From Cymbomonas tetramitiformis (taxonomy: Eukaryota > Chlorophyta > Pyramimonadophyceae > Pyramimonadales > Pyramimonadaceae), in NCBI GenBank assembly GCA_001247695.2, contig LGRX02035310.1:1-64000 (forward strand): DNA of 64,000 nucleotides. Reading direction: 5' to 3'. This document shows positions 1 to 64,000 of this stretch, in pieces. How positions within the stretch are numbered: the first letter of the stretch is position 1; the number at the start of each line of letters is the position of its first letter. Both the position numbers and the translations under genes were made by a program. The notes beneath the pieces were generated by a model, which was given only the letters and a program-made list of their open reading frames with translations, was not told the origin of the DNA and ran no database searches.

Positions 1-813
1 TGAATGTGACCCGATGTGAAATATCATTTCTCGATGCCTACTAATAACTTCTAGATACTTCTCACAACTTGTAATAACTTCACCGTATCATTTGCATATC
101 TCACGCGCCCACGAGACATGCATTTTCTGTTTTGCAGTCAGTTTACAGACGAAATTAGCTCCCCAACGCCCCGCGAATGTGACCCGATGTGAAATATCAC
201 TTCTTGATGCCTACGGATGACTTCTAGATACTTCTCACAACTTCTAATAACTTCACCGTATCATTTGCATATCTCACGCGCCCACGAGACATGCATTTTC
301 TGTTTTGCAGTCAGCTTACAGACGAAATTAGCTCCCCAACGCCCCGCGAATGTGACCCGATGTGAAATATCACTTCTCGATGCCTAATAATAACTTCTAG
401 ATACTTCTCACAACTTCTAATAACTTCACCGTATCATTTGCATATCTCACGCGCCCACGAGACATGCATTTTCTGTTTTGCAGTCAGTTTACAGACGAAA
501 TTAGCTCCCCAACGCCCCGCGAATGTGACCCGATGTGAAATATCACTTCTCGATGCCTAGTAATAACTTCTAGATACTTCTCACAACTTCTAATAACTTC
601 ACCGTATCATTTGCATATCTCACGCGCCCACGAGACATGCATTTTCTGTTTTGCAGTCAGTTTACAGACGAAATTAGCTCCCCAGCACCCCGTGAATATG
701 TCCCGATGTGAAATATCACTGCTCGATGCCTAGTAATAACTTCTAGATACTTCTCACAACTTCTAATAACTTCACCGTATCATTTGCATATCTCACGCGC
801 CCACGAGACATGC
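1..813. repeat. 173-bp tandem repeat array, about 4.7 units
   Basis: Units start at 2, 175, 348, 521 and 694, an exact 173-bp period with only a few substitutions between copies. Each unit carries GATGTGAAATATCA, several ATAACTTC steps and CACGCGCCCACGAGACATG. The array is cut by the left window edge, so its full length is unknown. It ends about 140 bp before the first open frame of a LINE, so it may be either a satellite or reiterated 5'-UTR monomers of that LINE. Confidence 0.95.
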
Positions 814-3270
814 ATATCCTGCTCCGCGGCCCATCTGCGACTTGTATAGCAGCCCTGTGGCCACAATAATTATCGAAAATGCAAAATATTGCATTCGGGT
901 GATTTCTTATAACTTCTAACATGTTCTTGAAACTTCTTGCGACTTCTTAATGCCATTTTCATTGATTATGCAATTTATAGTGCAAGCCCGTCCACCTAGC
1001 CGTGCTACATGCCATCATAATTATCATAAATTTGCCCCTGGCCCGAGAACCACGCATCGCTGGGCCCACAAGAAACGAGCAAACGGGCATTACTCTACCC
1101 TGAGGCGGAAGCGATTCTATAGGTGGTTATCAAGAAATGACTTGTATAAGAGATCACCTAATAGAACTAAGTCTAAGAAGAGAGGCAAACAACCAAAGAC
1201 TGTGTCGATCAGAGGTGGCGCTGGAGACTACACCAATGAGGTAATTAAAAATGTTTCCCTCACAGAAGGCCTCTTTTCTGATAAAGGCTGGCTCAACATG
1301 ACCCAAGTAGGAGATGCCATGACTACACGTGACCCTAGCACCATCGCCACGATTTAACTAAAGCACCTTATTCATAAACTAAACAGTAAGGATGATAATT
1401 TCACCGGTATTATTACCAGTAAACTCAAAAAGCACCAACACACTCAGATTGAGATCTGTGATTCCACCCATTGGAGACTCTTGATGATCAAAATTTCAGG
1501 AGACAATGACATCCTTGCTTATGTTTATGGCCCCTTTGGCGAAAAGGCTGAAAAGTCCGTAATCAACTCGATTATCTCACCACTTAGGGTTTGGTTGGAA
1601 GACCTAAGAATGTCCCTCAAATGAAAAGTCTCTACCACCCGCACCTTAAAGGAAACATTTCAAATTGATAGTTACAATTGCGGGGTCTGGGTCGCAAAAA
1701 CAGCGTTCAGATGGGCTCAATGGAACAGAGAGGCTCAAGCCCTCCCCTTCGAAGAATACTTATTAGACAGAGATCTCAGAAAAGGACCCACAGGACATGA
1801 CATCATGCATAATGAAATTCAAAAATATCGCCTTGAAATGCGGGCGGAAGTCAAACCAATCATCATTGCCGATTTGAACGTAGGATACAATGCGGCACCT
1901 CGTTGCCCTGAGGAATTGGTGGTAGTGGAACCCCCCCAAAATAACCCCTCCTCCCAACCTGGAAGAATCACTCGAAAAGGGGCACTCGCCTTTCATCATA
2001 TGAACAACATTGTCGCTCACTTCGGACTGGACTGGCCACTTCTAAAAAGCTTGAAGGAAGTCAGTACTAATATCAAGAAAACTCATGGCTCTGTAGACAG
2101 CTCCTATCATTGCATGCCCAGACAATCAGATCACACCAACACTACCTATATATCAAACGTCGATGGGATCTGGTATGTCTTTCTTCACCTTGTTCCCCAA
2201 AAGACTAACATATACTGTGCTAATGGCATTCAAGCAAACAACTTGGAAAACAAACACCCTCTCACACTTAACAATGAGATACACGAATGTTTCATTAACT
2301 TAAGCTTTGGTGAACACCCAAATAATACGGGAATTTTGAATTTCATCATAGCACTGTCAAAAAGCAACAAACATCATTCGTACCTTGAGGTATCACTCCG
2401 CAGACCAATTTGCCAGAGACCTGTTACATGATTTGAACAAACTCAACATTAAAATGCTTCTGAAAAATGACAACAATTGTAGAACGAAAAAACGCGAGAA
2501 TGATTTTGCTATCTCCTCGGTTAGAGACGAGCTTAGGCACCTGCTGATGGTTGCCGACAGAACCAATGGTATACAAGACAAACGGACCCGAAGAACCACA
2601 GATTTAAGGACCCCTATTGGACAGATCAGTGGCCCACACACCAAAATAATGTGCTGATAAAAACCCTCAATATGGGCAAAGGAGGAAATCCTCCCGCAAA
2701 CACAAGAGGAAGGTCTACAAACCCAAATGTTTCAACACCACCTTCGACTTTGTGAATGAATATGACAAGATGGGGAGATGTTTACATCAAGGCAGAAACA
2801 ACAGAGGAAAATTGCAACAAAGTGAAATAGGGAGACTAGAAAGCCTGCAGCAAGCCCAATTATCAAATAACCTCAAGATAATGGGAATGAACCTCAGGGG
2901 TCTTAGACATGCACAGGAAGTAAAATGCAGTCTCATAAAGCTTGAAACTATTTGTAATCGTATGATAGATGGCAGAGCGGACATTGTATGTGTATCAGAA
3001 ACAAAAGTAAACAGTGAAAATCTAGCATTAGTTAAAACACTCATAACCCAAAAAGGCATTCAGTTCCGCACGTCATTTGTAGATGAAAATGCCTCGATCG
3101 GATCAATGATCCTGTGGAACCCGAAAACCCTGCCTCTGGTCCCATCTGTCAAGAGAGTTGATGGTACCGCAAAGAGAGCCGTAATGATAAAATTTGTGGG
3201 TAAAAAAGGATTTGAGCTTTACGTAGCCAGTGGTTACATGAACAATGCTACTCTTCAACGTGGATCGGGT
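814..3270 (+). mobile_element. Non-LTR retrotransposon (LINE) with Ulp1-like protease and APE endonuclease, 3'-truncated
   Basis: Two consecutive plus-strand coding blocks are visible: a Ulp1/C48 cysteine protease-like block (950-2431) and an AP-endonuclease-like block (2752-3276). No reverse transcriptase follows. Homology stops inside the endonuclease near 3240-3270, where an unrelated retroelement begins. LINEs combining cysteine proteases with APE are known from algae and other eukaryotes (Dualen/RandI-like and Ulp1-bearing groups), but I cannot assign the clade without the RT. The element is dead: it has internal stops, frame changes and lacks the 3' half. Confidence 0.75.
950..2431 (+). 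pseudogene. LINE ORF with Ulp1-like (C48) cysteine protease domain, two premature stops
   Basis: A single reading frame runs from 950 to 2431, broken only by TAA at 1355-1357 and TGA at 1622-1624. The first part is very basic (many Arg/Lys around 1060-1200), as expected of a nucleic-acid-binding N-terminus. After the first stop comes a Ulp1-type core: THWRLL with the candidate catalytic His codon at 1469, then FQIDSYNCGVW with candidate Gln at 1661 and Cys at 1679. The acidic catalytic residue usually between them is not clear (YVYGPFG occupies the area). Ulp1 proteases remove SUMO-like modifiers; in retroelements the role is unproven. The 3' third (1900-2431) has no domain I recognise. Confidence 0.65.
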
Positions 3271-3276
3271 GTATGA
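2752..3276 (+). pseudogene. LINE AP-endonuclease (EEP-fold) domain, truncated
   Basis: The 174-codon frame carries an EEP/APE-like start: MGMNLRGLR near residue 44, then DIVCVSETKVN around residues 80-91 with the Glu expected in the active site, then an ASGYMNN strand near the end. The GDLN and terminal His motifs of a complete domain are missing because the frame runs into foreign sequence at about 3245. It nicks target DNA in target-primed reverse transcription in intact LINEs. A fragment carrying the missing half of such a domain occurs on the other strand at 34147-34578. The start codon is not supported; the frame is probably a continuation of a longer ORF2. Confidence 0.7.
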
Positions 3277-5000
3277 CCAGTATGGACTGCTCCGCTGCTG
3301 TATGGTACACGGCACCGACACCGCCAAGTGGCTGGTATTAGGGGGGGTCATCGACCTGATTTCCGACGAAGAAGACGAGCGAACTGAGATCGTCACCTCC
3401 GATCACGCCAAGTCCCCGGACCGCCAGCGGATCAAATACTCATATCCACGCAGTGGCAGCTGCCACTCCTATCTACATGGCACGCAACCTAGCACACCAC
3501 CAGCCACTGCCCGCCTCACTCCGGCGCTTGACCAGCGACCTCGAAGAAGCCCCGGCCGCACAGGTGGCAGACGTTGCACGCGTCGCGGTGCGAGGACGGC
3601 CAAATCCAGCCCCTGACACCCCAGCAAGCGCGGCATTCATGCTTGTACCATTCGGCGAATGGACCGAAGAGGATCAAGAGGCAAGCTACAAGAGTCTATC
3701 CGCAGCCGTCAACAACCCATCAGGCCCCACCACAGCAACAGTTGCGGCCGCCGAGCTCCAGCGCCTCACTAACCGCGCATACGAAGAGATGATGCCCTCC
3801 GCGATGCCATGGTTCCGTCGCAGTTCTGTCTACTTCACCATCTGCAACGACGACCCCAAGAAGTCCATCTTGGTTATGAACCAGCGCACAGGGACATACA
3901 TGATCCGGAAGGTCATGATCCTCGATACAGGCTCCATGCTGTTCGTGATGAACCCGCTACTCTTCACTCAGCTGGGCCTATTCACAACATTGGGGAAAGC
4001 CAGCATCGACCCCAGCTTGGGCAGCCAAGGTACCCAGCAGCACAGACATGGGGTCCAGGCGAGATGATGTTGGTCGTAAACTATGCCCTGGTACCACGCT
4101 TGAGTGAGATGGTGCTGGCCGATGTCACAGGCATCAGCCCATGCGCATCAGTGAACTTCGACGTGCTCCTCCCAGTGGACGTGCTGCATGCAATGTCAGC
4201 TGGAGTACTCCCAGCAACCCCTCGTAGGGACGCAGCACTAGTGTTCCATCCCCGCAACCAGCAAGGTGATTTCGATACCAAGACCTACAATCATCCCTAT
4301 CCGAACGCTCAAGGCCAAGGACCACAGCAGCGGCACCAATTGCATCGCCCCGCCCAACTGGAACAGCCTCGTCACCCCGTTCAAGGACTACACTACACCT
4401 TCACGTGACACACCGCACCCACCGACTGGACGCCGCCGCGCTCAAACCCGCTACGCACTGGGGCGCACTCTTCCGCGTCGCGTGGGCCGCCATTGCCATC
4501 GCTTCCTTGCTTCAGCCGGCAGACGGCGCGCTCATGGCGGCAGAAGGGGCACATACCGGTCCGACAAATGCCATACCAGTTGCCGCCATCCTATGTGACA
4601 TATTCTCCATCATCGTCATCAGGATCTGCAGCGTCGCCACCATCAGGCGCAGGCAAATCAGACATGCCCAAGCCGTCAATCAATCCGAGGTGGCTCAGGA
4701 CATCGTTCCAGCCGACGACGCCTACGCCCGTCATCGACTCCCGCCGGCCCATCAGGAGATCAACAACTCCCAAATATCTACCGACACGGTGCAAAACATC
4801 TTCGACACCCTGAGCCACACAACCCGCGGACCCGCCAAACAGGAGAATCTGCGGCCTGTACCCGCCCGGGCGACGACACGCCCAGTGCGACGCACTCAGC
4901 GAATCACCTGGGCCGAAAGCCTGCGGGACTACCGTCACAAACGCTTGCCTCTCCTGGGACGGAAGCCGCGTTGTGCAGCTTGTGACAGTAGCCGTGGTGA
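3245..5000 (+). pseudogene. Retroelement polyprotein remnant: gag-like, aspartic-protease motif, membrane segment
   Basis: Plus-strand coding remains are spread over three frames, so the gene has frameshifts. From about 3453 there is an Ala/Pro-rich gag-like region. At about 3920-3950 lies VMILDTGSMLFVMN, a retropepsin-type DTG active site, and near 4150-4190 NFDVLLPVDVLHAMSA resembles the C-terminal flap partner of such proteases. A 199-codon frame from 4405 has a hydrophobic stretch (VAWAAIAIASLLQPADGALM) followed by a second one (AAILCDIFSIIVIRI), then an Arg-rich tail. The position of a membrane segment near the C-terminus parallels the gag-only elements at 45.2 and 60.6 kb. No reverse transcriptase or LTR is recognisable. 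Confidence 0.55.
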
Positions 5001-5159
5001 CTGAGCACGTGACAGTGGCTGTGGTGACGGAGCTGGTGGCAGGGGACCGCGCTCGTTGAGCACGCGACAGGAGCTGCGCTCTAGAGTTGGTGACAGAGAA
5101 CAGTCGTGACAGAGACTGTGTCGTGGAACTGATAGGAGTAACATTTATATAGAGCATAG

Positions 5160-6300
5160 TTATAAGCGCCTCAAGGGAGTAACTTAGTCAGTCGACTCAT
5201 TTTTGTTTTACCTTCATTCGCAGCGTAATTGTGGCAGACTTTTACTCGGACCGCGAAAACAGCAGCAAACTCACCTTAAATATTGGACCACATATTATTT
5301 TAAAAGTGTATATGACTATGTGTATACGCAGTAGCGCACTAGCAGAATTGCCTGTTTGCAATCTTTTTCATGTTGAAAATTTGGGCTTGCATAAGAGGCC
5401 AAGCGTACTGTGGGGAAACTTAAATCATTTCGTAAGATACACTTTGCTGCGGAGTTACAGGGTTGCAGTATAGACTGCCTGTGAATATGACGTGCTGGTG
5501 CTTGCTAATTGTTATTGTGAAGTTGCAAGTTCCACCACGTGCACGAGTTTGCGACATGTTGCAGGCTGAAAGCACAATATATTATTTCTTGAACATTCGT
5601 CTTTCGGCTATATGATATTCGCATGCTCCAGATAATCTAGCAGAGTATCATCGGCGTGTGTGCGTGTGTTATTTTAGTATTACTATATACTGTTTTCAGA
5701 ATGGTTTATAATTAATCAATTAATTAATAGATCGACTAATGAATGTCGGACATGAGAACACAACCGTAACTCGTAAACAAACTAGCAGCAATTAATTCGT
5801 TGAAAGCCTTTTGCGACAGTAAATGAAATTCGGCTTATTAGCCACACGCCATCGAAGTAAACCAATCTGTGCACACCTTGCCCTTAAAGTTGGCAACTAG
5901 TGGGGGGAGGATCCCGCCAGGATACAGCACATCCCTTCCCCCATCCTGCAGTAATGTTTCGCGCCGTCCCCAACTTTGTACAATCTATGTTCACTGCTTA
6001 CTAGTGCTACAACGATACTCAGGTGAAACAATTGTGGATTGTATTTGTGGTTTAGCGAGCCAAGCATGCCATATGTATACTACCTCACATTATTGTGATT
6101 GACAGAATAGCCGGCAGAGGATATACATGTGTGCATGATGACTATGTTCACCGAGCACGTTTATTCATATGTAATTAAATATTGTGGTCAAGACCTCCTC
6201 ATGCCATCCGGACATATAAACGGTTGGATCACTACACTTATTTGCCCTTTGCTTATATGCATTGAAAATTGTATATGGAAACAATAACGATATAGCCATG
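5160..6300. other. Intergenic stretch, no gene recognised
   Basis: AT-rich sequence between the retroelement remnant and the 3' end of the CBS-domain gene. Only short frames without domain signal are present on either strand. The part next to 6305 would contain the CBS gene's 3' UTR, but no convincing polyadenylation signal could be singled out. Confidence 0.5.
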
Positions 6301-6304
6301 CCAT

Positions 6305-9300
6305 CTACCGCCGAGTGAATCGTGTGCGAACTGCCACGCCGGCCGCTATGCACATTGCTCCCAGAACAGCTGTGCCCACACACATTTGACCAAGATTTGG
6401 CCAGGAGCTGCTGATGGTATCAATTGCTTTGGGACTGTTACGGCGAGCTGCTTTCCTTGTCGATGTAGTGAAAGTTCCTGGGCTATGCGACAGCGACGCT
6501 TCCTCATGCATTGATAAGCGCAGAGGCAGCCGCTCGTGCACTCCCGTCAGCCCATTGGCCTCACACGTATTGCGCAAGTCCAGAGTATCTTTATGCTCAG
6601 TGGTCGTATCTACCTGGTGCGTCTCGAAGTGTGCATGGCGTTCTAAGCTGCATATTCTCCGCTTCAGCTCGTCTATATCGGCAGCCATTGCGTAAGCAGA
6701 TGGACTTGTCGTGTTAGCTGCTGCAATGTGGTCCTCATTGCCGAAAGCAAAATTTGAATCTGTTCGGCACATTTCCAAATGTTGTTCAGATGCATTGCTA
6801 CTCTCAGAAGTGGAGTGAAGTCGAAGAGAGCATTCTGTGGTGTCACCGCTGTGAGTGTGTTTTAGCGATTCCTGTTTAGCTTGACTCATGTCATCCTGTC
6901 TCGTCCTGCGATTCTGCAGAGGTGCTGGCTCCTCCTGTCTTTGACGTGGATGTACTGTACTACCGCTGGGCTTGTTTGCGGCAGAGGTTAGCATGGTGCG
7001 GTCAGGTTTCATTGAGTGATGAAGCGGTGGCCCTGGATGCATATTATCCACATTCATTGATGAGAATTTCGTTCGGTAAGGAGAACTTGTTGCGACGGCT
7101 TGCTCGAATTGGCCAATGATGGACTTGACCATGTTGGTGTTTTCCTCACCACCACTGTTCCTGCTGGAGGTGCACACCCATCAGAGCGTGTGTGCGCGCA
7201 TTGTTATACTATTCCACGCAAAGCCCGCAAACAAGCTCGGTCGTTATATTATGGTTTGATTCGGTTATAATACGCCAACACCTTTGCATGGCTGCTTGAA
7301 AGTGACACACAACACATTCTGGAGCGCACGGAGAGCGGTTGGTGCATACAATCTACCAACAGCATAACGTGTGAGCACGTATTGCGCGAGCACATCACAA
7401 GCGCACGCCACAACGAAGCGCAAGCGTGAAGGCGAGCGGGTGGGAGGGCAAATGTGAGCGTGACACTGCCGTAAGCAAGTAAAGGCGTTTTTGTACTATG
7501 ATAAATATGTACAACTATCATCATGCATGGTAAAATACAAAAATAGTTGATGGTGCAAATTTCACTTTGATTCGTGCGTTCAGAGGAACATCTGTTCAAA
7601 ATACATATTCTCTCGGTGGCTACGATGCAATGGTCATTAATATACACAAGGAATCGATGACCACACCTTTCTTGTTTATGTGATTTGGCTGACCGCATGG
7701 TGCTACTAAATGCTGCGGCCGCATCTTCAATAGGGACCATCTGCTGGAAGTTTGATTCGACTATATGTGTTTTTAATTCCTGCAGCCGCGTCTCACCAGA
7801 AGAATCAACCATACATGCATATGTGCATCGATGTGTGCTACTACGCTGCCGTAACTATGACACAAAGTTGAATATTTATTATATGAATAGGGAGCATTGC
7901 AGATACGTACTGCTGATGCGGTCTCCAACTGTACTTCCTGCTGCACGCTGGAGCTGCGCTCTTCCATCACTTTGAATATGGCTCCGCTGAGATCGAGCAC
8001 ATCCAGCAAACCCAAAATGCAGTTGTCCTTGGATTCTGCACCATCTAGCTGAATGTGCTTATTATTATCGCCACTGGCAGATATCCAATCACTTGATGAC
8101 GATAGCAACACTGCAAAATCGAATTTCAGCAGCGCACGTGCATCCGAACACATCCTCCAGTCAAAAACAAAATCAACACTCGTTGTAGTCAATGGACGGT
8201 GGACATCTATGCAATTTAGCATCGTACATATATCAAGGTATCATTTCAAGGTCTGGGTAGCGCTAAGGCCAATTTACACAAAAGGTCGGAGTTCCCAAAT
8301 TGTGAGATATGGGCGATACAAGTATGCGCTTAAGTATGAACAAGTATGTATATCGACTGAGCAATATATCGACTATAACTTTTTTGATAACTCAATCAAT
8401 TTTATCCCTGAAGTACACAATATATTCAGAACGCTTTGGGCAACCTCAACATCAAATAAATAGGTTTTTGGAACTGCACAAAATTTTCAATATTTTTTCA
8501 TTCAATAAATAGGTTGGCCACACCTATTTAAACATGTGTGCAAAAGGCTACTGTATGCACTACAAGGAGAAAAAGGGTAACGGTATGGAAAAGTTATGGT
8601 TGATAACACTTTGTGGTCTCCCATATTTATCCCTTGTAAGTAAGCACAAGTTTAAAACATGTGTCTCTCGCGGAGATCTGGAAAATGTAGTAAAGTTTGT
8701 GCCGACATTGACCTCCAGTAAATGATACCGTGATATTATATACACTTCAAAAACACCAGCTCATCATACAAATGTACAAACACGCCACTGTATAGTACAT
8801 ATGATGCAACAAACGAAACACATATCACAGCGTCGGTTACCGGAGGTACACGTATGCATACAAATGCCAGACCAAACTATTCAATAAGCATATCCACCAA
8901 ATAATGATATACGTATGGTGCACCGTTTTGACACAGAATTATCTGCTGATGAAAAAATTATGGATGTCATACTTTTATATACACCCTGCCACGCCACTCA
9001 CGGGAACGCAACGTGCAAACAGGGGCACCCAAAATTATCTTGGGCCCTGGAAAACTTCAGGACGGTATCAACCACCGCGGGGGGAATAAAAACTATATTT
9101 CCAACTTAAGATACAAGGCAAGATGACGCCCCGTTCATTTCCATAAGAGTGATAAGTGGGCACACCTGAAGACACCCTTGAGCACACCTCGTTGTGCAAG
9201 AAGTACACAACGTCCCCAAGTATGTAGAATATATCAAATTAAATAATCTTCCAATATATTTTTTTGTATACACCCTGTCACGGTACTTACGGGCACGCAA

Positions 9301-12300
9301 CGTGAAACAGGGGCACCCAAAATTGGGCCCTGAAAATCAGGACGGTATCAACCACCGCGGGGGGGTAAAATATATAGAAATTCAACTAAACATAAACATG
9401 GAGGGATGATATCCCGTTAATTGCCACAAATGATAGGTGGGCACACCTGTATGTAGACACCCTTGATATCAAATGCTCACAGATTCCCTAAGCGATCAAG
9501 CACACAAATAAGCATATATACATATATTCAACCAAAAGATGTAAACTGAACTATATGTATAATATAGTATGATTATAATTATATATAATAAACGCAAAAC
9601 GCTTATTAAAACGTTTTGCTCTTTTCCGAGCTCGAGCATGTTCTTTTCGGAGCAATTGTCGATCATTATGAGTAAAACGAAATCTATTACTGTAGCAGTA
9701 TTGTCTTCCAAAGACAACCAACGCATGTTACATAACGTATAATGCAACAATGTTTTCTTTCTATCAATGCACTATGGTGAATGGCCATCTGTGTATCCAG
9801 GTTTGAAGCCATGAAATAAAGGTAAGACATATGAATAAGAGAATAATGAAAAAATATCAAATGCATGTTCATCGAATAATAAAGGTGAATATAGTCCAAG
9901 AAATGCAGGGCCACATGCAATATCACACGCATAACCTTCCGAATGATGAATTCTTTGAAGCATATTTGTGAAATTATTTATCATCGGATATTATACATAC
10001 AGTTCAGTTTACATCTTTTGGTTGAATATATGTATATATGCTTATTTGTGTGCTTGATCGCTTAGGGACTCTGTGAGCATTTTATATCAAGGGTGTCTAC
10101 ATACAGGTGTGCCCACCTATCATTTGTGGAAATTAACGGGATATCATCCCTCCATGTTTGTATTAAGTTGAGTTTCTATATATTTTACCCCCCCGCGGTG
10201 GTTGATACCGTCCTGATTTTCAGGGCCCAATTTTGGGTGCCCCTGCTTCACGTTGCGTGCCCGTAAGTACCGTGACAGGGTATATACAAAACCTTATTTA
10301 TCATCGGATATTCAATATTTATTGCAATGTGATTCAAGTCACTGCGACCAACGCCTTTGAACACTAAAGGAGGTTTATTAATCAAAGGAGTAATGTATTC
10401 TAAAAGCACTTTCTTTCATATAATAAAAGTATTATATAGTAAGTACTAAAGTACTTTTTTCATATAATAGAATACATTACTATACCTCTTTTTATGTATA
10501 GTTTAATTTTGAATTATTTATTATTAGTTGACATAATTTGACTTTGATTTCTGATTAAGGTAATCTTATATCTACATTATAGACAGAACCCACTATTTGA
10601 AGATGGATCCCACTGTAGAGTTGGGTGGTTCCCATTGCCTGAGTTATAGATGCGCCCCACTATCTAAGATGTAGACAGAATAGAATTCATTTTTGAACTA
10701 TTGCCAATGCCCATTGTCTAAGTTGTGGGCTGAACCTAATGTCTAAATTATGGACAATACTTTTAGTCTACATTGTGGGAGAAGCTGAATTATACATTAA
10801 TGAAACTTGTCATGTTTGTCATATGTAAATGACAATATATTCAGCTTCATGACTATTGACCTTACGATGAAATCTTATCCATGATGAGTCAGCTATGATT
10901 AAAACACAAATGATTTGTTATCCAACAAAATACTTTGGGTGTGTGGAGACTGTTCATTCTTGCTCTCGAAGACGTTCCGTAAGCGTACTTTCAGAGTCCC
11001 AAGTTCTGAACAGATTTGCTATTTTGATATATCATATTATTGGGTTTTGTGCCGAATATATTGATATATATATATATATTGGAAGATTATTCAATGTAAT
11101 ATCTTCTACATACTTGGGAACGTGGTGTACTTCTTGCATTACGGAGTGTGCTCAAAGGTGTCTTCAGGTGTGCCCATTTAACGCTTTTATGGAAATGAAC
11201 GGGACATCATCCTGCCTGATGTGTTGAGTTGGAAATATAGTTTTTTATTCCCCCCGCGGTGGTCGATACCGTCCTGAGGTTTTCCAGGGCCCAAGATAAT
11301 TTTGGGTGCCCCTGTTTGCACGTTGCGTTCCCGTGAGTGGCGTGGCAGGGTGTATATAAAAATAAAAGTACTTCCAGTTCAGGTCATACTTAAATGATTA
11401 AACATAACATACTTAAATTGCAATATATCTCACAATATCAGAAATGGCAGTTTATGCAAAGTCACACCCTCCGTTATATAACGGATATCTTGATATGCTA
11501 GAATTTGGTAGATTATTATGGTAATAATCCCAGCAATTCACAAATACTTCATCACTTACGTAGTAGAACTTTGTAACCCGGTTACTTTTCTCTCCTTTCC
11601 AGCTTAGAAATGAAGGCAGTGTTTGCACGAAGTTAGAAGTGCATAAATTTGCAATATCGTCGGTATTATTGTTTGTGTCAATCTTGGAAATTGACCGCTT
11701 GACAGTTTCAACCACGGTGTATACATTGCTGACGGTGCAATGCAGATATCAATTTGTTGTGTAATCCGTTTATGGTGAAATTAGAAGTTGCAGGTCACAA
11801 TGGTGAACCCAAATGTTGTCCATTTTTTATATCGATCCTCTCATGTAATATGTCCCTTGAAATGCCATGAATCACTCATAAAAATCTAATATCACAATCA
11901 TCAGAATCTAATATTGCAATAATCATAGCCAAATATCACAATCATCATAATGATTCACTGCATCACCGCACACTTGACGACTTCTGTGATGTGGATATAA
12001 CATACCTGGCAAGTGTCTGAATCCTCGATCATGCATGATATTCAACGCGTCCACCAATCGCATGCTAGGAGTAGCAACGGTGATAGGAGCATGTGTCATC
12101 ACTGACGACACAGTAGTCTCCAAAATACTAGGTAGATCGATACATTGGGATCCTGGTGCGACAACATCAATGTCGAGTTTGTTGATGACATCATCATTTC
12201 CTATTGATTTTGGTAGACAGGCCATCAATATGTCATTCGTGGTCAGCAATCCAAGGAGTGTGCCAGTTGACAATCCATTAGCAGTCACTATAACGCCACT

Positions 12301-15300
12301 AGTGTTGCAGGCTTGCATTGTCATTGCCGCGTGGAATAAACTTGCCTCGATGCTTATCACTGGCAAGGGTAGTCCCGGTGCACTCGCACTAGTCTGGTCT
12401 GCTTGCCCTTTGGTACGCTGATCATCCTTCACAGTCGAGGGTAGTCCTGCATACAATGGAATGTTGCCCTCACCAACTTATGAGCCTACGGGACAGTTTG
12501 ATTTGCCATAAAAGTATATTACAGTGCAAAGGCTCGGTAGGCATCAATATAAACGCGGTATACTGACAACACATTATGTGATATACAAGTGCAAGAAAAC
12601 AAGTAATTCACTAGTATGCATTAGTGCAAATACCGTCTATTGTGATGGGTTCATTGCGTCGTCATTCTGATGCATTGTTTGTGTGTGTTGGTGTGTGACA
12701 CTGTGCTGCTGAATATTGGCAGCAGGCCTAGTACAACTCTAGTCATGTTGTTCGTAGCCACCGTTTGTTGATTCTTCGGTACAATCTTACCTTGACGTAT
12801 GAAAGTGCCGGTATAAGCTTGTACATATTACGGTATGAGCGCGATGCACACGTATGTGTGTTTCAACACGCATATGCGTGCCAATACTAGTACAATTGCG
12901 CCGCGCTTGTACTGGCACAAACACGCATATGTGTTTTTACGCTTATGCTGTAACACACACACACACACTGAACGGCATGAGATCGGCCAACAAAAGCCAG
13001 CCCACCATCATCCCAGTGGATGTGAGAAGCAAATCAAGAGCAGGGCGGGGCCGCGACAAGATACCACAAACTCATACATATTCCCAACCCAAATGCAAAG
13101 CAGCATGGAAAGATGAAACAATGTGACCGATCATCGCGCCAAACAACTGCTGGTCTCTGGGTTACGGAGTGAGTGGACACACACACACACACGGGCGAGG
13201 TTGTTGGACGTGCCGGAACTAACAGTGAACAGCTGTCGGGAAGGCGACCACCGGGTGGTGAACTATCGGCCACCGGGAGGGCTTGGGAATCACAGGCAAC
13301 TGTGGGGATGGGACCCCAAGTAGGAACAGTGCGGCGTGACAGTTACAGCGCAAGTGTGGAGCGCATTGCTCAAGTTCGCGGCCACCTCGCAAGGCAATCA
13401 GCGCAAGGGCTCCAGTCACGGGAGTTGGTGCTGGGGGTAGAGGGCTACAGGCGCAAGTCGGTGGCGGATGCGCAAGTTTGGATGAGGGCAACCCAGTTTA
13501 TCATTCTCAGACCCTTGGGACAGCGCTTGGGCATCTCTGGCCGTGGCGTGGGTGGGCAAGCTCTCTTGAGATCAGGCTGTAGGGGGCAGCGGGATGATGT
13601 GGGATGTGGGCTTGGTGGTGGAGGGGTGGCTCGATTGGCGGAGGTGAGCCGGCTCCAGAGACACAGCAGCAGTGCGCCGGCAGGACAGCCGCAGAGGGGC
13701 TCAGGTGGCCCAGTGAGGCTCAGGGAGCAGAGGGGTGGTCTTGCGCGTGGGCTTGGTGGTGGAGATATGGCTCGCGCAGATCGGGGGAGCAGGGATGAAC
13801 CGGCTTCAGGCACAAGGCGGCAGTGCGCTGGCGGTGCAGATGCAGAGGGGCTCGGGTGGCTCAGCGAAGCTTAGGGGGTCCCATTCTTCACTAGTGAGCT
13901 CCAGAGAATCCGGATGAGCGTCCCGAAATGTGTGTTGAATCCATTGATCCCCGGCGTGGGTACATAGTGCACTCTCCTGTGGCTTCGGGGTGCCAAAGGA
14001 GTCGCAAGGATAAGCATACACACACACACACACATCAGTGTCTATGCTAGCGTACATATTTCTTATACTTCCTACCTCGCCACCTCCAGGTTAGCACCGC
14101 ATAAACTAGGACAACATATGCGTCTATGACAGGCCCTGTGAGACAATCAGGACAGTGACATCCGCCGCAGGGGGGAAATACTCAATTCAGCTTTACGGTA
14201 CGACTCCTTCTATGTTATGATTTTAGCCCCTAAAGTTGCATGATGTTTATCCTATAGATGTATTATGCATCTGACCCTGCCATAGCGTGCACGGGATCAC
14301 AACACAAAAAAGGGGGCACCCAGTGAAAAGTAGTAGACACTGGAAGACGTCACGAGACATACGTATGATTGTGTGTATGTACATACACATGCATGTTCAC
14401 TATCTGGCACTGCAACCATCTTCCACCCAGTGCTTGATAGTACTACTGTCTTGAACATGTCATCTTCTAGGGCCTACTTTGAGTGCGGGTGCCCCCAGTC
14501 TGTGCTGGTCCGAAATTAATAACCATGCATAACCATGCATACAAAATATAAACCTGCATCTGCATGCTGCATTCTTGTGCAGTGCATGTGCTGAGCGATA
14601 TTGCTGAACAATATTGCTGAGCAATATTGCTGAGCGATATTGCTGAGCACGCCTTATTCAAATTGTGCTAATTCTGACACCATCATATTGATAAACCTAC
14701 CTTCCTGATCTGGCAATACAAATATTGCAATATGAATTATATATCATATACAAGCATACAACTGTGTATTGCTGTATCACTTTACTGTATACCATTTTCG
14801 TGCTATCACGCAGGGGAGCACATACAGCGTCCCAACATTGGAGGTGATAATTAATATTGTGGGTACTAAATATATGTATGGCGTGTGCGCGTGCTAAAAT
14901 GTATGTGTGTGTGTGTGTGTGTGTGCGTGTCCCCTACGTACTCGGTGAAAGGGTATACGGAGTAGTGTGCTGGCACACATCGATATTTATTTACCACTAT
15001 GCTGCAGAGCCAAGGATATGCCTGAGCATTTATGTATGGGGAAAAAATAATGACCATGCTCGACTTCTCACACCTGTTGCCGCTGTAGAAGATGGCGTGG
15101 TTCGAAATGCTGGCTTTCTACCATTCAGCTGAAAGGCTTGTTGGATGGTATACTCAAACAGCTCACTGTAATTACCATCTAGGATCGTACTTTTTTGCAT
15201 TTTAGAAATTCCTGTCTGTAGGCAATTAGTTGCATCGCATATACCCAATATTCTGCCATCCAGGTCTGTAACGGGTAAGTGACGAAACTTTTGTTGCAAC

Positions 15301-16518
15301 ATTGTTCTCAAGGCCGTGATTACGGGAACACCCTCATTGATGGTAATAGGATGCAATGTCATTAGGTCTGCGCACTTGACGTAGATGTTTTTACGCTTCA
15401 ACGGCTCAATAACGCTGGTGTCATCGGCGGGTGTTGCACTCTGCCCAGGTGAGGAAGATGGAACCAACAGCTTGTATGTGATGTCTACATCCGTAAGCAC
15501 TCCCGAGATACCTCGAGATTTCAGCAGCTTGGCAGATGCGTCATGACCAGCTATATTATTGCTTCCATGATAATCGATTCGGTTTACTGCACAGAACGCT
15601 CCTGCAATATGGGGGTTTCCATAATCGCAGTCCACATCACTTTCAGGTTGTGCGCCAACACTGGCGCTTCTCTGGTTATTGGCCGCATCGACGTCATGCT
15701 CAACTGCGTATGGCAGGCTTCCGTCGTAGTCATGATGATCATTATAAAGCAGTATACAGTCGAGTTTATTTTCGTGCATCATCTCGATAGCGGTGAAAAG
15801 GCAAGTGCTTTCTGGAATCATCCATGCCTGGTATGCTTGCAGCGTGCGTGATGCCCCCGCGTCAGCACGAACGAACGATTTCCCTTATATATAGCATGTG
15901 CAATATGCACCCTTCGTTTGACTAACGAAGATGTAAGAATATGCGTCAAGGACACCTTAATGCACGCGCTGCTACCAGCATATATATACACAGAGAATCA
16001 TGCACGAGCCGCTATCGTTTATTTCATGCAGCAATATGATGAAAATAGCAGCGAACCCGAATCTATATCAATGAACCAATGTCACCGCATGTGATATACG
16101 CAAGCATATATGCATTCATCGAGTGACATACACCGCGACGATATTTTGTGCACGCGTAGCAGATATATACATACACACACGCACACGCACACGCACACAC
16201 ACACACACCTATATATATATACTATCCCAACATACGCTTGTTAAACCTCTGTCGTTAGTTGATGTATATACTTCACTGCGAGCTCATGATATTGTGAGCT
16301 CGTAACAACCTCAGCGTAAACAGGCGATATCGTATGTGTGAATAATAATTGGTGTATGCGCGCGCTTTTAGCGAAAGTGTCAAAAAAATGGCCGCAGCGC
16401 CTACCTGGGTTATTTTCATATTACCTACTATAGCAATTGCACCGATGTCTTGGTTGACCTGACTTTCCGTAAGCAGTATGGAAGTGACAGCAGCAGCAGA
16501 GTGGGCCTCCTCGTTCAT
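6305..16518 (-). CDS. CBS-domain protein with four CBS motifs and C-terminal membrane anchor (CBSCBSPB-like), six exons
   Basis: Exons read on the minus strand: 16518-16405, 15827-15074, 12446-12006, 8110-7911, 7779-7667 and 7163-6305. Every junction is GT-AG with matching phase; the total is 2481 nt, 826 residues plus stop. The ATG at 16518 is the first after an in-frame TAG. CBS signatures: AWMIPESTCLFTAIEMM and ALRTMLQQKFRHLPVTD (exons 1-2), VISIEASLFHAAMTMQ and LVDALNIMHDRGFRHLP (exon 3), finished by CILGLLDVLDLSGAIF (exon 4). Bateman modules bind adenine nucleotides and sense energy state. The last exon has a low-complexity linker, a short coiled-coil-like ADIDELKRRICSLERHA and a hydrophobic tail (AVLGAMCIAAGVAV) before RTRFTRR, implying a tail anchor. 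Plant CBSCBSPB proteins have a PB1 domain before this anchor; I cannot see one. Exons 5 and 6 are the least certain. Confidence 0.85.
8973..11361. repeat. Outer inverted-repeat pair in CBS-gene intron (foldback arrangement)
   Basis: The ends TTTTATATACACCCTGCCACG at about 8974 and its reverse complement ending near 11361 start arms of about 280 bp: 8973-9262 and about 11075-11361. The arms share CAGGGGCACCCAAAATTATCTTGGGCCC, the CCGCGGGGGGAAT block and an ACTTGGGNACGT.. segment, in opposite orientation. The element sits in the intron between exons 3 and 4 of the CBS gene. The space between the arms holds a second related inverted pair and a degenerate tandem array (about 10560-10790, CCCACTATCTAAG-type units). 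No transposase is visible. Confidence 0.8.
9263..10293. repeat. Inner inverted pair of the same about 300-bp repeat family
   Basis: Arms 9263 to about 9560 and 9993-10293 are inverted copies, starting TTTGTATACACCCTGTCACGG. They are diverged relatives of the outer arms (same CAGGGGCACCCAAAATT and CACCGCGGGGGG blocks). The right copy is flanked by exact 19-bp direct repeats TTATTTATCATCGGATATT at 9974-9992 and 10294-10312, which looks like a target-site duplication of that single arm. The pair may therefore be two independent insertions of a 300-bp interspersed element in opposite directions rather than one transposon. Confidence 0.75.
13600..13880. repeat. GC-rich 141-bp tandem duplication in intron
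   Basis: The block GGGCTTGGTGGTGGAG begins at 13608 and again at 13749. The intervening GCAGAGGGGCTCAGGTGG part is repeated near 13690 and 13845. It lies in the intron between exons 2 and 3 of the CBS gene and makes long accidental open frames on both strands. Confidence 0.75.
14588..14648. repeat. 14-bp tandem repeat, about four units
   Basis: Four near-identical units of the form GCTGAGCAATATT occur in a row, with variants GAACAATATT and GAGCGATATT. They lie in the intron between CBS exons 2 and 3. Confidence 0.8.
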
Positions 16519-17427
16519 TGTGTGTGCTGGATGAATAACCTACAGAAAGTATGCTTTATGCTACCCACATCAGACTTTATATTAGCCTACAACTTTAGCA
16601 CACGCTACCTGGTACATCCTGAAAGATGGATATGTACATGCTATATGCAATTTCCCACGGCACATCGAATTGAGTTTACAAAAAAAGAAAACGTGATTGC
16701 GCCCGCTTTCAATGCACGCGTGCGCGTGCGCTGCCGGTTGCACGGTGCATGCTGCAGGATCGATTGTTTACTACAGTTTGAATGATGTTGGGCGAACGAA
16801 GGCTCCGTTTTCATGCACAGAGTACAAAAAGTGGTTTAGAAAAATAGGGATATGTCTAAGATCGGGGGGCAGACAATATAACTATTTGTAGTAATTATAG
16901 TAGTTAACCCAGTAGCTCCGGTAGGGGTACTTTGGAATTTTTGGGGGTAGTCTGCTGTGAGTTAAAAACACTCGATTTTTGGTGTTTTCTTTTTGGATTT
17001 TTCAACAATAGGGTTTTGGGAAAAAATCCCAAAACTATCTTTCAAATGATTCCCGACGGGAATTCCCGTTATGTGTGTTCTAGGTGTTCTATATGGAATT
17101 CCCGTTCCCGTTCCTGGTACCCCCTCCCCCGTCGTGTGAAACGAAACCTGAGCTGAGGTATTTGAATTTCACGGACTTCCCAATCTCTGTGTTCTATGTG
17201 TTCTATATGGAATTCTCGTTCCCGTTCCCGGTACCCCCCGTGTGAAAAACGGAATGCTAGGAATAACGAATACATACATTTAATATTTTAAACCCAAATC
17301 GTAATGATGCCGTGCATAGGAAGTCGCCTGGGAGGACAGGAGGTCCTAGGAGGAATTCCGGACGGGAATTTCCTTATTCCTGAACGTTAATGAATCCCCT
17401 TGATTGGACATTTCGCACATGCGGTAT

Positions 17428-18275
17428 TACTGTATATGGTTATTGTGATAAGTAGAGTTCGACGAGATATCTCGGTTACTGGCAAGTTTTGCACCGTAAG
17501 CGTACATGGCCGTGCGAAGAAAAGTTTCAAAATTCTTACGAACGTTCGTAGTGTATGAGGCAGTTCGCATGCGAGAGTACACTGTGCGCCACAGCTGCCA
17601 CAAAGGGCGTGACGGGGCATGCGCAGTGACAGTCGAAGGAGCGCGCGCGGTTAACGTAATACTATAGCACTACAGCGTACGAACCGTGGCTGCGCTGTAC
17701 ACGTATCAGTGACAATAGTGTCAGCAAGAGAGCTGGAGGCAAGTAGGCTGGAAACATTACTGGGTAGACCGAATCAATAACGATTAAGTAGTGAGTTTTG
17801 CAAGTGTCCGGCAGTGGACTTTTTCGTGATATACGTTTCATCAATATGCTGTGCCTCACCTATCATCTTAAGTAACCAGTGTAACAAGTAAGCAGTTTTG
17901 ATCTATCTCAGAGTGTTAATTCAGTTGTCAGCAGTGTACTCCCTTCGCGTGCTGTTTGGGTAGTCAGTTCATCAGTTGCAAGAGGCGGCGGCTGCGCCAC
18001 AGTATATCTAATTAGATTCAGTTATTTCGTTGGGCACGACTCACGAAGATGCCGTTTTAAGTAGAAGCATTTTTAGGTTCGCCGAGCCACATGTTACTGG
18101 CAAATTTATCAGCGAGAGCGAATATGGTTGTGATAAGAGTTCGACGAGGCATCTGATACTGGCAAGTTTTGCACCGTAAGTGTACATGGCCGTGCTATAA
18201 AACTTTCAAAATTCTTATAAACGATCGTATAGTGTATGAGGCAATTCGCATGCGAGAGCACACTGTGCGCGACAA
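17428..18275. repeat. Two direct copies of an about 165-bp dispersed repeat
   Basis: Copies at about 17428-17590 and 18116-18275 share ACTGGCAAGTTTTGCACCGTAA, a TACATGGCCGTGC block and CGCATGCGAGAG, in the same orientation about 690 bp apart. A nearby 130-bp duplication (about 17075-17120 and 17193-17240, GTTCTATATGGAATTC plus CGTTCCCGTTCC) precedes them. No coding region is recognised from 16520 to 19200. I cannot identify the family. Confidence 0.6.
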
Positions 18276-19217
18276 TTCCTCCCAGAGTTCTCATCGGAGT
18301 CGCTAACACTTAAGAAGATTTCAAAATCAGGCATTTCCTAACCAACTGTTTGGCCGCTGCAGCGGTTGCTGCTGCCCCCGCGGCTTGCACCCAGGTGGCT
18401 GCCTCATCGTCGTTCCGAAAAGGTGTTGTCCTACCATAACCATTGAGAGACCACGGGAGCTGACACACCAGGAAGCTGGGGCAACGTGTTGCAGAAGGTC
18501 ATCGTTCTACTGCCGATGGATATGCATTGCGGGAAGGATCTGAATCCCTGACAACAGCGGTTTATTCTTTGACCTTCCCCAGCTGCCTGTGGAGAGCTAT
18601 TGAACATACTATATATATATGCGGGCAATCCTAAAGTATTTATGCGCACGAAGGGACAGCTTCTACAATAATTTTCACCCGGACGTAGTAATACCCTTGC
18701 CTAAGCTCCCGATACTGTATACTCCGGACCATGGTTCCGATGTTTGCCTGATGGTGTCGTGCTCGTCAAATCGTTATTTGGCACTCAGGAGAACTGCTCT
18801 CCAAATAAATAACTCTTCATTGTTTTTGAAAATATTCGTAAGATTACAGAGCGCTTCTTATCAATGGTGGCTTGGAATTGGTGTTTGCAGCTCTTTCATA
18901 ATGTAAATCCAAAAGCCATGACTCAGTCACGGTAAGGAGAGTCGCTCTACCTGCAGTGCTTTAGACCATCTTTCAGTGCAGCAGTACAAATCAGTTTCGC
19001 TTGCCTTTCCCCAAGGACCACATTTTAGCAAAAAACATATGCATACACGTCCTAAGCCTAATACAGCCGACTATCGATAAAACCGGTTAGCCATATGATA
19101 AGGTAGCATCATGCAGGGCGGTCCAAAGATCAGTTTGCGATCGCTCTTCTCACTGATCCCTATGACTTCTGCGATGCACTGCAAACTAGCTTTATATTCT
19201 CTGTCCTCTGCTGAGCT

Positions 19218-20324
19218 TCATGAATGTGAGCCTGCGTTCACCAACTCCAAATATTTTTGCAGTGCACGAGAGGGACCCTGCCTCTGCGTTGCAGCGCTTC
19301 GGTCTCTTACAATGGCATCTTCCATTTCTGCGCCTTCGAGGTAGTGAAACAAGCGTGCAGCTTCTGTTATGCGGTCTGCAGTGGTCTCCTTGGCTCCCTT
19401 GCTCTCGAGGGAGCTCCGGGTTCCCTGATTCGTCTGAATTAAGCGCGCGGCTCTCGCTGAACCGAGCCCACGAGCCAGAGCACTCTCCAACATCCAGACA
19501 AAAATGATACTCGGAACGGTATGGATGTCGGCTCTCTGCAGGGCATATTTATTGTAATATCGCCCCATCAGCCTCTGGTCGGCTGTGATAACGAAGACGT
19601 CCTGGTTTGGAAGGTCCAAGAACAAGCCAATTTCTCGAGCAATGATATCATCTGCGCTTTCGATCGGACCGCTAAGCACAAGCACCGTGCCATCATCCTG
19701 AACAAAGGCCTGCAACAAAACAGAACACAGCCATTTAGAGCTTGAGTGCTGTAAGAGATCGTCTGCAGCTTCGATGGCTCCAGTGCAAAGCCAGTTTGCA
19801 CAAGCCTTCGGGATATAACTAGTGCGGACCTCGAGAGCCAATCAACAGTCGTTTTCATGCGGGGCTATTTGTCACTGCCGCAACATACTGTTGCACATGA
19901 TATGCTTTCATGAACACCAAGCAGTTGGAAGGTTGCTGAAAACTTCGGAGACTCTCGGGTATTCGGTGGCTTGAGAAGGAAATATCAAAAGCCCAGAACC
20001 AAAGTGTGTCACCTTCTGCTGTGGTCCGTGATCTAGAACAAATAGAACACGACCTGTAAACCCAGAGTCCTTCGCCCAGATACGAGTTCCCTCAAATATA
20101 TCCTCAGGAGACCATTCGAACTTTTTTGCAGCACGCACGTTATTACAGTCGATTAGCACGTGCGCGCCCGACTTGGCCTTTGAAAACATATCGCGAGTTT
20201 TCTCCAGTCGTCGCAGAGCCCTGTTAGATAACGCTGCATTTTTCACTTCCATCCGACGTTTCACACGCGTCCTCACTCCTGAATGTGAGTTCCCGACAAC
20301 CTCCTCGTTAGCAAATTCTCTCAT
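19218..20324 (-). CDS. NYN/PIN-like (YacP-type) endoribonuclease domain protein, two exons
   Basis: Exon 1 is 20324-20013 and exon 2 is 19709-19218, minus strand. The donor is AAG|GTGACA and the acceptor TTCTGTTTTGTTGCAG; both are phase 0 and the total is 804 nt, 267 residues. The fold signature is HVLIDCNNVR (first acidic residue, about residue 60), RVLFVLDHG, then SGPIESADDIIAREI and DVFVITADQRL (further acidic residues). These match the metal-binding core of NYN/PIN-like nucleases such as YacP relatives, which cleave RNA; the substrate is unknown. The N-terminus is basic and helical; the C-terminus is charged with no further domain. The ATG chosen is the first in the open frame, and an additional upstream exon cannot be excluded. 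Confidence 0.8.
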
Positions 20325-20329
20325 CTCCC

Positions 20330-20835
20330 AGTGTACACTCGAGACATAATATACATCTGTGCAACGCTTTCACAGTCTCAGACAAAAGCAGTCATTCAGA
20401 CTTCCGCGTCCCAGTCCCAGAAGACTACGCACATACAAACAAAAACGAGAACACACGCACGAACGGATGCAAGCAGGCAGGCATTCAGACAGGCACGCGT
20501 GCACATCAACTTAGAGACGCGAGGGGCGTCCGAAGGCCCAGTCATAACGTTTAGCACAACACAACAATGGCTTCCTTAGTGCCGAAAGAAGCCCGAACAC
20601 TGCCGCACAATCCATACATCGCAAATGACTAACACTCCAAACAAGGTCAAGCGAAGACCACGCACACGCACACGCAAACGCACACACCCACACTGGACCG
20701 CTTGAGGCACGCCACCGAAAGTGAGCCCACCATCATCCAGTCGTTGAGAGGACTGCATGCAGAAACAGGGCGGGGCCGTGACAAGATACCACCCACACAC
20801 ATCCCAAGTCTAAAAAGCGAAGTTGTAGCAGTTTT

Positions 20836-20869
<34 letters not shown>

Positions 20870-21920
20870 GGGCATCCAGCCAGCGCTGCACTGCAGGATT
20901 GCCAAGCAAAAACACCATGGCGGTGCTCCGGCTCAGGTCAAGTTGAAATGGGAAACCCAGCTACACGTGCGTGAACACCAGCCCCCCTTCTGTTTGTCCT
21001 GGGCGCCGCAGCCGAAAGAGTATACAGCAAGCCCTGCCAGCATGGGAATCAAAAGGAAAATCCCCCCGCACAAGCGGCTACCGAAGTGCTCTCCGTAAAA
21101 CAAGGGAAGAGTGTGGATGTCACCATCCCCCGCCTTTCCTTGCAGCAAAGGCAGACCAAACGCGTGCGCCCACACACATAATACATTGGCACCGTTTTTG
21201 CTTCCGTCACTTGTAGAATTTTTCAAATACGCGATGGCGACAGAAAAACGTTTCATGAACTCACCGTGAGGCAAACAACGTATATGTGTCGGTCTGATCA
21301 TTTCTCAACGTTTCCGTTTTTCACCAAGCGGTTCGCACCTCATCCATCGGTTAAACTGCGGTTCATTGGCGAGATATTACCGCACCGCACTGATCATGTC
21401 CTCTTGTTACTCAAGACGATATCTGTAGACAACGATGGGCGATGGCCTGTCGCTGTCGTGTGTGTGCGAAGGCGAGGTGGAAGTGTCTTGCTGAGCCCTA
21501 CAGTGGGCTACAAGTAGCCTGTCTTGCTCCTTTTGCTTTCGGTTTACATTTTGACCGATCGTCCGTTGATCTGCTGATCCGATGCCGTGACATGACACCT
21601 GACCTCGCAGCTCGTGACACCTTCCCCTACTCGTTACTGTCTACTGGTTAGCCCTACGCTTAGGTAACGGCGCTGCTAGCGTCTCCCAGCGAGAGCGTAG
21701 CGTGGACACACGACATACAGTCAGAGTCACAGCCGAGCGACAGGTACCCTTTTATCTCTAGAGCTCTACGACGGTTTGCCCTCCAATTCTGGAGGGGAAC
21801 CCCAGGGGCATTGATCCAGCTGCATTGTGCGAGCTGTAGCGTACAGTAGGGCCCATAGCCATATTTCGGTGCACAGGGGTCGAGTAGGTCCCTTGGGATA
21901 ATTTGCACGCCGTGGGGCTA
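20330..21920. other. Non-coding stretch with dispersed cassette repeats and a (GT)n run
   Basis: This stretch upstream of the NYN gene holds a (GT)n run at about 20838-20868. A cassette with GAGCCCACCATCATCCAGT and GGGCGGGGCCGTGACAAGATACCAC (20720-20790) is also present at about 12995-13070. A CCTTGCAGCAAAGGCAG segment near 21140 resembles one near 35225. Frames here are accidental. I see no gene or promoter element I can defend. Confidence 0.55.
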
Positions 21921-21924
21921 AGGG

Positions 21925-22467
21925 TGTCAGGGATATGACCGATGACATACATGTCATACATGTCTTATCTGTCATACCTGTCATGTCATGTCATGCCATG
22001 TCATGTCATATGCCATAATGACATACAGTCGTCAAGTATTCTCAGTACGGTCGACTATGACATGTACAGTCATAATGTCTGTCATCCACCTAAGGTGAGT
22101 AACATCTGTCATCGAGAGGCCAAGTATATGGCATCGAGATGGCGAAGCAAGACAAGTCTTGAAGAACCGAAGTGTCCTGATAAGATGTGTCTTCGCTTCA
22201 AGCATGCACTGAACAGCATGCGGCGAGCATCAATGGCTATATCGACCAGCCGATGCGGGAAGTTCACCTAGTGCTCTCGGGTTCACAACCCGATGGTGGT
22301 AACGCATGAGATGCGTGAGAGCATTAGAGTATATGAGGAGCATTGGGCTCAAGCAAGCACTTCTGGTCTACAGACTGCTGCACTCATATCCCACCAAACT
22401 ATTGCGTTTCGCTGTTACCGTTCAATAACAGCAGCGTCACATATATTGTTCGTATAGAACCGTGACA
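21925..22467 (+). mobile_element. Solo LTR of the TRIM/LARD family
   Basis: The 543-bp unit begins TGTCAGGGATATGACCGATG and ends AACCGTGACA, TG...CA as in LTRs, flanked by AGGG on both sides (4-bp duplication). Its first 200 bp match the sense strand of the LTR at 50402-51002: the GACATACATGTCATAC tract, CAGTACGGTCGAC, TGTCATCGAGAG and an ATGGCGAAGCAAGA block. It also keeps a hairpin TCGGGTTCACAACCCGA that corresponds in place to the tRNA T-arm in the 26.4-kb TRIM LTR. There is no partner LTR nearby, so it is a recombinational solo LTR. Confidence 0.8.
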
Positions 22468-22469
22468 AG

Positions 22470-24320
22470 GGCGAGAAAAACCTGCAAAAAGTTTGCAGAA
22501 TTTCTGGGGTCAAGTCATAGAAGTCCGGAGGGGGTAATCAGTGTGGTGGGTGGGTGAATTGAAGGTGGGCTGTCGAGTGATTCCCTTGATGGCTAAGGGC
22601 GTGCGAGCTACTCGGATACTCCACAAGACATGCCTATAAGTCCCCTGAGGGGTGAGGGGTGGAGGGGTGGGAGAATAGTGGGATGACAGCCCGTGGCTGG
22701 CACTCGCGAGAGGTCTACGCGACTGAGTAAAAAATGGTATCGATTTTCTGAAAAAAGAACTGGACCGTCATAGAGTTATAGAGGAATATAGGGGGTGCGT
22801 GAACGTACAGGTGGGGGAAAATTAATCGCCCAAGTTGATTGTGGTTGCGAGTGGTTGTTCGCTGTTGGAGTTCTGACTTTTGTGGCATTGTATGACATGG
22901 CAGCGCATGGCACGGCATGGCACGGGACGGCATGGCAATGGCATGCGCCTCATAGGGTTCGAAGTCGAACATCAACCGACCGCGCGCTGCTCCCGCTTCG
23001 CGTCGCGGAGGCTTAGCCCCCGCTCCGCTCGCGCTCGCGCGCTCGTATCGATTAACGAGGAGGGGTGAACCGGAGGTCGATGCGTCGTCTCTCTACACCC
23101 CCACCCCTCGGATGGGAGGGCTACTTTTGAGTTTATATAAAAAAGGTAACATATATTTATGAGATTCCCCCTACGAGAGTCCCCCTACCATCCCCTTACA
23201 AGAGCCCCCCTCGATCCCCACTAAGAAGAATTAGCTCCATCCGATGGTCACTGATCGACAGTCACAGGTTCGGACAACCGAGTACTGTAGCGGTTTATAT
23301 CCGCATTGCATCGGCTGCGGCTCTCCATCGCTAGTTTTCACAAACATATCCACGACTTGAAAATCGTTTCGCAGTTTTCATCTCAACGACGCTAAAGCGC
23401 TTGTTAGATTTATAGATCACCGTAAATGGGTTCAAATTATATACTGCCGCGTTCGCTTCACAAACATATCCACGACTTACAATTCGTTTCGCAATTTTCA
23501 TCTACGACGATAAAGTGCGTCACGGGGGTTACAGTCGAAAAAGCTTCATCCACGACTTAAAATTCGTTTCGCAGTCATCTACGACGCTAAAGTGCGTTGA
23601 TTGGGCGCTACCCGCTTATGTTCAAGGCGTGGTGCACCCAAATTCGTTCGATCGGGTATCAGACGAAATGAAGTCTTGGGGTTTACATAGGTCAATTTGA
23701 GCGTCACGGGGGTTACAGTCGAAAAAGCTTCATCCACGACTTAAACTTCGTTTCGCAGTCATCTACGACGCTAAAGTGCGTCACGGGGGTTACGGTCGAA
23801 AAGCGTCACGCAACGATGGCTTCACTTTGTCTTCGTTCTGTAATAGCCGGTATCAGACGAAATAAAGTCGTATGATTTATACATTTGGGTTGGTTTATAT
23901 ATTTAGAGCGTCACGCCTTAAGTATGTAATATATAATGACAAAAAAACCGGATTTTTCAAAGAGAGGGACAATCTAAAGATTTTCCCCCAATGTGTGAAG
24001 GAAAGGGTTTGAATATCTGGCGAGGGAACATTTTGAAATGTCGAAAAAATACCACTCGACTGCAGCCTTTCGTTGCCTTTCGCTTGCCTTCCCACCCCTT
24101 TGTTTTCCTCATCCACTCGACTGGAGAAAGTTGTGTGCAGTTGAACAGTACTGTGCCACCGCATCTACACGTCATTACCCTAAAACATATTGGGTTCAAA
24201 CCCTGAAACCCTAATTGTTTTAATTACCTGCCATTTTAGTTGTTACATTACCCGGTAACTGAACTCCATGCCCGGTATTACCGGTAAATTACCAGTAATT
24301 CCCGAGGGGGGGTTACCACC
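22470..24320. other. Non-coding stretch with short and irregular tandem repeats
   Basis: CATGG-type reiterations lie at 22895-22945. At about 23345-23830 there are at least four irregular copies of a block with ATCCACGACTTAAAATTCG, TTTCGCAGTCATCTACGACG and GTGCGTCACGGGGGTTACAG, interspersed with unique pieces. TTACCGGTAA-type motifs recur at 24255-24300. I recognise no gene on either strand. Confidence 0.6.
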
Positions 24321-24325
24321 AAAAA

Positions 24326-26125
24326 TCACCCTAGCATGTTTCGTAGTGGCACAAGGGAAGAGCCTTCTTGCGCTCGTTGGGGGTACGCCACCAAGGGGTC
24401 GGGATTAGAACCCGCCCGAAAGCCTGACATGCCCGGCATGTTCCTCTCAGGAGGAGCCGCCGGCGTCCCACCGCGGCGCGTGACCTTGACGTAGTTCTCG
24501 ATCTGCCTCACTGCCGCAAAAATGCGTTTAAGCATGTCGTTGAGCTTATCAGTGTCGCCGGTGGGGACCGCCGCTGAAAGCACCGCACCAGCGGCCCCAC
24601 CCTGGTCCGCCTGCTGCTGCTGCTACGAAACGTAGATTGCTGTGACGAGGTCCTTGAGCTCGCCAAGCGGTAATGCCCTCAAGTCAGAAAGACGTGTGTA
24701 GCGCACACGCAAGGCCGCGTAGAAATCCGGGTCGAGGGAGGAGTAAATCTGCTCCTTCCTCGTCGCGTCTGTCGGGGTCCAGTCAGCGGCTCGATTCTCG
24801 TGAACAAGCCGCTGCACCTTAGCCAGAATATGCCTCGGGTCCTCTTTGGCGGGATACCGTAAAGCAGAATGCTCCGCCTTAACCCTTAAGCCGGTATCTG
24901 GGTCAGATCTGACCCAGAAGCGATGGCAAAGTATATGCTGCTTGGGCAATTGCGGTTGCATACCTTGCATGATTTGTGCACTGGGTATTTGCACGTACAC
25001 CGTTGTGTGCATATGTAAGCGTAGCGTACTTGTGCGGGGCACGTATGCATAATATATATCGCACGTACCCGCATATTTGTCGCGAATCAGTTGCACATTT
25101 GTACGTTTTTTGCGTAATTTTATCTTGCAAACCATACAAAACGCGCCTAAACTGCAACGTTATACTTACCTACGGCTCATCTACAAGCACGCGTTGCATC
25201 ATGGGCCATGTCCCGATCATTATGTAAGTGATTGGTGGCTATCATCATGGAATATGACCCATAGTATCGCAAAAATCACCACACGTGTCCCTTAAATATG
25301 GAAAACATTCCTTAAGTATGGAAAACATTGTGAAATATATGTATTTTTAGTGTTTTTTTTTGCATAAATCCACAGAAAACGATAGGCAGATGAACGCACA
25401 TCGGTGAAAGTGAATCATCCTTGGAACGTATCATCAAGGTCGATGATTTAATTCCAAAATTGTGCAAAAATATGTCGAGCAGATGTCGTCAACAATGACG
25501 ATGAAATTAAATCGTGCCTGTAAAATCGAAAACATTCTAACCATGTGCGCATATAAGAGTGGATATATTCGACATATATCGACATGTAGTGTCGCAAATA
25601 GTTGGTAATGTAGGTATGCAATAATTGGTAAAGCAAACGGGCATTTAGTGACTAAGCATACATCGCAAAAATCCATTCTCACAACACATATAGAAAACCC
25701 TCTAATTCTAACCACCGGCTTAAGGGTTAAGCTTCTGCCGAACCGCAGGGGGAAGGCAACCTTTGACCAAGTCGATCAAGGCACGTCTCCCATCCATGTC
25801 TAACACCGCGTCAGTGCCCTGCAACCAGCCGTCCGCCGTGGAGTCGGGCTTCACGAGGTACGTGAAGGTGTCGTACACGAGCTTGTTGATGTAGTCCTCG
25901 TGCACGCCAAGCGTAGGGTCGTCGAAATCGAAGACGTCGGTGTCCAGCCCAGCAGACTAAATCTCCTGCTTCACGTTGATCACCAACTTCGCCAGCTTGT
26001 CGATGTCGGCGTAGGTCGCCTCGAAGTACACATCAACCGCACCAAGGATGTGCCCACGCATGGCCTTTGCCCATTTTCGATGCCGACCGCTGGAGTAAAT
26101 CTCGACCACCTTCCTGGAAACAGCT
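24326..26125 (-). pseudogene. Gag pseudogene of the gag-only LTR family, split by a TTAA element
   Basis: Read on the minus strand, homology to the 45.2-kb gag begins near 26125 (KVVEIYSSGRHRKWAKAMRG), passes an in-frame TAG at about 25958, continues through the FDFDDPTLG and DMDGRRALIDLVKGCLPP blocks, is interrupted by 844 bp of foreign DNA, then resumes with EHSALRYPAKEDPRHILAK and DWTPTDATRKEQIYSSLDPDFYAALRVRY down to about 24620 and a last block to 24326. The zinc knuckle and C-terminal membrane part are absent. No LTRs are visible at either edge, so it is a truncated relic. Confidence 0.8.
24883..25726. mobile_element. piggyBac-like non-autonomous element (MITE), 844 bp, TTAA target duplication
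   Basis: The ends are perfect 13-bp inverted repeats CCCTTAAGCCGGT (24883-24895 and the complement at 25714-25726), flanked by TTAA at 24879-24882 and 25727-25730. TTAA duplication with TIRs starting CCC is the hallmark of the piggyBac superfamily. The interior (CATGT, TGCGCATA-rich) has no transposase-size frame. It sits inside the gag pseudogene, and removal of the element with one TTAA leaves the gag frame continuous at that point. Confidence 0.9.
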
Positions 26126-26397
26126 TCACAAGGGTAGCATAATCATTCAGGAATAGAAAGGTGCTAAATGGGGAATAAAAATCAGGTCCTGTATCTCGGG
26201 AATGGATTATATGTCACATGCCATCTATCGTTTGTACTGTGAACTATCACTAGGTATCGCGGAGGTACAAGCGGTTCAGCGTGTGCAATATTTTGCGTCT
26301 GGCCCACCCCCTTCCTCTAAACAATTTATTGCATGTAGCATGACGCATATTTTTTTCCACCATTCGATTCTAAAGCGTTTGTATTCATTAGGTGAAT

Positions 26398-26693
26398 TGT
26401 CAAGGTTGGAAATCGGTTCGGGGATTTCACTGTACGAGCCGGGTCAAATCACATATATCGTCATGGGGCGAAATAAAGTGCTCCACGACGGGATTTGAAC
26501 CCGTGACGTTCGCTTCTCTAGTGCGACGCTCTAACCAACTGAGCTACGCGGAGGATGATGATCCTTTCGCGCATTTCAGTGGTACTCGTACAGATCGGAC
26601 TGTTACAGATCGATGATCGACTATGCGTGTGACATCGACGACGACGTACCAACATCGCGACTGCGGGCGTCTGTCATCTTTCGATCCGTAACA
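26398..26693 (-). repeat. TRIM 3' LTR (sense is minus strand)
   Basis: The 296-bp repeat has its plus-strand ends at TGTCAAGG and CCGTAACA. It differs from the other LTR by a few substitutions and a 4-bp indel near 26473 (GAAATAAAGTG versus GAAAGTG). Confidence 0.92.
26481..26553 (-). tRNA. tRNA-like gene in TRIM 3' LTR, anticodon reads AGA
   Basis: The 73-nt sequence folds into a full cloverleaf: acceptor CTCCGCG/CGTGGAG (one G-U), D-arm GCTC/GAGC with AGTTGGTTA loop, T-arm ACGGG/CCCGT with TTCAAAT loop. The A box (TAGCTCAGTTGG) and B box (GGTTCAAATCC) are intact. The anticodon loop CTAGAGA gives AGA (serine), but the stem has an A-A mismatch beside the loop and the variable loop is only 5 nt (ACGTC), whereas serine tRNAs have a long variable arm. 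Charging identity is therefore doubtful. No intron, encoded CCA or immediate T-run terminator is seen. Confidence 0.8.
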
Positions 26694-26707
26694 TATCTCC
26701 CCTCTTT
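26694..26707 (-). promoter_or_regulatory. TRIM polypurine tract
   Basis: On the minus strand AAAGAGGGGAGATA abuts the start of the 3' LTR (TGTTACGG). The same tract, AAGAGGGGAGATC, occupies the same place in the large element at 51003. Confidence 0.85.
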
Positions 26708-27007
26708 AAAGTGTCGTGACCTCACGACATTCGTGTCGAGTTACTTTTCAGAGGTCCGACCTCAAATGTGATGACGTGGCAGCCTGCGATGAAGCTGGGT
26801 AGCAGTTCTTGGGATGCAACCCATCGCACCGAAGGTGCATCGCAGTTCTTGGGATGCAGCCCGAATCCACGTCATCAGCGCGGGTCACATCGTGCCCATG
26901 CATACGCGATCGTAGCGCAGGTCACATCACCGTGCCCGAGCATACGCGATCTTAGCGTAGGTCACATCGTGTGCCTTATGCCGTTACATCTGAGGCGGTT
27001 TCCGAAC

Positions 27008-27024
27008 CGTCGCTTCGATACCAA
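27008..27024 (-). promoter_or_regulatory. TRIM primer-binding site (initiator Met tRNA-like)
   Basis: On the minus strand TTGGTATCGAAGCGACG follows the 5' LTR directly. It matches the common TGGTATC(A)GAGC site complementary to the 3' end of eukaryotic initiator tRNA-Met, with one or two differences. Confidence 0.75.
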
Positions 27025-27316
27025 TGTCAAGGTTGGAAATCGGTGCGGGGATTTCACTGTACGAGCCGGGTCAAATCATATATATCGTCATGGGGCGAAA
27101 GTGCTCCACCACGGGATTTGAACCCGTGACGTTCGCTTCTCTAGTGCGACGCTCTAACCAACTGAGCTACGCGGAGGATGATGATCCTTTCGCGCATTTC
27201 AGTGGTACTCGTGCAGATCGGACTGTTACAGATCGATGATCGACTATGCGTGTGACATCGACGACGACGTACCAACATCGCGACTGCGGGCGTCTGTCAT
27301 CTTTCGATCCGTGACA
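27025..27316 (-). repeat. TRIM 5' LTR (sense is minus strand)
   Basis: The 292-bp repeat ends GATCCGTGACA next to the TGAAT duplication and contains the second tRNA-like gene. Confidence 0.92.
27104..27176 (-). tRNA. tRNA-like gene in TRIM 5' LTR, anticodon reads AGA
   Basis: It is identical to the copy at 26481-26553 except for one base that creates a G-G mismatch at the base of the acceptor stem (3' strand GGTGGAG). A and B boxes, T-arm and the CTAGAGA anticodon loop are unchanged. Because it is the upstream LTR, Pol III initiation here would run into the element body. Confidence 0.78.
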
Positions 27317-27324
27317 TGAATACC

Positions 27325-28570
27325 TTTCGTTTGAGCTATCGATTGGCCCCATCCGCAACCGCATCAGCTTAGCATTCAGTCGCGACTGCAAGCTAAGTTG
27401 GTGCGGTGTGAGATGGTTTCAACCACTTGCGGCTTTGCATAATAGGGGTTTTCATGAGAATCTTCTCACGAAACTTAGCAGTGATATTGTTCATAGCAAT
27501 ATCAGTGCACCCTCAAGAGCATATGGCAAGCCGTTGAGTATATTAAACAATTAAATACGGCAGCGTGCTGGCATGATGCCTTTTGGGTTTGAAACCCAAA
27601 CCCAAACATGCCAAACAGCGAAGGGTTTCCCGTGAGTTCCAGCGCACGTAACTTTGCAAAATATATTGATAAGATGTATATATTTCACTTTTCTGAAGTG
27701 CAAGGTTTGCGATAGTTTGTGCGCGAAGTTAAGATATTATTTCTTTGACCCAGATTTATGACTTTGAATATCACGCTAAAATCTGTGTCAAAGAAATAGT
27801 TATACCATTTTGCGCACAGACTTTCTTAGACCTTGTGCTTCGAATATATCAAAGATAAATATCTTGGCAATATTTCTACGCAGTTACGTGCGCTAGAACG
27901 CACGGGAAGCCGAATGCTGTTTAGCATGTATTGGGTTTGGAAACATTCGAACCCAAGCCCAATAGATCTGGCAAAGAAATAAATTGATGGTTTTGCCAAC
28001 AAGTTATCTCAGGACTTGAGCTTCTGAGAACTGAAAGATATATATCTTGTAAATATTTGTGCATAGTTTCGCGCGCTATAACGCACGGGAATTATTTTTC
28101 AGTTTGGCATGTATTGGGTTTGGGTAAACTCGAACACAAACCCAATAAATCTGCCGAAGAAATAAATTGATGGCTTCGTGCACAAGGCTTTTGAGGCCTT
28201 GGGCCTTTGGCAACTAAAAGATATATATCTTAGTAATACTTTTGCAAAGTTACGTGCGCTAGAACTCGCGAGAAGCGCTTTACTGTTTGGCATGTTTGGG
28301 TTTGGGTTTGCATGTACCCAAACCCATGATGTGCAGCACGCGTTTTGCGCATAGCTTACATCAGAGGTTGTGCGTTTCAGGGTGCACCAATATTGCTGTT
28401 AGCAATACGTTTACCAAGATAGTATCGTGCGCTAGAACGCACGAGAACCCCTCCGCTGTTTGAGTTTTTATGCGATGTGCATGAAAGTTATAAGGGCCTA
28501 TCAGCTTAGCTCGCAGTCGCGACTGCAAACTGAGCTGATGCGGCCACGGATCGCCTCAATCAAGAACCCA
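27325..28570. repeat. Large foldback (inverted-repeat) element with internal 180-300 bp reiterations
   Basis: The ends are imperfect inverted repeats: GCATCAGCTTAGC..CAGTCGCGACTGCAA near 27360 and CAGCTTAGCTCGCAGTCGCGACTGCAA near 28500. Inside, blocks with ACCCAAACCCAAACATGCC, GTTACGTGCGCTAGAACGCAC, AGATATATATCTT and AAGAAATAAATTGATGG recur about four times, the leftmost in the opposite orientation to the others. It has no coding capacity. It abuts the TRIM target duplication and I could not find a clear target duplication of its own. Confidence 0.7.
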
Positions 28571-28794
28571 AAAAGTTCCTAGGAGTCTAAATGATATATC
28601 CGTGTGCGTTACGAACGTTGGAAAATGTTTTCCTAATCTAATTTACTCGCAAACAGTGTGGGGTATACGTGCAGTGAAGCCTTGATTTAATATTCACGGC
28701 TGTGAATTCCAGATTCGGGAGGGCGTAAACCGTACGTTTATGTGAGAACTGAACTCTCTGAAGTCGGCTTGGTTGCAAAGACCTGTCTGGCATT

Positions 28795-29030
28795 TTCTCC
28801 AAGTATTTTCAGACGTGTTCTCAAAGTGACCCAATACCGAACGATCGGCAATCGAACGGTTTTTGGTCACTTTGGGAGCGAGATCGCGAGTTTAGGCTTG
28901 GTGACAACACGCGAGACAACACTAAGTATTTTCACACGTGTTCCCAAAGTAACCTAAAACCGTACGATCGGGCGATCGAACGGTTTTTTGTTACTTTGGG
29001 AACACGTCTGAAAATACTCAGAGAAAATAC
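28795..29030. repeat. Long hairpins with ACGATCGG cores
   Basis: From 28923 to 29022 the sequence AAGTATTTTCACACGTGTTCCC.. is followed by its near-perfect reverse complement, with CCGTACGATCGGGCGATCG at the centre. A diverged hairpin of the same type lies at 28798-28880 (arms CAAAGTGACC/GGTCACTTTG). These could be palindromic MITEs. Confidence 0.75.
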
Positions 29031-29699
29031 TTACAGTCTGATTTGTTGAATATGCAATTCTCTCCGGGAGTGTGCCCCTGTCCAGCGAAATAAAGATCTC
29101 TACGATTGTATACTAATCTGAGCAATCTTTTGCTTCAAAATATTATCACATATTCCTACTTAGTACGTGGGTACCCGTTTCGCAGAGAATGAAAACCCAT
29201 AGCGCAACTATTGCGGGTTTCAAATTCCTCAAATTCCACCCGCTTCCGCCAAATGAACGCGTCAGCCCACAACGAGATGTGTGGTTGACCGTTCAGTCTG
29301 TGCAATTTGTTTAGGGAAAACAACGCATACGAAATACTATTTTTGCTAACGCTTCCCTCATCCGTTGCCCAGGCTCTCTTGCAAACGAGCGCGCGAATGA
29401 GGGAAGAGACGCCTAGCAGAAACGTGGACACGGTTGACATCCGCGTTTCAGCTAGAGGTGAAATTGCACTGCCAAACGGTTAGTATGTGTTTATTATGCC
29501 TATATGATATGCGTGATATGTTCATGCTGTGCAGGATGCGTCCGTGTTGGGCGTGAGTCGAGTTGGCTGGCTCGAATCACGCCCAATACTCCCCCTCACA
29601 AGAACCGTCCAGCATCCTAGATTCCGAACGGCTCTTGCTTCCAACCCTTTCTAATTTAAGCAGAATTGCCTGCACACTCGGTATCGTGGTCAGGAACTC

Positions 29700-29852
29700 G
29701 TAGAATTACGTATCTGGTTCAATGAAAGCCCCGTACCTGGTTCGCTGAAAGCCCCGTATCTGGTTCAACGAAAGCCACGTGTAAGTTCGCAAGCCCTGTA
29801 TCTAATTCAATGAAAGCCCCGTATCTGGTTCAACGAAAGCCCCGTAATCTTG
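29700..29852. repeat. Short tandem repeat GAAAGCCCCGTATCTGGTTCAA
   Basis: About six irregular units of 22-28 bp, each with GAAAGCCCCGTA and TGGTTCAA, occur in a row. The frame across them is accidental. Confidence 0.8.
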
Positions 29853-30549
29853 CTTGTGCAAAGAATGTTGTTCCTAACACTTATTACGTAGAATGTATGT
29901 GGAAAGTTATGTTGTGTTAATGCCCCGTGTGATAAATGTGATAAATACCCCGGTTTTGACTGTAGCTTAGGAGACGTGGAAGCGTGGTACGTTTCAACTC
30001 TGAAGAAGTGAAAGATTTGATATCGAAAAAAGCGCAAGAGTTTCACACACAACTGTACAAGGGAGTGGAAAGCAAGGGCAGGGCACCTTTCATTTTTGAT
30101 GGAGAATCTTTTACCGTGTCCTCTTTCTTGAATAGAGGACAATAAAAGGCATGCCATTAGTGTGTTATATATAAACATATTCGTTTTGGAAGTCCCATAT
30201 TGGTCCCTATCCTCACTTTCCCACACCTGTACGGACGCACCATGCTTGAAACGAAAGCCACAATTCTTGACATATGTATCAAGCCCTGTACCGTTTAAGG
30301 CTGTTAGTTGGAAGAAAGGGTGTTCATTTTCGCGGCGAACACGCGTGGCATGTCTAGTACAACGACACCCGCCTTTGTCGCAAGAAATGCACACTCTGCT
30401 GTATTTTTTCGGAGGCTTCCTCATGTTTGCAATAACCAAGTGAACAGGTGGGGTGGGGGGGGGGAAATAATAATTTAAAGGTGATATTACACGCATGTGC
30501 TTGTGTCACAAATTTATTCCCCCAAAAATGTACATAATTTATATTCCCC

Positions 30550-31156
30550 ATTTAGAACTTTTCTATATATTCCCCGATAATCATTTTCCCCTTCACAAGC
30601 CGCTCTCGCTGCCCTGACAGCCGACATGTCGATGCCCAGTTCAGCAGCGGGCGCCGGTGTCGTATTAGGTGTCACCGGCGTTGGCGAATCGCGCACTGTA
30701 CGCCTGCTTGGAGTCTGATGGAGGCGTCCAAGTCGCTCTCTCTTATTAGTCTTCTTCGTGTCCTCGAAGTCATCATACTCGAATGCCAATAGAGCAGATG
30801 GTGCAACGTTGGGCTAACGCTGCGGGAATAACAAAAATGCACAATTGCCAGAAACCGAAACAACGCAAATGTCCAGATGACGGCGGAGAAGATGGCGTCG
30901 ACGTCAACTAGTATACGACCCAGCAAGGCGGCGAAAGGTAGCTAATCTCAGCCGGTGTTTCCAAGGCGAAGTCTCGTAGAAAATGCCAATTGCGTCACCG
31001 CCACGTGATCCCGTCAATGCAGCGGCGTCCTCAAACGTACATTCCGTCCCCTAGTGGGGCGCCCAACGCGTGACGTACCCGCCTACTCAAACGGCGTCTT
31101 TAGCCTAACATGGCAAAATCAGTGAACGAATAATACGTGGAATGGGTCCACGACCT
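30550..31156 (-). pseudogene. 5' part of another gag-only LTR element (gag N-terminus, leader and PBS)
   Basis: The minus strand reads from a PBS-like GGTCGTGGACCCATTCCACG (ending near 31155) through a leader region (CTTTAGCC..ATGGC, CCCTAGTGGGGC) matching the right end of the 63.7-kb element, then a hydrophobic N-terminal stretch, then MTSRTRRRLIRESDLDASIRLQAGV (about 30790-30715), the counterpart of TTRSKKSLTRDSDIDASLRL in the 45-kb element. A frameshift follows (PTPVTPNTTPAPAAELGID), and homology ends near 30550. The upstream LTR would start at 31156 but its outer end is not recognisable. Confidence 0.7.
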
Positions 31157-31299
31157 AGAGGGATATATCCAAACGATATATCCTGATGAGCCAGAAAGTG
31201 CAGTCTATCGTTCACTAGAGTGAGTGTAAAAGTCTTATAATGTGGGAGTCTCCTCTCTCCAGCTCTTCTCTTCTCAATCCTCCTTAATTATTTGATGAT

Positions 31300-34140
31300 A
31301 CCTAATGTTATTATACGACCGCACGAGTATGTTTTCGATGCTACGGGTATTTAACTATTGGGGATATGCTTTCTATATCGGGCGTATGCTTTCAATACAA
31401 GGTAGCGGTTTTGGCTGTTACTTTTTTCTTACACTTATTATCTTACTTTTCGGTTCACAGTTCAGTTGTCTTCCCCGAAGCTGGCAACACTTGAGATCTT
31501 ATGCATCTCGGAACTCATCTCGGAACTCAACTGTACTCTAGTCCGTACTCTGTAGCTACTATGATAACCACCATGTGCATGCACCTTAACTTCGTGAAGA
31601 GGAACCGATTCTCATCGATGAGAATCGAAGTCGATATAGTTTCGGTCGGGATCTTGTGCCTTCGCCTCCTAGCACCCCTCCTCCCCCCTTAGGGAAGGTC
31701 ACGTCCACGCCGACCACGTCGGACCTGTTGCTCAGGATGATTATACAGGTCTCAGCCGCATGTTGTCTGGGATGACATTACACTTCCCATGACACACCGC
31801 AGTAAGGAGTACGGCCTCTTTAAGCACAAGGGCCGGCCTCTCATCGGTCTGTCATCTGCACTACCAGGCTCCCCCAAGGCTCGAGTCCTCACATCCATTG
31901 CCACGCTCAAGGTTTTAAACCTTCCAACACGGTACACTACAGGGTTGCTGGATTGTACAGGATCTCTCCTGCTGCCAGGCGTTTGTAAATACCACGACAC
32001 AGGGTTGTTGCCAACCTGTTACAAGGTACAAACACGTCATGTGATGACAATGGGGTTTGTACTAGGGTGTATCGCGAGTCAGTACGAGAGACAGACGTGT
32101 CAGATTGACGAGTGACAGCACTGATGACAGTCACCAGTATGACCGAGAGGTATGACGAGGGTGACTGACAGAATGTGACTTTTGAATATCTGCACCCACA
32201 GCAGATTAGGTTTGAGAGAGTTGGTGGGAAACCATCCAGAAATTGTGGGAAACCATTCAGTACTCAACCAGCCGAACAGAACTGGAGGGAAACCAGGAGA
32301 GCCTCAGTTCTTGCCACATCATCATATCTATGATTATTCGGAGGAGAAATCTAGGATTGCTCAGAAGACAGATCAGAGTTGATTGGCAGCTGCAGTCCGA
32401 GGGCTGTATAACATGACAGATATCGGGACTGCTGAATATGAAGTGACTGGCCATGTGGCATTCGAATCCGAGGTGAGCCGAGGGAATTCGAGTCGGCAAG
32501 TTACTACTAAAAGAGCTGAGCAAGCTATCACATCAGTTTTTGAAATAGTTACACGTGGCACCCAACCTCCGGTTGCTAGTAACTCCGACTCATTAAGCTG
32601 ACCTACCGCCAGTTCCCCTCTCCTGTCTTGGAGCGCTTGTATGTTCGCCGTGGGGGCGTGCCCTGTTTCTTGCGCTTTGGCATATATTCTTGTGTGGTAC
32701 CGCTTCTGGTTGCTCTAGTCGTTGTCGTTGAAGTATTCTCGTGCCGTTTTGTTATTGGGTTTTTATTTGGCTTGTTGCGAGTGTTGTTTAACCACTTTGT
32801 GCGCCGCGGACCTTTGCTTTTTGGTTCCTTGTGGGTGGTCGATAGGGAGAATACATATTTGCACTACACATTGTGCAATATCCAGTGGGCATCACAGGCC
32901 AATAACGCCGCCAATAAAAGGCAATATACAATGCACCTGCAGAATGAAAGTGAAGCATTGCGACTTGCACGACTGCGTCGGTGGAAACGTGATGCGCGAT
33001 ACCGACACCACAGGCAACGTGTTAAAGCGAATGTGACATTACAGTAAATCCATCTTTTAGCAATACTGCGATTGAAACCATACTTCATAGGTGGTCAGTC
33101 GTTAAATCCTGATGCGTGATGGCACACAATTAAAAACTGAGATAAGGGCATATCGCGACGATTACATAACGGTGCCCTAAACCTACGGCGATGAGGTACA
33201 ATGTACCCGAATGCCGATTGGTTACCCTTTAAATATGATGGTTTTTTGTTAATGATATCGGGGACATGACAAATGATGACCCCCATATGGTTGAATAAAC
33301 GAATACGCGCGCGATGTGATAACATACGTGTAATGAATTCTGTTACCGTGCTTTCGCTGACGCATCATTTGCTGCGGGCGATTATGATAGTACTATGCTC
33401 GTTAAGGAAACGACATACACGTTGGATCCGATACGTACGGTACAAAATGTACACGTTGGACGATGTGACATGAAACACAACGGTGATAATTTGTCATTTG
33501 TTTGTGTCACCAATGCACACTCAATTCAGCTCTCCTTCTGTACACGAGTACGTATCCGCGCGCACATCTTGCCAAACAGTAGGTATACGTATGTACGTTT
33601 GTTTGACAAGTACGCACGGTTTGAAAAGCAATACGCTACCGGCATTTAAAGCCACTTTCTCAACCTGGTGCCATTTATTTGTGTGTAAGCGAACCGAAAG
33701 CGTCCAAAGTGCTGTCCATGATTGTCGGTGATATTATCAGCAAAGCGAGCTTCGCAAGATTTGTGTATATCATACTGGTAATATAATATATTCGTCAGTG
33801 CAACAGTGAAGAGGCCGTTTGCATAATATCCGGGTACGCATCAATGTACGTCATCAGCATGTGCTGACACACGACGCCGTTCTTTGCGCAAGTACGAGTG
33901 TGTTTACATTTATCTCAGTACGGATATAATACGATAAATATACTGTGTCGTAAGTGTTCGATATTTAATCACAATAAAACATTTCGTGTATTTTCACTGT
34001 CGTGAATTGGCAGTGTAGCCTTGTATGCCCCGTTCGCGCCGGGAGAAGCGTCGCGTATTAAGTCACGGTCCGTGTCTACTATCGGATGCCGCTGAGTTTG
34101 GCACACGCGGTAAGTGCGGTGTGGTAAGCCAGGGTTGATT
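31300..34140. other. Non-coding stretch, no gene recognised
   Basis: Only short frames are present. A 108-codon plus frame at 31789-32115 and a 139-codon plus frame at 32628-33047 (ending in an Arg-rich helix, LRLARLRRWKRDARYRHHR) have no domain I recognise. They could be transposon fragments, but there is not enough signal to name them. Confidence 0.4.
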
Positions 34141-34146
34141 TTTAAT

Positions 34147-34580
34147 TTAGTTAATGTTGTCCAGTCGGAGTGTGGCTGTGCTTACCATCTCATTGTCGCT
34201 GTCGTGGCGGTGGGTGAGGTGTGTGTTACTATTTACTTCGTATTGCACTTGCTGTGCCTTTGGCGCTAGCCATCTGTCTATGTTCTTGCCTTTCGTCCAA
34301 TTTAGGGTGGAGTTTACAGTCGGTCCTACGTCTGGTAGGTTTTCTTCCATCACAAGGCGCTGCCATTCTTTGCCAATCGCACGTATGTTTCTGCCTGTGC
34401 GGGTGTTGCTTACATTCAGGTCTCCCCCTATGTCCACATGTTCATTTGGTTCAGCTGCTGTTCTTTGCAGTATTTTGGTCCACTGAAAAATAATGATTTC
34501 TGCTTCGTTCGCTCTCACTGACTCAATCGTTCTCTTCCAGGCCATATGCGCATACTCGGCGCTAAAGCCCGCACTCAATT
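34147..34580 (-). pseudogene. LINE AP-endonuclease C-terminal fragment
   Basis: The 143-codon minus frame carries IIFQWTKIL, HVDIGGDLNVSNTR (the GDLN motif of EEP nucleases) and NLPDVGPTVNSTLNWTKGKNIDRWLA (the TW..G..ID strand near the end of the domain). It covers the half of the domain that is missing from the copy at 2752. No RT follows downstream (towards 34147) and no N-terminal half precedes it, so this is an isolated fragment. Confidence 0.7.
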
Positions 34581-35199
34581 TTGCGATTAAGTCAGCACGT
34601 GCTTAGCGGTTCCGAAGCTTCTCCACCGAGTACACGCCTTCGCACTTTGATCGTCCAGCTGCGTGCAGTAGATCTCTACTTCATAAATCAGGTCACATTT
34701 GAAGGTCTTATGAGCGACATGTTGTTAACAATACATGTCCATATACACGTGCACTACGTGTCTTAGGACGTCCTACGCATTAGGGCCATTGGCGGTATGG
34801 CGGGACACAAGCGGAACCAGCGCAAATTTGTGGATCAGATTCACCTGCTTCCCTTTGGATCCTAAAACCGCGCAGGAAATTTGCATTTCCAGGTCAACCT
34901 CTTGTTATAATCATTCCATCAAATAAACCATCACATCACATCCAAGTGTGTAATAGCGTGTATGGACATGACACATCTTGTGTTATGGAAAGCTCGACTA
35001 GCAGTTATGCTAGTGTCATGCTTCTTAGTAAGTACATGGGCGACAGGTGGCACTTTCGAAGTTGATCAGTATCAAGCGGCATCTTCCCCTTGCATAATTT
35101 GTGATCAAAGCAGGATCTGCCATCATTCGTCCAGGGAGACCGAGAGAATACGAGCTCACGCGACGGCTGAACGCTCACACTGAAGGGGAGACACAAAAT

Positions 35200-35705
35200 G
35201 TGGATCTCACCACCCTCAGCTTCTCCTTGCAGCAGAGGCAGTACTCGCCAGAAAGATACCACAGGGGAAACCGCATCGCAAAACCCACTTCCTACCAGTG
35301 GTCGTCCCTGTTCACATTGAGGTGCCAATACCTCACATCATGGCTGACGAGCATGAGTCCCCAGCAAGTGCAATAGCCATGAGGCACCAGACGAGAACCG
35401 GAGCACCCCCAAGACGAAACTGGGATGCCCCTGAAGAGGCAGTGCTAACCAGAAAAGTACCATAAGGACAACCACACTTCATCACTTACTTCCAATCAGC
35501 CGTTGTCTTTGTTCACAACGAGGTGCCAGTACCTCACACCATGGCAAATGACCACCAGTCCCCCAGAAGGCGAAACTCCCATAAAAACCAGCCAGGAAAG
35601 AGAGCGAGCCCAAAACAAATCTGGGATGCTCCCACAGAGGCAGTGCCCGCCAGAAAGGTACCACAGGGACCGCCACATCCCACCACCCACTGGTGACGAT
35701 CAAAC
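35200..35705. repeat. About 200-bp tandem repeat, 2.5 units
   Basis: GAGGCAGT..CCAGAAA..TACCA recurs at about 35233, 35438 and 35638, and GAGGTGCCA.TACCTCACA at 35320 and 35521, giving a 200-bp period. Pieces of the same cassette occur near 13000 and 21140. Confidence 0.75.
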
Positions 35706-36662
35706 CGAGAGGGCAAACCGAGAGGGCACTGGTTGACGATCAAACCGAGAGGGCAAATGCCGGATGACTTCCGGCGCTCAAATGCATGGAAGTACCCGTC
35801 AGCAAGGTGCGGTGAGGATAGCCGAATGCCTCCGTCCACAACGAACAGTCGATCCTCCTTGCACACATATGACATACTATACACTTATTGATATAAATAA
35901 AAAAATGTACAAATATCCTGCTGGGTGCATCGATGTTCCAAGCTAGATTTCTCTATTTACTTAAAGCCACACATACCAAGGCAGCCTGACTATCCATGCC
36001 CCTCTTCGTGACAAAGATGAAGTGCAGATGCAGTTGTTGATGGATGGACTGCAGCCGTCGATTGTCACATCGTTATCCGCGGTCTCCCCTTATCAAATGA
36101 TTAGTTATTTGCAGACGAAATACTTAAGGGATGCACCAATGTTTATCCGAAGTGATGGTCTGCTGCTGAATGGACATGTGCTCATCCTCGCCGCAGACGT
36201 GTCCAGCCTGCTACCCACCACAATTCACTAAATCAACTTGGTGAACCCATCACCGCTCTATTGCAACCATCCCCGCACCCCTTGCGATATCGCCTGCTCT
36301 TCGTTATCAAATCTACCCCAACATTTACCCCTCAACAGCGCCTCGCGCGCATCACTTGCAGATGCTTGTTAGAAAGGGAATTTACCAGAAACAATTTGGC
36401 CCACCGGTTTCATTTGGTTAAGCAAAAGGCAAACAACATTATTCCATCCTTTCAAACATTTGCTCGCTTGTAACATCGCGCATAATAATTGATTGCTGTT
36501 CTCCGTCTCCCTTGTGATTCATGATTCTCCGTCCTAGTACACTCTTCTGTTTTGCGGCAAACCACAGAGTCCATTTTGCTGCACCAAGAAGCGCCCCGGG
36601 GGCGTAATGCAAGGGGATGCAAAACGACCATCAGCGGTTTGCTTGGCCTGTGGCGGCACGCG

Positions 36663-39600
36663 TCAGGGCTGTGCGAGGCGCGGCGAGGGCATTGGGTGAT
36701 TTGGGTCCATACCTATGCCAACAATGGCCACCCCGACAGCAGCTGCAGCCAGGCCGTAAGGCGAGTAGAGCAAGCTTGAGTAAGTGGTTGCCACGGATGC
36801 CTGATAGTCCTCCGCACCGATAGTGCTACGACGCTGATAGTGCAAACCCTCCTCTGGGACGGGGACGGGGACGGGGCAAGCTGCCTCTGGGAGTAGGCAA
36901 GTCTCCGGCGGAACCTGTGTGTGACCTACGTATTCTACGCGTAGCGTGCTGCTCGTTTCTGAAACATCGGCGTGTTCATCCGCTTTTTCCAAAGTGCACG
37001 ACGAATCGGCGGTTAATTTCAGCTTCACCTCCTCTACGTCCGACGCAAGTGCGCTGGAGGTACGATTCTTCGACATAACGCGGCGAATGGCTTCTGGGTC
37101 CGGCGCGACCATTAATTCCACAGGATCCTCCTCGCTCACTGTACCCGAACCCAGTGCCGTCACGTCTGAAGCATCGCTGCACTTACTGTTGCGACGGGAG
37201 CACCACTGCACTTGCAACAACCTGAGCATCACATTGTTTGCCGAGAGCCATTAAATGCTATGCTCATCGTCAGTGCAGTGGGTGGCGAATCAGGGCCATT
37301 GAATGCTATGCTCATCGTCAGTGCAGTGGGTGGCGAATCAGGGCCATTGAATGCTATGCTCATCGTCAGTGAGTGGGTGGCCAATCAGGGCCATTGAATG
37401 CTATGGCATCGTCAGTGCAGTGGGTGGCGAATCAGGGCCATTGAATGCTATGCTCATCGTCAGTGCAGTGGGTGGCGAATCAGGGCCATTGAATGCTATG
37501 CTCATCGTCAGTGCAGTGGGTGGGCAATCAGGGCCATTAATTGCTATACTCAACGTCAGTGCAGTGGGTGGGCAATCAGGGCCATTGAATGCTATGCTCA
37601 TCGTCAGTGCAGTGGGTGGGCAATCGGGGCTATTGCTCAACCAACGCCCAGCATCACTATCCTGACTGAACTTCAAATGACTAAAATCAGAAGTACATAA
37701 CGAGCAACACAGGGAGAAGATCTTGGGGTGGAGGTACCAAAGAGATTGCACCGCACGCCTCACCTTCATGGTGCGGGGTGGAGTTACCAAAGAGATTGCA
37801 CCGCACGCCTCAAATTCATGGTGCGGGGTGGAGGTACCAAAGAGATTGCACCGCACGCCTCAAATTCATGGTGCGGGGGAGGTACCAAAGAGATTGCACC
37901 GCACGCCTCACCTTCATGGTGCGGGGTGGAGGTACCAAAGAGATTGCACCGCACGCCTCACCTTCATGGTGCGGGGGAGGTACCAAAGAGATTGCACCAC
38001 ACGCTGCACCTTCATGGTGCGGGGTGGAGGTACCAAAGAGATTGCACCGCACGCCTCACCTTCATGGTGCGGGGTGGAGGTGCCAAAGAGATTGCACCGC
38101 ACGCCTCACCTTCATGGTGCGGGGTGGAACCCTTGTAGGGATCCTGCGGCGAATTCTCTGGGAGATCATGCACGGTCTCGATGGGGATGGCATCAATTCC
38201 TGGTTTGGCAATCCTCTCCACCTCTTGCTCCTGGATGGATGTGGATAACACCTCCTGTGGCGCCGCAACGGTGGATTCGTTGTTGCCATTTGCAAGTGAA
38301 CTATGGTCGGCACTTTCCACTGCATCGAGGCCATCTCGCGTTCCATTCATCGATACCTCATTGGATGCGGCTTGCTCCGTGGACATCGCTGGGCCCGCCA
38401 CCTCCTGATCTGGATTCTCAGGGTCCCGCGCCCCTGTGAGCCAGCCCCCCTCGCTCCACCCAACCCACCAGCACCTAATCAGCGCCCCATCCCCTCACTC
38501 ATGTACAAACGTGGGCACCCCCAACAGGTATGCATTGACCACAGACACCCTCAGGCGCACTACACCTCGCAGGCGGTGCATATTGTTACAAGCCACCGCC
38601 TGGAGACGTCGGAGCTCCTCTCCTCTTACGTCGTGCATCTTCAATCTCAGGAGATATAAAGAGCCTGAAAGAGGAGGGGGCGATCTCCAGGCATGGACAC
38701 CAGACGTGAAAGAGACGCATGGCAATTGAAACATGTTTTACAAGGCAAGCGGGTCACGGCATCACTGGATTGTCATGGGTTCTGACAGATGTCACACTAA
38801 TAGGATGGTGTGTATGAATGGGCACAGGATCAGGTGTGTATGGACGGGAACAGGATGAGGTGTGTATGAATGGGCACAGGATGAGGTGTGTATTGTATAA
38901 ATGGGCACAGGATGAGGTGTGCATGGACGCGCACAGGGTGAGGTGTGTATGAATGGGCACAGGATAAATGGCGCATATAGAAAATCTAAGATGACAGGGA
39001 CGTTCATGCCTAAGCTTATCATGATAGAAGAGGCGGGCGGTTGACCAGGGTGAGCCCACCTCGCCGGATCAAGAGGTCCACAATTTCCATCTGCTGATAG
39101 TAACGTGCCACCTGGCAACAACACAGACCATGCCCAGTCACCCTTCGCCACGGCGCATCACCAACCAGGACTTAGGACTTACCCCTGCTGGGCAACAAGT
39201 CCTTTGCCTATATGCACACGTGACTGTCCCCTGCCATCAGGCCCACCATGTGGCATATTTCCTTAGGGGGGCATGCAGTAAGACCCATCGTTCCCAGGGC
39301 ATCTCTAGGGTGCCGAATACCATAGCTACCATGTGGCACATTTCCCCGGGGGGCATGCAGTAAGACCCATCGTTTTGAGAGCCATCTCTAGAGAGTGTCT
39401 GAGCTACCATAGCTACCATGTGGCACATTTCCTTAGGGGGGCATGCAGTAAGACCCATCGTTTGGGGCATCTCTAGGGGTGGCTCATGCCATAGCTGCCT
39501 CATGGCACATTTCCCAGGGGGGGGCATGCGGTAAGACCCATCGTTTGGGGCATCTCTAGGGGGTGCCGGAATACCATAGCTACCATGGCGGCACATTTCC

Positions 39601-41874
39601 CCGGGGGGCCGCCAGTAAGACCCATCGTTTGAGGGCATCTCTAGAGGAATTGTGTGCTCTTGGCCACCATGTGGCACATTTCCTTAGGGGGCATGCAGTA
39701 AGACCCATCGTTTGGGCCTCTCTAAGGGTGACTTCATACCATAGCTACCATGTGGCACATTTCCTTAGGGGGCATGCAGTAAGACCCATCGTTTGGGGCA
39801 TCTCTAGGGGTGGCTAGTACCATAGCTACCATGTGGTGCATTTCCAGAGGGCGGCCATGACATAAAGCCTACCCTGGGGCGCATTTTTAGGGCAGGGGTG
39901 AAGCTAACTCCCAGGCCTCCAGATCATCTACGACCCCGTACGTGACATATCTCCAGGGGGCAGGGGTGTGGCACATCTCCAGGGCAGAGGTGTGATGCAT
40001 CTCAAGGGGGCAGGGTGTAAACGCCAAGGGGTAGGGGAGGGCAGACGCGCACTGCTCTTCCAGAGAATAGCACTGAAACACGAGCAGCGTGTCAGCAGGC
40101 GCATGCCATGATACATTATGGCGACGTATATTCAAAGCGGGGGCGGGGGGCATGCCATGGCTCTTGTATGGCACACCTCCAGGGATGGGGGGGGGGTTGG
40201 GTGACAAAACCCACCATCATGCTTGAGCACACTTGCAAGCAGGAAGGGACACTGAAGCGGGGAATGGAAATGGGGTTAAGCGTGTGGTGCATATCCCAGG
40301 TTGGGGGTGGCTTATGAGGCCCACGGTGGGGCACACCTGCAGGGGGCATGCCATGGCCATCGTGACCGTCGATTGGTGCCCGGCATCCAGCGGCAACTCT
40401 GCAACCCCTGCACCATGTGAGAGTCAAGCCACGTCACGGGCCTCCCCTCTCTTATTCAGCCCTCGGTGAGTCAAGCCACGTCACGGGCCTCCCCCTCCTC
40501 TCAACCAGGCCCTCGGTGGGAGATGCAGCACGTCACGGGCCTCCCCTCCTCATTGCGGCCCTCGGTGAGAGTCAAGCCACGTCACGGGCCTCCCCTCCTC
40601 ATTGCGGCCCTCGGTGAGAGTCAAGCCACGTCACGGGCCTCCCCTCCTCATTGCGGCCCTCGGTGGGAGTCAAGCCACGTCACGGGCCTCCCCTCCTCAT
40701 TGCATGCTGCGGTGGAAGCCGCTCCACCCTATGACCCCCAGCTTCATTTGCTACCCTGCCCAAACCTCACACAATAAGGCATCTTCTGACTGGTGCGTAC
40801 ACATCTTGTGTTTGCCCGCAACAGGTGCGCTGCCTGCACCCCTCTAACCACTGGGCACAGGTCTCCTGCCCCTGATTGCTGTGTGCTCTGTGCGCAGCTA
40901 GTATCTATGCTACCCTGTCCGATAGGCGAGTGGTGAGGGGTGTACAAGCGAGGAGGTCAAAGCGTGCCAGGTGGACGGACGAACCTCGAGGTTGCCGTTC
41001 ATGGCAGCAGCATGGAGTGGCGCAGCGCCCGAGTTCACATCCGTCAGTCCGTTTCTCAGCAGCTCCAGCGCGGGGGGCCTGCCAGGTCCCACCCCTGCCC
41101 TCAGCAGCTCCAGCGCAGGACGACGAACTTGTCCCATCTCTGCCCTCAGCATCAGCACAGGCTCCTGGACCATTGGAAGGACCGTCACACAGCCCATGGC
41201 TCAGGCCACGCTGCAGTACAGGAGACAAGAACGTATTTCGTCTCCAGGGAACGTGGCACAGCTCGGGCGCTGATACGTGGCGTCAGCAGAGTGGAAGGAA
41301 TGCCAACAGGCGGGCCAAAGGGCCTGAGGCGAGCGCAGGAGTCCTCACGTGCAGAGGTTTTCCTCGATGGCCGTGCGGTCGTCTTCAATAACTGCCTTGC
41401 AGAGACCCTGCAAACCCCCCCCATAGGCCCTTCGATTCTCTCGTGCTGCATGGCTGTGAACTGCCCTGAGCGAGAAACTGCTCTCCGATCCCCCATGCCC
41501 GAAGCTTCCTCAGGTGCAGCCTTGCATCCCCTTCCACCCCCCCAAAAGAACCTCCTTAGCTGCATTCGTGTTTTCCCCCTTTCCAGGGATTCATTAAGAG
41601 TGGCGCCCTCCAGGGATGGGAAGGCATCACAGAGACGCTTTGGTTCTCAGGCTTTGACAACGACTCGAGATCCTGAGAGTGCCCGGCAAATCACGGCCAA
41701 GGCACACATCACGTGGCGTGTGGGCTTGTGCGGCGCTCGACAATCTAAGAACAGTCTCACCTCGACCCACTTCTGCTCCATCCTCTTGACGTCCCAAAGG
41801 TTCATCAACTCTGGGGAGAGATTGCCGTTGGCCACCATCTCGCGAACCTCATCCTTCGTCACCTTGATGGCCGC
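36663..41874 (-). CDS. Ankyrin-repeat protein gene, multi-exon, 5' end incomplete
   Basis: Supported exons (minus): 41874-41761, 41407-41349, 41078-40985, 40833-40801, 39111-39060, 38409-about 38110 or 38060, and 37205-36663. Donors and acceptors are GT-AG (for example GAG|GTGAGA at 41761) and the first junctions agree in phase. Ankyrin signal: AVIEDDRTAIEENL, LELLRNGLTDVNSGAAPLHAAAMNGNLE, AAHLLRAN and YYQQMEIVDLLIRR; one repeat half is missing, so an exon between 40800 and 39112 is unresolved. The last exons are acidic and low-complexity and end with a hydrophobic SPYGLAAAAVGVAIVGIG followed by a short tail, a possible membrane anchor. Ankyrin repeats bind proteins; the partner is unknown. 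The N-terminal part (AAIKVTKDEVREMVANG..) is not a domain I recognise. Confidence 0.65.
37250..37645. repeat. 48-bp minisatellite in the last intron of the ankyrin gene
   Basis: About eight units of TTGAATGCTATGCTCATCG plus TCAGTGCAGTGGGTGGCGAA; starts of CTCATCG at 37263, 37311 and 37359 set the 48-bp period. It lies directly beside the acceptor of the final exon (37206). Confidence 0.92.
37731..38126. repeat. 48/50-bp minisatellite carrying reiterated splice-donor sequence
   Basis: Eight units start at 37731, 37781, 37831, 37879, 37929, 37977, 38027 and 38077 (spacings 50 or 48). On the minus strand most units contain CACCATGAAGGTGAGGCG, that is a strong AAG|GTGAGG donor, just after the exon 38409-38110. 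In-frame readthrough on both strands generates long spurious frames. Confidence 0.93.
38795..38965. repeat. About 29-bp minisatellite
   Basis: About six units of GAATGGGCACAGGATGAGGTGTGTAT occur, in the intron between the 39111-39060 and 38409 exons of the ankyrin gene. Confidence 0.88.
39245..39835. repeat. 80-90-bp minisatellite, about seven units
   Basis: Each unit has CATGTGGCACATTTCC, GGGGGCATGCAGTAAGACCC and ATCGTTTGGGGCATCTCTAG, with spacing 82-88 bp. It is intronic in the ankyrin gene. Confidence 0.92.
40425..40708. repeat. About 48-bp minisatellite, six units
   Basis: The unit contains GTCAAGCCACGTCACGGGCC and TCCCCTCCTCATTGCGGCCC. It is intronic in the ankyrin gene, close to the 40833-40801 exon. 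Confidence 0.92.
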
Positions 41875-42209
41875 CTGCAGGCCGGGTCGAAGTATGCAGC
41901 TAAGCGCGACGTTCTGGGGGCACTACGAACTAAACCCTCTCTCGCACTTCGAGTCCCTTGCCTCGCAGTAGACATCTCGCATCCCGCGGGAGACGCTTTC
42001 GTATCGACTTCGCGGTAGAAACGCACTGTGCGTGCCTCTGCTGCCCTGGAAACGATGGCGAGCGCGGCGCACCGCCTCCTGGGTAAAATCCGTCCCCCGC
42101 ACTGCAAGGGTGCCAGAAGGAGGCACCGCGCTGAGGCAACCACTTGGGCCCTGGCTGTTGACAGCCCACTGAATAAAAGCCCAACCCAGTGGAAAAGAGA
42201 GGATACGGC

Positions 42210-43045
42210 AGGGGCACGAGGGGCTGACGTCCTTGGCCCACTTCCAGGTCCATAGCGCCTGGTGCTCCTGCTTTTCGGTCAAGGTGTTGATCCTCTTCAC
42301 GTTCTTGAAGCTGAGTACGGTGACGTATCGCTTCTCGCCGACGCCTTTGCTCACCGTATTAAGCTGCATGCTCTGGCTGCACCTGAGACAAAAGGGGGCC
42401 GCACTGCGAGTTACACATACGTACTGCAGACCCCGAAATAAGGCCAATCATAGGGCAAGTGTTCGACCTCGGAACGGCAGCCGGAACTGTACGGCGCTCT
42501 CGCTGACTTATCGTAGCAAAAAGCTACGAGTGCAGTTGTTTCGAAAGATAGAGCAAAAGACGTTTCTGGTGCCTGCATGAGGTGCGCGTCGGATTGCGCG
42601 GCTCGATGCTCTAGCAATAGCGTTACCGGGCTACCACGAAGCAGGCGCAAGGAATACAGGAACACGCTGAGATGAAATTGGTTGGAGAAAGATTTTGAGA
42701 TTGACACAACGTAAACGAACGCCGTCTCATGACTCCTTACTCACTGGTCATTTCCTCTTGGTACGTCTGCGCTTATTGCTTCTGGAGGAGCGATGCACCA
42801 AAGGATGTGACATACAGTCATAAAATCTCACCACCACAATCAGGCATTTGTTGAATCCCACTGTATGCAAAGTTGTTTCCCGTATCGAGATCTGAAAGCT
42901 TCCAAGTCGCTTCGGGCGAGGTAAGAAAGGATGCTTGCCCGTGGACGTCGGCGCGAAGGTGCTTGCTCAGTGAAGGCGGGAAAGCAATTTCAGCATTGAT
43001 GTCACCGTCACAACCAGCATCGAACCACTTCAACAACGAGATCAA
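42210..43045 (-). other. Candidate upstream exons of the ankyrin gene
   Basis: A minus-strand acceptor CCCCCTTTTGTCTCAG near 42393 opens a frame with CSQSMQLNTVSKGV and YVTVLSFKNVKRINTL ending about 42230. Another frame from 43045 (ISLLKWFDAGCDGDINAEI) ends at a GGTG|GTGAGA donor near 42830. Phases of these two do not join directly, so at least one boundary or an exon is missing. They may belong to the ankyrin gene's 5' part; no domain is recognised. Confidence 0.35.
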
Positions 43046-43049
43046 GCTT

Positions 43050-45230
43050 CTTTTGTTGTATTTCTGCCAGCCCTCCCCCCGAACACGCGTTGAGCGGTAT
43101 GCCTCAACTTAAACGTTAACCTCATGCAGGGGTCTCGTTTCTTGAACTAAGACTTCGCACAAACTTGAATAAGTTATTGTGCGAGAACAGCAGAATTGAC
43201 GTATGATATCCTGTGCTCTTGATCTAGATTGCAACCGGGTTCCATATGACGTGTGGCGGCCTTCAGCATCGAAAGCATAAGAAGCTGTGGAAGCTATCTT
43301 ATGCGCTGCGTTAAAAGGACGTTAAGCTCGGCAAAGAAAAGCGATGTGTTGAATGTTGCTGTCTGTAAAATGCGTAAGGAAAAACCGTGACTGCTGCCCT
43401 GCCCAAGAACGTGAAGCCTGAAACACAGGGTTTCAACGCGTACATGGTGGACTCAATTGCACTCTAGTGAATTCAATATATCTCAAGCGTAATGATCGGT
43501 GGCTAGTAAGGTGGTGGAAAGGCTTGCAGCAAAGTTGTGAATGTCAATGGGTTTTCCGCAGTTACCCGTAAAAGAGGGTCTAGATTAATCATAAAGCTAG
43601 GAGAGTAAAGGCCGTACCAACGTGTAGAAATGCTGATTCTTCTTAGCGTTTTCCTGTGAAGCTGCCTTGACTAGTGGGCAGTCTTCGCAGTATCCACAAA
43701 CCCGCTAATTGTCAGCCTCAATTAAGGAGCACGGGAGGGGCTCTCCGTTGTTTGAAACTTGAAACCAAAATGCACAAAATCACACAAGAGCTCGCAGTCA
43801 TGTCAGTTACGCAGGAAAGCCGATCATTTTAAATTCCGTGCAGGAGCGAGCTGATGAGTCGGTTCTTTGGTGCCACATACCTCGTCCATTGATTTTTTCA
43901 AAGAACGCAGCAGTCGCTGTCAACGTAATGGCCAGGGACTCTTCATCCTTCTTCTTCCCCTTCTTTTTGCCTGAAGCGTTCATGCTGGTGAATGAAAAAA
44001 GGATTCACACGTATATGCGGAGTGATTCTTTTAAGTTACGGTAATCCTCCACGCACCGCACTAGAACGAAACCTTTCAAGGAAACAATCTGTGTCACGTC
44101 CTGCAAAAATGCTGCGACGGCTGCCCCCCTGCCCTCGCCCTGGCCAGCGCCATCCGGATCGCCAGCGCCAGGAGAGTTCCAACTCGGCGACACGCAACCG
44201 AAGTGTCACCGAACGGTCTGTTATCTGTAACGATAGCGGATAGCGGCCCCGTTTGCTGTGTCAATGTCACGTGTGTCACACGACAGCGACAGCTCACAGG
44301 CTCACACGACAGCTCACAGCACGAGCAGCAGCAGCAGCAGCAGCAGCATCATTGTTCATTCAACAACAGAGGACAGTGTTGAGTGTCGGCCCGTTCATAA
44401 GCAACAGTCATTTTCGATCCAGCGGCTGCAAAATAAGCAATTTGCTAATGTATACACTCCTGCTAAATATGAAGGGCACTAGAAATGCAGCGCTGAATAC
44501 ACGGGCCCGCACTGTTCTCTATAGGCGGGAGTACCCTTATTATCGCCTTTTTTAAGGTGAAGCGCTGTGGAGCCGCACGCGGTGTCACGGCTTCATGGGC
44601 GAGGATTTTTTTTTCTTCATTTTAGACGTCAAAACCGCCCCATTTTGGTCAAACATGTCATTCGGGGGTTTGGCCAGCTCTAGGCGTCTAGGGGTCTGCG
44701 AGGCATTTTCCCTCAGAAAACCAGAGTCCCCTTATTAAGTTATTATGAAATGGAAATCCATTAATAAGAACTCGATAAACTGTTGCAACTTGATCTCAAA
44801 TATTAGCATGTTTTGGACCCATTGGGACCCCTTGGGACTAATTTGACCGATATCGCCCCGACATGGGCACCCCATGCTTGCTCGCCCATACACGCGGGGC
44901 GCGGGCGGCGGTGCTACGCTGCACTCCGCCACGCGCCGGCGGCACGCACCCAAGGTGTGCCGCGCGGGCGGCCACAGTGCGATACCATAGGAAGATGCGC
45001 TAGAACAAGGAAATGTTTCACAGTCGTTGCACGTGGACGTCAGGGCCAAGGTTTTGACCGATACAGTACCTTCGACCTCACAGTACCCTTATTTGTTATT
45101 ATCGCTAATTATTATGTAATATAGGGTGAAATCGCACAGTCCAGTTCAAGCGTTGTACCGCGATGCGCACCAAGCCACGTGGATTCCATACACCCCCAAA
45201 AAGTAATCATAACTTCTTGTCGAGTTAGAC
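43050..45230. other. Non-coding stretch with a CAG microsatellite
   Basis: No gene is recognised here. A (CAG)n run of about eight units lies at 44323-44348, and CACACGACAGCTCACAG is duplicated just before it. The region may include the ankyrin gene's promoter, but no element can be pinned down. Confidence 0.5.
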
Positions 45231-45237
45231 GATGAAG

Positions 45238-45493
45238 TGCTGGAATCTGTATAGGCAGCCCTGACTGGGAGTCCCGGTGCAGGCCCCTATGACAGACCCC
45301 TAGGACCAACACTGGACTGCTGACTGATCTATAGGTTCGTGCTGTGACACACGCTGTGTCCCAGGTAGGCTAGTTTCCGAGACCGTTGCGAGACCGTTCC
45401 GGGTATATCTAGCTTAGGGTTTAATTATCTTATGAGTGTTTATCCACACAGTTCGGGACCCTCTGATATCTAGTGAACTAGGATATTCCGGTA
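45238..45493 (+). repeat. 5' LTR of the 45-kb gag-only element
   Basis: The 256-bp LTR begins TGCTGGAATCTG and ends ATATTCCGGTA, followed by GGTCGTGGCCCCA. Confidence 0.93.
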
Positions 45494-45497
45494 GGTC

Positions 45498-45513
45498 GTG
45501 GCCCCATCCACGC
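45498..45513 (+). promoter_or_regulatory. Primer-binding-site candidate
   Basis: GTGGCCCCATCCACGC lies 4 bp after the LTR. The TGG(A/C)CCCA core is conserved next to the LTRs at 31156 and 63729, implying a common tRNA primer whose 3' end I cannot identify. Confidence 0.55.
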
Positions 45514-45645
45514 TTTATTCCACTTGCTAGTTTGGCCATGATTGGCTAAACGGCCGCTCGGAGAGGTGGTGCGCGTTTGCGCGTTTGGGCATCAGTGGGA
45601 ATTTTGAGATGAGCAGCTTGCGGTGAGCGACTTTGAGCCGCAGCT

Positions 45646-48600
45646 ATGGGGTACCGGCTTGGATCGGGTTTCGTCGTCGCAATGTTCATTCACGGTTTTC
45701 TGCACGCTCTGATCCCGCTTGCTACCGTGTTTTGGGCTGGTGACCTTGGCACCTTTGACTTCGACGACATCTTCCTTTGCCCCTCGCTTGCATGGCTCGA
45801 CCGTTCCGTCCGTATCTGTGACGTCGCATTTTCCCCGCGACCCTACCCAAACGTGCTGCAGCGTACCGCCTCCCCTCAGGCTTTTCTAGAGATGGGAATT
45901 ACTACGAGATCCAAAAAGTCCCTCACGAGGGACAGCGACATCGACGCCTCTCTGAGGTTGATCGACGGGGTACGGAACACACCGACGGCGGCTACGCCTT
46001 CTGTTCCTACCCCCAACCCTGCATCGAACGTAGACGAGGACGTGGCCGTCAGACGTTACCTGCAGGAGCAGTCCAAGCTCGTCGACGAGATCTACAAGAC
46101 GCGACTGCATCGAGCTTGGGCCAAGAGTATCCGTGAGGATATTCTTGGCGACAAGAAACATCATTTTCGCGGTACGGACGACGCTGGCCTTCTGTCCGAC
46201 CTGGTGGTGCAGCTGCGTACGGAGTTTCAGTCGACTGGTCTGGAGCTACGTGCCTTTGACCTCGACGACCCTCTGGCACCCGTGGTCAACAAGGTGAATG
46301 GGCTTCTCTACGACGTCCTTGCCCTGGTGATTGAGAAGCACAGCAACGCGTTCGTCTGGCTGACTGGTACGGATTCTTCGACTGGCCGAGATGGACGGCG
46401 AGCTCTCATCGACGTTATCAAGTGCCTATTCTAAAAATATTACGGTGGGTATACCCACCGTAACGCCAAACTTTGCAAGCTCATACCGACCGCACAAGTA
46501 GGTTGCGGGGGTTAAACATATGGATTTTCTGTGACCCAAGAGGTTGATTAAAGGACGGAAAACTTAATTTACACGACTCCGATAAGTTTTGGGCACATTA
46601 CACAACCTTGAAGTTGGGGAAATAACGGTGGGTAGAAAACTTCGCTTACGGTGGGTATACCCATTCAACTCTATTTGCAGACTTCTGCAGCTTGGTATAA
46701 CATCAATATACTTATTTTTTCAATATGTACTTTGATTTTGGTATATAACCGACGTACTTTTTGGTACAATATGTGCTGCCACCTCGCAGACCTCCGACAC
46801 TTGCACATTCAAAATCAGGTACTATGCACACCAAATATACTATATACACAGTGCATTCCGATGATATTAGGGTTTGGGTATTTGGGTTCGTTTGGCCCGT
46901 TATCAAGTCATTTATGGCGCATGTGGAGGCTCCATAGAGATTCACGGGAGTGTCTAGAACAAGTTGGTCACTGGTGACATGCCGTGATTCGCAGCCAATC
47001 ATCGGTAATTATTGATACCCTTCAGGTGGGTATACCCACCGTAAGCACCTCTTACGGTGGGTATACCCACCCTTCGTAGAATAGGCACAAGGGCTGTGTA
47101 CCGGTGGCACTACGGGAGTCCCAGCAGGAGGAGCACGCCGCGTTGCGTTATCCCGCAAACGTTGACCCGCAGCCGATCTTGGCTAAGGAGCAGCGTTTGG
47201 TGCGGGATAACCGAGCTTCCGACTGGACACCGACCGAGGCCACGAGGAAGTTATCCCTCTACACCCGACTCGACCCCGTGTTCTACGCTGCGGTGAAGGT
47301 CCGCTATCCCATGGCCGCTGACTTGACTCAGGTGTCACTGGTTTCGCTCCGCTCCATGGTTGTGGTAATTTACCAGGCTTGGGCACAGACGGGCGGGGGG
47401 AAGGCGGCTTCTGGCGCGGACGGCGTCTCCGCGCACCTTTCCAGCAACGAGTACGACGCCCTTCTTCAAAAGATCACGGAGCTCAAGGAGCTCGTGCAGC
47501 GGCAACACGGTGAGGCCGCTCCGGTTGTGCGTCAACAGCGGGAGCGGGTGCAGCAGCGGCAGCAGCAGCAGCGCGGTCAGCAGCCGCGAGGATTCCGTGT
47601 GGGGACCCACAAGGCCCCATCGGTGGGATTCGACCGCGACGATCAACGGGCGAAGCCGTTCTGCGGTAGGTGCAAGAAGGCAGGGAAAGGCGAGGCGTAT
47701 CACTTTTACCGCGACTGCCCGTTGGGCGGGCGCCAACACCCGCCCACCTCTGTTGCAGCATTCTGCGTTCCCATCGACGAGGAGGACGCAGAGGGGGTGC
47801 ACGCACTCGCCATGTGTGCGTTGTTCCAGCAGGCAGCGGATGACGGGGCGGAGTCCTTCGCACGTGCGGCAGCCGCGTACGGGCCGCCCGCGGTGCTTTG
47901 TGCGGGAGCGGTGGGCGGCATCGACGTGTCCGCCTACGGCTTCACCGTGGAGCAGCAGCCGGCTTCCGAGGGGGATGACATTCTCCGCCGGCTCGACGAT
48001 CTTGCCGCGGAGGTCCACTCCGCGGCCAACCCGCAGGTACATTACACCCACGCATCTTTCCCGCCTCCTGCCGGCGTCGGGCAGGAGGCTTCGGCTCTGG
48101 TGTGCGGACCCGCCGCAGCGGTGGCCACACCGGAGGAGCAGGTTCCGGCAGGTGGTGCGGCGGCATCGGCATCCGCCGTGCCGGCCCCTGCTATGCCTGT
48201 CTCGCAGGGAAGATGTGAAGCCCGCGCCACTTCAATCGGCGCGGGTGACCACCACAGCGGACGCGGACGGTGAGTTCGCTGGGTTCGTTCAGACCGTGAA
48301 CCACGCCGCCATCGGACAGGTTGATCTCACGGGTTACGACACGGACGATTACGAGGACCTCGCCGACGGCAGCTTCGTCGTGAAGCCGCGGGCTTCGACA
48401 ATCTCGGCAAATCACTCGTCGGCGCCCGCAGCCCGAGCACCTCACTCTGGTGGTGCTCTGGGAGATTGGCATGACGGTGCTCCCCGCAGCCACGGTTGTG
48501 GAAAGCCTCCGTGGGGCTTCCCCGCCCACGCGGGCTTGTGGGGGATGCCGTTCCTTCTACTTTCCTTCATTCTCTTGATTTCTGTCGTGGGAGTGGGGGC

Positions 48601-49078
48601 TGCCACCTATACGGTGGCCAATGACATCGACCCTGTGCAGGTATCGGGTCGGGCTGCGCCGCAGCCTGTGCTGTGCAGGGGAGTGGAGGCACCGCTTATT
48701 ACGGTGCCGTGTGCTGTTCCGCCTCGTCTCCACCGGCGGGTACAGAGGCGGCAGGGCCTCTATATGGCTCCGGTGCCATGGCATCCCGGGCCGCCGCCGC
48801 CTGCCATGCTATTTGAGGACGGTCCTCCGCTGTCGCCGGCATCGTCTTCAGATGACGAGGCCCCACCTTCGGGCAGTACTTGGCAGCACCCCGGTGCGGT
48901 GCAGCCTCCCGTAATCAACGAATCAGCAACACCGACTCCGTCAAATTCTCTGGCGAGTGATTTTCCAGAGACCGACGCCTTACACTTTGGCCGCCCCGTA
49001 TTGCTCCGCCGTGCTACTGCGGGCTACTACGGTGCTTATTGTGGTGACGGTGCTCCTCTGGCCTTTGACCCCGAGTAG
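45646..49078 (+). pseudogene. Gag-like polyprotein of the 45-kb element: knuckle and C-terminal membrane segment; broken by MITE and frameshift
   Basis: Part 1 (45646-46422): a hydrophobic leader (FVVAMFIHGFLHALIPLATVF), then basic TTRSKKSLTRDSDIDASLRL, then helical gag-like sequence to RRALIDVIK. A 665-bp MITE interrupts. Part 2 resumes at about 47092 with QEEHAALRYPANVDPQPILA, LDPVFYAAVKVRY, a Gln-rich stretch, and a zinc-knuckle-like CGRCKKAGKGEAYHFYRDC (C-x2-C-x9-H-x4-C). Near 48195-48215 the frame shifts by one base; part 3 (to 49078) has YDTDDYEDLADG, GCGKPPWGF, the membrane segment PFLLLSFILLISVVGVGAAT and a Pro-rich cytosolic or lumenal tail. The protein presumably packages element RNA; why it carries a membrane segment is unknown. 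Confidence 0.8.
46423..47087. mobile_element. 665-bp MITE with TGCCTATTCTA inverted ends, inserted in gag
   Basis: The terminal inverted repeat TGCCTATTCTA occurs at both ends (46423-46433; complement at 47077-47087). The duplicated target CAAG is at 46419-46422 and 47088-47091. Inside, the palindrome ACGGTGGGTATACCCACCGT and its partial copies occur near 46442, 46625, 46650, 47027 and 47054. There is no transposase frame. Removing the element plus one CAAG restores the gag reading frame. The superfamily is undetermined (4-bp duplication). Confidence 0.85.
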
Positions 49079-49405
49079 TTATGTTTCTGGTTCTTGCAGT
49101 ACACCACTAGTCTGGTGGTGTGCTGAGATCTACTTTGACCTCAACACGGTCTTCAATTTGGTTTATGATTTTACTTTGGCACCTTTGAACTCTTCAATCT
49201 GACTTACTGGCACAGAGCTTTTCAGTAGTTTAGCAGGACTTGCATTGCCTGTATGGTTTCTCTTGTGCTGGTTAGAGGTTTCCAATTTGTGTATCAGAAT
49301 AGCACAGTTGGATTAGCAGTTAGGACTTGTCACCCTGGCTTCTGCCCTAGAGATTTACATTTCTGACTCTCCTAGCCAGTCACCACCCACAGTGCTGGGG
49401 TGGTG

Positions 49406-49661
49406 TGCTGGAATCTGTATAGGCAGCCCTGACTGGGAGTCCCGGTGCAGGCCCCTATGACAGACCCCTAGGACCAACACTGGACTGCTGACTGATCTAT
49501 AGGTTCGTGTTGTGACACACGTTGTGTCACAGGTAGGCTAGTTTCCGAGACCGTTGCGAGACCGTTCCGGGTATATCTAGCTTAGGGTTTATTTATCTTA
49601 TGAGTGTTTATCCACACAGTTCGGGACCCTCTGATATCTAGTGAACTAGGATATTCCGGTA
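49406..49661 (+). repeat. 3' LTR of the 45-kb gag-only element
   Basis: The 256-bp LTR is the same length as the 5' LTR, preceded by the purine-rich GCTGGGGTGGTG and followed by the TGAAG duplication. Confidence 0.93.
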
Positions 49662-49666
49662 TGAAG

Positions 49667-50311
49667 GTCTGCTATTGGTTTCAGAAGGAGGGGGGATTTT
49701 TACCGGTTGAGGAGCCCACCGTTTTCAGGGTTTTCGCTCCAGATAAGGCGAATCAGAGCAACGACCGATATATGGGGCGTTCGGGCTTCCAAATTTGCTC
49801 AAAAGTCAACTTGGGCTAACGCGGTTTGAGCTATATATCGCCGCAAGGCATCGCCCACGGATACATTGATAATAAGGGATTAAGGGTACTATGATGATAA
49901 GGGTACTCCCGCCTATATTGTTGAATTGTACTCTACCGTTTGGCTATCATTGGTTAACTATGAGTAACTTTGGCTATCTGATTTGAAATTATGACAAGGG
50001 TGTCATTGAGGGTGTCCAAGGGCTACCGAGGGGGTCAAAAATGTGTTTTTGCTATTTTAATCGACTGTAGAGAGACCCCCTTCGGGGCCCCCAATATTTT
50101 GGGTCAGTTTGGGTCTTAGGGTTGTGGTTTTCAGACGCTTACGTGAGAATTGCGTCAGAATTACGTCAGAAAGGCGTCAACGGCAATTTCGGTCAAAATG
50201 CGCGTCACTGACGCCAATTTTTGGTCAAAATGCGCGGATTCCGAGAATCCCGTGAGTAAATATACGATATGAGGTTAGGGGTTAGGGGTCAGTCATGGGA
50301 GTGCCAACTTT
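49667..50311. other. Non-coding stretch between elements
   Basis: No gene is present. GCGTCAGAA-type motifs recur at 50150-50240. A short GGTTAGGGGTTAGGGG stretch at about 50273-50288 is telomere-like but too brief to mean anything. Confidence 0.5.
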
Positions 50312-50401
50312 TGCTGGAATTGTCACACCGCTTACTTTTGTGACTCTTCCCGTAGTAGTGTTTATGACTGTCACCCAAACCACCCTAATTGTTTATGCCC
50401 A
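50312..50401 (+). repeat. Left part of a gag-only-family LTR, cut by the large element
   Basis: TGCTGGAATTGTCACACCGC and the following GTGACTCTTCCCGTAGTAGTG, CACCCAAACCACCCTAATTG and GTTTATGCCC match the reverse complement of the LTRs at 60614 and 63729, in the same order. The match stops at 50401, where the LTR of the large element starts. Confidence 0.85.
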
Positions 50402-51002
50402 TGTTAGGGCTGATATGCGAGCCCACAAATATTATACAATATATCAAATAAACACTGTGCTGTTGAACGGCACACACAAGTGTAACAATCAAGCGGGTTG
50501 TGAGTTGCAGTCTCTGGATAAAGAACTGCTGAAGCACAACGCTTCCTCACTTTGTACCATACGTCTCCCATCATCTTAGATGGTACCGCCATTGGGTTGT
50601 GAACCCGAGACGTAGGTTGAACGACCAGTATTGTAATAACGACTAGTTCGTTCATACTGTGCATGCGTGTTCCGCACATGCTTAAAAGCCAAGATGGTTC
50701 TTGTTTGTATTCAAGATGTATCTTTGCTTTGCCATCTTCGAGTTCGACGTACGAACTCTCGATGACAGGGATGCCAGATGATGTGACATTATCATCTGGC
50801 GACATGTACAGTCATCGTCGACCGTACTGACGACTGTCATAATAATATATGACACGACTCGACATGTACAGTCATGGTCGACCGTACTGACGACTGTCAT
50901 AATAATATATGACACGACATGACATGACATGGTATGACATGTCTGACAGGTATGACACGTATGACATGTATGACACATATGTCATCGGTCATGACCCTGA
51001 CA
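50402..51002 (-). repeat. 3' LTR (LTR A) of the large element
   Basis: The 601-bp LTR has plus-strand ends TGTTAGGG and CCCTGACA. It contains a 66-bp near-perfect direct duplication (about 50794-50925: CATATATTATTATGACAG plus CAGTACGGTCGAC) and a ATGTCATAC-rich tract. A hairpin GGGTTGTGAACCC (about 50594) matches the T-arm-like hairpin of the solo LTR at 21925. Confidence 0.9.
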
Positions 51003-53414
51003 GATCTCCCCTCTTAAAAGAGTTGTGACCTCACAACGGGCATACCTTTGTATATGTCTATGATGTCTTTGTTGTTGTCGCTTCTTGCTGGTACCAGTCT
51101 TCTTACACCGATTTGAGGCGTCCCTCATGGTGTTTTTAGGTTATTGGGGGGAACTGAGTCCACTTTAGTCCCTCACCTTAGGCATTTAGCCCTACAGTTC
51201 TTAGGATGTAGCCCCCATGAATTGCGTATCGTATTTCAGAGTGACGTTTCAAGGTATCTTCCGAGGTTTACGTTACGGATAGATATTTGCGCTTGCCGTC
51301 GACACCTTCGATGATCGACGATTTAACGAACGATTCTCGGCGATAATGCATCCACCTCTTCCTCCCTTCAGAGAGCTTACTCCCCCGAAGTTCACAGGAA
51401 TACTATGGAGAGCCCCTTTCGAATATTTCGAAATGGCTTCTTTTTAATGCAGCGGAGGAGGCCCTGCTTACGAGATATCGGAGGGTCTTTATAAGTCCAC
51501 TTTAAATCCTCACCCGTCTGCCAAACTCCCTTTTTTCGGTCCGGTACGCGCGCTTTGACGAACATCTATCGCGATGAGTGAGAATGGATTCGCCACGTAC
51601 TAATGTGAAATTTGTTTAGTTATGTTTGTCAAGCACAACTCAGGATCACAACTCCGTCTACCTCAATCTCCGGTAGCTGCGGATGATTGGCCAAGAGTCC
51701 GATGACAAACCACGGCTGGCAAAGGTAGCATAGCAGTTTTTCACAGATATTGGTACCCGCATATGCGTATCTGTGTAAGGGTATGATTTATACAAGGCTC
51801 ACTACACCTTAGCAAGGAAGGATCAATTCCTGCTCCTGGCATATCAATTTGATGCAGGGTAAAAAATGTTAGGGATATAACCCTGCAGTTCTCGGGTTGC
51901 AGCCCATTGCACCGAAGGTGCATCGCAGTCTTTGGGATGCAGCCCTGTAGTTCTTGGGATGCAGCCCTGCAGTTCTTGGGATGCAGCCCTGATATATATA
52001 TGTGACCGATGGACGAAAACCTCTTGGGTACATGTTTCCACGGCCTGATTATTATTTGGTCGGCAATTATTAGCAAAAGTCATCGGCTATCAGCTTTTGA
52101 CTTAGAAGCCACAATGTTATAGAAGCTGCGACCTATTGTAACCATATGCAGCAGTTATGCCTTTAGCATACGTAGACAATATGATTATGTGGAACTTATA
52201 GTCCCACTTAATTTGCATCATGATAAATTTATCCAGGTGTTAACAAATGTTCAGGATTTGATAAGGGGTTGACGCCCCACAAGCCAAAGGTCACTGTCTC
52301 ATAAGGCTCGCCTCAAGTGTGCGGCTTTGAGGATTAGCGTCCTGGCGAGGCACAGTCATGATGCTTCCTAGTCCATAATGGAGTTGGAAATGAGAATGCT
52401 CAAGATATCCGAAGACAGGAAGGCTTTTGGTTGGCCAGAGTTACTGTCAAGATGCTTAACCTTGATGGAATGACATTCGGATACAAACTGTGTAACCATG
52501 CATGTGACTTATGCATTGGTGTATGACTTTGAAGAATTGTCTCTTGTCATGAACCTGGAAGGAATGACGGGCAAATAGCTAGAGTGGCGGATTTATTACT
52601 CGGCTTTGCTGTTCATGGATTTCGATGCCTGATGGCACAACTGGCAATCCTTTGCTCAGATGCTTTACTTAAGACATTGGCAACAACTTGTGTGCCAGCT
52701 TCTCTAGATTTGGGGAGAAACCATGGATCAACAATTTATGAATCAAAACACATGTATCAAGGTTGATTCAACGAATCCTTCAACTCTTGAATTTCGACAA
52801 TCAGCATCTCAGGCTGTTGACGTCAAAGTGATGGTCGTAAGCTTACAATATAGCTTATTCACCTTTGAAAAACCATCGTTCTCCTATGTCAGTGCCCTTC
52901 ATATAAATGATAGAGCCGGAGAAATATGCATCTATGATTTCTTCATAATGAACTTCATGTGTCAGTAAGTCAAATAAGACTTCATTTGATGTTTCAATCG
53001 GCATGATGTACCGTGTCATCAACTTTATGGCTGCTATATACAGATGCTGGAACTTTTGATAAGATTTTTAATCTTCCAAGCAAAATCACAATGATGTAAA
53101 TCAATATGTGGCAAGCAGCTGCATGAAGAATGAATGAATCTATACTCCTTCCTCCCCCTTTTAAAAAGAGGTGTATCAAACCAATCAGATGGTGATGGAG
53201 AATGCTATTCAATCATTATGTTATGTGAAAATGAACAATTATAACAATGTCAATATGAACACCGATTCTCTCTACGTCATACCGGCAATATGCCTGACGT
53301 TTTTGAATGTGGCAAATGCCAGATGATGTCAAATGTCCAATGTCAATTAACTATGATTCAATATGCAGTTTTTGGGTTGCAGCCCACATACATTGTCAGT
53401 TCAGGGTCACTATA

Positions 53415-53498
53415 GTGTGCCCAACTTAGACAATGGTGTGCCCAACTTAGACAATGGTGTGCCCAACTTAGACAATGGTGTGCCCAACTTAGACAATG
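53415..53498. repeat. 21-bp tandem repeat, four units
   Basis: The unit GTGTGCCCAACTTAGACAATG is repeated four times without change. Confidence 0.95.
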
Positions 53499-54221
53499 TT
53501 TCTGGATAATGATTGTCATAATGAACAACGGAATCAGTGATGGTACCGAAGTTAACTTTGGTATCGAAGCTAATGGAGAGGCAATCAATAAGTGTCTGTA
53601 ATGACAACATGTACAAGCTGTATTTTCGTACTTGATGAATGGCTGGCATATTATTTCATTATGACTAGAACATGGCATTGTCTAGTGATATGTGTATCTT
53701 CTTTAGTACATGATCACTTATCTCGATGGTGCCCATTTTATTTTTGGGCTCACACTATTCAGAGGCTTGTCATGGTAAGGAAGTATGAATGATGAATGTG
53801 TCATTTCAATCCGATAGAATTGTGACTTGTTGATGACTATAAAATTTCTGTCACTTTCCAGAATGAGGATGAACTGCGCTTGGAAACCAGCTGCAGATTG
53901 CGGGTTCGAGTTCCGCCATGGCTTTTCCCAAGACTTCGTGGCCTAATGGACGAGGCAACAAATTTCTAAACATCCTAGAATAAGCTTTCAAAGAGTCTTT
54001 ATTCCTCAATGAAGCATGCTTGTCTTATGTGCCAAAATGTTATGAAACCACAAGTATGGTGTCAATCTATGTGTGGATGGTTTATACCATTATATGCTAT
54101 TCCACAAATAAATAGTGATGTAAGAATAAAACTTTGGACAATTGAAACTTAGTACAAACCCGAGTGCATTCAAATCTATTTGTATGCTCAGAATTTGAAT
54201 CTAATGTACTTTCTATATGCA

Positions 54222-54345
54222 CAGGAAAGAACATTTTTTCTATGCGATTCTGGATTCAGGAACTAGAGTCAATGTAAAGTCTTTTCCTATTTCAGACGAT
54301 GAAACCCTTATTCCCTTAGGTGCAATACCTTATTGTAAGGAATAG
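54222..54345 (+). other. Short frame with a retropepsin-like LDSGT motif
   Basis: A plus-strand frame reads HFFYAILDSGTRVNVKSFP and ends at TAG near 54345. LDSG(T/A) followed by hydrophobic residues is the aspartic-protease active-site pattern of retroelements. It is short, isolated and antisense to the surrounding element, so it may be coincidence or a fragment of another element. Confidence 0.25.
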
Positions 54346-54516
54346 TCATTTTCAATACAAGTTTCAATCGATTTTCTCAAATCTGTCACTTTTATGATGA
54401 TCAGATTGGTTAACTTTACAGCATAACCACTTCCCCTCGCTGAAGGAGATGACTCCCATCATACAATAAACACTCAGTATTAAGGAATTCACCGTTAAGG
54501 AATCAGCCAACGTTTG

Positions 54517-54975
54517 GGGGGGGAGGGGGGGTCACGATTTTAGTGATTTGGCTGGCTGGACCAAAAAAAATAAGGAAGAGGTCCGAAATAAGGAAGGCCG
54601 TCGCTGGCTGACATGCTTTCGGCAATCTTAAAATAAGGAATTGACGCTGGCATAGCTTGACGCGGTGCACATGGCTAATTATTGCACATGGCATTAGGCA
54701 ATTGCAGGCAGTTCTTCGTAGTGAGACTGTGATAGTATGCCGTCCTTCATGTCCGTGTGAAGCTCTCTAAGCTGTTGCCTACTCGCTGGGTCCATTTTAT
54801 CACTTCGAAAAATCAGCACACAGTTTTCTCGAAAATTTCAGTTTGTAAGGCTGAGGAAGATAACGAATGGCGCTGGCTGGCTCATGAATCGCGTTCCTTC
54901 TAATGAACGAATTCATTAGCACGCTGGCGCTGGCGGGGGGGGGTCACGATTTTAGTGATTTGGCTGGCTGGAGCA
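54517..54975. repeat. Two direct copies of a G-run plus GGTCACGATTTTAGTGATTT block
   Basis: The block, with GGCTGGCTGGA following, occurs at about 54522 and 54935. Between them, TAAGGAA and GCTGGC motifs recur. The family is unknown. Confidence 0.7.
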
Positions 54976-55954
54976 AGATCTCTGTTTCATTAAATATGAG
55001 TGTCTACTGTAGGGCGGTATATTAGCTGTTTTCCTGTTTTCTGTTTTTATGACACATGGAAAATATGAGTAACTCTTGGAGAATTTTGGGATAAACATCC
55101 TGAATTGGTTGTGCTTGATTGCTCTATGCCCAAGAATGATCGAAGAGATTGCTTGCCATTTTTCATCTATATATATAGCGTGGAGGCTGCTTAACAACGG
55201 TTGGGTCATAAGTTAAATAGCTATGTCAGCTATGTCGGAGGCTGAATAGCCATGATTGCACAGACTCTGTCTTTCATGATGAATAGGCCTTTGAGAAATG
55301 GTGTCTGAAAAATCAATTGACAACAACTCAACCTTTTGGTAGGATGAAGAGCTGATGATCTTTGTTGCACTATAATTGTTTAATGTGCACTAATGAAATG
55401 CCTCGTGATATATAATCTCACAGAATAGGCATTGCTCAATGGCGATATGATCAGATATGTAATGATCAATGAAGACAAGATGGTTGGTATGGCTCATTCA
55501 GTAGGCATAATTACCTCAAAGAGATGCCAATACACGGATACATATCAAGACATAAGGGCAATAGGCTTATTGTATAGCCTTCAAGGACAGCTAGCATTTA
55601 TGCTGCATTGGTCAGCTCAGTGGCTTTGACCTTTTTAGGTGTTGTACTCAGGCTGTAGCCTGCATATTGCATTGAGTACTCTTGACACCTTTAATGATAC
55701 AATCAGATGATATGTATGAAATATCAAGAATGGTTGCCCTTTTTCAATGATCATCGGTGGCAAAGGTTATAGTGCTTGCACCGTGTCAATATACAATTCT
55801 AGTCTGGATACACGCTAGACCAAAGGTATACAATGTCTAGGTCTTCAAAATCAAGCTCATATGTATGTCATGGCTGATGACCTTAGAAATGTTTGATACT
55901 TATATGTGTCAGCTTCATGGAGTTCTGCATGGTTTGACTATATATATTCAGGCT

Positions 55955-56086
55955 TACCAAAACAAAAACAATGATGCAACTTATATTTGTTTTATTATTT
56001 GTCTTTATTATTAATTTGGGTACCAAAACAAAAACAATGATGCAACTTATATTTGTTTTATTATTTGTCTTTATTATTAATTTGGG
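55955..56086. repeat. Perfect 66-bp tandem duplication
   Basis: Two identical 66-bp units start at 55955 and 56021 (TACCAAAACAAAAACAATGA...). The lack of differences indicates a recent duplication. Confidence 0.95.
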
Positions 56087-59000
56087 TTTTTAGTTGTATT
56101 TCTAGCTTATCATCTTCCCCCCTCAAGGAAGTGTATTGCTAGGCGGTTGTCAAGCGCCGTTCAAATACAACAGAGGTCCGACCTCTATGTGATGACGTGA
56201 AGCTTTCTATGAAGCTGGATAGCAGTTCTCGGGTTGCAGCCCATTGCACCGAAGGTGCATTGCAGTTATTGGGATGCAGCCCGAATCCACGTCATCAGCA
56301 TGGGTCATATAGTGCCCAAGCATGTGCTGTATATATACAATACTACCCTCCAGCGGCGAAGTGGCTTGCTATTACCATCATCGTATGCCGTGGGATATCA
56401 ATATATGATCAGAGAGCATGGATATATATATATATATATGTACCATGTTTGTCAATATTGGAGAGACTATGTCTTCTTTAAAATCCTCATGGTCATATGT
56501 ATAATGGTGCTATACTGATGTCAACACCTTCTCTCTGAGTGATTCATTAATTTCAGATGTGATGTCGTGGCATAAAATATGTCCACGTCATTGGCACGAG
56601 TCATGTTGTGTCCATGCATACACGATCTTAGCGCAGGTCACAATACAGTGCCCGAGCATACGCGATTTTAGCGTAGGTCACATTGTGCCTCTGTTTATTA
56701 CATCTGAGAATATCTGTTACTCATCTTTATGAGTCTAGACAGCATTGTGCTGATTGCAATGCTTTCTCTGGTGACTTGTATATCACTGATTATACCTTAT
56801 GTGGTGATCAGTCCAGTGCAATATTTTGTCACCGGGATGTACAGGGATTGTGAATGATTGCAATCCAACCGGAGGAATAATCCCAACAGCTTATTCTGTA
56901 CTAATGAATTCATCGGAGTTATACTCATTTCGACGATTCAAAAACCCATGTCATTGTAGTGATGACAACTCATGTGAATATATAGGGTTTTTATCAGAAT
57001 GCTTTTATGTGATGTCAACATATTATGAACAATTCACTTGCATCTCAGGACAAAGGAGTTACGCTTGGAAGGTCTTGCATGGTGGTCACCAACAGTTATC
57101 AGCTGTTATTCGGGTGCCATATTCTGCCTTCAGCACTGGGACTATATCAACCAGTCTTATAGCGATGCACTTGTCCTTCCTATAGTGCCAAAGTGTATCA
57201 GGTGGGATATATATATTAACTATCATCTTCTGATCCAGGAAATGCAATTAAGCATGGTATCAGGTTATATGTTATATATATAGTTCAGCATTCCAAACTT
57301 ACTCGAGAATGTAAATGCTGAGCAAGAGTCAACTTATAGTCATTGGGATATGGTTTCCCATCCGAGTTTATACTTTATTAGTGATGGTGGATTTAACGTT
57401 GTACAGATTTCAACGTTATTTGTGGATGCAGTGATTTTATCAAAAGCAATCCATCAGAAATCACCATATCGGAATATGAAATGGATATGTGTGAATCCTT
57501 TATCCACCTTCTTCCCCCCTTGAGGAAGTGTGAACACATAGGCAGTCAGTTGTTATATATATCTCATAGCTTATAGCTTATAGGTTATAGCATGCAGTCC
57601 TTATAGGAAGCAGCTGTTACAGTTTTAGGGTTGTTGCCCAACAGTTCTTGGGTTGTTGCCCGACAGTTCTTGGGTTGTTGCCCGATTTATAATCATGTCT
57701 GTGTCGAAAACAGCATGATATGTTAATGCTAAATACGAAGTTTATCGAAATTATAGTAGCATTTTAGGGCATGTAATGTTACAGTGGCCCATACACCCAA
57801 TAATATGATTAGGGTGTTACATGGTATCAGTAACCCTAAAATAGGTAAAAAATAAGCAGTATAATTTTTTTGCAAAGGTTTTTAAGCAAAACTGCATTTA
57901 ATACCTAAATAAATGTAAGGTGGTTTTCAGAGGGTACGTTACACCCCTGACACACACATTTAATTTTAGGGGTGTTACAGGGTGTTACAAGTGCTGTATA
58001 AATCAGGGAATATTCAGATATAGCTGAATAATCAGATCAGCAAAAAAAAATCCACACACATTTTTCATTTTGAAATCATGCGTGGGAGTTTTTTTACGTA
58101 TTTTGTTACAGCCAACATGTATACCCCTATATATTACACACCTAATATTTAGGGTGTTACACGAGATATGACCATGGTCATTATGATTTTCTGATACCTT
58201 AATAGGTATAGAATCATAATTTAAAATAAAATGGGCACACATTTTTCATTTTGAAATCATGCGTGGAGCATTTTTACCCATTTTTCAGCTTTTTCAGCTA
58301 TCTGATATATTGCCTCGGTGACATATCTCAGTGTATATGTGGAATGTAAAGTACAGAATCACTGCAACAAACTTCACTTTGGCACATGATAAATTTCATG
58401 GCAAATAAGTGAATTGTGCTGTATATCAACATCTATGGTTGATAGCATTTCTGGGTTTTACTGATTTAAACCCATGGCAGCAATTGTACATTCTGGTGAT
58501 ATATAAGTTATCAACTTAAGTGGGAACATCCAGTTAGGAACATCCACTTTAGTGATATTTGTCAATCTATGATCTGTTCTGAGCATAGGTCTGTGCTCTA
58601 AGATTTATCAAAATGATATTTCTTATTTAGAACATATCTGGACATTGCTTGATACAATCACAACAATTTAACACAACACATTTGTATGTGTGTGTTGTCC
58701 TTAACAACTATATCAGATGTCATGTAGATACTGATCTGTGAGTTGCATGCATTTGAACTGATCAGATCTGAATCAACTGTCAATGTGCAACGTAGTTGTT
58801 GATATTGCTCCAGCGATGATATGTGGAATGACGAGTGGACTGCACCCAACAGTTACCAGCTGTTTCATGGGTGCAGTATTTGCCTTCGGGTCTGGAGATA
58901 ACTCCATCCAGCCCTACAGCATCTTGTCTTATCCTGCTCCCTTATCTATCGCAATCACTGACATTTTCCACGCACATGTGTTTGGAAAATGGTATGTACA

Positions 59001-60554
59001 TTATCATACACATAGTAGATATTTAAGTTAATCAATTCACTTTGAATCAGTGAATGTTAATACATACAATGCAGTGTGTGTGTATGCATGCAGTGCTTAC
59101 TGATTAGCACTTTTATCAGTGTATGTGTGTGTGTGTAAGATAACTTTTACACACTTTACAGTAGAATATGTTCTGGATATTACAATATCCTAGACAATTC
59201 ATCATGCAAGATAGTCAGTATACCATGCACTGATTACATCTAACATGATATAGCAAGTTTAGGGATTATTGTAATTCCATAATAATCTCATTACAAAATG
59301 AGTTGCTGGGTATATTTCACATACAGCTCCGGTGAGCATCCTTCCAGTAATCCACAGTAGAACAATATGTTGACCGAGGAGTATCTCGACTCCACCGGGT
59401 CACATTGAGCTAATTATTGTGTTTAAGATTACTGAATAGGCACCTTATACTGTATGGGTTCTAATATAGTTTAGCATGCACTGCAATGTGCTTATGCAAT
59501 GTTCATGTATCACAGCATGATGCTAATATACCAGTTGCTAACGTGATCCAACTGATATATATACACTACAGCTGGTATCGTGATCAAGCTGTATTATTAA
59601 TGCATGCACAATTCACAATGTTGCAATCACTCAGCATAAAATGTATACATGGTATAATAATGCATGTACTGCATGTTGGTGATTGCTGCAAGTGATGTGT
59701 GTGCATGTGTGCATGTGTGTGTGTGTGTGTTGATCCACACACACCTATTGTGCACTCATTATTATATTTCTGGTGAGCATGAATGCTGATGATTAAGAGT
59801 ATTTGTACAGTTGATCTTAGCAACATCTCGACATCATCATCATCGCAAATTGAAATCTTTCATAGCACGCTGCAAATAACTTATGCAAAAGAGCGCGCTG
59901 CTGATGAAAAGCATGTATTGTCGTCGCCATTCATCAGCGCATTATACGAGCGCTGACATGTATGCGGATCAAAATTCCGTCGATGACCACTATGCCATAT
60001 ATCATTCTGAACAATTTTCGAGCGTGATTCATACAAGCGCGCGCATGCTGCGATCCACTTCTGCAAAAATATGCGACCATCGCGCATGCTGCCAACTGCA
60101 AATTAGTGACCATCGCGCATGCTGCCAACTGCAAATTAGTATATCGCGCATCAACATGTATGAAGCCGTACAAAAAGCAATTTGGTGCAATCATGAAAAT
60201 CGTGATGCTGCGCTGATGACTTTCCGCGCGGAAACGATTTCGCTGCTGATTCGTCGCATCTGCGAACATGCATACATTTGCGAACCATTTATGCGAGTAC
60301 GTTTCATTGCTGCGCTGATGTATGCCATATGCACACCTTATCGTATAGTATGTGCGATCAGCTGTTTCTGCGAGTGCGCTTCTGTGAACGCGAAAATTTT
60401 CTCGCACGCTATCTTCGCTATTGCAGCAGATATATCAATATTCAATTTATGCGAGTGCGTCGCCTTATGTGCTCCGCAACCTGTCAACACAAATTAATGA
60501 TATCTATGCGCTGCACACAATTGAGTTCTCGTATCGTGCCTTGACGAGTTTTTT

Positions 60555-60569
60555 TTGAGAATACCATTA
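60555..60569 (-). promoter_or_regulatory. Primer-binding site of the large element
   Basis: On the minus strand TAATGGTATTCTCA follows LTR B. TGGTAT is the start of the initiator-Met complementary site, as in the TRIM at 27024. Confidence 0.6.
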
Positions 60570-60613
60570 TGTTAGGGCTGATATGCGAGCCCACAAATAT
60601 TATACAATATATC
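60570..60613 (-). repeat. LTR B of the large element, first part
   Basis: TGTTAGGGCTGATATGCGAG to ACAATATATC is identical to the start of LTR A. It is interrupted after ATATC by the gag-only element. Confidence 0.92.
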
Positions 60614-60795
60614 TGTTGGATATACCCCTAGGACTCGGGATATATACACTCAGTGATCAGTTTTCTCAGAATGTAATAAAGTTGATAAGTTAACCCGATA
60701 TAACGGGCATAAACAGTTAGGGTTCGGGTTCGGGTGACAGTCATACACACTACTATAGGAAGAGTCACAAAGCAAGCGGTGTGACTGTTCCAGCA
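60614..60795 (-). repeat. 3' LTR of the 60.6-kb gag-only element
   Basis: Plus-strand ends are TGTTGGATATAC and GTTCCAGCA. The internal purine tract starts at 60796. Confidence 0.92.
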
Positions 60796-61009
60796 CACCA
60801 CCTAGTGTGGTGACTGGCTAGCCGAAAGTGAAACCTGTGAACAAACACCATCTACAGCGGTGGAAATTGGGCTCTAAGGGAAGGCCTGTCCTTTCTGGCA
60901 GGGCGGTTCCCAGTCAAGAGTTGTAAATCTGAAACCGGTCCGTGATCGGACCCCTCTGCACATACAGCTACGGTCAATCTCACTGTGCAGGAGCGGCATG
61001 ATTAACTTC

Positions 61010-63496
61010 CTAGCCACTAGTTGGCGGTGGCACTGCTGCGCCAGCCCGCAGCACAGTCATGGTGCCGTGAATTGAAGTCGTCGATGCCGTGATTGAATCA
61101 TTCGTAGAGCCAGAAAAGGAATCTGAATTTTGTCGATCGTCGTGCACAGCCGCATGGTCTCCAGAGCTCTGCTCCTCGTCATCGGACGAGTACGGTGGTG
61201 GCGGGTAAGGTGGTGACTGTGGAACATAATCAGGGTCGGGATTATACAGCCATGGTGGCTGCGGGACATTGCGGAGAGTGTGGAACCCCTGTCGCAGCTC
61301 CCGATACCGCGTCTGCCGATGCGGCGGAATAGCAGCCGGCGCCGCAAAAGTGAATGCAGGCTCGTTGTTGGTTGTCTCAGCAGCACCACCGACCTCCAGG
61401 CCGGTGTGGTCCGGTGCACATGCCTCGCCAGGGGCGGCAGCTGTGAGTGGCGCCGCGGTGGCGCATACACAAAAGAACGCACAAAGCATTACCGCAATCG
61501 CCGAAGAGCGGGCAAACCCCCAAGGCGGTGCACCGCATCCCGGACGAGATGCTGTAGGGCGCGGGACCGCATCCTCACCGTCAATAGAGTCACACCCAGT
61601 TGCAGAGTCGTCCACGTCGCCGTCGCAAGAGTCGGTCTCCGACCCGGCGTGCATGTACCGCATCGCGAAGTCCTTGCCCGCAGCCGTGATCGAGAGTCCC
61701 CCCATCCGCGCGATCTTGTCCGCAAAGCAGAGGTCGGGCTCGTGCGCGTGCATGGGGTCCACCGGCATCATGTCACCGGCGTCGGACGCCTCCGACTCGT
61801 CCGGGTAAACATGCGTGATTGCCGCCGGCGGTGGAGCCGGCGGTGGGTCCTCCCGGACATGCGTGCAAGCGGCAGCCGAGATCCCGCTCTCGACACCACC
61901 GACCGTGAAGCCGCCCATGTGGGTGGCAGGCTGGCAGTAGGGCAGGAATTCCTGCAACGCACCGTCTTCCTGCTCCGGCTCGATCCCGAAGGAACACGCC
62001 GAAACGCCGTCGAGCATCTCCGGCTTGCCCCCCGCCAGAAGGCAGAGTGCATCGAACCGCTCGCCGTTGTGCTCGTCCATGGCCGTCTGAAACTGCTCCG
62101 CCAGCAAGTCGTTCTCGATGTCACCGAGGGAGAAGCTGTGGAAGCTTCCCCCAGCGCCGTGCTTGCCGCCGTTCGGGCAGTCGCGGTGCCAGTGGCGGGC
62201 CTCGTCCTTCTTGCACGTTGAATTTTGGTAGAACGGAATGAAGTCACCGCTGCCCTTGTGGAAAGCAACGCGCTTCCTCACCTGCGATTGCTGCCAGTTT
62301 CCCCCCGTTGGGAGGTCACCTGCCGCAAAACGAACACCGGAGCCGCCTCCCCCGTTGCCGATCTTGTTCTTGTCCGCCCGCGGGGTAAAACCCCGCCCGT
62401 TAACCTTGTCCGTGAGGACCTTCAGCTGCCGCTTCACGTCGAGGATGATGGCCGTGAGGTCGGACAGCTGCGAGGTGTCGCCGTCAGTGGCCACGGCTGC
62501 CGCGGACAGGGTGAACGAGGCAGTGTGCGTACCGGCTGCCACGTGTCGGGCGTAGCACTCGAGGACCCATTGCTGAATGGTGAGGAGGTCCACGGCCGCC
62601 CGCTGCTGGTGTGTGAAGAGTCGTGACACCACCGGCGCGTAGAATCCCGGGTCCAGCGCCGCGAGGAACAACTCCTTCACCTCGTCATCGTCGAGGGTGT
62701 TGCGCCTCTTGGCGGACCGCAAGGCCGCGTTGAAATCCGTGATGGACTCGGACGGGTCGGTGTAGGCCTTGAAGCGGACGCTAAGGAGGTCCGATGTCCC
62801 CTGAAAGGGTGCACCGGAGTCCAGCAGACGCCTTGCGAGCTCCAGAAGGGCCCGCTTGCCGTCCAGCGGGTGCAATGTCGCAGAGGCCTCGAGCCAGTCA
62901 CCCGCCGGAGAGGCGGGACATACGATGAGCTCGAGCGTTGAAAAAAGAAGTTTGTTGGCCTCGGGACGGACGGCCAACGTGGAGTCCTCCAAGTCGAACA
63001 TCGGCGCAAATAAAGCATCCTGCGCCTCGAATGCCTCCTGGAGAGCAGGCACCAGCTTGGAGAGAAGCACCTGCGCGTTGGATTCCGTTCCTGTGAAACG
63101 GTCATGTTTCTCACGGAAACACTTCCGGATCACGTGCTTCGCCACGCTCTCGTCGAAGCGCTCACGGGTGAGAGAGCGAACACCCGCCAAGAAAACAGCT
63201 TGAGCGGAGTTCGCAGCCGGAACACCAGTAGTTGCCGGCGTAGCCGGCGTGACGGAATTACGGGCAGCAGCGGAGTCGAAAATCGTAGCCAAAGAGCGTC
63301 GGCGAGACGCCATACTTGAGGTCAATCTAGTCGCAACCATGGTGAAAGAGACTGTAGAGACGAAGTGAGGGAAAATGGGACGAGGTGCGGAAGGAGCGGC
63401 GGCCAAAAGTCGTAATGTGGTTGTCGAGGAAAACAAGGGAAAGCCGTGGCGTAAAAACTTCCCCACGTGCATGTGGATGCAGAGTGACGCGGCCAA
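61010..63496 (-). CDS. Gag-like protein of gag-only retrotransposon, C-terminal membrane segment, intact
   Basis: The open frame is 828 codons. The first Met gives a hydrophobic/Pro-rich leader of about 52 residues before MVATRLTSSMASRRRSLATIF, the basic start equivalent to TTRSKK in the 45-kb protein; either Met could be used. The middle is helical gag-like (HVIRKCFREKHDRFTGTE, LHPLDGKRALLELARRL, FLAALDPGFYAPVVSRLF). A knuckle-like CKKDEARHWHRDC follows, but the first Cys of the usual CCHC is missing. Then comes an acidic region, GCGAPPWGF, a membrane segment (IAVMLCAFFCVCATAAPL), and a Pro-rich, Ser/Asp-rich tail containing PPYPPPPYSSDDEE. It presumably coats element RNA; no enzymatic motif is present. 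Confidence 0.85.
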   Translation of the reverse strand: MAASLCIHMHVGKFLRHGFPLFSSTTTLRLLAAAPSAPRPIFPHFVSTVSFTMVATRLTSSMASRRRSLATIFDSAAARNSVTPATPATTGVPAANSAQAVFLAGVRSLTRERFDESVAKHVIRKCFREKHDRFTGTESNAQVLLSKLVPALQEAFEAQDALFAPMFDLEDSTLAVRPEANKLLFSTLELIVCPASPAGDWLEASATLHPLDGKRALLELARRLLDSGAPFQGTSDLLSVRFKAYTDPSESITDFNAALRSAKRRNTLDDDEVKELFLAALDPGFYAPVVSRLFTHQQRAAVDLLTIQQWVLECYARHVAAGTHTASFTLSAAAVATDGDTSQLSDLTAIILDVKRQLKVLTDKVNGRGFTPRADKNKIGNGGGGSGVRFAAGDLPTGGNWQQSQVRKRVAFHKGSGDFIPFYQNSTCKKDEARHWHRDCPNGGKHGAGGSFHSFSLGDIENDLLAEQFQTAMDEHNGERFDALCLLAGGKPEMLDGVSACSFGIEPEQEDGALQEFLPYCQPATHMGGFTVGGVESGISAAACTHVREDPPPAPPPAAITHVYPDESEASDAGDMMPVDPMHAHEPDLCFADKIARMGGLSITAAGKDFAMRYMHAGSETDSCDGDVDDSATGCDSIDGEDAVPRPTASRPGCGAPPWGFARSSAIAVMLCAFFCVCATAAPLTAAAPGEACAPDHTGLEVGGAAETTNNEPAFTFAAPAAIPPHRQTRYRELRQGFHTLRNVPQPPWLYNPDPDYVPQSPPYPPPPYSSDDEEQSSGDHAAVHDDRQNSDSFSGSTNDSITASTTSIHGTMTVLRAGAAVPPPTSG

Positions 63497-63710
63497 GGAA
63501 AGTGGTGTCGGATCCGACCAAAGTTTCCAACGTCAACCAACGCGAAGCGAGGAAAATGAGTCCGCCTCGTGCACAAGCTTTCCGTAAATCCAATCAACCA
63601 GGCATCAGCTAGGCCATACCGCTCCGCCGCGCCTCTAGTGGAGCCCCTCACTCCATCTCAAGCGTCGCTGTTTAGCCAGACATGGCTAAAATTCGCAGTG
63701 TCTAAAAAAG

Positions 63711-63728
63711 AGTGCGTGGGGCCAAACC
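63711..63728 (-). promoter_or_regulatory. Primer-binding-site candidate
   Basis: On the minus strand GGTTTGGCCCCACGCACT follows the 5' LTR; its TGGCCCCA core equals that of the 45-kb element. Confidence 0.55.
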
Positions 63729-63910
63729 TGTTGGATATACCCCTAGGACTCGGGATATATACACTCAGTGATCAGTTTTCTCAGAATGTAATAAAGTTGA
63801 TAAGTTAACCCGATATAACGGGCATAAACAGTTAGGGTTCGGGTTCGGGTGACAGTCATACACACTACTATAGGAAGAGTCACAAAGCGAGCGGTGTGAC
63901 TGTTCCAGTA
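63729..63910 (-). repeat. 5' LTR of the 60.6-kb gag-only element
   Basis: The plus-strand end reads CCAGTA instead of CCAGCA, so in sense orientation the LTR begins TACTGG rather than TGCTGG. Apart from that there is one other substitution relative to the 3' LTR. Confidence 0.92.
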
Positions 63911-63915
63911 ATATC

Positions 63916-64000
63916 AAATAAACACTGTGCTGTTGAACGGCACACACAAGTGTAACAATCAAGCGGGTTGTGAGTTGCAGTCTCTGGATAAAGAACTGCT
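63916..64000 (-). repeat. LTR B of the large element, resumed after the insertion
   Basis: From AAATAAACACTG to the window end the sequence equals 50446-50530 of LTR A without a difference. The element and its outer flank continue beyond the window. Confidence 0.9.

Follow-up and report, generated by a model that had tools for sequence, protein, structure and literature searches.

A Helenus-type TRIM with a tRNA-like gene in each LTR in the green alga Cymbomonas tetramitiformis

TRIMs with Pol III-type genes in their LTRs

Miniature LTR elements (TRIMs) with tRNA-derived sequence in their LTRs have been described as Helenus, and the term TRIMp3 was coined in the same paper for TRIMs with Pol III promoters (Kojima, 2024, PMC10886601). 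According to Table 1 of that paper, the hosts of Helenus are fungi, animals and a single plant genus, Selaginella; Pol III transcription of Helenus is expected there, not shown (Kojima, 2024, PMC10886601). Helenus is also mentioned in a meeting report, and a butterfly genome paper matched a search for Helenus/TRIMp3 as well. Cassandra TRIMs carry a Pol III small-RNA gene within their LTRs, in this case 5S rRNA, and are known in tandem arrays (PMC4717578). Tandemly arrayed TRIMs follow an LTR-interior-LTR-interior-LTR plan within one outer target-site duplication (Gao, 2016, PMC4717578), and the word "tRNA" is absent from the main text of that paper by word search.

The element described here lies in a 64,000-nt stretch of a C. 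tetramitiformis contig (the window) and holds, like Cassandra, a Pol III-type small-RNA gene within its LTRs, the gene being a tRNA in place of 5S rRNA. tRNA-derived SINEs are likewise short, gene-less retroelements with a tRNA A/B-box promoter, and SINEs end in a LINE-like tail. The algal TRIM differs from them in having LTRs, a primer-binding site (PBS), a polypurine tract (PPT) and 5-bp target-site duplications (compare the SINEs as treated in PMC10886601).

The original prediction regarded this element as an unrecognized parallel to Cassandra, a place that Helenus had already taken in 2024 (PMC10886601); on finding Helenus, the idea of a first-of-its-kind element was rejected. As described in PMC10886601, Helenus resembles the algal TRIM in being shorter than ~1.3 kb with a tRNA in both LTRs, a PBS and a PPT; in a 5-bp target-site duplication (fungal and plant Helenus); in retaining the A and B boxes on a tRNA whose anticodon and body do not match; in having more than one family per genome; and in resembling a larger element in its interior and end signals, not in the LTR body. 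On the other hand, a green-algal host is absent from Kojima's Table 1, the algal sister families (A, the family of the window element, and B) combine related LTRs with different tRNA bodies, and a run of three or four T directly behind the tRNA (T3/T4) is not discussed in the sections of PMC10886601 consulted. Literature searches for Helenus and TRIMp3, with thin coverage of subscription journals, found no green-alga Helenus, and the titles and abstract openings returned by wider searches held no further tRNA-bearing TRIM. The green-algal host, the A/B sisters that differ in tRNA body and the T3/T4 behind the tRNA appear to be new, as does a large LTR element elsewhere in the window (element D), which has its PBS in common with family B and its purine-tract end in common with family A.

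The window element and its relatives in the genome

The window contains a complete TRIM of 919 bp on the minus strand (26398-27316), with the following parts and relatives:

26393-26397, no strand assigned: target-site duplication, left copy, TGAAT (plus strand)
26398-26693, minus: 3' LTR of TRIM family A, 296 bp
26469-26479, minus: trailer directly 3' of the 3' LTR tRNA, ACTTTATTTCG in the window copy
26480-26553, minus: tRNA-like gene in the 3' LTR, ARAGORN Ser-AGA, Rfam 58.4 bits
within 26480-26553, minus: A box TAGCTCAGTTGG and B box GGTTCAAATCC of the 3' LTR tRNA
26694-26707, minus: polypurine tract AAAGAGGGGAGATA
26694-27024, minus: coding-free interior, 331 bp
27012-27023, minus: PBS TGGTATCGAAGC, its first 7 nt matching the 3' end of the host initiator tRNA (iMet)
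27025-27316, minus: 5' LTR of TRIM family A, 292 bp
27103-27176, minus: tRNA-like gene in the 5' LTR, Rfam 48.8 bits
27317-27321, no strand assigned: target-site duplication, right copy, TGAAT (plus strand)
56171-56323 (88%) and 56582-56708 (82%), minus: two stretches like the TRIM interior, without TRIM LTRs

Since the PBS and the purine tract both lie on the minus strand, the element reads from right to left. All the landmarks by which it had been called fully delimited (LTRs, TGAAT duplication, PBS and purine tract) were recovered, and the LTRs are 97% identical; the predicted LTR length of 296 bp holds for the 3' LTR, the 5' LTR being 292 bp. With 919 bp, two LTRs and no coding capacity (no stop-to-stop frame of at least 200 aa overlaps it), the element falls within the ~0.3-1.3 kb of Helenus; its PBS stands behind the 5' LTR and its PPT ahead of the 3' LTR, and its target-site duplication of 5 bp agrees with the 4 or 5 bp of Helenus. 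The first 16 nt of the interior are identical in 26/33 elements and the last 20 nt in 31/33. A 21-22-nt minisatellite around GCAGTTCTTGGGATGCAGCCC lies in the TRIM interior (26791-26862) and recurs, with variants, at 51925-51991, 56222-56243 and 57619-57685.

Each LTR carries one tRNA of 74 nt (not 73 nt, as first proposed) on the minus strand, according to ARAGORN and Rfam (RF00005, gathering score 29); tRNA and element are co-directional, as had been claimed. The A and B boxes were also correctly predicted to be intact (TAGCTCAGTTGG and GGTTC), and both LTRs have the tRNA-derived sequence with A and B boxes (TRGCY...YGG and GGTTC) that characterizes Helenus. At gathering scores, Rfam reports just these two tRNAs in the window, and no 5S rRNA of the Cassandra type in the LTRs. 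A single base separates the two tRNAs and opens an acceptor-stem pair in the 5' copy. For the 3' LTR tRNA the minimum-energy RNA fold is a cloverleaf, from which the centroid differs, and the fold energy alone is unexceptional (z -1.58). A score of 58.4 bits is shared by 20 of the 26 family-A tRNA copies scored. Family-A tRNAs combine a Ser-AGA anticodon call with a body that has a 5-nt variable loop. A serine anticodon on a body with a short variable loop is a mismatch, so the family-A tRNA probably serves no translation. By reading, its 3' end, GTGGAGC, is not complementary to the PBS TGGTATCGAAGC, which indicates that the LTR tRNA, as in Helenus, is not itself the primer. Three patterns searched in viral and prokaryote collections (two in viral contigs, one in genome contigs) gave 0 matches.

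The assembly of the same genome (852 Mb, 25,745 contigs) was searched with both parts of the element. The 3' LTR query gave 832 first-look candidates, the best 40 of which were scored and were all 96-100% identical; the interior query gave 2288, the best 40 of which were all 99-100% identical. With the best 40 scored of 832, of 2288 and, for family B, of 1103 candidates, divergent copies are missing from the counts, which hold for the copies examined. With matches required to span the tRNA site at 85% identity or more, a threshold used for both families, 115 of 116 family-A LTR copies (60 loci) have a tRNA predicted by ARAGORN on the same strand; this count comes from 71 of 80 fetched loci, 9 duplicates having been dropped by hand, and the one spanning LTR without a predicted tRNA is in L030. 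Thirty of the 40 scored interior matches correspond to 30 loci with at least one tRNA each and 57 tRNA predictions in all, one belonging to family B. Twelve partial family-A LTR matches were set apart, of which 1 overlaps a tRNA call and 11 do not: one LTR of L066 has lost LTR positions 94-222, tRNA included, through an internal deletion, and the 10 others stop short of the tRNA site or have no call.

In two overlapping sets of adjacent LTR pairs, 16/33 and 14/23 are flanked by exact 5-bp target duplications. Inner pairs from tandem arrays are among the 33, and one probable allelic pair accounts for two of the 16. In addition, there is one solo LTR (L010, with GCCAC on either side), and two tandem arrays (L011 and L031) have three LTRs each within a single outer duplication, the plan of the tandemly arrayed TRIMs (Gao, 2016, PMC4717578). 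The locus pairs L026/L027, L029/L032 and L039/L042 are 99.5-99.8% alike across the whole stretch and are probably allelic; they were kept in the counts. The search of the source genome for the LTR, proposed with the original prediction, therefore yielded many copies, and with the tRNA in 115 of 116 spanning LTRs a chance single capture is rejected. A real TRIM, a sense-strand tRNA in both LTRs and many copies argue equally against a random insertion.

Of six loci read, three (L081, L082 and L085) contain a complete initiator tRNA gene of the host. The 3' end of these genes predicts the PBS TGGTATCAGAAC, which family A matches over 7 contiguous nt (TGGTATC) and family B and element D over 6 nt. 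The PBS had been described as initiator-Met-like; the 7 nt bear this out in part, and the match ends there and is weak. At L081 and L085 a tRNA-Ile(AAT) gene begins 4 and 7 nt behind the initiator tRNA on the same strand (ARAGORN bounds). At up to 2 mismatches, 24 nt from the anticodon half of the host iMet occur 782 times forward and 782 times in reverse across the genome; the two figures are equal and may be one both-strand count (backward control, 0). In the three loci among the six that are not tRNA genes (L083, L084 and L086, near 1501-1524), the match is confined to iMet positions 10, 12 or 14 to 40. This half-piece appears to be the PBS of half-tRNA-primed (copia/Ty5-like) elements present in large numbers. 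RuBisCO small-subunit sequence is present at 17 places in the genome (21 candidates, all scored). Eleven of these are strong (86-91 bits) and the other 6 are weak first pieces interrupted by a TGA, a pattern consistent with several copies of a split gene. In red-lineage algae rbcS is plastid-encoded, and the host initiator tRNA resembles the plant type; the small-subunit genes together with this plant-type initiator tRNA point to a host of the green lineage.

Sister family B and its tRNA

Family B was first met in L059, where an LTR is ~73% similar to that of family A over part of its length. Its LTR and interior are related to those of family A and its tRNA is different: ARAGORN calls SeC-TCA on a 73-nt body (Rfam 47.7 bits) with unpaired anticodon-stem positions. 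Scoring the best 40 of 1103 candidates gave 43 matches, of which 40 are 99-100% identical over ~270 bp or more and 3 are weak and shorter. All 22 spanning copies (13 loci) have a tRNA call, and one partial copy without a call was counted apart. Nine adjacent LTR pairs, one of them listed twice under overlapping loci, all have the PBS TGGTATTCTCG, which is distinct from that of family A, and four have an exact 5-bp duplication (CGCGC, CCCGT, CTAGG and CAAGG).

One copy of each family was aligned to compare the arms of the two tRNAs. The LTRs outside the tRNA are identical at 117/193 positions. Relative to this rate, the D arm, which contains the A box, and positions 8-9 are more alike (18/18, p = 1.2e-4), the T arm is marginally so (14/17, p = 0.05), and the anticodon arm is less alike (3/17, p = 3.7e-4). 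Plain drift at the rate of the LTR does not account for so dissimilar an anticodon arm, so an exchange or an independent origin of the tRNA body is probable. Taken as a whole, the tRNA (70%) is not the most conserved stretch between A and B, because a stretch of 74 columns starting 47 columns upstream reaches 83%, which counts against a simple story. An attempt to trace both tRNAs to host genes, in which just two kinds of host tRNA were compared, gave no source: against host Ile-AAT, the family-A tRNA has 50 matching positions and 22 mismatches and the family-B tRNA 52 and 17; against each other, the two have 53 and 19.

The sequence directly behind the tRNA also differs between the families. 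In family A the trailer is ACTTTCGCCCCAT in 48/67 LTRs; the tract is mostly T3, with TTTT in 9/67. In family B the trailer is TCATTTTCGCC or CCATTTTCGCC, with T4 directly behind the tRNA in all 25 copies (duplicates included), and in the one copy scanned this T4 is the sole run of at least four T in the LTR.

Transcription, rival explanations and mobilization

The best reading of these features is a putative Pol III role for the LTR tRNA. We consider it likely that this is a Helenus-type TRIM in which the tRNA acts as an internal Pol III promoter, the T3/T4 stop gives the terminal repeat (R), and an autonomous element provides mobilization. Pol III would start at the tRNA of the 5' LTR, and some transcripts would read through the weak T3/T4 stop behind it, cross the element and end at the equivalent stop in the 3' LTR. 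The tRNA unit itself would then be the R of the element RNA, and the proteins of an autonomous LTR retrotransposon (for Helenus, a Copia or Gypsy element) would reverse-transcribe and insert the TRIM. Against this explanation, the sense strand of the window TRIM contains no TTTT, which leaves the end of a Pol III transcript unexplained for that element. Avoidance of TTTT as a sign of Pol III read-through was considered and rejected, as 66% of the sequences obtained by dinucleotide shuffling of the 5' LTR with the interior lack TTTT too, and the avoidance is thus not significant.

Alternatively, the tRNA may be a passenger: a tRNA or tRNA-derived SINE would have landed once in the LTR of a successful TRIM and multiplied with it, with Pol II transcribing the element from another part of the LTR. 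We regard this as unlikely, though it explains several observations. In a family as young and nearly uniform as A, common descent would explain the presence of the tRNA in 115 of 116 copies, and most family-A copies have no T4 terminator. Variation within family A does not decide against a passenger either. Among near-full-length LTRs, tRNA columns vary at 16/4958 against 207/14541 in other LTR columns (67 LTRs, without L003 and L036), and at 12/3848 against 170/11183 in a set of 52, that is, 4 to 5 times less; only 2/22 and 0/16 of the variants shared between loci fall inside the tRNA, which makes up a quarter of the columns. However, the tRNA also holds fewer of the differences that separate the LTRs within a single element (11 against 96 elsewhere; 9 against 58 in the second set), so the low variation is not proof of selection. 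A McDonald-Kreitman-like test of shared against within-pair differences found no difference in either set (p = 1.0 and 0.19), so that selection acting on the tRNA is not demonstrated for family A. What speaks against a passenger comes from other families: family B, with its different tRNA body, retains the D arm/A box and the T arm/B box at an anticodon-arm identity of 3/17, places T4 behind the tRNA in every copy counted, and Helenus families in other hosts retain the A and B boxes too (PMC10886601).

The tRNA could also serve in RNA processing or packaging, with RNase P/Z cuts or tRNA-binding proteins setting the ends of a Pol II or Pol III transcript. Such a role would account for a cloverleaf that is kept as well as its boxes and for the family-A copies that lack T4, but cuts at both tRNAs would presumably remove the terminal repeat needed in strand transfer, and the anticodon arm is not kept between A and B; we find it very improbable. 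That the LTRs supply the host with working tRNA genes, as a tRNA-amplifying element would, is scarcely credible despite the clean cloverleaf at 58.4 bits in most family-A copies scored, given that anticodon and body disagree in both families (Ser-AGA with a 5-nt variable loop; SeC-TCA on 73 nt) and in many Helenus families (PMC10886601), and that the anticodon stem of family B has unpaired positions.

Within the favored reading of an internal Pol III promoter, a further and tentative proposal, which we hold to be rather doubtful, is that the Pol III gene is an exchangeable module in algal TRIMs: leader, trailer and interior would be kept, the tRNA body swapped, and a leaky T3/T4 would make R.

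The window also holds element D, a large LTR element whose end signals resemble those of both families:

50402-51001, minus: 3' LTR of element D, 600 bp, target-site duplication TGGGC
51002-51037, minus: purine-tract end of element D, in which 34 nt (51004-51037) are 88% identical to the equivalent TRIM site
60557-60566, minus: PBS of element D, TGGTATTCTC, equal to the first 10 nt of the family-B PBS

Element D runs from 64480 to 50402 of the contig on the minus strand; its 5' LTR (60570-64480) lies partly beyond the window and contains a nested LTR element (60613-63908). The purine-tract end is as in family A and the PBS as in family B, and the LTR end CCCTAACA resembles CCCTAAGA of family B. 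A motif scan of the interior found no [YF][VILMAC]DD, and Rfam found no tRNA in the 3' LTR (50500-51010); tRNA remnants in the LTR, looked for by Rfam at E up to 5 in two stretches, were likewise not found. With an interior free of this motif and no LTR tRNA found, element D is not the proven driver of the TRIMs, and from its sequence it may rather be a relative or fellow passenger. A candidate partner bearing reverse transcriptase would have as its signature the purine tract GAGGGGAGAT together with the PBS TGGTATTCTC or TGGTATCGAAGC.

Pieces of the LTR of element D occur in 20/80 fetched loci (duplicates included), often beside TRIM copies. A 27-nt stretch with a B-box-like hairpin, GGGTTCACAACCC, is found at 22275-22301 and 50584-50610 (93% alike), in two diverged copies of this LTR, and Rfam finds no tRNA there. 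The LTR elements at 45237-49661 and 60613-63908 have LTRs that are 98.4% and 99.4% identical, respectively, and three of their long open frames (265, 397 and 840 aa) gave no match in Pfam at E up to 0.001. Elsewhere in the window, a 284-aa stop-to-stop open frame with a CBS domain lies at 15030-15884 on the minus strand.

The two families extend the reach of the proposed Pol III-promoted TRIMs (TRIMp3) to a green alga, in the form of two young, multicopy families. In genomes with such elements, tRNA gene counts can be inflated through LTR copies. Having a common LTR frame and different tRNAs, families A and B are also a natural test of which parts of a tRNA an LTR element needs; on the evidence of the alignment, it is the boxes that appear to matter, and the anticodon arm does not.
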